Shown here: one piece after another, positions 1-21,904 of the stretch | Layout: every line of letters begins with the position of its first letter | How positions within the stretch are numbered: the stretch's first letter is position 1 | Made by a program: the position numbers and the translations under genes | IMG/VR virus record: IMGVR_UViG_3300037674_000253 | Location: 1-21,904 of that record | Direction: 5' to 3' (one strand) | Length of the DNA: 21,904 nt | Source of the DNA: a virus | The notes under the pieces: model-generated | What the model saw: the letters and a program-made list of their open reading frames with translations, nothing else | Told to the model about the DNA's origin: nothing | Database searches by the model: none

Positions 1-1371
1 TTTGTTAAGTGTTAGTGACGCCTTGTCTCCTAAGAACTTAATCAATTCTTGTTGAATGTCAGCAGTTATGTCTCCAATCTTCTTTTTAGCTTCAGCGAAT
101 CCAATACCATTGAGTTTTGCATAAGCACTAACAACTCTTGCATTGGCTTGGTGTTGTAAAAATGTTCTTGCCTTATCTACAGGTATGTTTTGTTTAGCTG
201 CATATGACTTTACTAATTGCTCAGTAATATCTTTTGACAAGACGTCTTTAACATCTAGCATACCTCTTAGTCCAGCCCTATCTAAAAGAGTCGCAGCAAC
301 ACCTGCTGACAAAGCCCAGCCAACACCGCGCTCAGTCATGTCTCCTTCCATTCCTTGGTATGATTCACCAGCATAGATAATTGAAGGGATACCAACAGCT
401 ATACCTGTTCCTAGAGCGGCTACACCAGTAGCAGTACCAACTGCAATACCACCAACTGTAGCGCCAAATAAGCCAACAAGATACGGAATCATCTGTCCAG
501 ACATTCCAGCTGTGTATCTTCCAAAGTCTACAAGACTATCAACATCTCCAATAGTATTTACATAATGACCTAACTGTTCATTCTCAATCTCATAATGCTC
601 TGCATTTCTTTGACCCCAGTCGAACAACTCTTCATTATTAACCATATCTCCAATAAGGCTGGCAAAGCCATAAGCAGACGAGGCGATGTTATTAAGACCT
701 GATTCAAGACCTGTAGAGAATGCACTGTTTGCTTGGTTGTTTATATCTCTATCGTTAGACCTGAATTGAACTGAGTTTTGAACATACTGACCCCAAGTAC
801 CGTCAGAGACCAAGCCTCTTGCTTGATTGTACTCCATAAGGTCTTGTTCATCAATGGCTTGCCCTTTCCAGCCAATAAACTGCTCTCTATCTTTCTGAGC
901 TTCCTCTGCACGTGCCTGAGAGTATATGTCATCACCTTCGCCACTTAATGCTCTATGTATTCTTCCAAGCTCGCTTTTCTTTAGGCCCTCATTAGTTGCT
1001 GGGTCAATAATGCCCTCGAATATAAGCCTGTCAGAGAGTGTTTGACCCTCCTCGTTCACAAGGTCACCCTCATCTCTTCCATGAGTTTGATTGCCAGTGA
1101 GTACAAGCTTGTTGTACCCACCTTCATTTGCAATCTGACCTACTTGTTTTGTCTTAAGGTCTCCCTTGTATTGACCGGAAGATATAGAGTACTCATCGCC
1201 AAACAGTCCATCGTGCTTAAGAAACTTTGATGTCTCTGGACCTGCTAAGCCTTTTAGTCTAACAGAGTGTCCCTCATCATTTTTAATTGTATCGTTATCA
1301 ATAAAGGCATATTTGCCAACCTCTGTATCAATAAAGGTGTCATCACGCGCTGCTAGATTAATGTTTGCCAT
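1..1371 (-). CDS. Internal virion protein with degenerate nuclease-like N-terminus (first 457 residues; C-terminus outside window)
   Basis: The frame opens at the ATG at 1371 (GGAG five bases upstream) and runs without a stop to the left edge. Residues 21-50 (YAFIDNDTIKND, then HSVRLKGLAGPETSKF) copy the start of staphylococcal-nuclease domains: D25-N-D27-T28-I and R38-L..G-P45-E46-T47, but the calcium-binding Asp after the arginine is A43. Further on, residues about 285-330 form a long Gly-rich hydrophobic stretch (PYLVGLFGATVGGIAVGTAT) followed by GESYQGMEGD and WALSAGVAATLLDRAGLRGM, the arrangement seen in the largest ejection proteins (T7 gp16 position) of marine short-tailed phages. It probably forms the membrane-spanning part of the ejection channel. 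A catalytic role for the N-terminus is doubtful. Confidence 0.8.
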   Translation of the reverse strand, partial: MANINLAARDDTFIDTEVGKYAFIDNDTIKNDEGHSVRLKGLAGPETSKFLKHDGLFGDEYSISSGQYKGDLKTKQVGQIANEGGYNKLVLTGNQTHGRDEGDLVNEEGQTLSDRLIFEGIIDPATNEGLKKSELGRIHRALSGEGDDIYSQARAEEAQKDREQFIGWKGQAIDEQDLMEYNQARGLVSDGTWGQYVQNSVQFRSNDRDINNQANSAFSTGLESGLNNIASSAYGFASLIGDMVNNEELFDWGQRNAEHYEIENEQLGHYVNTIGDVDSLVDFGRYTAGMSGQMIPYLVGLFGATVGGIAVGTATGVAALGTGIAVGIPSIIYAGESYQGMEGDMTERGVGWALSAGVAATLLDRAGLRGMLDVKDVLSKDITEQLVKSYAAKQNIPVDKARTFLQHQANARVVSAYAKLNGIGFAEAKKKIGDITADIQQELIKFLGDKASLTLNK

Positions 1372-1394
1372 GTATTCTCCGGTATTAGTGTTGC

Positions 1395-3506
1395 CTATTT
1401 GTCTTCAGGTGGTTCAATCACAAAGTCTGCGTGTTCATCAGCCCACCTTAAAAATGCACTTTCTCCCTTGTTGTGCTTCAAAGCGTTTTCTTTGTTTCCA
1501 CCATGAACCTCTGTAACCCATTCGTTATAAATGGTTTTAATTGCAGAACCAAGGTTTTGCGTCTTTCCTTTGTTGTCTGGGTGGTTAATAAAGTTGTTAA
1601 TCTTCCTGTACAACTTTGAAGTACCTTTCTTGTCAACTTCGCCATCCTTGTTAAGCAATATCTCCTGTGGAAGAGAGTTACTAGCAAGCTGCTGTTTAAT
1701 CATCCCTTTCTCAATAGCGGCTTTATAGTTAGTATCCCACTTGAACTTGTGATATTCCTTTTCATCGTGCTTATCTTTAAAGGTATGCCACCTAGCGGCC
1801 TCAGAGTTAACATGGCTCTGCATCGCCATGCCAGCAGCGTTTCTGGTTGCTGGGTCTGTAAAGTCAAGCCCGTATGCTGTGCGTAGCGAATCTATTGCGT
1901 TTCCAATATGGTTTGTATGAAGAGCGTTTGCCTTATGAGTTGGCACTCCAGAATCTATCATAACATTGCTTACAATGTTGGCTTGTTCCTTGGCATATTG
2001 ATTTTGAGCTTCATCTCTACCTTTCTTTGTGTGTATTGATTTGTCAAAGTCTGGATACCTTTGAAAGTCCTCAGACAAATACTTTGCTGGAATATAGCCT
2101 GTTCCATTAGGGTTTCTAATCCATATACCTTGCTGGGTATTCCAAAACTCATACCTTCTTCCGCCAACCCACTTAGAGCCGTGAGAGTCTGATTTAATCT
2201 CAGGAGGCGCTTTAGAGAATACAAGGTCCTCAATGTTCTGAGTCTTTAGATATTTCTTGACAGAAGCCGGTGTGGCTCCATCATCAATCATCAAGTCTCT
2301 ACCAATCTTGTCCCATGCCTTCTTGTCTGCGTCAGCCTTGCCAACACCATTTATATAGCCTTGAATACCAAGACCTAAAGCTTTATAGGCGCTACCTGTT
2401 GAAATAAAACCAACAAGGGCATTTCCGATACCACTGGCTAATGCAGGGTTATCTACAATCCAAGAGTTTAGTTTGTCTAAGAAGCCTTCGTCGCCTTTGT
2501 TTCTCTCGATCTCTTTAATGATTCCATTTTCAACATTCGCCTGACCCTCAGCATCACCTGCGTCGGTGTGAACTTGATAGCTCTTTGCTGCATCGCCTAA
2601 ACCGCTATAAACCTCTTCTTTTGTGGCCGCTGGTTTGGCTTCTTCTTTCTGCTTAGTATCAACCTTAGTAGAATATACAGCCTCTTCAGTTTCAAAAATA
2701 CTTTCTTCTATTTCGCTTTTATTAACCGAAAGGTCTTCAATCCTCTTTAATAATCCCAATCCAACACGACCTTTCTGTTGAGCAGGGGTCAGAGCATTAT
2801 ATCTCTCTTGTAGTCCGCTTAGAGCTTCAATAGTGTCTTTATGTTCATTATATTCTGCACGAACATCACCGCCACTCTCTCCAAAAACGTCTTCAAATGC
2901 TTGCACATCCGCTTTCACAGCTGCGTCTCTTTCTTGAACGTTCTGTCTTGCCGTGACTCTAGGGTTTACCAACTCAGACTCAGCGTTAGTAGTATTGACA
3001 ACTATACCTTCTTTTGTCCCTCTAGGGTCTACTGCAAGGTTATCTGGAACAGTAGCTTGAAACTTCGCCTCTGCCTCTGGACTAGACCAGTCTACATCCG
3101 GGAGGTACATATTAAAGTTAGCTGATGGATACTTTTCGTTCAACGCATCAAATGCTGCTCTGTTTGCTTCTGGGTTAAGTCGAAACGTTGGTTGAGATTC
3201 TGCTACAGCACTAGTTGCCTTATCTCCGTCCCACCATTTTCCTATCTGGTCAAATATTGAATCAGATATTTTCCCTGTTTCAAGGTTTTCTGTGTTCACA
3301 CCTTTGTTATTAGCTTGTGCTGCAATCATTGGTGTAAATCTGTTTTCTGGGCTTAGATCAAATGCTGAGGTTTGACTGGTTACTTGTTTTACCGAACCTT
3401 CTTGTACAGCATTTGAAATCTCAGCTGTTCTTGATTGTGAGAGGTTTCCTGAAAGATATCCTTTGATACCTTCCATCTTTAATCTTTCTAATTCTTCTGG
3501 TGTCAT
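1395..3506 (-). CDS. Large internal virion / DNA ejection-type protein (703 aa)
   Basis: A mostly helical, charged protein beginning MTPEELERLKMEGIKGYLSG. Residues about 150-300 include heptad-rich segments (SGLQERYNALTPAQQKGRVG and a Lys/Glu-rich part near 280). At about 345-375 is a hydrophobic Gly-rich segment (NPALASGIGNALVGFISTGS) that could cross a membrane, as in ejection proteins of short-tailed phages. The C-terminal third is soluble and rich in Asn, His and Lys. No lytic transglycosylase or peptidase motif is seen. AGGAG precedes the ATG. It is flanked on both sides by similar genes and separated from the next by 23 bases. Confidence 0.65.
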   Translation of the reverse strand: MTPEELERLKMEGIKGYLSGNLSQSRTAEISNAVQEGSVKQVTSQTSAFDLSPENRFTPMIAAQANNKGVNTENLETGKISDSIFDQIGKWWDGDKATSAVAESQPTFRLNPEANRAAFDALNEKYPSANFNMYLPDVDWSSPEAEAKFQATVPDNLAVDPRGTKEGIVVNTTNAESELVNPRVTARQNVQERDAAVKADVQAFEDVFGESGGDVRAEYNEHKDTIEALSGLQERYNALTPAQQKGRVGLGLLKRIEDLSVNKSEIEESIFETEEAVYSTKVDTKQKEEAKPAATKEEVYSGLGDAAKSYQVHTDAGDAEGQANVENGIIKEIERNKGDEGFLDKLNSWIVDNPALASGIGNALVGFISTGSAYKALGLGIQGYINGVGKADADKKAWDKIGRDLMIDDGATPASVKKYLKTQNIEDLVFSKAPPEIKSDSHGSKWVGGRRYEFWNTQQGIWIRNPNGTGYIPAKYLSEDFQRYPDFDKSIHTKKGRDEAQNQYAKEQANIVSNVMIDSGVPTHKANALHTNHIGNAIDSLRTAYGLDFTDPATRNAAGMAMQSHVNSEAARWHTFKDKHDEKEYHKFKWDTNYKAAIEKGMIKQQLASNSLPQEILLNKDGEVDKKGTSKLYRKINNFINHPDNKGKTQNLGSAIKTIYNEWVTEVHGGNKENALKHNKGESAFLRWADEHADFVIEPPEDK

Positions 3507-3516
3507 AACACTCTCC

Positions 3517-3792
3517 TTAATCCCATATAGTCATTGGCTGTGGACCTTGTGTCAAATAACTAGCTACAGCTCCACCTACCATACCACCGACTGGTCCTAA
3601 CACAGCAGTTCCAGCAGCTTTACCAGCTAGTCCAGCCGCAGCTTGTCCCCAGTTGCCAGAGTTCAATGCTCCAATACCGCTAGTTGCAATATCACTATTA
3701 GTGACACCCTTAACAACCTCATCGTCCATCTTCATCTCGGCTAATTTTTTATAGTCAAAAACTGAGCCAAGGTCAAGGTCTGACCAGTTCAT
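3517..3792 (-). CDS. Small Gly/Ala-rich virion-type protein (91 aa)
   Basis: The second half (AAAGLAGKAAGTAVLGPVGG, MVGGAVASYL) is a glycine- and alanine-rich hydrophobic stretch able to insert in membranes, with GxxxG-like spacing. The first half is charged (LGSVFDYKKLAEMKMDDE). It lies between two ejection-type proteins with a one-base overlap upstream and GGAGG as ribosome binding site, so a membrane-active component of the ejection apparatus is likely. No named family is recognised. Confidence 0.65.
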   Translation of the reverse strand: MNWSDLDLGSVFDYKKLAEMKMDDEVVKGVTNSDIATSGIGALNSGNWGQAAAGLAGKAAGTAVLGPVGGMVGGAVASYLTQGPQPMTIWD

Positions 3793-4505
3793 TACTTACC
3801 TCCGGTCTGCGTAACAGTTTTACCGAATGAGTTGCCAGCCTGACCAAATGTTTGAGCGTATTGCTCCAAAGCTTTGCCTTCCGCGTCAGCCACTTGTTGG
3901 TTATAAGTCTGTTGAGCTTGTCCAACCTGACCTAATGTTTGAATTCCAGTGCTTTGAGCTGCTTGAGCCGCTTGGTTGAATGCCATGTTCTGCTGTGCTG
4001 CCGTCTGGTCAACACTTGCAAAATTAGCTGCAAGATTGTTCTGAATACCGGCTTGGTTAAACCTTTCTCTTTGACCACCCATAGTTCCAGTTGCAGAAGC
4101 GCCCATTGCGTTTCCACCAAGAGCTTGTTGAGCCTCAAGTGAGTACTTAGTCTTCATGCCTGATAGGTCAACGCCTTGGTTAGCCTGAGCCATCATGTTG
4201 GCTGCTAATTGGTCTTGATTAGATGCAACACCACCTGCTTGGTCAATTGCTTGTTGTGCTAATGGATTTAACTCAGCAACACCACCAAGCTCACCATTTT
4301 CGTAAGCGGTACTTGCGTGGCCAAGCATCTTTGTTGCTGCCGCTGTTAATGCAGGGTCCATCGTAGTCGTTTGTGTAGTGTCTCCACCTTTTGTGTAAGC
4401 CACCTTGTTACTATCAACGTAAGAAACCTTACCGTGACTAATAACATCTCCAGTGCTCATATCGAATGTAACACCGTCATAAATCTTTGTTTTTGTATTT
4501 AGCAT
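3792..4505 (-). CDS. Internal virion / DNA ejection-type protein (237 aa, Ala/Gln-rich)
   Basis: After a short beta-like N-terminus, the protein from residue 50 on is helical and rich in Ala, Gln, Asn and Gly (AQQALGGNAMGASATGTMGG, FNQAAQAAQSTGIQTLGQVG). The piece 'GTMGGQRERFNQAGIQNNLAANFASVDQ' style is typical of the small ejection proteins of short-tailed phages, which leave the capsid to form a channel through the cell envelope. No cysteine, no signal. GGAG is four bases before the ATG and the stop overlaps the next start as TAATG. Assigned on composition and position. Confidence 0.65.
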   Translation of the reverse strand: MLNTKTKIYDGVTFDMSTGDVISHGKVSYVDSNKVAYTKGGDTTQTTTMDPALTAAATKMLGHASTAYENGELGGVAELNPLAQQAIDQAGGVASNQDQLAANMMAQANQGVDLSGMKTKYSLEAQQALGGNAMGASATGTMGGQRERFNQAGIQNNLAANFASVDQTAAQQNMAFNQAAQAAQSTGIQTLGQVGQAQQTYNQQVADAEGKALEQYAQTFGQAGNSFGKTVTQTGGK

Positions 4506-4512
4506 AGGTCTC

Positions 4513-5106
4513 CTAGTTTCCTAAATATAATTCGTCGAACCTGTCGTTTGTTGTGTCAAACGCTCCCAAGTTCTCTTTCTGCCAGTCACGCTCTTCTTCT
4601 GGCCAAAGGGTTCCATTAAACATCTTCCCTTCATCGTCTCTTCTTTTTAGAAGTCCGCCAAGTATCTCGCCACCTTTCCTGTCCTTTACAAAACCCATTG
4701 CTGGATCATTAGCTTCAAATAAGAAGCCTTTGTAATCTCCATTGTTTAGATTCTTTAAAGCTTTTGAATCTAACAGTCTCTGTCTACCAATATTCATGAC
4801 CAAGGACACAAGAGCCATTCTTTGGTTATCGTTAAGTGGTACTTTAACAAGATCTCGAATATGCCCTTCAGCATCACCAACATCTTGTTTAAAAAACTCT
4901 TCAGCTTGCTCTTCTGTAATCTTGTCGCCAAGTCCAACACGCCTAGTAGAGCCCCAACCAACAGTCACTAGTTCGTCTTTTGCCTCATCCTTTGTTGCGT
5001 GATAACCCTCAAGTCTCAGGTCTTCCTTCTCTTTTAAAAAACTAAGAAGTCGTGTATTGTCATACTTAACTGGCGGAATGAATTCGCCAAGGTCAAAATC
5101 ACTCAT
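4513..5106 (-). CDS. Lysozyme, T4/P22-type (glycoside hydrolase family 24)
   Basis: A 197-residue muralytic enzyme. The segment KEKEDLRLEGYHATKDEAKD followed by ELVTVGWGST matches the active-site region of T4-type lysozymes (E..LRL..Y.D...T.G.G.t), giving E28 as the catalytic glutamate and T48 as the conserved threonine. The aspartate that normally follows the tyrosine by two residues is replaced by A37 and the loop is longer, so D40 or D44 would have to take its place. The downstream helix NDNQRMALVSLVMNIGRQRL fits the family ('aLvSf.fN.G'). There is no signal peptide or anchor, so release would need the holin or the enzyme may be carried in the virion. GGGGGA precedes the ATG. Confidence 0.85.
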   Translation of the reverse strand: MSDFDLGEFIPPVKYDNTRLLSFLKEKEDLRLEGYHATKDEAKDELVTVGWGSTRRVGLGDKITEEQAEEFFKQDVGDAEGHIRDLVKVPLNDNQRMALVSLVMNIGRQRLLDSKALKNLNNGDYKGFLFEANDPAMGFVKDRKGGEILGGLLKRRDDEGKMFNGTLWPEEERDWQKENLGAFDTTNDRFDELYLGN

Positions 5107-5536
5107 TATTCCCCCTGATATCTTTTCTCATAGTAGTGTATGTCTCTCTCCAACCAGACTTTGTGAGTTGTTTAAGAAACCCTTTCCGTCCTGTATATTC
5201 TAGAAAGTCAATATTCTTGTACCCTCTTACCTTTGCCTCAAACTCTTCGATTAGGTCCGTCATGTGATTGTACAATCCAGAACCTCCGAGTGTTGTTATA
5301 TGTAAGGCTGTGAAACTATTGTAATACATAACCCTAGTAGACGCTATAGCAACTGGAGAGCCATCTATACACACTTCCCATATATGAAAGTTAACTGGGT
5401 CAGTAATGCATTTAGTAACAATTTGAGAAGCATTCCACTCTCCGTCAGAATGCTCCATCGCCCTATCAATTTCAACCTTGAGGCTGTTGTATCTAATCAG
5501 GATATCTTCCCCGACTACTTGCTTTATCTCATACAT
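5099..5536 (-). CDS. GNAT-like acetyltransferase fold protein (145 aa)
   Basis: The layout fits the small GNAT-like family common in short-tailed phages: a strand with WEVCIDGSPVAIASTRVMYY, a central LGGSG (probable cofactor loop region), a helix (MTDLIEEFEAKVRGYKNIDF) and a closing EYTGRKGFLKQL...GWRETYTTMRKD, in which 'GR.GF.k.L...G..e.y....K' is characteristic. No classical Q/RxxGxG/A loop is evident, so acetyl-CoA binding is not proven. GGAGG lies 11 bases upstream; the gene ends eight bases inside the lysozyme gene. Targets of this phage family are unknown. Confidence 0.6.
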   Translation of the reverse strand: MYEIKQVVGEDILIRYNSLKVEIDRAMEHSDGEWNASQIVTKCITDPVNFHIWEVCIDGSPVAIASTRVMYYNSFTALHITTLGGSGLYNHMTDLIEEFEAKVRGYKNIDFLEYTGRKGFLKQLTKSGWRETYTTMRKDIRGNNE

Positions 5537-5539
5537 CTT

Positions 5540-5884
5540 TTAAACACCCTCCGGTGATTGTGGGAATACCACAGAGCTATTCTGTGGCATATCTCTTAGC
5601 GCCTGTCTGTATTCAAGCCAAGCACTTTGGTCTGTGTTTGGATAGTCAACAGTGGCTCGCCAATCTGTATCTTTAAGTATTTTAGCCCTAATGTCTCTAA
5701 CATCACTATCTGTCATGTCAACAAAACTATTAGAGCTTTTGTCGTACTTCATTCCAATAGTTACAACACCATGCTCACTGTCTTCAGCGAAGTCCATTGA
5801 AGTATTGATAATGCCTTGCATTTCACTTCGGCTTAGGCCAGTCCTTAACACTCTTCCTGTCTTTCTATCTGTTATTATATACAT
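5540..5884 (-). CDS. Tail fibre assembly chaperone-type protein (114 aa)
   Basis: The C-terminal part, KILKDTDWRATVDYPNTDQ followed by WLEYRQALRDMP (about residues 68-101), matches the 'LL..TDW....D.......W..YRq.LRd.P' motif of phage tail assembly chaperone-like proteins that follow fibre genes. The N-terminal part (MYIITDRKTGRVLRTGLSR) is a small beta domain often found ahead of it. In related phages this protein assists fibre folding or attachment and may stay in the particle. It directly follows the fibre gene after eight bases. The ribosome binding site is weak (AGGT), consistent with coupling to the fibre gene. Confidence 0.75.
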   Translation of the reverse strand: MYIITDRKTGRVLRTGLSRSEMQGIINTSMDFAEDSEHGVVTIGMKYDKSSNSFVDMTDSDVRDIRAKILKDTDWRATVDYPNTDQSAWLEYRQALRDMPQNSSVVFPQSPEGV

Positions 5885-5892
5885 GACTATAC

Positions 5893-8800
5893 CTAATGTA
5901 AAGTTACTGAAATACGAACGGCACCATGGGCGCCTCTACCACCACTAGCAGCACCACTACCACCATTCCCGCCAGTTCCAACCGTCACTCTTACAGAATG
6001 GTGAGAACTTTGTAGGGTGTAAGCACTTGGTGAGGAGAAGCTACCAGCACTACCGCCAACACCAAACCTATCGTCATCAAAGTCAGACCAAGATGCGCCA
6101 TCAGCACCACCCTCGCCTCCAGACGATACCGCGCCACCAACGCTACCAGTATGGGAAGTACCACTACTTGGGTTTGAAGGGGTTCCCGTACCGCCATCAC
6201 CTGTAAAAAATGTGTCAACTGGTGAGACGTCAAAATCATCACCATATCTAGTAGAAGCTACGGTTGTGTTATGTCCACCACCTGAACCACCGTTCGCTGT
6301 CCATGTTGCACCACTCACAACAGCACCATTACCATCTAAAATTTCTACTTTGGTTTGTCCACCGGTTACGCCACCCGAGGTACTACCACCACCTGCACGA
6401 GCTCCACCACCACCACCACCTGCACCAGATAGTTCAAAAGTTAGCGTGTCGTAAGCACTAGAGATAGGAAAGGTAAATTGACCACTAGTATTATATTCCG
6501 TTGGAACATTAGGCAATGCTGGTGTTGAAATAGTTGTTGAGTCAGCAAAATCTGCACCAACGATAGTTACACCACCATCATCCACTTGGATATAGCTTGT
6601 AGTGCTTCCTGCCAAGAACACGGGTATGTTGCTACCTGTTCTGTTTCCTAGGAAGACACCGTTTGTTGAATAATCACTATACTTTGTCTTCTTAAAAGTG
6701 AACGAGCCTGTCGATTCGCTAATGTCTAATTGCCCATCAACGTTTATCTTATCTACAGTTACAGAATCAACACTAAGGTGGCCAGCATCAATCTCTCCAG
6801 CCTGAATATGATTGCCTGAAATTGTGTCTGTAGTTATAATACCACCATTTATATAGGTTGTGCCAGACGAATAGATATTGTCAGCAACCGTATTGTCCTG
6901 ATTTGAGACCCAAGTAGAGCCGTCCCACCTGTATAGTTTGTTATGGTCATCACTGTCATACCATAGGTCGCCTTCATTCTCTGCTGTTGGTGATGTTGTT
7001 TGTCTAAATGTTTTAAGACCATCAAGTTCAACAGCGTTTGCGCCACTGACAATTAAGTGTGAAGCTCCAATAGAGGCGGCTGTAATCTTTCCGCCATCAA
7101 CTGTTGTTGAGTTTGTATTTACAGCATTTGCAACTTGAGAGGCTGAAATGCCTCCTGTAATACTACCTATTGAGGAGTATGTTGTATCATGAATATCTAG
7201 CCAAGCACTTCCATTCCACCTATGTAGTTTGTTACTATCATTAGTGTCTACCCATAAGTCACCTTCACCTTCAGCAGTTGGAGGATCATCATGATAAAAG
7301 GTTGTGACCTTTCCATCAGCAGTACTTTGTGCAGCTGCAGCGCTTGCAATAGCATCTGCGATACCACCGTCAGCAATAGCTTCCCAAGCGGTTCCTGACC
7401 ATCTATATGATTCATTGTTATTTGCAGCAAGGGTGTCTGTCCATAAGTCACCTTCATCACTAGCAGTTAAACTAGTTGGTGCAGCGTCCTGAAAGTAAGA
7501 GTTTATCTTTCCGTCAGCCGTACTCTGTGCAGTTGCAACATCGCCAATTACAGTTGCTAATGCAGCAGTAGTTGGTGCACCAATATAAGCTGGTGTGATT
7601 ACTTCTGAGACATTGCCTGTTCCGGTTATTAATAGTTTTCCAGAGGTGATAGCATTTGTTGCAATCTTGTCTGATATGATGGCATTTGCCGCTATAGTTT
7701 CAGCAGTTATTGCTAAAGCCTCTATCTTGTTTGTTGTGACAGCTCCAGCCTTAATACTTGAAGCCTCTACAGCGTCTACAGCTATTTCGCTTGCAGTGAT
7801 AGCGTCTGCAGCTATCTCACCTGCTGTGATACTATTTGCAGCTATCTCATTAGCACCAACAGATCCTGCCTGAATGGCGTTGGCCGTAACAGCGTCTGTG
7901 GCTATCTCATTAGCAGTGATAGCATCTGCAGCTATCTCGTTAGCACCTATTGCGTTAGCTTGTATATTGTTAGCAACAATAGTGTTTGCAGCTATCTCAT
8001 TAGATGTTACAGCGTTGTTAGCTATCTTATCTGAATTGATGGCGTTGCTAATAATCGCTGCTGTAGTGACTGCATTATCAGCAATCTTATCAGCGTTAAT
8101 AGAGTCGTTAAGAATCTTATTAACCGTGATAGCGTTGTTGGCAATCTTGTCTGCAATGATTGATGTATCTACAAGTAAAGCACCGTCGATGTAATCCACA
8201 GGAGCAACAAAAGATGCAGTGCCACTGACCTTTTTAAGTAGCCCATATAGCTTTCCATCATCGTATGTAATAACAATAGTTGTTCCATATCCGAACTCTT
8301 TAATAGTTGAATATGTTCTTCCAGTAAAAGAAGTAACAGCTGTTAAAGTATCTGTGTTCCACTGAGCACTATTAAGGGCTGGTGCATCTCTACCAGTTAT
8401 TGTGTAAGGAATTAGACCAAAGCCATTCTCCTCAACAGCAACAGGATAAACCATCCACGCTGAAGTTGCTCCTTTAATTGTGTACCTCTCTGCTACAAAA
8501 TAAGCATTATCTGGAAGGGCTAGGTTAGACGCAATTGACGTCCAAGTTATGCCAGTTCCCGGAAAGGTTGGGTTTCCAACGTCAACTAGTAGTTTAGTAG
8601 ATGTTGTATAGCTTCTCTCAAAAGATGTTGTAACACCAGTATAGTCGGCCAACTCCCATGTGTAATCAGTTGGATCTCCGGACTCATAAATACTTGTAGA
8701 GAACAAGTGCCCTCTCCAGTCTAACAGTTCTCCACCAGCATCATGCGGCTCCAATTGGAATCCCGCAGCATCTGCTTGTGATGGAATCTTACCGGTTGTT

Positions 8801-8961
8801 GAGCGATTAGTAATATTATCGGCATAGGCCGTATAAATAACAGGGCTTGTGTATTCCCAAACTCCGTCCTTCTGAACAGCAGTTCTTCCTCCAGTGGTTC
8901 CAGAGGATGTTTTAGCGTTTCTTAGTTTTCTCTGAAGTTCCGTTTCTGAAATCTTAGCCAT
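5893..8961 (-). CDS. Tail fibre / receptor-binding protein (1022 aa)
   Basis: The largest protein of the window. Residues 1-260 are a probable virion-attachment domain. Residues about 265-444 are a run of roughly ten-residue repeats of the type AITANEIAAD / NAINSDKIAN, as found in the beta-helical or coiled shafts of fibres and of J-like host specificity proteins. Three 'GDLW.D...YRW.GS.W' modules follow (about residues 491-690), then a further shaft (GNHIQAGEIDAGHL). From about residue 840 to the end the protein is glycine rich (LSGAGGGGGGARAGG ... GGRGAHGAVRI), the form of glycine-rich tip domains that present receptor-binding loops in several phage adhesins. The gene has AGGA upstream and is followed by a tail-chaperone type gene, which supports the role. 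Receptor unknown. Confidence 0.85.
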   Translation of the reverse strand: MAKISETELQRKLRNAKTSSGTTGGRTAVQKDGVWEYTSPVIYTAYADNITNRSTTGKIPSQADAAGFQLEPHDAGGELLDWRGHLFSTSIYESGDPTDYTWELADYTGVTTSFERSYTTSTKLLVDVGNPTFPGTGITWTSIASNLALPDNAYFVAERYTIKGATSAWMVYPVAVEENGFGLIPYTITGRDAPALNSAQWNTDTLTAVTSFTGRTYSTIKEFGYGTTIVITYDDGKLYGLLKKVSGTASFVAPVDYIDGALLVDTSIIADKIANNAITVNKILNDSINADKIADNAVTTAAIISNAINSDKIANNAVTSNEIAANTIVANNIQANAIGANEIAADAITANEIATDAVTANAIQAGSVGANEIAANSITAGEIAADAITASEIAVDAVEASSIKAGAVTTNKIEALAITAETIAANAIISDKIATNAITSGKLLITGTGNVSEVITPAYIGAPTTAALATVIGDVATAQSTADGKINSYFQDAAPTSLTASDEGDLWTDTLAANNNESYRWSGTAWEAIADGGIADAIASAAAAQSTADGKVTTFYHDDPPTAEGEGDLWVDTNDSNKLHRWNGSAWLDIHDTTYSSIGSITGGISASQVANAVNTNSTTVDGGKITAASIGASHLIVSGANAVELDGLKTFRQTTSPTAENEGDLWYDSDDHNKLYRWDGSTWVSNQDNTVADNIYSSGTTYINGGIITTDTISGNHIQAGEIDAGHLSVDSVTVDKINVDGQLDISESTGSFTFKKTKYSDYSTNGVFLGNRTGSNIPVFLAGSTTSYIQVDDGGVTIVGADFADSTTISTPALPNVPTEYNTSGQFTFPISSAYDTLTFELSGAGGGGGGARAGGGSTSGGVTGGQTKVEILDGNGAVVSGATWTANGGSGGGHNTTVASTRYGDDFDVSPVDTFFTGDGGTGTPSNPSSGTSHTGSVGGAVSSGGEGGADGASWSDFDDDRFGVGGSAGSFSSPSAYTLQSSHHSVRVTVGTGGNGGSGAASGGRGAHGAVRISVTLH
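5896..6445 (-). other. Glycine-rich fibre tip domain
   Basis: The last 180 or so residues of the fibre are dominated by Gly, Ser, Thr and Ala with GG and GGG runs, separated by more varied loops (STRYGDDFDVSPVDTFFTG and SWSDFDDDRFGVGG). The opening DTLTFELSGAGGGG and the closing VRVTVGTGGNGGSG are the usual borders of glycine-rich phage tip domains. The varied loops are the expected receptor contacts, by analogy with glycine-rich adhesins of T-even type phages. Confidence 0.7.
6896..7488 (-). repeat. Three GDLW/YRW modules in the tail fibre
   Basis: Three related protein modules lie at about 7366-7488, 7186-7290 and 6896-6998. Each runs PT...EGDLW.D, a short loop, then K/E-L/S-Y/H-RW.G..W. 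The loop between the two halves differs (TLAANNNES, TNDSNK, SDDHNK). They are separated by coiled-shaft sequence (ADAIASAAAAQSTADGKV), so the fibre alternates shaft and small knob-like modules. Similar modules occur in many phage fibres. Here they probably act as spacers or glycan-contacting knobs. Confidence 0.7.
7630..8170 (-). repeat. Decapeptide-type repeats in the tail fibre shaft
   Basis: About eighteen units of near ten residues, with pattern A-[IV]-x-[AS]-[NDG]-[EK]-I-A-x-[ND], run through this stretch. Within them the DNA shows recurring 'gctatctcattagca'-like 15-mers. The units near 7770-7990 are more alike than those at either end, suggesting recent unit duplication in the middle of the array. 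Confidence 0.8.
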
Positions 8962-8973
8962 ATTGTAATCCTT

Positions 8974-10527
8974 TTATCGTTTTCCAGCAACCTTTAATTC
9001 AAATTGCATCCTGCCTAATAATGGGTTTGAAGCCCCTAACATTTGCACCTTAATATTCATATAACGTCCAGACGTTCTAAAGTCTAACTTATAATCCGTA
9101 GTGGGATTAAATGTCTGTAAAGAGTATACCGCAGTATCAGTGATACTATTGGTTCCAACTACACTAATCTGTACACTATTCATAGAATCAAGATGGATAG
9201 CGTTTATCCATTTATATGCACTGTCTTTGTAGTTATCATTAACCCTTATGAAGAATCCATTTTCCTCAAACACCGTACTTGATAGTGTTTGAATTTCAGC
9301 CGCAGCACCTTCTTTAGCTGCATAAATCTTAAGCTCTCCATTTTGCTCTGTTTCAAAAGCATCGGATATGTTTGGCAAACTTCTTAAGTGTAACTTTCTA
9401 GTGCTATAGTCAAATACAAAAGCCCTGTCACAACCATCGCCACTAATAGTTTTAGATGGGAAGCAAAACCACACTTCTTTATCTCTAGTCTGTTGGAAGC
9501 AGAACGACTTGTCCTTCTTAGTAGCCTTTACAGAGTTAAACATTACATCTTGGAATAATCCTTTAGCAATATCTTCTTTCTGTGATTGACCATCATGAAG
9601 GTACACTCCATAGTTTCCAATAACCAAGTGCTGTGCGTTTCCTATATTAGCAAAACATCTTGCAGAGTAAATACCATCATCTTCAAAGATACTTTCAAAA
9701 GCTAGTACGTATGTGTCACCAGTCTCTCTAACCCTTATGACAGCATCTGTCTTATAAGCAATAAAGTATTCTCCTAGCTGACCACCATCAAGTATCTTGC
9801 CGGGCGTCTCAACTGCAAAGGCATCGCCAGCAGTGTTAATACCATCGTAAGACCACTCTACGGCATCTATACTTCCAATCCCAGTTATGTGGGATGACCA
9901 TAAAATATCAATAGGAAGAAACTCATCGTCGTCCGCTGTTGCTTGGTGCTCTTCAAATATATTCATAGCCATCAATCTATTGTTGAATGGCTTTAATATT
10001 CTTGTTACTAATTTTGAACCATGAGAATCACTAGGCCAATTTGGTAGCGTAACAAGACTTCCTGCTGTGTTCACATCGTCTGAAAACATTGGAGGAGCAT
10101 CGTTAGCTGGATTAACAATCAACAGTTCATTGAACACATAAATCTGTGGAGGGTATCTGTCATCAAAGGTAAACTGATTAGGTGTAAGCGCGTTAGTAAG
10201 GTTTAAGTATGTTGAGGTTCCTGTGTTGTACGTTACAACGTGACCATCTCCACTAGCATCCTTTACGATGTAAGCTATTACAAGGTTGTTACCACCGGCC
10301 TCCAAGAACTGGGTGACCGCCATGGCCTTTCCGTCTCGAATACCAGTGTTAGAACTAGTGAATAAAGGAAATCCATCTTCAAATACATTAACACCTTGAA
10401 CACTACCGTCCTTGCATCTAATATTTAAGCAGTCACTCCATGCCCCTTGAGGTAGAGAGTGACTCGGAACATCTGTAATTAAACCTACGGATGAGAAATC
10501 AACCTCTGGTGTTTTAGTAAAAGACAT
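8974..10527 (-). CDS. Tail hub / virion stabilisation-like structural protein (517 aa)
   Basis: The N-terminus (LPQGAWSDCLNIRCKDGSVQ) has the 'G.W.d..NirfrdGsvq...G' form seen in large phage structural proteins that sit between portal and tail tip in short-tailed phages, such as the P22 gp10-type stabilisation proteins and their marine relatives. The body is beta rich and repetitive in a propeller-like way (short strands with W, Y and G turns, for example DAVEWSYDGINTAGD). No signal or membrane segment. AAGGAG five bases before the ATG is the strongest ribosome binding site in the window. It is followed after 12 bases by the tail fibre gene. Assignment is by general resemblance and position. 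Confidence 0.6.
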   Translation of the reverse strand: MSFTKTPEVDFSSVGLITDVPSHSLPQGAWSDCLNIRCKDGSVQGVNVFEDGFPLFTSSNTGIRDGKAMAVTQFLEAGGNNLVIAYIVKDASGDGHVVTYNTGTSTYLNLTNALTPNQFTFDDRYPPQIYVFNELLIVNPANDAPPMFSDDVNTAGSLVTLPNWPSDSHGSKLVTRILKPFNNRLMAMNIFEEHQATADDDEFLPIDILWSSHITGIGSIDAVEWSYDGINTAGDAFAVETPGKILDGGQLGEYFIAYKTDAVIRVRETGDTYVLAFESIFEDDGIYSARCFANIGNAQHLVIGNYGVYLHDGQSQKEDIAKGLFQDVMFNSVKATKKDKSFCFQQTRDKEVWFCFPSKTISGDGCDRAFVFDYSTRKLHLRSLPNISDAFETEQNGELKIYAAKEGAAAEIQTLSSTVFEENGFFIRVNDNYKDSAYKWINAIHLDSMNSVQISVVGTNSITDTAVYSLQTFNPTTDYKLDFRTSGRYMNIKVQMLGASNPLLGRMQFELKVAGKR

Positions 10528-10536
10528 ATCGACTCC

Positions 10537-10968
10537 TTAACGTCTAGTTATAGATTGACCAAAATATAAGCCTACGACTGCCATAATTGCATGTCCTAGC
10601 CATTCTGGAACTACTGTGCCTTCTAGGCTAACATATTCTGTAACTGTATTTGTAAAATCTAAGAACAAGAACTTAAATCCAGAGGTAACCTCTACTGGTA
10701 CGACAGTTGACATTCCTAGTGCGGGTGCAATTAGTATGTAAGCGGCCATAGCCATGAATGATACGACTAAGAATCTCTTAGCCCAAGACGCCTCTGGAGT
10801 GTTGAGCTTACCTGCCCTTTCCATACTAGCCTCTACGTTCATATATTGTTCTTTACGATGGTTTCTCTCGTCAGCAAGGTCAGCCTGTGACTGACTCCAC
10901 ATCTTCATTATGCCACCCCCAAGTGTACTTGCGAGCATCGTCAAAATCTCAATTGGTAGTCCAAACAT
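10537..10968 (-). CDS. Holin-like membrane protein (143 aa)
   Basis: The N-terminal segment (FGLPIEILTMLASTLGGGIM) is amphipathic or membrane-inserting, followed by a charged helix (residues 25-60). Two clear membrane helices follow at about 66-84 (RFLVVSFMAMAAYILIAP) and 125-140 (GHAIMAVVGLYFGQSI), giving up to three segments. This layout resembles the three-segment holins found in gene transfer agents and many marine phages, but no signature motif proves it. A strong GGGGGA ribosome binding site precedes the ATG. It is the last of four adjacent membrane-protein genes and precedes the tail module. Confidence 0.6.
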   Translation of the reverse strand: MFGLPIEILTMLASTLGGGIMKMWSQSQADLADERNHRKEQYMNVEASMERAGKLNTPEASWAKRFLVVSFMAMAAYILIAPALGMSTVVPVEVTSGFKFLFLDFTNTVTEYVSLEGTVVPEWLGHAIMAVVGLYFGQSITRR

Positions 10969-11171
10969 TATTGTCCCCCTATGTATAATTCAAAAGCCGT
11001 CTGTGCGGCTTCAATCTTTGTTTCCAGCACAATAACCCTGTTCATGTTTGTGTCTGACAACTCTTTCAGGTACTCTAAGCTGTTGACTTTGTTGGTTAAT
11101 TGTCCGTAAGTGAACACTATTCCCCCAATAATTCCAGCCAAGGTTAATAGTGTGGGCGTGTCGATCTTCAT
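10968..11171 (-). CDS. Small membrane protein (67 aa), one membrane helix plus coiled coil
   Basis: A short protein with a membrane helix at about residues 7-24 (LLTLAGIIGGIVFTYGQL) and a helical, heptad-like remainder (NSLEYLKELSDTNMNRVIVL). It resembles the first of the three small membrane proteins in plan but not in sequence. The stop overlaps the next start as TAATG and the C-terminal GGQ codons include the GGGGGA ribosome binding site of the next gene. Function unknown; the lysis region is the most likely setting. Confidence 0.7.
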   Translation of the reverse strand: MKIDTPTLLTLAGIIGGIVFTYGQLTNKVNSLEYLKELSDTNMNRVIVLETKIEAAQTAFELYIGGQ

Positions 11172-11371
11172 TGTAATGCGCTCTCAAGTAGGTCACCCAG
11201 CTTCTCCTTTAACCTGTCTTCAGCTTTCTGCTTAACTACCTCTTCTACCTTGTCAGTGCCTACCGTAATAAAAGCATCAGTAACAACACCTTCCAGCCAG
11301 CTATAACCAGCGAATAACCCAGTTGAACCAATGGCTGTAAGTAGTAGGTATAGCTTTATTTTCTTCATCAT
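11168..11371 (-). CDS. Small membrane protein (67 aa)
   Basis: The N-terminus is a basic, then hydrophobic segment (MMKKIKLYLLLTAIGSTGLF) that could be a signal anchor or signal peptide; there is no lipobox cysteine. Residues 35-67 are charged and helical (KVEEVVKQKAEDRLKEKLGD). The ATG follows GGAG with an eight-base spacing and overlaps the previous gene by four bases. A role in lysis or as a minor membrane-associated protein is likely from position but is not shown by any motif. Confidence 0.7.
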   Translation of the reverse strand: MMKKIKLYLLLTAIGSTGLFAGYSWLEGVVTDAFITVGTDKVEEVVKQKAEDRLKEKLGDLLESALQ

Positions 11372-11634
11372 CGTAAATTCTCCGTTCGATAGTTATGGAT
11401 AATCGATATCATTTGATCCAGCTTATCATCGATGGACGCAAACATTTCTTTATTATCCTGTTGAATGGTAACGATCTGTTGCTGTATATGCTTCTGCTCT
11501 GCCTGCATCACCGCAATGTCTTGCCTTATATCTGTAACATACATTAAGGCCCCAAATATTAAAGCCCCTGTCGTCAGTAGGTGGCTAATGCTTACCGATC
11601 TACTTAGGTGCCATTTATCTTCTCTAATGCTCAT
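11368..11634 (-). CDS. Small membrane protein with coiled coil (88 aa)
   Basis: One membrane segment is visible at about residues 15-33 (SISHLLTTGALIFGALMYV), followed by a heptad-like, Gln-rich region from about residue 36 to 82 (MQAEQKHIQQQIVTIQQD). A short N-terminal cytoplasmic part, one membrane helix and a long coiled coil is the plan of inner-membrane spanins (Rz-like), and small proteins of this form are common in phage lysis cassettes. No outer-membrane lipoprotein partner is seen nested in it, so the spanin reading is uncertain. GGAG lies four bases before the ATG. The end overlaps the next gene by four bases. Confidence 0.7.
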   Translation of the reverse strand: MSIREDKWHLSRSVSISHLLTTGALIFGALMYVTDIRQDIAVMQAEQKHIQQQIVTIQQDNKEMFASIDDKLDQMISIIHNYRTENLR

Positions 11635-12049
11635 AATTCTCCATTGGTGTTAGCATGAATTCTCTCTCGTAGTATTTTCTTATATCGGGGACCACACCGG
11701 TAAACGGTAACGGCAAACCCATCTTCTCTATAATACCTTTGTACTCATCTTCGCTGTCTTTGTATATTACGAAGTGAGGGTCGTTGTTATAAAGTAGGTC
11801 AGGGTCATTAATAAGCTCGTTAAAGTCTTCTTTAAAATCCTCTGATATCCACTGTGCATAGCACAATGCAACTACATATGACTTAGCAGGATACATCCAG
11901 CCAGTATCTTCTTTGGGTTTTTTAATGTAATCAACACAATCCCCAACTATCGTGTCGTACCTATATTGAATATCCTTATCTGAAAGATCATCTCCGAAAT
12001 CATCATTCATTCTGTGATACATCTCTTGTCTAATTTTCCAGTCCTTCAT
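11624..12049 (-). CDS. Hypothetical protein (141 aa) at the end of the radical SAM cluster
   Basis: An acidic, aromatic-rich protein without signal peptide or membrane segment (WKIRQEMYHRMNDDFGDDL at the N-terminus). It has two cysteines, too few for an Fe-S cluster on its own. No family is recognised. The start lies two bases after the last radical SAM gene, with GGAA upstream, and its 3' end overlaps the first small membrane protein gene by 11 bases. It could belong functionally to the modification cassette or be a small virion or lysis-region protein. Confidence 0.75.
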   Translation of the reverse strand: MKDWKIRQEMYHRMNDDFGDDLSDKDIQYRYDTIVGDCVDYIKKPKEDTGWMYPAKSYVVALCYAQWISEDFKEDFNELINDPDLLYNNDPHFVIYKDSEDEYKGIIEKMGLPLPFTGVVPDIRKYYEREFMLTPMENYEH

Positions 12050-12051
12050 AT

Positions 12052-12957
12052 TTATTCCATATGTTCTTTGTCGTAATAATCCAGCAACCCTATGTATCCA
12101 TTACAAGAGTTATCTAGATTCTCTACATATCTATAGTGCTCTGTCAGACAAGTTCCAAGATACTTACAACTATTGCATATATCAGAAAGCTCAGCCTTTT
12201 CACGCTCACACCATTCGAGGTATTCTTTAAAGTTATCAAGTTCTAAGAATAGCTCTTTGTCATCCTTGTCAAAATCTAATACACCAAACTTGCCATTAGG
12301 CGTGATGTATATATGGTCATCAGAGAATGCGTTGTACTCCTTCTTTAACGACTTTTCAATACTTCTTTTGTTGCCAAAGGTAAAGCCTTTTGGAACATCA
12401 CATTCAAGCCACTTTATCACAAAGTCTTCATAATCCTTATGAGTTACATTGAAGGAGTTGGCTTGATTTATAGAGTATGGTTTAATCTCTACGCTGTCCA
12501 AGTTACGCAATATGTTGAACTGAGAAACCATTGAATCAACATCCATCTTAATAACGTCTTCTGTAGCTAATAGCAATACAGAATACCTTTTAGGAGACAT
12601 TAGCATATTAGAGAATACTTGTGCATGTCTCTCTCTTCCGGTAAAGTCATACGACACCGAAAGGGATATATCATCAGCAAAGAAGTTATCACTAAGCATG
12701 GAGAAGTTAGTTATGATGTTTATCTCACCCTTATAGTGCTTCCTTATAGTCTTTTTTAGTTTTTTAAAATATGTTGAACTTAGTGCTCCTATTTCACCAC
12801 CATAAAGGTCTATATAGTCTATCTTGGGGACTTGCTTTAATAGGCTGTCCAAAACCCTTAAGTCTATCCTCTTTTGGTCGTTAAGTTGTTCAGGTGTTAA
12901 GTAGCAAAACTTACAACTGAAGTTGCAGAAGTATGAGGGGTTGATTGAGATATTCAT
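12052..12957 (-). CDS. Radical SAM protein 7 (SPASM/twitch-like, short)
   Basis: A 301-residue enzyme with C11-NFS-C15-KF-C18 (INPSYFCNFSCKFCYLTPEQ) and G53-G-E55 (IDYIDLYGGEIGAL). The C-terminus has a single auxiliary set, C261-X2-C264-X5-C270-X14-C285, preceded by a typical strand (HIYITPNGKFGVLDFD) in which the cysteine usual for full SPASM domains is absent. It is therefore nearer to twitch than to full SPASM proteins. The start overlaps the JmjC/cupin-type gene by four bases (ATGA). It is the last radical SAM gene of the cluster. Function by family: radical chemistry on a peptide or protein; exact reaction unknown. Confidence 0.9.
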   Translation of the reverse strand: MNISINPSYFCNFSCKFCYLTPEQLNDQKRIDLRVLDSLLKQVPKIDYIDLYGGEIGALSSTYFKKLKKTIRKHYKGEINIITNFSMLSDNFFADDISLSVSYDFTGRERHAQVFSNMLMSPKRYSVLLLATEDVIKMDVDSMVSQFNILRNLDSVEIKPYSINQANSFNVTHKDYEDFVIKWLECDVPKGFTFGNKRSIEKSLKKEYNAFSDDHIYITPNGKFGVLDFDKDDKELFLELDNFKEYLEWCEREKAELSDICNSCKYLGTCLTEHYRYVENLDNSCNGYIGLLDYYDKEHME

Positions 12958-13337
12958 ACTTCAATACTTAGTGTTATTGAGTCATACCTATTAACACCTC
13001 TATGAGGGCTACCTGCGGACACATATAAAGAAGATGTTTCATTAATCTCTACAGTCTCTCCGTACACCTCAAAAAACTTTGTACCTTCTATGCTAGCTAT
13101 TACTAGGTTCACATCGTCAGTGTGTGTATCGAATGAAGCGCTTCCAGCTGGAGAGATAAAAGCATGTACAGACTTTCCCCACTTATGAACTGACTCTAAC
13201 CCCTCTACCTTAACAACAAAAAACCCTTCACAGACCTTAATAACAGCCTCAGCTTTTGTTAACTCAAAATCTCTTCCATCATTATCGATGTAAAAGAACC
13301 TATTGCCAGCACTCAGTAACTTAACTTTTTTATTCAT
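12954..13337 (-). CDS. Minimal JmjC/cupin-type protein, putative Fe(II)/2-oxoglutarate oxygenase
   Basis: A 127-residue protein whose C-terminal half reads like the core of cupin_4/JmjC oxygenases: an H-x-D pair at H72-T-D74 (SFDTHTDDVNLV), a following 'EGTKFFEV' strand with K87 where family members often hold 2-oxoglutarate, and the distal histidine at H112 in YVSAGSPHRGVN, followed by SITLSIEV. In that family the HxD...H triad binds Fe(II), and members hydroxylate proteins such as ribosomal subunits. This protein is much shorter than the cellular enzymes (usually above 350 residues), so it may be a bare catalytic barrel or a non-enzymatic cupin. It is joined to radical SAM genes on both sides by four-base ATGA overlaps, which makes a shared substrate plausible. 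Confidence 0.75.
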   Translation of the reverse strand: MNKKVKLLSAGNRFFYIDNDGRDFELTKAEAVIKVCEGFFVVKVEGLESVHKWGKSVHAFISPAGSASFDTHTDDVNLVIASIEGTKFFEVYGETVEINETSSLYVSAGSPHRGVNRYDSITLSIEV

Positions 13338-14296
13338 CTTATTTCCATGCTAAGAAGCCTACCTTCAAGTTGCTTCATTTCAAAACAATGTCTACCTTGC
13401 ATATCAAACCTCTTATGGTCTTTTATAGTCTTAGAGCAGCCGTTGCACAGATTGAACAATGGGCAAGTAAAACACCAGTTGTTCATCGATAACAACTCAG
13501 GGTCGTCTCTAAAGTTGTCACCTATAGGATACTCTTTGTCATCGGCAAAAGATCCGCAAGTGTATTGGTCGGCTTCTGGTTGTATGCATCTGATACCTTC
13601 GTCACACTTTCTATTTCTTGGACAGGTTGTATCTTCTCCAGCCATAGACTTTATTATGTCTTTTGTGTTGTACTCCCACTCCTCTAGACCTTGGTCATAT
13701 ATATCTAAATATATACTATATATATCAGCAAGTAATAGTGGTTTACCTTGTGAGCCGGAGGCCATGGCATAATTGAGCTTACACTCTACACCCATCTTTT
13801 TTGCTAACTTAACATTGTCAATAGCTATGTCTTGCTCACCATCAACCACAACAGCGATAAAATCTGGTCTATAACCTATTCTATCTAACATTGAGTCTGA
13901 AACGCCCCAGAAGTCCTCTTCTGTGAACATAGAGTAGTCACCCTTGAGTCTGCCACCTCCGTATTGGAAAGATGTCGTTACGGCCATTCTAGGGTGTTTG
14001 AACAACTCATCCCACTTTTTAGTCTTATAAAAAGGCCATAGATTGGTTGTAAACGATATAGATGTGTCCATGTCGTGTTCGTCAAGATAGTCTATTATCT
14101 GATAGTAATATTCGGGCTTGACCATCAAAGGGTCTCCACCATTTACTATAACGGTTCTTGTGTCTGGGTGCTCGTCAAGAAACTTAAATATCTCGTTGAT
14201 ATCTAGTAACTTGGCACTATCTTCCGATATGTTTGAGCTACTACAGAAGGTGCACTTGAAGTTGCACAGCTCTGTCGGTTTTATTATTAAGTCCAT
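13334..14296 (-). CDS. Radical SAM/SPASM protein 6
   Basis: A 320-residue enzyme with C11-NFK-C15-TF-C18 (MDLIIKPTELCNFKCTFCSS) and a GGD variant of the SAM motif, G53-G-D55 (VIVNGGDPLM). The C-terminus is cysteine rich: C225, C231, C237, C247, then C275-X2-C278-X5-C284-X2-C287 and C304. The last pair is CX2C where the standard SPASM pattern has CX3C. The ATG has GAGG seven bases upstream inside the preceding gene, and the core motif at residue 11 rules out a later start, so 56 bases are truly read in two frames. The gene ends in ATGA overlap with the JmjC/cupin-type gene, arguing for coupled synthesis. Confidence 0.92.
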   Translation of the reverse strand: MDLIIKPTELCNFKCTFCSSSNISEDSAKLLDINEIFKFLDEHPDTRTVIVNGGDPLMVKPEYYYQIIDYLDEHDMDTSISFTTNLWPFYKTKKWDELFKHPRMAVTTSFQYGGGRLKGDYSMFTEEDFWGVSDSMLDRIGYRPDFIAVVVDGEQDIAIDNVKLAKKMGVECKLNYAMASGSQGKPLLLADIYSIYLDIYDQGLEEWEYNTKDIIKSMAGEDTTCPRNRKCDEGIRCIQPEADQYTCGSFADDKEYPIGDNFRDDPELLSMNNWCFTCPLFNLCNGCSKTIKDHKRFDMQGRHCFEMKQLEGRLLSMEIR

Positions 14297-15257
14297 ACAT
14301 TAACCTCTTAGGCGCGGGACATTGTGTGTCCCAATCTAGTTTGTAACAATCACCACCGCACTGTCCGAAAACTTCGCACGGTATGCATCTCGGGTCTATA
14401 AGAGCCTCTGTGGCTATCATACAGCCTCTTTTCTCATGGTTCAGTATACTGTCTATGTCATCACCTATGTGGGCATAATGACTAGTGGGTGCGCTATTAG
14501 GGCAACCGGCTATTGTCCCGTCTGCATTAATCGTAAACATTATCTTTTCACAGCCTCTGCAAAAGGTGGAGTTCCTGTTGCCGCCGCCCTCAAACTTAGC
14601 GTAAATCGATTCGAGAAGTACGTTATTAAAGTAACCCCTGTCATTAACCTGATGCATCTCCCATATCCAATCATCTATTTGGCGATTAGTTGGGAATATG
14701 TGGGGGTTTCTTTCAGCAGACCCATCGTGTGTGAGCCTCTCAAAAGCAACCTCTCTTAAACCTAACTCTTTAAACAAGGCTAAAACACCAGTGGGGCTTC
14801 GCTTTATAAGTTGCGTATTCATTGACACAAACAACTTTATATCAACACCCAAAGCAACTAGTAAGCGCACGTTATGTTTCCATAGGTCGTACTGCCTAAC
14901 ATTTGCCCATCGAATTCCCTCGTCCCAAGATGTTGCTATTCTACTTGATAATTCATTTTGTATGAATGACAACTTCTCTGGCGTGAGCTTGTGTGTGAGG
15001 TTAGTAGTAGCTCCAAAAGATGCTTTTTTATTCTTTTCAGACACAAGCTTGTAAAATGTACGCATATCCTCTAAGGGCGCTAAGAACGGCTCTCCACCAT
15101 GGTAGTCTATGTGTATCTGCTCATCTGCAAAGTTATTTACAAAGCTAGCAGTGGCAACAGGATCAAAGTATATCTTCCTCCCGTTTATACCACTAGTAAA
15201 ACAGTGGGAGCAGTTAAGGTTGCACGTCTCTGTCGTCTTTATGTAAAATATTTTCAT
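14241..15257 (-). CDS. Radical SAM/SPASM protein 5
   Basis: A 338-residue enzyme with C12-NLN-C16-SH-C19 almost at the N-terminus (MKIFYIKTTETCNLNCSHCF) and G54-G-E56 (IHIDYHGGEPFLAPL). The SPASM region is complete: C233, C236, C252, C279, then C291-X2-C294-X5-C300-X3-C304 and C313. The stretch KIMFTINADGTIAGCPN around C252 is the hallmark 'G.i..Cp' strand of SPASM proteins. Of the seven enzymes this looks most like a standard peptide maturase. The cysteine motif lies only 12 residues in, so the start at 15257 is firm and the 44-base overlap with the preceding gene is real. Its own 3' end overlaps the next gene by 56 bases. Confidence 0.93.
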   Translation of the reverse strand: MKIFYIKTTETCNLNCSHCFTSGINGRKIYFDPVATASFVNNFADEQIHIDYHGGEPFLAPLEDMRTFYKLVSEKNKKASFGATTNLTHKLTPEKLSFIQNELSSRIATSWDEGIRWANVRQYDLWKHNVRLLVALGVDIKLFVSMNTQLIKRSPTGVLALFKELGLREVAFERLTHDGSAERNPHIFPTNRQIDDWIWEMHQVNDRGYFNNVLLESIYAKFEGGGNRNSTFCRGCEKIMFTINADGTIAGCPNSAPTSHYAHIGDDIDSILNHEKRGCMIATEALIDPRCIPCEVFGQCGGDCYKLDWDTQCPAPKRLMYGLNNKTDRAVQLQVHLL

Positions 15258-16284
15258 TTGACTCCATGTAGTTGAACCACATTCTCATAACACAGTCAGG
15301 AAGATCTCTTATTCTGTTCTTCCAATCCCATTGAGTGTAACACCTAAACCCACACTTATTATACCATTTACAAGACAGGCAACCGTACTCGTCCATATAG
15401 TTCTGCATCATGGAGGTGTTGTCTTTTCTGTCTAAAGGAGTGTTAAAGTCAGACTCATCATACCTATCCCATCTACAATTAGATGTAGTATTGTCAGGAA
15501 AGATAGTGACTTTGTTTAGCGCCATGCAATGCATTTCATTGTTGTCGTTTCTTATTAGTCCAGAGAATGGAGCGATGTCTGGATAATTCTTATAAACAAA
15601 CTTTAAAAACCTAAGGTATAGCGAGTCAGATGGTATCTGGTGGTCCTCACCTTTATCTGGTATGTAGTCATCAAAGTAGAAGTTATCGAACTTTTCATAC
15701 AGGTACTCAAAGTAACTGTCTCCAGTCAAAGACATAGCCATAAACTTATGTATTGACTCTGTAGTGGCCACCATGTTTATAGAGATGATGTAGTCGGCAA
15801 AGTAATCTATATTCTTTGCATATGGGCCTTTAACAGGCCTTCCATCAAAGTCATAAGAAGCTATCAAGTAAGACGGAATTCCTTTTGCGACCATGTTATC
15901 AAGCATTGTCTTAACTAGTTCTCTTTTGGAGAATTGAAACGATGTAACCCATACAACCTTTATATCATAGTCGTGCTTTTTATAAACAACCATTATCTCG
16001 TCCATCAGCCTTTCATAGACTTCATAAAGGTGCGAGTGCCTATCTTGAAGCAACTCTCCACCAACCATGTTTATCTGAACAATATCAACAGAATCCCTAA
16101 GCTTTACAAGATGCTCCTCAACAAGAGATACCTTTGACAGTATCTCCTTCTCGGTTAAGCCGACTGTTGACTTTTTATCATGATGGCAAAAAGAACAATT
16201 AAGATGACAGTTTTCAAATAGTGTAAGCTCTATTTCTCCAATGAGGGGTCTTTTGTTTTCTAGTAATATTCTAGTATTGTTCAT
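15214..16284 (-). CDS. Radical SAM/SPASM protein 4
   Basis: A 356-residue enzyme with the classical radical SAM core: C26-HLN-C30-SF-C33 (IELTLFENCHLNCSFCHHDK) and G75-G-E77 (INMVGGELLQ). The C-terminus shows a full SPASM pattern of seven cysteines: C253, C270, then C302-X2-C305-X5-C311-X3-C315 and C331, able to hold two auxiliary [4Fe-4S] clusters. In known families this pattern belongs to peptide maturases (sactionine, ranthipeptide, PqqE, mycofactocin types) and anaerobic sulfatase-maturing enzymes. The upstream gap of 27 bases is the largest in the window and carries GAGG about ten bases before the ATG. The 3' end overlaps the next gene by 44 bases. Confidence 0.92.
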   Translation of the reverse strand: MNNTRILLENKRPLIGEIELTLFENCHLNCSFCHHDKKSTVGLTEKEILSKVSLVEEHLVKLRDSVDIVQINMVGGELLQDRHSHLYEVYERLMDEIMVVYKKHDYDIKVVWVTSFQFSKRELVKTMLDNMVAKGIPSYLIASYDFDGRPVKGPYAKNIDYFADYIISINMVATTESIHKFMAMSLTGDSYFEYLYEKFDNFYFDDYIPDKGEDHQIPSDSLYLRFLKFVYKNYPDIAPFSGLIRNDNNEMHCMALNKVTIFPDNTTSNCRWDRYDESDFNTPLDRKDNTSMMQNYMDEYGCLSCKWYNKCGFRCYTQWDWKNRIRDLPDCVMRMWFNYMESNENILHKDDRDVQP

Positions 16285-16311
16285 TTATTTTTATCCTCAT
16301 TATGTCTAGCA

Positions 16312-17508
16312 TTATACTACGTCTAACTCGTCCGTCATATACTTCAAGGCGTCTTCATTCCATAAATGACCACCCCTCTCTGAAGGGTTATACCTTGCCA
16401 ACACGTCGCTTGGCACTATCTCTTCATCTAAAGACAAGTCCATAGCCTTTATAGCTTCCCATAGCAACCTATTAGCCATAGAGATTAAATATGGAGAGTC
16501 TTTATACAACGGATGAATTGACAGGTTTTTAATTCCGTCAAGGATAAGACTGTTGCGTCTATCAAGAATTTCTTCAAAACTAAGGCCGGTTACATTTGTA
16601 CCTTCATTTGTTAAGAAGAACGCTTGCTCATGCAACATCACATTCAGGTGTGTCTCTGGCCCATCTTTACCCATAACAACTGTTAGCCCAATAAAGTTCA
16701 TTGAGTTACAGTTAAGGTTAGCCATAGACATTGTTGCCTTGTCATAATTATCATCATCGATAACCCTTGACAGGAAACTATTCCAAGCTAGTAGGTTTTC
16801 TTTCTGCTTGTGTCTTGGTGCTCTTGAGAATGCCGGGTTCATCTCCAAGATGGTTCCGTAATCGTTTAGAGACTTGTCAAGCATTTTGTTGTATTGTTCT
16901 TTTGATGTCTTTTTACCCACCAGTGCTGAAGACTGTAATGTCCATGACCAGTCTATCATTTTTGGCGTATTGTGCTTAAAGAAGTCAATCCTACGCATAA
17001 CAGCGTCAAAGTACTCTTCATTATTAAGCATTGTCTCAGGATTCTCAACAGGCATGATAAACTCCATAATCATGTCTTCCCTATAGTTCTCAGGGTTATC
17101 AAGAATCTTAAATATCTCTTTGAATTTCACATCATTAACAAAGTCAAACTTAGCTGGTGTTGCGATTCTAGCATTCTCATGCTCTCGCATAATCTTTTGT
17201 GTAATACTGTTGTTTAGAACATCTATAGTGTTTGATGCTGTAAAGAAATCTGTAGGACCCAATACGAACTCTCTTAGGTTTAAACCAGAGGCCTTTACGC
17301 CATCGGCAAGCCTTTGAGCTTCCTCCAGCAATGGTTGTGCCAAGCTTTTTGGCTTGTGCTTATCCACAAAACAACCTGTACACCCGTGGTCACATCCTGA
17401 GAGCAACTCTACACTTATCAGAACATCAAACTTAACTTGGTCTTTTAGTGCTAATGATTCTGGTCCCGAATATCTCATAGCCTTGCAATAAGATTCCTGC
17501 ATACTCAT
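16312..17508 (-). CDS. Radical SAM protein 3 (GPTD type, auxiliary cysteines lost)
   Basis: A 398-residue radical SAM enzyme with C39-DHG-C43-TG-C46 (VELLSGCDHGCTGCFVDKHK) and G84-P-T-D87 (FVLGPTDFFTAS). It belongs with the two preceding genes by these motifs and by general layout, but its C-terminal third lacks the CX2CX5CX16C set. The equivalent stretch, around IKNLSIHPLYKDSPYLI, contains no cysteine. It should therefore carry only the SAM-binding cluster. Two explanations are plausible: it is a divergent catalytic member that no longer needs an auxiliary cluster, or it is a non-catalytic or partner subunit for its two paralogues. The start ATG has GGAG seven bases upstream and lies three bases after the previous stop; a second ATG two codons later is possible. 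Confidence 0.88.
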   Translation of the reverse strand: MSMQESYCKAMRYSGPESLALKDQVKFDVLISVELLSGCDHGCTGCFVDKHKPKSLAQPLLEEAQRLADGVKASGLNLREFVLGPTDFFTASNTIDVLNNSITQKIMREHENARIATPAKFDFVNDVKFKEIFKILDNPENYREDMIMEFIMPVENPETMLNNEEYFDAVMRRIDFFKHNTPKMIDWSWTLQSSALVGKKTSKEQYNKMLDKSLNDYGTILEMNPAFSRAPRHKQKENLLAWNSFLSRVIDDDNYDKATMSMANLNCNSMNFIGLTVVMGKDGPETHLNVMLHEQAFFLTNEGTNVTGLSFEEILDRRNSLILDGIKNLSIHPLYKDSPYLISMANRLLWEAIKAMDLSLDEEIVPSDVLARYNPSERGGHLWNEDALKYMTDELDVV

Positions 17509-17511
17509 ATA

Positions 17512-18672
17512 TTATCTCCTACTCTCATATATCTCTTTCAACCTATCAAGGTCTTTTATATTATCTTCATGGACCAAGAATTTCTTCCTATATCCTGCCT
17601 TATCCGACTCTACACTGTAATCAGACCAATCGTACATACTATTTGCAGCATGGCTTAATGCATACTTGTTTTTTATCATATTCTCTTTTGGACAAATGCA
17701 ACTCTCGGTCTCTAAGAACTTCATCAGCATTGGAATGCCTCTTGAAGCGCAAGATGTTAAAAAGTCACAATTTGTACACTCAGTCTCGTGAGAGTACTGT
17801 TCTACAACTTTGTTGTGAAAGTCTTGTATACCATTGACTTTAAACATATCGTCGTAAATAGCCATATTCTCGTACAAGAACGGTGATATGTACCAGTCAC
17901 CCCTCTTAAAGTTCAAGACCTTAAAGTTGTTACCAGAGTGTGAATGGTCAATCATTATGTTATTAGTGCCTGAACTAGATGGCAAATTGTTAAAGAAGGA
18001 GTTGACCTGTTCTATCCTGTCGAGTATCTTCTTCTTGTTACCACTTCTCGCAACTGATGGTATTAGATCAAAGGTTGTGTCAAACATGCTTGTGACATGG
18101 TTGTGTATCCTTTGGTAGTCTATCTCACGGTCTTCTATGTTCAGTAAGAATGTATAGGTTATATCGTGTTCAAGATTGTCGCTCAAGATAGACAGTTTGT
18201 ATTTAACATCCTCTATATACCCGATATCCATTAACGTCTCAGGATTTGTTGCTATTCCTATTTCTATCTCTGTATCGGTATTAATGTTCTTTGTAATAAA
18301 GCTACAGAACTTAAGTATATCCCCACCCATAAGCGTTGTTACAAAGGCTAGTATTGGTGAGTTATCATTAATAGTCTTTAAAAGGTCTTTATTAGAAAGA
18401 ATATCATAAAAGTTACTAGATGATAAGAAGTCGGTAGGGCCGATTAGTATCTCATCTACTAATAAACCCTCTTCTGTCATACTCTTAACTCTAGACATAA
18501 ACCCTGCAAGGTCGCTGTCAGACGGGGCGTTGTTTCTTCTGTTTACAAAACAGCCAGAGCAGCTGTGTTCGCACCTATCCAATACATCCATTTGTATCTT
18601 AATCGCAGAGACAGGTTTGGTCTTTGTTTCAGAGGTAAGCTCGTAATACAGGTTATTTTTGATTATTGGCAT
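17512..18672 (-). CDS. Radical SAM protein 2 (GPTD type, one auxiliary Cys set)
   Basis: A 386-residue radical SAM enzyme with C34-EHS-C38-SG-C41 in IKIQMDVLDRCEHSCSGCF, and G78-P-T-D81 at the position of the usual GGE motif (DEILIGPTDFLSSS). The auxiliary set is C299-X2-C302-X5-C308-X16-C325, the same spacing as in the preceding gene, with an extra C327. The segments around it also match (CASRGIPMLMKF here, CSERNVPLYMRS there), so the two arose by duplication. It carries about 55 extra C-terminal residues. The start has GAGGT six bases upstream and overlaps the preceding gene by 20 bases. The SPASM/twitch-like tail favours a peptide or protein substrate by family knowledge. Confidence 0.9.
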   Translation of the reverse strand: MPIIKNNLYYELTSETKTKPVSAIKIQMDVLDRCEHSCSGCFVNRRNNAPSDSDLAGFMSRVKSMTEEGLLVDEILIGPTDFLSSSNFYDILSNKDLLKTINDNSPILAFVTTLMGGDILKFCSFITKNINTDTEIEIGIATNPETLMDIGYIEDVKYKLSILSDNLEHDITYTFLLNIEDREIDYQRIHNHVTSMFDTTFDLIPSVARSGNKKKILDRIEQVNSFFNNLPSSSGTNNIMIDHSHSGNNFKVLNFKRGDWYISPFLYENMAIYDDMFKVNGIQDFHNKVVEQYSHETECTNCDFLTSCASRGIPMLMKFLETESCICPKENMIKNKYALSHAANSMYDWSDYSVESDKAGYRKKFLVHEDNIKDLDRLKEIYESRR

Positions 18673-19642
18673 ACATATACCTCTTTGGGATTATACAAGT
18701 CTCAATACCACGAGACCTCATGTACAACGGAACGTTCCTTTCAGAACAAGATATTATCCATTGGCAATCTCCGCACTCAGTGTCACCAGTCAGTACTATA
18801 TTACTAGCTACATTACATGAGTTAAGGTCGTCAACTTCAAACAAGTTATCTCTCTGAAGAACCCCGTCGAATATAAACGGGCTTATAAAGAACTTGTTGT
18901 TATAGAACGAGTAGTTAGTACAACCATAAGAGTTAAACTTAGAATCAAACATTGTGTACCACCCTAGAAACTCTGGGGCTATCTCCTGACCTTCTAAGTC
19001 CTTTCTAAAGTTTACAAGCATCTCCGAGACCTTTCCAGTGTTATTGTTATTCACAAAGAAGTTAGGAACAACAACAATTGGTGAGTTGTATCTGTCATGT
19101 ATCTGATAGGCCAAATCATTATAAGATATCTTATCGAACATACCCTTATGATAGTTAACCCTGAACTGTACAGAACCCTCTTTAAATAGTCCTAGCTTTT
19201 TATCGTCTAACCCATTTAAAAGGTAGCTATTTATATCCACAACAATCTTAAAGTCTATGTCAGGCTCTTCAGATACATCCCACAACCTCTTGTGCTTCTC
19301 TTTGATAAGGTTGTAGTCCTGCTTTAACGCGGATGTAAATGAGATACCTGATATGTCATACAGCTTTTGAAGGTAACGGTCCTCTAAGACCTCTTCAAAG
19401 TTTATAGCATCAAATATATCTGTCGGACCTATTGTTATCTCATCAGGGTAGAACGCAGACTCAAGCAACTTGTTATATAGTATCTCAAGATTGAATGAGC
19501 CGTTCTTCCTTGGTATGAAGCAACCATTACAGTTGGCGTTACAGCCACTTAATATATCAGCATGAACCTCTGACTTTAGGAAAGACTGCTCTCTGTCAAC
19601 ACCACCAAAACCAGAAGCGCCATTGTTAAGCTGTGACTTCAT
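18653..19642 (-). CDS. Radical SAM protein 1 (GPTD type, one auxiliary Cys set)
   Basis: A 329-residue radical SAM enzyme. The [4Fe-4S]-binding CX3CX2C motif is C34-NAN-C38-NG-C41, inside EVHADILSGCNANCNGCF. Where classical members have the GGE SAM-binding motif after the second strand, this protein has G72-P-T-D75. The C-terminus holds a second set C290-X2-C293-X5-C299-X16-C316, as expected for a twitch- or SPASM-like auxiliary cluster, which in known families marks enzymes acting on peptides or proteins. Only one Met precedes the cysteines, so the start at 19642 is forced. It has a weak ribosome binding site and overlaps the upstream gene by 17 bases, so coupling is likely. It is a paralogue of the next gene: identical N-terminal Cys positions and identical auxiliary spacing. 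The substrate is unknown; the nearby Cys-His protein is the best candidate. Confidence 0.88.
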   Translation of the reverse strand: MKSQLNNGASGFGGVDREQSFLKSEVHADILSGCNANCNGCFIPRKNGSFNLEILYNKLLESAFYPDEITIGPTDIFDAINFEEVLEDRYLQKLYDISGISFTSALKQDYNLIKEKHKRLWDVSEEPDIDFKIVVDINSYLLNGLDDKKLGLFKEGSVQFRVNYHKGMFDKISYNDLAYQIHDRYNSPIVVVPNFFVNNNNTGKVSEMLVNFRKDLEGQEIAPEFLGWYTMFDSKFNSYGCTNYSFYNNKFFISPFIFDGVLQRDNLFEVDDLNSCNVASNIVLTGDTECGDCQWIISCSERNVPLYMRSRGIETCIIPKRYMYANNQK

Positions 19643-20324
19643 CTTCAGTTATTAACTCTTCTGGAAAGAGGCTTAACACAAAGTTCACTACACCGTTCTT
19701 ATATAGCATGTGGAAGAGGTCTCCGCCATGATACTTAGATGCCTTGTTAAACAAACTGGTATTGATGCTCTTGTTTAATCCTTTCTCTGATATAACAAGA
19801 GCTAGAGAGTCTAATCCATCAGAAGTGATACTTAAGATGTTAAGGCCAGTAGCACTCTTGTTGTGCTCGGAGAACGTCATATTGTCATTTATACAAATAC
19901 CAGAGTCTTCATTGTTATTTATTGTATCAACAATATAAGAGGATATTCCAGACATATCATCGATTAGATCATCGATAACATCAATATTATCAACTAAGTA
20001 CTCCTCAATATCCTTTGCAGTAAACATAATAAGGCCATCAACAATCTCGTGCTTTAGTCTAAACCTTACAATATTACTAACAGTTCTGGTTAGCATATGG
20101 GATGATACTATAAAGTCTAGCTTAATAAACTCTGTCACAAGATCGTTATCAATCTTATTAAAGGCCGCAGTAAATCCTGTGTTCGACAGATAAATTAATA
20201 TCTGCTTAGCTGTCAAAGACTCTCTTGATTTAACATAATCAACAAAAAGAACAAATGAATCGTCCTCTAGTTTCTTTTTGTATATCTCAGTAAGATCTAT
20301 TGGATTTAATGGTAATGTGTACAT
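19626..20324 (-). CDS. Hypothetical acidic protein (232 aa) of the radical SAM operon
   Basis: Start ATG is preceded by AAGGA six bases upstream and lies nine bases after the 349-residue gene. The product is acidic and rich in Asn, Ile, Asp and Ser, with no signal peptide, no long membrane segment and a single cysteine (in GICINDN). A mid region (AKDIEEYLVDNIDVIDDLID) looks helical and strongly acidic. The C-terminus (FHMLYKNGVVNFVLSLFPEE) is hydrophobic. I see no known domain. The last 17 bases overlap the start of the first radical SAM gene in another frame, implying translational coupling. Like its upstream neighbour it could be a structural partner, a substrate-presenting protein, or a virion component. 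The sequence does not decide between these. Confidence 0.75.
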   Translation of the reverse strand: MYTLPLNPIDLTEIYKKKLEDDSFVLFVDYVKSRESLTAKQILIYLSNTGFTAAFNKIDNDLVTEFIKLDFIVSSHMLTRTVSNIVRFRLKHEIVDGLIMFTAKDIEEYLVDNIDVIDDLIDDMSGISSYIVDTINNNEDSGICINDNMTFSEHNKSATGLNILSITSDGLDSLALVISEKGLNKSINTSLFNKASKYHGGDLFHMLYKNGVVNFVLSLFPEELITEDEVTA

Positions 20325-20333
20325 TATGATTCC

Positions 20334-21383
20334 TTATATTAGTGGCTCTACCGTCCAAAATATATACGGTATACGCTTCATGCGTCTGTGAAAGAACTCT
20401 ACATCCGTCTTATCGATTGAATCAACACTCGTACCCTCTAAGAAATTGACCAAGATAGGTAATGAATGCTGAAGGTCGAAATAGATGTCGTAATACTCCC
20501 AGCTCTGATGATTCTTTAACTTATCTACTAGTCCGTCAACAGTTCCAACATATGCTATAAAGTCTCTAAGTGTATATAAGACCAGCGTATTGTTCTCTTG
20601 ATACCAAATGCTTTGAATGAAGGATTCTCTAGTGTATGTCGTGTCACCTTGTGCAACCAAGTAATCAACAATTCCAACAAGCGGAGAGATAATACTTGAG
20701 CGTGAGATTGTGGACTGAATAGCCTCTCCCACTAATTTTGAAGAATGGATTGCGTACTTCTCAGCTAAGATGCCGGCAGATACTGTGTTCCCCGACATAT
20801 GGTCTTGCATGTAAAACAACACGTCATATGACCAAAACTTACCGGGTGCAATCGTTCCAGAAGACTCGTATCTATCTTCATCAGCAAACATAGTCTCAAC
20901 TGTTGAGCCTACTAAAGCTACTGTTAGAGCCGTATTTGTCGCAAACTCTATATCTCTTTGCATAACACGAGTAGAAAGGTCGGTTAGCACATCGCTTGTA
21001 TAGTCGGCAACTCCACTTAACAGCCAGTCAGAATACTTTAGATAAACACGAAGCATGTCCGTTTCATCTGTAAACAGCATAAACACCTTGTCAGGGTTAT
21101 TAAGATAGTCAAGATTATCAGCTTCTGCGTAGCTCTTAAATGAGACAATCTCGCTTATTCCAGCATCATCAATAATAGGATTGTACTTCTTTACTGTATC
21201 GTGCACTGTGTTTTTAAAACTACCTTCAAAAATAGTGTCATCACCATGTCCAACAATCACTACTTTTCTTTGTGATGATGAGTTTGAGTAAAAAGACGCC
21301 ACTTCTTCCATTAGGCCGTCAAGACCAAGTATGGATGATACATATTTTTTATTGTTTAAATAATAACAACTTTGTTCTATCAT
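20334..21383 (-). CDS. Hypothetical protein (349 aa) of the radical SAM operon
   Basis: The frame is open from 21434, but the likely start is the ATG at 21383, whose A is the last base of the preceding stop (TAATG) and which has a strong GGGGGAG ribosome binding site six bases upstream. This gives 349 residues beginning MIEQSCYYLNNKKYVSSILG; the upstream Met would read back through the Cys-His tail codons in another frame. The protein has alternating hydrophobic strands and helices (KVVIVGHGDDTIFEG near the N-terminus, then VFMLFTDETDMLRVYL), no signal peptide and no clear membrane segment. It has a single cysteine near the start, so it is unlikely to hold an Fe-S cluster. I do not recognise the family. 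Its place between the Cys-His protein and the enzymes suggests a partner, scaffold, or a virion protein of the same system. Confidence 0.75.
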   Translation of the reverse strand: MIEQSCYYLNNKKYVSSILGLDGLMEEVASFYSNSSSQRKVVIVGHGDDTIFEGSFKNTVHDTVKKYNPIIDDAGISEIVSFKSYAEADNLDYLNNPDKVFMLFTDETDMLRVYLKYSDWLLSGVADYTSDVLTDLSTRVMQRDIEFATNTALTVALVGSTVETMFADEDRYESSGTIAPGKFWSYDVLFYMQDHMSGNTVSAGILAEKYAIHSSKLVGEAIQSTISRSSIISPLVGIVDYLVAQGDTTYTRESFIQSIWYQENNTLVLYTLRDFIAYVGTVDGLVDKLKNHQSWEYYDIYFDLQHSLPILVNFLEGTSVDSIDKTDVEFFHRRMKRIPYIFWTVEPLI

Positions 21384-21763
21384 TACCTTCTCCCCCTTGA
21401 GGTGTGACAATTTGTATGACAACTGCTGTGGCACACCTGTGCGTTCCAGCTTACATTACCTATAGCCCCCTCTATCTCATCCACAGCAGAGCGCACAGTA
21501 TTAACTATAGATGCTGCAACATCGTCAGCGTCTGCAATCAAACCAGAACCAATTCCACTATCTAGGTCGCCAGTAAAAACAGAAGAGGCTGCGGAGGTTA
21601 AATTCCAGTTTGGACTAGTTGCAGAAGTAGATGTCCCACTATCGGCACCGGTACCCTGTGTCCATACGGTAGCTGTAATCGTTATTGTTTTGTTAAATGT
21701 TCTTAATTGGTCTCTAGCGTTATCTTTTAACCATGTGTCTAGTTGGCTGGCTGTCATGCTCAT
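21383..21763 (-). CDS. Cys-His repeat protein, candidate substrate of the radical SAM cluster
   Basis: A 126-residue protein of no family I recognise. Residues 1-30 look like a short folded or helical segment (TASQLDTWLKDNARDQL). Residues 35-75 are rich in Gly, Ser, Thr and Asp and look like a flexible linker. Residues 76-101 are a probable amphipathic helix (ADADDVAASIVNTVRSAVDE). The C-terminus carries three Cys-His pairs exactly four residues apart (C111-H112, C115-H116, C119-H120), followed by TSRGRR. The only cysteines are these three. Start ATG has GGAG six bases upstream; an in-frame ATG two codons later is less well placed. The stop overlaps the next start as TAATG. A long N-terminal part plus a short terminal Cys-rich repeat is the usual plan of radical SAM-modified RiPP precursors, and seven such enzymes lie downstream. 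Alternatives: a metal-binding tail, or an unmodified small head protein. Confidence 0.85.
   Translation of the reverse strand: MSMTASQLDTWLKDNARDQLRTFNKTITITATVWTQGTGADSGTSTSATSPNWNLTSAASSVFTGDLDSGIGSGLIADADDVAASIVNTVRSAVDEIEGAIGNVSWNAQVCHSSCHTNCHTSRGRR
21386..21433 (-). other. C-terminal CHxx repeat tail (three Cys-His pairs plus RGRR)
   Basis: These 16 codons encode CHSSCHTNCHTSRGRR. The three CH pairs use different codons (TGC CAC, TGT CAT, TGT CAC), so the periodicity is kept at protein level and is not a fresh DNA duplication. Spacing of four puts the Cys and His residues on one face of a helix. The Arg-Gly-Arg-Arg codons (AGG GGG AGA AGG) also form the purine-rich ribosome binding site of the following gene, so the basic end may partly reflect that constraint. 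Proposed role, inferred: the site modified by the downstream radical SAM enzymes. Confidence 0.7.
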
Positions 21764-21772
21764 ACCGTACTC

Positions 21773-21904
21773 CTAAATTTTAACTTCAACTGTACCATTA
21801 CCGTCTGCTAAAGCCACTCCTATAAATCTATCTCTTCTATCTAAAGAGTGCAGTTCTTTTACAGCTCTTCCTTTCCCATCTTGATGTGCAATGATATAAT
21901 CACC
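21773..21904 (-). CDS. Head/decoration-like protein, C-terminal 43 residues (5' end outside window)
   Basis: This is an open frame running in from the right edge and ending in TAG, ten bases before the next start codon. The visible residues begin GDYIIAHQDGKGRAV and end IGVALADGNGTVEVKI. A C-terminus of the form 'GVAL.DG..GTVEV.I' is typical of small phage head-decoration or DUF2190-like capsid accessory proteins, in which a beta-rich domain ends with a statement-like strand pair. The match rests on general resemblance over a short stretch, so the family is tentative; that it is the end of a real gene is well supported by reading frame, codon use and the tight spacing to the downstream gene. 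If correct, it places the left end of the head-morphogenesis module directly upstream of the unusual Cys-His protein and the radical SAM cluster. Confidence 0.6.
   Translation of the reverse strand, partial: GDYIIAHQDGKGRAVKELHSLDRRDRFIGVALADGNGTVEVKI

Follow-up and report, generated by a model that had tools for sequence, protein, structure and literature searches.

Why would a virus carry seven radical SAM enzymes, three of them with GPTD where GGE would be expected, and on what would such a set of enzymes act? The question is raised by the 21,904 nt stretch analyzed here (IMG/VR record IMGVR_UViG_3300037674_000253, positions 1 to 21,904, hereafter the window), whose seven enzymes comprise one each of four GGE-type classes (A–D) and three members of what we call the GPxD family. 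The answer that we favor on balance is a RiPP-like phage cassette, in which the radical SAM enzymes hypermodify the C-terminus of a small fibre-associated protein, the CH protein, for use in host attack.

The three unusual enzymes, P1 (18653–19642), P2 (17512–18672) and P3 (16312–17508), are all encoded on the minus strand. A sequence-only reading of the window had pointed to their matching N-terminal layouts, and the translations bear this out: a CX3CXGC motif starting at residue 34, 34 and 39 respectively is followed by GPTD at residues 72–75, 78–81 and 84–87, exactly as that reading had placed it. A chance origin of the motif is excluded: in 20,000 trials with shuffled P1–P3 sequences, one or more of the three contained GPTD, at any position, only 112 times. 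The same reading described an identical CX2CX5CX16C tail in P1 and P2. The Twitch-like spacing is indeed common to both (starting at residue 290 in P1 and 299 in P2), but the residues differ; P3 has no CX2CX5CX16C and lacks all four tail Cys.

These features extend to the family at large, for which we collected 88 members. GPTD is found in 77 of them, with GPVD, GPSD, LPTD, SPTD and APVD as the variants seen, and QPTD occurs in one aligned member from a named phage that is not counted among the 88. Across 61 aligned relatives C34, C38, C41, P79 and D81 (P2 numbering) do not vary, and conservation is 90% or higher at G40, T80 and the four tail Cys. The CX3CX2C motif of radical SAM enzymes is thus present throughout the alignment. 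The GPxD enzymes have PxD in place of GGE, a motif that classes A, B and D retain and that reads GGD in class C. GGE is common in the radical SAM superfamily without strictly defining membership. The C-terminal Cys expected for an auxiliary cluster in SPASM/Twitch enzymes are present in P1, P2 and 78 of the 88 members, 66 of these 78 having the exact 5/16 spacing, but not in P3.

Does GPxD then occupy the position of GGE? In an AlphaFold model of P2 (pLDDT 81.6, pTM 0.81), a predicted partial TIM barrel, GPTD (78–81) comes immediately after strand 71–78, which is strand 2, the place of GGE. The distance from the cluster motif to GPxD is 33–39 residues, compared with 34–41 to GGE in the sister enzymes for most rows. 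A residue-level alignment of GPTD with GGE by hhalign was discarded: the local alignments span only the C-terminal Cys region, so the position assigned to GPTD rests on the P2 model and the spacing, and both predict the placement proposed from the sequence.

Among PDB structures, the one most similar to the P2 model is that of anSME, a sulfatase maturase (Z 15.4, rmsd 4.4 over 297), followed by ChlB (Z 14.5), TigE (13.1), CteB (13.0), SuiB (12.5) and SkfB (11.8), and the predicted fold is that of peptide-modifying SPASM/Twitch radical SAM enzymes. Alternatively, the top match could be taken to indicate formylglycine-type chemistry, in which oxidation of Cys or Ser of the core would yield aldehydes able to bond with the host surface, and class A does weakly match the anSME family (36.3 bits). 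However, ChlB, TigE and CteB lie within 1 to 2.5 Z units of anSME, class A is nearer to PapB (59.5 bits), and the CxPxR motif of anSME is absent; we consider this chemistry quite unlikely. Compared with the SPASM/Twitch maturases as a group (CteB, PapB, SkfB, SuiB, ChlB, TigE and anSME), the cassette enzymes share CX3CX2C, the barrel, the Cys-rich C-terminal cluster region and a peptide or protein substrate encoded next to the enzyme genes. They differ in that the GPxD enzymes have PxD for GGE, that no score comes near the curated family cut-offs, and that the cassette is viral, has no RRE found and has some four or more radical SAM enzymes per proposed substrate. Searching PDB sequences with the GPxD profile and with class A gave no meaningful match.

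That the GPxD enzymes form a distinct subfamily, as suggested earlier, is supported by a tree in which 66 GPxD rows split from eight GGE-type cassette rows with support 98/96, under a long-branch warning, and by the curated NCBIfam families, in which none of 46 GPxD members was placed; weak matches only were seen, eight of the 46 matching TIGR04085. The accompanying suggestion of a duplication within the phage lineage stands in part. Duplication and variation in copy number, from 0 to 6 per locus, are clear, but P1, P2 and P3 each belong to their own 100/100 clade with orthologues from other phages, and the GPxD clades are interspersed with sequences from Bdellovibrionota; the split of P1, P2 and P3 therefore predates the lineage of the window and extends beyond phages.

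The neighborhood of these genes, all of it on the minus strand, suggests what the enzymes may act on. The proposed substrate is the CH protein (21383–21763), a 126 aa member of the unannotated phrog_35144 ending in ...QVCHSSCHTNCHTSRGRR. It is followed by A366 (20334–21383; 349 aa when read from an ATG sharing one base with the CH stop codon, with an alternative longer GTG start at 21434) and X232 (19626–20324), whose families occur in 31 and 36 of 36 long CH loci. Beyond P1–P3 lie class B (15214–16284; GGE, seven conserved Cys outside the SAM motif), the PapB-like class A (14241–15257; GGE, SPASM-like Cys, phrog_1802), class C (13334–14296; GGD, eight conserved Cys outside the SAM motif), a cupin/JmjC-like protein (12954–13337; Pfam JmjC_2 at 23.8 bits for a cut-off of 22), class D (12052–12957; GGE, Twitch-like CX2CX5CX14C) and B141 (11624–12049; gene cluster 12, recurrent in the cassette at 18 loci). 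The four GGE-type neighbors and the small (CHxS)3RxRR protein had gone without mention in the sequence-only reading.

Against curated NCBIfam models (NrdG, PapB, viperin and others) none of the radical SAM enzymes in the window reached a cut-off: class A scored 59.5 of 340 bits for PapB and class D 31.6 of 180 for viperin. Viperin, MoaA, NrdG and QueE functions were rejected on such scores. For X232 and A366/Y370, Pfam and PDB searches recognized no RRE domain, the Pfam matches being scattered and weak, and A366 matched no PDB sequence. The X232 model is confident (pLDDT 91.3), but it gave no support for assigning X232 to the RRE or another known fold, with no Foldseek match at E ≤ 0.001 and Z ≤ 4.0 over about 55 residues; a relationship between X232 and A366/Y370 was likewise rejected (hhalign probability 0.3%).

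The small CH protein encoded beside the radical SAM genes ends in CHSSCHTNCHTSRGRR. Its pattern, (CHxS)3RxRR, was matched at least 119 times in viruses, and in 116 of the 119 matches listed it is the exact C-terminal end. Because the pattern itself imposes the invariant C, H and R, the control is a search with X232 that makes no use of the motif: (CHxS)3RxRR was found at 77 of 77 loci with more than 500 bases upstream. The control is not fully independent, since at 51 of the 78 CH loci from the X232 search the CH protein was already in the pattern scan, the other 27 being new. Ser is not required by the pattern, yet among the 126 CH proteins listed the first is S in 124 and the second S or N in 123; 92 of the 126 have no further Cys. 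Third codon positions of the core vary, and from the sequences the core is fixed at the protein level, behind a variable N-terminal part of 110–290 aa. As in RiPP systems, an encoded precursor with a conserved core adjoins the modifying enzymes.

The nearest comparison by motif is HxsABCD, whose putative precursor HxsA carries His-Xaa-Ser and has radical SAM partners. The matches to HxsC (classes C and D) and to HxsB (class A) are weak and lie below the cut-offs (33.5 of 267.9 bits for HxsC, 24.4 of 370 for HxsB), and none of 57 CH proteins matches any Hxs model. Unlike HxsA, the CH core has a Cys preceding each His and ends in RxRR. The HxsA precursor appears in the available part of PMC9062424.

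The linkage between this core and the enzymes holds across viruses and bacteria. A radical SAM gene of the cassette families is present at 110 of the 116 viral CH loci listed, where the counts are of contigs rather than independent events and the window appears twice; the other six loci are short, or their contig ends soon after the CH gene. In bacterial genomes a radical SAM-like ORF accompanies 11 of 12 C-terminal motifs but none of 34 chance matches (Fisher 9e-10). Where 8 kb of downstream sequence is available, at 36 loci, X232 is found at 36, class A at 27, B at 34, C at 30, D at 30 and GPxD at 18, whereas at 34 control loci none of these families occurs. These counts come from a separate class assignment; gene clustering merges distinct radical SAM classes. 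The GPxD enzymes, absent from 18 of the 36, cannot be a universal requirement of the pathway. Oxygenases of the 2OG-Fe(II) type, a cupin and a B12-type radical enzyme also recur near the cassette. Few Bdellovibrionota genomes have it: the motif occurs in only 6 of 368, which makes it unlikely to serve predation in general. In these genomes the CH core is constant while the neighboring genes vary.

Two alternatives can be weighed against this linkage. The tail, with its three Cys-His pairs, could be an unmodified metal-binding tip, the radical SAM enzymes having their target elsewhere, for example in the fibre. In its favor, metal could be bound by such repeated Cys-His pairs, iron coordinated by His is known from phage fibre tips, and CH has a fibre gene as its neighbor. 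However, X232 and CH co-occur at 77 of 77 loci, and the Bdellovibrionota core is fixed despite differing neighbors, and we regard an unmodified tip as rather unlikely. The cassette genes could also serve the iron-sulfur or nucleotide metabolism of the host, which is the interpretation given in PMC5332604 for a T4-like marine genome in which 12 radical SAM genes accompany genes for Fe-S assembly. Given how firmly the cassette genes are tied to the CH core and X232, and that the window's radical SAM enzymes score below the viperin, MoaA, NrdG and QueE cut-offs, we regard such a metabolic role as highly improbable.

If the tail is modified, is it part of the virion? Of the 87 loci with a gene upstream of the CH block, 59 have a cluster-4 fibre gene in the nearest position, one example carrying Pfam Collagen and Peptidase_G2, and in three bacterial loci a fibre-type gene, weakly related or of the S74 type, is nearby. 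For the window, whose contig breaks off shortly upstream of the CH gene, the neighboring fibre gene is known only from an identical virus (L036), and jumbo phages of the L004/L005 type showed no cluster-4 fibre next to CH. Alternatively, the product could be a soluble RiPP, the enzymes acting on the CH tail to give a toxin freed by lysis against competitors, or a superinfection signal, rather than a virion part. The precursor-like layout of CH (variable N-terminal part, fixed core), the closeness of the P2 fold to RiPP maturases and anSME, and two ABC-exporter-like genes, judged by eye, that adjoin the cassette in one bacterial locus (L173) would fit such a product. Yet no protease or exporter was recognized in the window cassette, N-terminal parts of 110–290 aa are long for a leader, and the fibre adjoins CH in those 59 of 87 loci; we think a soluble product unlikely. 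The fibre-associated reading has a parallel in the MAT fibres of Bdellovibrio bacteriovorus and in phage S74/G2 fibres, where, as in the fibre adjoining the cassette, there is a self-cleaving chaperone domain (PMC10769870), here Peptidase_G2 in phages and Peptidase_S74 in one bacterial locus. It differs in that the target of the cassette would be a separate small protein; the main text of PMC10769870 does not mention radical SAM.

We propose that the substrate of the pathway is the CH protein (21383–21763), with the C-terminal 16 residues, CHxSCHxSCHxSRxRR, as its near-fixed core. Classes A–D, usually one each, and X232 would be the constant part, while GPxD enzymes (0 to 6 copies), 2OG-Fe(II) oxygenases, the cupin and a B12-binding radical enzyme would be variable tailoring parts, which makes P1–P3 candidate accessory, optional peptide-modifying enzymes. 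The likeliest chemistry would be Cys-based thioether or C–C cross-linking, together with oxidation, within the three Cys-His-x-Ser units; the core would stay on the protein rather than being released as a free peptide. The CH protein would most likely join the attachment fibre whose gene immediately precedes its own, or sit at the tip of that fibre, and may aid in reaching the host envelope. More tentatively, and as a possibility that we hold short of probable, tailed phages and some Bdellovibrionota may use a dedicated radical-enzyme assembly line to build a hypermodified (CHxS)3RxRR fibre tip for breaching the Gram-negative envelope.

Cupin, radical SAM and 2OG oxygenase genes have been described in the jumbo phages FLC6, S13 and RP12/RP31 and in marine T4-like viruses (PMC8066314, PMC11898562, PMC5468394, PMC5332604), and a virion proteome exists for RP31 (PMC5468394). 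In the parts of these accounts available, however, the genes appear one by one, as accessory or metabolic genes, and neither a CH protein nor a pathway is named; we found no paper, within the partly available literature, naming the CH protein or a RiPP-like phage cassette. The cassette reported here offers one common explanation for such gene clusters in jumbo and marine phages, and with a proposed substrate, core motif and enzyme set now named it can be tested in cultured phages, among which Sinorhizobium phage Phosso and Agrobacterium phage Atu_ph07 carry it. It is found in many bacterial viruses and a few bacteria of predatory type, and its enzymes probably rebuild the (Cys-His-x-Ser)x3-Arg-x-Arg-Arg tail chemically. 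The GPxD family would show how SAM is bound without GGE. If the proposal is true, a hypermodified fibre tip would be a new purpose of RiPP chemistry, and post-translational chemistry would be part of the host-contact structures of some phages and perhaps of some predatory bacteria.

Each of the three enzymes P1 (18653-19642), P2 (17512-18672) and P3 (16312-17508), which like every gene discussed in this virus record of 21,904 bases lie on the minus strand, carries CX3CXGC and GPTD at the very residues named in the sequence-only reading; the CX2CX5CX16C tail was likewise found in P1 and P2, P3 being without it. The GPTD motif is not due to chance, since after shuffling one or more of the three proteins contained it, at whatever position, in 112 of 20000 trials and it recurs across the family: the 88 members of this GPxD family, from 39 loci, form one cluster and spell GPTD exactly in 77 cases. 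A 61-row alignment has C34, C38, C41, P79 and D81 as invariant positions, with conservation of at least 90% at G40, T80, N87, N178, P264, C299, C302, C308 and C325, so that the true signature is x-P-T-D. No member scores near any curated family, NrdG and the SPASM domain being the commonest weak matches. Radical SAM-like ORFs at CH loci, i.e., loci encoding the motif (C-H-x-S)3-R-x-R-R, split almost cleanly in two by cysteine motif: CxxxCx[FHW]C pairs with a GGE-like motif in 204 of 204, and CxxxCxGC with GPxD in 77 of 86, a further 4 matching both patterns.

All four tail cysteines of P3 have been lost by substitution, a loss common to its relatives in L266 and L267 (89% and 80% identity); the relative in L268 (70% identity) keeps all four. 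Despite losing the auxiliary-cluster cysteines, P3 and the relatives that are at least 80% identical to it retain CX3CX2C and GPTD. In the AlphaFold model of P2 (pLDDT 81.6), strand 71-78 leads directly into GPTD at 78-81; in SkfB, the reported role of GGE is to help position the SAM amino and carboxyl groups (PMC6231123). Among solved structures, the P2 model best matches radical SAM enzymes that modify peptides or proteins.

P1, P2 and P3 fall in separate tree clades of 9, 10 and 12 rows, each at 100/100. The GPxD clades are interspersed with bacterial sequences (L133, L162, L146, L170, L174, L177), and in each of the four GGE-type classes the window row groups with a bacterial row. The duplications are therefore older than this phage lineage: the proposed expansion by duplication stands, but not its placement within the lineage. 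At the join of GGE-type and GPxD enzymes, long branches drew a warning from the tree program.

On the downstream side, P1-P3 are followed by four GGE-type enzymes (classes A-D), a cupin and the recurrent cassette protein B141 (11624..12049); on the upstream side are the partner proteins X232 (19626..20324) and A366 (20334..21383) and the CH protein (21383..21763). The GGE-type classes are orthologous, with one copy per locus for A (67 in 67), C (38 in 38) and D (32 in 32) and for each of three groups of B (42, 6 and 4), and each class has its own further invariant cysteines. Among the 36 loci that continue for 8 kb or more downstream, X232 is present in 36, A in 27, B in 34, C and D in 30 each, GPxD in 18 (15 of them with two or more copies) and A366/Y370 in 31, with 2-9 radical SAM enzymes per locus, mostly 4-6; X232, classes A-D, GPxD and A366/Y370 are absent from all 34 control loci. 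Sixteen CH loci also encode a protein of 556-563 aa with NPPHADW near its start (L100:961-2631, L121:3411-5102), B12-binding radical SAM-like by eye and possibly a C-methyltransferase. Two genes inside the phage SURPRISE13 cassette (L004:18828-20005) are annotated as dihydrofolate reductase. In some jumbo-phage-like contigs the X232 frame starts MSCHSNCH, MTCHAT or MTCHVS (L011:9542-10384, L106:37-852, L120:2884-3720), either a partial CH-motif copy or an upstream false start.

The motif forms the last 16 residues of the CH protein. This tail is kept while the upstream part diverges widely in Burkholderia SURPRISE13, Pseudomonas pPa_SNUABM_DT01, Agrobacterium Atu_ph07 and Sinorhizobium Phosso. 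A viral pattern scan gave at least 119 stretches, the motif being the exact C-terminus in 116 of the 119 listed; bacterial and archaeal genomes gave 46 matches, 12 of them C-terminal. Searching with X232 alone, done to guard against circularity, recovered the motif in 78 of 80 loci, both misses lacking upstream sequence. All 77 loci with over 500 bases of upstream sequence have it, 76 of them in an adjacent position and the remaining one at another place in the locus; the P3 group recovered it in 48 of 49. A scan of 57 CH proteins matched every one to phrog_35144, a family to which no function is assigned. Many window-type phages (L008, L034, L035, L041, L049 and others) have a tandem pair of CH genes; the window contig stops before its upstream side can be seen, but the identical virus L036 shows one.

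Where the CH block has an upstream gene, this is a fibre of the cluster-4 family in 59 of 87 loci, one example having collagen repeats and Peptidase_G2 above cut-off. In L036, identical to the window's virus in shared genes, such a fibre directly precedes CH, and immediately ahead of the fibre come a pair of 2OG-Fe(II) oxygenases and an unmatched protein. The fibre C-terminal domain also lies upstream of the block in Atu_ph07 (E 4e-35) and Phosso (E 7e-34), and matches weakly in bacterial loci L176 (4e-4), whose edge has a Peptidase_S74 fragment, and L175 (3e-3); the match in L173 is not significant (0.14). The window itself encodes a 1022-aa tail-fibre-like protein (5893-8961), Gly-rich in its C-terminal part.

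The motif occurs in 6 of 368 Bdellovibrionota genomes, and full or near-full cassettes are found in this phylum at L173-L177 (see also L133, L146, L165, L170, L171). Several bacterial loci look chromosomal from neighbours judged by eye, such as ABC-ATPase and oxidase-like genes around L176 and a ribosomal-protein-like gene near L175; the genome matches L139, L153, L163 and L172 lie next to phage-type genes and could be phage contigs that ended up in metagenome bins. Some Bdellovibrionota cassettes adjoin fibre-like and prepilin-like genes, and in a Bacteriovorax genome (L173:390-3783) two genes, ABC-exporter-like by eye, sit immediately next to the cassette.

What the analysis shows is linkage, conservation and a predicted fold. 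The CH core would be acted on by the class A-D enzymes, and by GPxD enzymes where present. Judged by the chemistry of the closest enzymes in fold, thioether or C-C cross-links, plus oxidation, would be the likeliest products: CteB, TigE, ChlB and anSME carry out reactions of the cross-link or oxidation type, CteB being the only one whose structure-entry title names thioether formation. As for the partners X232 and A366/Y370, they may act as substrate adaptors or as assembly factors. Single cassette genes are listed in phages in the excerpts consulted (PMC8066314, PMC11898562, PMC5468394, PMC5332604), and neither the CH protein nor the pathway was found described in the portions of the literature searched. 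We class the cassette as a new form of RiPP-like maturation by radical SAM enzymes, one that includes a new subfamily of these enzymes lacking GGE.

Follow-up and report, generated by a model that had tools for sequence, protein, structure and literature searches.

Radical-SAM/SPASM peptide maturases (PapB, the anaerobic sulfatase maturase and enzymes of the CteB/SCIFF type) combine a radical-SAM core with a neighbouring cysteine-rich peptide; the His-Xaa-Ser system (HxsA-D) combines a C-terminal repeat containing His-x-Ser with more than one radical-SAM enzyme; and the CXXX-repeat peptide system (TIGR04115) places a cysteine at every fourth residue of the presumed core. These traits recur in a gene cassette encoded on the minus strand of a viral DNA of 21,904 nt (IMGVR_UViG_3300037674_000253; the window, i.e. 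the whole stretch analysed), with a difference from each system: the presumed substrate has a folded body and bears its motif at the C-terminus, its repeat is Cys-His-x-Ser and ends in Arg-x-Arg-Arg, and its protein body and fibre context differ from those of the CXXX-repeat system. The best NCBIfam match of the 338-aa radical-SAM protein of the cassette is the PapB ranthipeptide maturase (NF047865; E 3e-16; 59.5 of 340 bits, below cut-off); the CXXX-repeat maturase (TIGR04115) reaches 33.1 of 350 bits, HxsB 24.4 of 370 bits and HxsC 33.5 of 267.9 bits, all weak and below the curated cut-offs, and HxsA gives no match. Because all of these scores fall far below the curated cut-offs, the cassette is assigned to no named system, and its likeness to the His-Xaa-Ser and CXXX-repeat systems is one of sequence pattern only. 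The closest solved structures to the radical-SAM enzyme are a radical SAM domain protein (5wgg) and a sulfatase maturase (4k36).

The cassette, read from its fibre end, consists of genes for proteins of 126, 349 and 232 aa, seven genes whose products all contain CxxxCxxC, with a cupin gene between the last two, and a gene for a 141-aa protein. The C-terminal end of a collagen-like fibre gene (21773..21904) stops at TAG; nine bases, GAGTACGGT, separate it from the ATG of the presumed substrate, a 126-aa protein with a folded body and a flexible tail (21383..21763), the stop codon of which overlaps the start of the ORF for the 349-aa protein (20334..21383) as TAATG. The 232-aa protein (19626..20324) belongs to a 'VDY..YLSN' family that is usually encoded right after the substrate. 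The nine-base spacing and the positions of these three genes had been proposed in the initial annotation and are confirmed in the sequence. The next genes encode a 329-aa radical-SAM-like protein with the motif CNANCNGC (18653..19642) and one with CEHSCSGC (17512..18672), both of the phrog_31457 family; a further radical-SAM-like protein with CDHGCTGC (16312..17508; by comparison with PHROGs); a radical-SAM protein with CHLNCSFC (15214..16284; by family libraries); the 338-aa radical-SAM/SPASM protein (phrog_1802; 14241..15257), which is the most conserved enzyme and elsewhere is usually encoded directly before the substrate; a radical-SAM protein with CNFKCTFC (13334..14296; by family libraries); the cupin (JmjC_2/Cupin_2 in Pfam; 12954..13337); and a 301-aa radical-SAM protein with CNFSCKFC (12052..12957) that matches radical-SAM models in NCBIfam and PHROGs. 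The 141-aa protein (phrog_20737; 11624..12049) closes the cassette on its far side. Six of the radical-SAM proteins were scanned with PF04055, which scores over its cut-off for one (36.5 vs 29.5 bits), below threshold for four and not at all for the 329-aa protein. Beyond the 141-aa gene, on the minus strand like every other gene of the window, lie small ORFs, some of them possibly membrane proteins; then come genes for a phrog_3287 virion protein, a tail fibre of 1022 aa, a tail-fibre assembly protein and an endolysin.

The presumed modification site is the 16-residue C-terminal motif CHSSCHTNCHTSRGRR (21386..21433) of the 126-aa protein, hereafter the tail protein; the only match in family libraries is phrog_35144, at the tail. 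Across 170 distinct proteins, many of them found by the tail pattern itself, the consensus is (CHxS)3-R-G-R-R: the three Cys, three His and three Arg never vary, each CHx is followed in nearly every case by Ser or Asn, and the x of CHxS varies freely. The bodies of the homologues vary and the tail is fixed; cysteine occurs almost only in the tail and is absent from the body in 121 of the 170 proteins. With the tail removed, the body contains 3.7% K+E and 38% T+S+N+G, compared with 6.7% and 39% in fibres, 7.4% and 38% in baseplate proteins, and 12-16% and 16-24% in the cassette enzymes and partner families. This composition is virion-like, resembling that of fibres and baseplate and unlike that of the enzymes or the partners. 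The predicted structure has a pLDDT of 77 (50-67 in the tail), and comparison with the PDB (Foldseek, VIA-align) gave no significant match, which does not show that the fold is new. Neither a Sec-type signal peptide nor a double-glycine site or other leader-cleavage motif was seen in the protein. Many phages encode tandem, diverged pairs of tail proteins, often overlapping by one base and directly following a large fibre gene (L111, L119, L120, L129, L139, L144, L148, L151, L153, L158, L161, L162 and others).

The gene upstream of the tail protein was initially described as a decoration-like head gene. A publicly available 37,252-bp contig (L008/L121/L243), 100% identical to the window over the compared part, extends further upstream and encodes in order a terminase, a portal, a major head protein, a head-tail structural protein and several fibre genes that match PF11133 (head fibre) and PF01391 (collagen), then three 2OG-Fe-oxygenase-type genes, a 297-aa collagen-like fibre and the cassette. 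Because this contig completes the partial gene of the window as the collagen-like fibre (L121:4977-5870; PF01391 and tail-fibre PHROGs), the neighbour is a fibre gene rather than a head decoration gene. The broader claim, that the cassette lies among phage genes, holds, with head and fibre genes upstream and the tail fibre and endolysin on the other side. The three oxygenase-type genes (L121:3072-4964) lie between fibre genes, and one of them matches PHROGs labelled ferrochelatase; the collagen-like fibre is possibly their target.

A profile of the 338-aa radical-SAM protein retrieves 362 relatives from IMG/VR, of which the best 80 were fetched with up to 10 kb on either side. The tail is present in 66 of these 80 records (59 in the fetched stretch and seven elsewhere in the record), among them every one of the 52 records with a length of 25 kb or more; the 14 records that have no tail are all fragments shorter than 25 kb. 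A CxxxCxxC protein directly precedes 51 of 59 tail genes, and the association of the tail motif with radical-SAM genes is more than chance. A DNA pattern for the tail finds at least 120 stretches, and because many of the 170 distinct tail proteins came from the pattern itself, the enzyme-led sample is the unbiased one. Four of the 19 matches of the pattern in genome collections (in Frankia, Pseudoalteromonas, Bordetella and one further bacterium) fall outside a tail ORF and were taken as chance or truncated.

The cassette occurs in podovirus-like phages of about 40 kb and in T4-like, phiKZ-like and Atu_ph07-like phages. Six annotated isolates carry it: Burkholderia phages FLC6, FLC8 and SURPRISE13, Pseudomonas phage pPa_SNUABM_DT01, Agrobacterium phage Atu_ph07 and Sinorhizobium phage Phosso. 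It is also found in a record of 222,888 bp, which we take to be Ralstonia phage RSF1. In the usual arrangement, fibre or baseplate genes are followed by those for the cupin, the phrog_1802 radical-SAM protein, the tail protein, the 232-aa family, a 372-aa family, further radical-SAM proteins and oxygenases, and the 141-aa protein; the window shows a variant in which the tail protein comes first. No immunity-like gene recurs among the neighbours of the cassette, and no peptidase gene was seen among the recurring ones. The published FLC6 and S13 papers list these enzymes without a role, the latter as accessory or unknown genes. In one phage (PP856017.1, gp77-78; L002:15001-16178), two dihydrofolate-reductase-type genes lie within the cassette between radical-SAM genes; their published assignment is nucleotide synthesis, and they may serve modification.

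In four phage types the tail gene lies beside genes for fibres or the baseplate, so that the protein combines a structural-type composition with a place among structural genes. In a T4-like phage, three bases separate the end of a gene for a 3810-aa fibre from two tandem tail-protein genes, and in phiKZ-like phages phrog_2163 virion/tail proteins are encoded upstream. A C-terminal domain is common to 115 fibre proteins at cassette loci and lies within eight genes upstream of the tail gene in 61 of 98 testable loci, a count that covers cassette loci and does not imply that the domain is cassette-specific. This domain (about 120 residues; phrog_22593/19602, with a weak PF11962 match) is carried by fibres of very different lengths (that of the contig above and 114 others).

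As in RiPP loci, the gene of the presumed precursor adjoins genes of dedicated modifying enzymes. A difference from the radical-SAM/SPASM maturase loci is that searches of six cassette-bearing phages for ABC transporter ATPases (over cut-off), the membrane domain of ABC exporters and peptidases of the C39 family found none. The initial annotation had noted the lack of a protease or exporter at the locus, and neither an exporter nor a peptidase gene was found within the window; an exporter and peptidase elsewhere in the genome had been named there as evidence that would tell against a virion product, and in the six phages neither an ABC exporter nor a C39 peptidase appeared.

The homologue of the tail protein in Atu_ph07 is gp170. 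According to the report on Atu_ph07 virions analysed by ESI-MS/MS (PMC6102473), most virion proteins fall in clusters, one of which comprises CDS 170-215; gp170 lies within this cluster, and the numbering agrees through gp215, the major capsid protein. All three clusters given there are exactly 46 genes long, and therefore the cluster edge at 170 may be the edge of such a 46-gene span rather than a detected protein; the boundary was accordingly dropped as proof that gp170 was detected. Nor does a place among genes for virion proteins by itself prove that the product is in the particle.

A search of particles for the 349- and 232-residue proteins had been suggested as well; virion membership of these two is not supported. 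The 232-aa family and the family that is usually second after the substrate are enzyme-like in composition, and the 232-aa homologue in Atu_ph07, gp169, is outside the cluster of virion proteins. Neither protein is identified by family libraries, and the 232-aa protein, predicted by AF2 with a pLDDT of 92, has no significant match in the PDB (Foldseek, VIA-align), which does not show that its fold is new. To judge from composition and gene position, both are probably cytosolic helpers.

The tail pattern is also present outside phages: each of six Bdellovibrionota genomes of 2.5-4.2 Mb has a single copy, and it was found in five of 191 genomes drawn from this phylum. The copies (L238-L241, L226) lie among chromosomal-type genes and have kept the cassette. 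In five of the six genomes, a gene for S74, the chaperone domain of phage tail fibres, is located 2.8-16.4 kb from the cassette, with only one to four S74 genes per genome; a rough estimate puts the chance of such proximity at an order of magnitude of 1e-7, for a radius that was set once the data had been seen. The nearby S74 genes are short (frames of 333-443 aa), and two of the S74 proteins, one of them below the Pfam cut-off, begin with a prepilin-like segment. Bdellovibrio recognizes its prey with S74-bearing mosaic adhesive trimer (MAT) fibres (PMC10769870); these share S74 with the proteins encoded near the cassette, whereas radical SAM is unmentioned in the main text of that report. The presence of S74 genes near the chromosomal copies indicates that the cassette keeps company with adhesin genes of the tail-fibre type and not with virions as such; in Bdellovibrionota there is no virion. 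In a Bacteriovorax genome, two ABC-transporter genes lie directly beyond the 141-aa-type gene of the cassette (L239:2190-5583), and for this reason export is conceivable in Bdellovibrionota. The initial claim that the 126-aa product stays in the cell and joins the particle is thus supported in part, by the fibre context, the lack of an exporter or C39 peptidase in six phages, the lack of a secretion signal, the virion-like composition and the position of gp170 in a virion cluster. The cassette is not exclusively viral.

From sequence and gene context we infer the tail as substrate, the place of the protein in the particle, its role in attachment and the chemistry performed. The cassette is probably a radical-SAM/2OG-oxygenase system acting on the C-terminal tail of a surface (virion) protein that is associated with fibres and would be built into the particle without export. 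The flexible tail of about 16 residues, (Cys-His-x-Ser)3-Arg-Gly-Arg-Arg, would be modified in the cytoplasm by several radical-SAM enzymes, assisted in many phages by cupin and 2OG-Fe oxygenases, with the 232- and 349-aa families as putative cytosolic partners; the CHxS repeats would be cross-linked or otherwise altered. With no removal of a leader and no export, the modified protein would join the particle as part of, or beside, the receptor-binding fibres, where a rigid, cross-linked or metal-binding tail could aid attachment or stabilize the fibre tip. Because its gene adjoins those of attachment fibres, the tail protein probably contributes a chemically hardened component to the machinery of attachment. 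Seven radical-SAM enzymes are a lot for one short tail, and some of them may act on other proteins.

Since known radical-SAM clusters mostly yield RiPPs, the product might instead be a RiPP acting in or on the cell (a takeover factor, an anti-competitor peptide or a signal) that is cut from the C-terminus and freed at lysis; it would need no exporter because release is by lysis. The nearby lysis genes and the one chromosomal copy with adjacent ABC transporters agree with such a role, which nevertheless appears unlikely: in place of a short leader there is a large, folded body that varies and is virion-like in composition; neither a GG site nor another leader-cleavage motif was seen, and no immunity-like gene recurs; and in all phage types examined the gene is situated among those for fibres or virion proteins. 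Alternatively, the tail might be left unmodified and form the Cys/His metal-binding tip of a virion protein, with the radical-SAM enzymes serving another target in the vicinity, for instance the fibre or DNA. Phage spikes with metal-bearing tips are known, Cys-His triplets could bind Zn or Fe, and seven radical-SAM enzymes exceed the need of one tail. The presence of the tail in all 52 of the enzyme-bearing records of at least 25 kb (among the best 80 of 362) argues against this separation of tail and enzymes, as do the radical-SAM gene that is usually its neighbour and the peptide-maturing function of the nearest relatives of the enzyme, and we consider it distinctly improbable.

An invariant C-terminal tail accompanied by several radical-SAM enzymes, a cupin and 2OG oxygenases, together with the reductases of the dihydrofolate-reductase type within cassettes of Burkholderia phages, also brings to mind a carrier protein from which a small cofactor-like molecule, once assembled on it, is cleaved, as for pearlins or PQQ. 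The free variation of the x in CHxS, the virion-like body and the lack of a peptidase gene among the recurring neighbours make this very improbable. We prefer modification of a fibre-associated protein that is retained and assembled into the particle.

Searches of a library of papers found none that connects radical-SAM chemistry with virion proteins, and we know of no virion protein matured in this way. Tentatively, the cassette could represent an undescribed class of maturation, common to unrelated phage groups and predatory bacteria, in which radical-SAM enzymes, with oxygenases, harden the tips of receptor-recognition fibres. If so, hundreds of environmental phages, as well as Atu_ph07, FLC6 and SURPRISE13, would possess a line of peptide chemistry devoted to their particles and linked to the attachment fibres, and its counterpart near the tail-fibre-type adhesin genes of predatory bacteria would mean that a single surface chemistry links two kinds of bacterial hunter.

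Follow-up and report, generated by a model that had tools for sequence, protein, structure and literature searches.

An Invariant Cys-His-Arg Tail of Phage Proteins and the Radical-SAM Enzyme Cluster Linked to It

A C-terminal tail with three cysteines, three histidines and three arginines is widespread in many unrelated phages and in a few predatory bacteria, and its linkage to a cluster of radical-SAM enzymes is firmly established at the level of sequence. The protein carrying it, here called TAIL, was studied in an IMG/VR virus fragment of 21,904 nucleotides, which is referred to as the window. The tail very likely undergoes modification, and the explanation considered probable is a dedicated RiPP-like maturation system whose target is the C-terminal tail of a structural component of the phage, a virion or fibre protein in contact with the host. 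This points to a post-translational tailoring system of a previously undescribed kind. To our knowledge, this would be the first instance in which several radical-SAM enzymes form a pathway devoted to a structural protein of a virus.

The TAIL Gene in the Window

The TAIL reading frame lies on the minus strand, is preceded by AGGAG, and runs from an ATG at 21763 to 21386 followed by the stop codon TAA at 21385–21383 (Table 1). As stated in the preliminary description, its translation gives 126 amino acids ending in CHSSCHTNCHTSRGRR, and the CH units of the tail, which occupies the last 48 coding bases (21386–21433), are encoded by differing codons (TGC CAC, TGT CAT, and TGT CAC). The chance of finding CHxxCHxxCHxxRxRR followed by a stop in a random window of the same composition is about 7e-10. 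The absence of other cysteines holds for the protein of the window but not for the family, since 28 of 66 representative relatives contain further ones. Nor is TAIL likely to start its operon, as had been proposed: in contig L001, whose TAIL protein shows 100% identity and which supplies the upstream side missing from the window, the ORF of a collagen-like fibre protein terminates 10 bp before TAIL on the same strand. The predicted structure of TAIL is of moderate quality only (pLDDT 75, pTM 0.56), and a Foldseek comparison of this model with the PDB and a viral library gave no significant match and no known fold.

Table 1: Features in and near the tail cluster (window positions unless a contig is named).
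Feature	Position	Strand	Remarks
TAIL, 126 aa, proposed substrate	21383..21763	-	variable N-terminal part and invariant C-terminal tail CHSSCHTNCHTSRGRR
u349, 349 aa, no known family	20334..21383	-	window-type arrangement
u232, 232 aa companion, proposed recognition/presentation factor	19626..20324	-	
Radical-SAM-like, class B, CNANCNGC	18653..19642	-	
Radical-SAM-like, class B, CEHSCSGC, phrog_31457	17512..18672	-	
Radical-SAM-like, class B, CDHGCTGC	16312..17508	-	
Radical-SAM, class A, CHLNCSFC	15214..16284	-	
Radical-SAM/SPASM-like A1, distantly PapB-like	14241..15257	-	clade found immediately before TAIL in other phages
Radical-SAM A2, CNFKCTFC	13334..14296	-	clade common to jumbo phages
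Cupin/JmjC-type predicted Fe(II)/2OG oxygenase	12954..13337	-	HxD...H motif
Radical-SAM A3, CNFSCKFC	12052..12957	-	clade common to jumbo phages
u141, conserved small protein	11624..12049	-	cluster end in several phage types
Prepilin-start S74 tail-fibre-like proteins	L243:2055-3200, L244:14655-15692, L247:6547-7602 and 9220-10215		Bdellovibrionota, near the CH-tail cluster

Conservation of the Tail

A degenerate DNA pattern for CHxxCHxxCHxxRxR yielded at least 120 stretches in 2.9 million viral contigs; this pattern omitted the last arginine and the stop, both of which were included in the pattern used for genome contigs. After repeats of CH-rich codons had been removed from the matches, at least 150 tail ORFs (at least 129 of them distinct) were gathered in at least 125 loci, the window and contigs of bacterial genomes included. 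Among the matches listed, the three cysteines, three histidines and three arginines do not vary at all in 66 divergent representatives, and their codons are mixed, the first cysteine being TGC in 31 and TGT in 35. Residues invariant throughout the family sit solely in the last 16 positions of TAIL. As the final arginine and the stop lay outside the viral search pattern, their conservation counts in favour of the maturation system. Just three other ORFs among the matches listed have three CHxx units without the RxRR end, and these look low in complexity. By their N-terminal parts, the proteins sort into two large and 11 small groups with undetectable similarity between groups, and the length of the carrier protein is usually 120–300 amino acids.

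A variable number of CHxx units, as envisaged in the preliminary description, was not observed: three is near-universal. The exceptions are the L041/L156 lineage with four units and the 356-kb contig L157 with five; radical-SAM genes and u232 are present in L157 too. The four-unit lineage of L041 is divergent and contains seven class A radical-SAM genes on long tree branches. The pattern search found no two-unit RGRR tails, the pattern missing those with a T at one flanking base, and tblastn with a 33-residue tail peptide, a query that is too short, returned 0 matches. Pattern matches in Frankia, Pseudoalteromonas and Bordetella were rejected as they yielded no tail ORF, and CH-rich low-complexity ORFs such as that of L059 were discarded as spurious. 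In phages of the window type, two paralogous TAIL genes frequently stand side by side, and a class B radical-SAM gene usually comes next (L008, L033, L042, L044, L056, L069, L083, L085, L103, L104, and others).

Linkage of the Tail to the Enzyme Cluster

The co-occurrence of the tail with radical-SAM enzymes proved to be near-perfect in both directions, for loci picked by the tail and for loci picked by u232. Radical-SAM genes are present at nearly every tail locus where the flanks permit. Most tail loci lacking them are cut short and L059 is spurious, which leaves L137 and L038. The tail ORF of L137 (L137:5203-5406) is truncated at the contig end, with 5.2 kb downstream free of radical-SAM genes and the upstream side missing, and L038 has no such gene in 3.2 kb upstream and just 304 bp of downstream sequence. 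In the reverse direction, 78 of 80 contigs picked by u232 alone encode both the tail, always with three units, and radical-SAM enzymes; the other two are truncated, their contigs starting 66 or 89 bp before u232. When A1 (in two versions) and u232 were compared by tblastn with the 50,697 phage records of INPHARED, both matched the identical seven records, each of which encodes the tail (Burkholderia phages FLC6, FLC8 and SURPRISE13, two entries of Agrobacterium phage Atu_ph07, Sinorhizobium phage Phosso, and Pseudomonas phage pPa_SNUABM_DT01). Tails that are common in the absence of radical-SAM genes, which would speak against a link, were looked for and did not turn up widely, the truncated case of L137 being the single clear exception. 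This nearly perfect two-way linkage, together with invariance confined to the last 16 residues, makes the tail very probably the substrate of the adjoining cluster.

At most loci the order of genes is cupin, radical-SAM A1, TAIL, u232, and further radical-SAM genes, and u232 usually adjoins TAIL or sits at a distance of one or two genes at most (104 loci). In the window type, TAIL comes first in one or two copies; in the window itself it is followed by u349, whose ATG shares bases with the stop codon of TAIL (TAATG), and then by u232, three class B radical-SAM-like genes, three class A genes, the cupin, another class A gene, and u141. The cluster of a Burkholderia phage includes two genes annotated as dihydrofolate reductase (L006:16828-18005), the first of which was confirmed by Pfam DHFR_1.

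The Putative Modifying Enzymes

All seven radical-SAM ORFs reported beside TAIL contain CxxxCxxC, a motif found in more than 90% of the aligned members of the family. In a tree calculated by a quick method from 123 class A sequences, and showing some long branches, the genes at 14241, 13334, 12052 and 15214 belong to separate clades. The clades of the first three, A1, A2 and A3, are common to small and jumbo phages, and the gene preceding TAIL in other phages belongs to the A1 clade. The SPASM domain TIGR04085 scores 26.2 bits in ORF 14241-15257, the cut-off being 27, and comparison of the A1 sequence with solved structures gave no match. Viperin (NF038283) was considered for ORF 12052-12957, which scores 31.6 bits where the cut-off is 180; a role as viperin or in other defence was rejected, the matches being weak throughout.

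Among the closest known systems are the ranthipeptide maturase PapB and the CXXX-repeat maturases, where likewise an enzyme of the radical-SAM/SPASM type stands by a substrate with a cysteine every four residues. The likeness of A1 is a distant one (59.5 bits for PapB, NF047865, with a cut-off of 340, and 33.1 bits for the CXXX-repeat maturase, TIGR04115, with a cut-off of 350), and the proposed substrate here differs in forming the C-terminal end of a larger phage protein and in its invariant histidines and arginines. QhpD is known to mature a protein subunit, and not a free peptide, by radical-SAM chemistry, and the proposed system resembles it in this respect. The QhpD model for quinohemoprotein amine dehydrogenase maturation (TIGR03906) gives 24.7 against a cut-off of 453, and that system uses a single radical-SAM enzyme, whereas the present cluster has up to seven or more and no enzyme subunit.

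The cupin is a predicted 2OG/Fe(II) oxygenase, as its HxD...H iron-binding triad (H72, D74 and H112) is kept in 56 of 56 aligned relatives; K87 is kept in 55 of 56. It passes the Pfam cut-off of JmjC_2 (PF08007) with 23.8 bits, 22 being required. This family includes ribosomal arginine and histidine hydroxylases, and membership is suggestive in view of the many arginines and histidines of the tail. A predicted oxygenase of this type in the core of the cluster suggests that hydroxylation may occur besides radical-SAM chemistry. For u232 a confident fold was predicted (pLDDT 91, pTM 0.89). Foldseek found no PDB match for this model, and the best Z in VIA-align was 3.3 over about 50 residues. Pfam recognised no RRE-like domain in u232, which may nevertheless contain one.

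Fibre-Gene Surroundings

Among the genes upstream of TAIL in contig L001 are those for a major head protein, for a virion protein and for two collagen-like fibres, along with three oxygenase-like genes; of the latter, two exceed the cut-off of PF13640. The fibres may possibly undergo prolyl hydroxylation. The region of the fibre and oxygenase-like genes (L001:5587-9991) immediately precedes TAIL; the two collagen-like fibres have GAT repeats, and a proline-rich protein with PSTPGNWNP repeats is also encoded there. The cluster of jumbo phages comes after tail or fibre genes. The window itself encodes a fibre-like protein of 1022 amino acids, in the long repeats of which IANNAIT/ANEIA motifs abound (window:5893-8961).

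In Agrobacterium phage Atu_ph07, TAIL is gp170, the gene numbering matching that of the genome report at gp181, gp198, gp204 and gp215 (PMC6102473). According to that report, the virion proteins identified by mass spectrometry are mostly encoded by CDS 31-76, 170-215 and 284-329 (PMC6102473). As the first gene of the cluster CDS 170-215 is gp170, this boundary suggests that gp170 was detected and is part of the virion. The radical-SAM enzyme gp171 and the cupin gp172 fall into the same range, membership in which alone is no proof of presence in the virion. TAIL as such likely resides on the virion or fibre.

Proposed Maturation and Alternatives

In the proposed maturation system the phage-specific N-terminal part of TAIL would probably join the virion, and u232 would recognise or present the tail. 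A1 to A3, further class A and B enzymes and the cupin-type oxygenase would then modify cysteine, histidine and/or arginine of the tail, cross-linking or C-S bond formation plus hydroxylation being candidate chemistries. Once matured, the tail would remain part of the tail or fibre apparatus and do its work where this touches the bacterial surface. Invariance of the tail, two-way linkage, enzyme clades in common, the oxygenase motif, the neighbouring fibre genes, the position of gp170 in Atu_ph07 and the S74 genes near the Bdellovibrionota copies all support this explanation. The moderate TAIL model with its lack of a known fold and the tail loci L137 and L038 weigh against it.

TAIL had been proposed as a RiPP precursor with possible Cys-alpha or Cys-His cross-links. 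What was found is a ribosomal precursor with a conserved segment beside modifying enzymes, and its role as the substrate of the cluster very probably stands, the classical form of the idea being unlikely. There, the N-terminal part would be a large leader and the last 16 residues the core, and a free modified peptide would hit the host or competitors. The arrangement of precursor and enzymes, the C-terminal position of the core and the distant resemblance between A1 and peptide maturases like PapB would suit this. However, the cluster proteins scanned included neither a recognisable leader peptidase nor an exporter (one could be encoded elsewhere), and together with carriers of 120–300 amino acids and the fibre and virion context this argues for a structural protein rather than a released peptide. 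The carriers are also diverse, the gene stands among tail and fibre genes and, in Atu_ph07, opens a cluster of virion proteins, and the tail hardly varies even between phages whose hosts are unrelated, whereas antimicrobial cores are typically variable. A classical precursor is hence unlikely.

The invariant C-terminus could instead be a docking tag for the enzymes, the modified residues lying in the N-terminal part or in a neighbour such as the collagen-like fibres. Other possible substrates are indeed nearby, but the mutually dissimilar N-terminal groups offer no common target for conserved enzymes, as the tail does, and tails of four or five units look like iterated targets, which renders docking quite improbable. 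Cysteine-histidine repeats at a fixed period are plausible metal ligands too, and HxH motifs of T4 gp37 bind iron, so that in the setting of fibre genes the tail might be just a metal-binding tip with the radical-SAM genes targeting something else. The near-perfect linkage to u232 and the radical-SAM genes would be difficult to account for with enzymes acting on another target, and the invariant arginines are not usual metal ligands; such a tip is very unlikely.

Relation to Published Phage Genomes

PHROGs holds relatives of TAIL from Burkholderia phages (phrog_35144), of u232 from Atu_ph07 (phrog_20767) and of the radical-SAM enzymes (phrog_1802); it lists the TAIL and u232 families as of unknown function and does not describe the connection of tail and enzymes. 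The enzymes have been reported without mention of the tail for Ralstonia phages RP12 and RP31 (PMC5468394), Burkholderia phage FLC6 (PMC8066314) and Aeromonas phage 332-Vera, where the number of radical-SAM genes was called highly unusual (PMC12390700). The present system may explain such numbers in some jumbo phages and supplies a testable substrate, and cultured carriers exist among Burkholderia, Agrobacterium, Sinorhizobium and Pseudomonas phages. Campylobacter phages CP220 and CPt10 have 11-12 radical-SAM genes per genome (PMC2853527); no match to A1 or u232 was found in Campylobacter phage records of the 50,697-record collection. In the literature covered, with most subscription journals outside its scope, no description of a Cys-His tail or of radical-SAM modification of a virion protein was found.

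Occurrence in Bdellovibrionota

The cluster of some Bdellovibrionota sits on the chromosome, genes for pyruvate kinase, thiolase and other cellular proteins lying nearby, and no PF03237 terminase was found in the five genomes tested. Nine genomes with one tail apiece were collected. The tail is rare in this phylum, as a sample of 291 genomes had it in eight, all of them collected previously. The genomes are MAG or draft assemblies in which mis-binning of a single contig is conceivable, and the cellular genes on the same contigs argue against it for the three examined. No obvious signal peptide was found in the TAIL ORFs of Bdellovibrionota, which counts against the proposed system as far as the route to the surface is concerned.

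A more general view, to which slightly less than even credence is given, is that phages and some predatory bacteria share an unrecognised virion and fibre chemistry, installing by multiple radical-SAM and 2OG steps a Cys-His-Arg tip which does the same surface job across many bacteria whatever the carrier. If true, its occurrence in Bdellovibrionota would connect the attachment chemistry of phages and predators. The MAT fibres of Bdellovibrio are phage-tail-fibre-like S74 proteins for prey contact which have a signal peptide (PMC10769870), and S74 genes are likewise found near the CH-tail cluster. TAIL itself differs from the S74 subfamily of MATs (MATs without S74 exist) in lacking this domain: Bdellovibrionota TAILs match phrog_35144 alone, and the TAIL of the window has no S74 match. 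In six of the nine genomes S74 fibre-like genes lie at most 14 kb away on the same contig, for which a post hoc estimate of chance gives about 1e-8. Unlike MATs with their signal peptide, the S74 proteins adjoining TAIL start prepilin-like; several near the cluster begin with such segments, and one passes the N_methyl cut-off.
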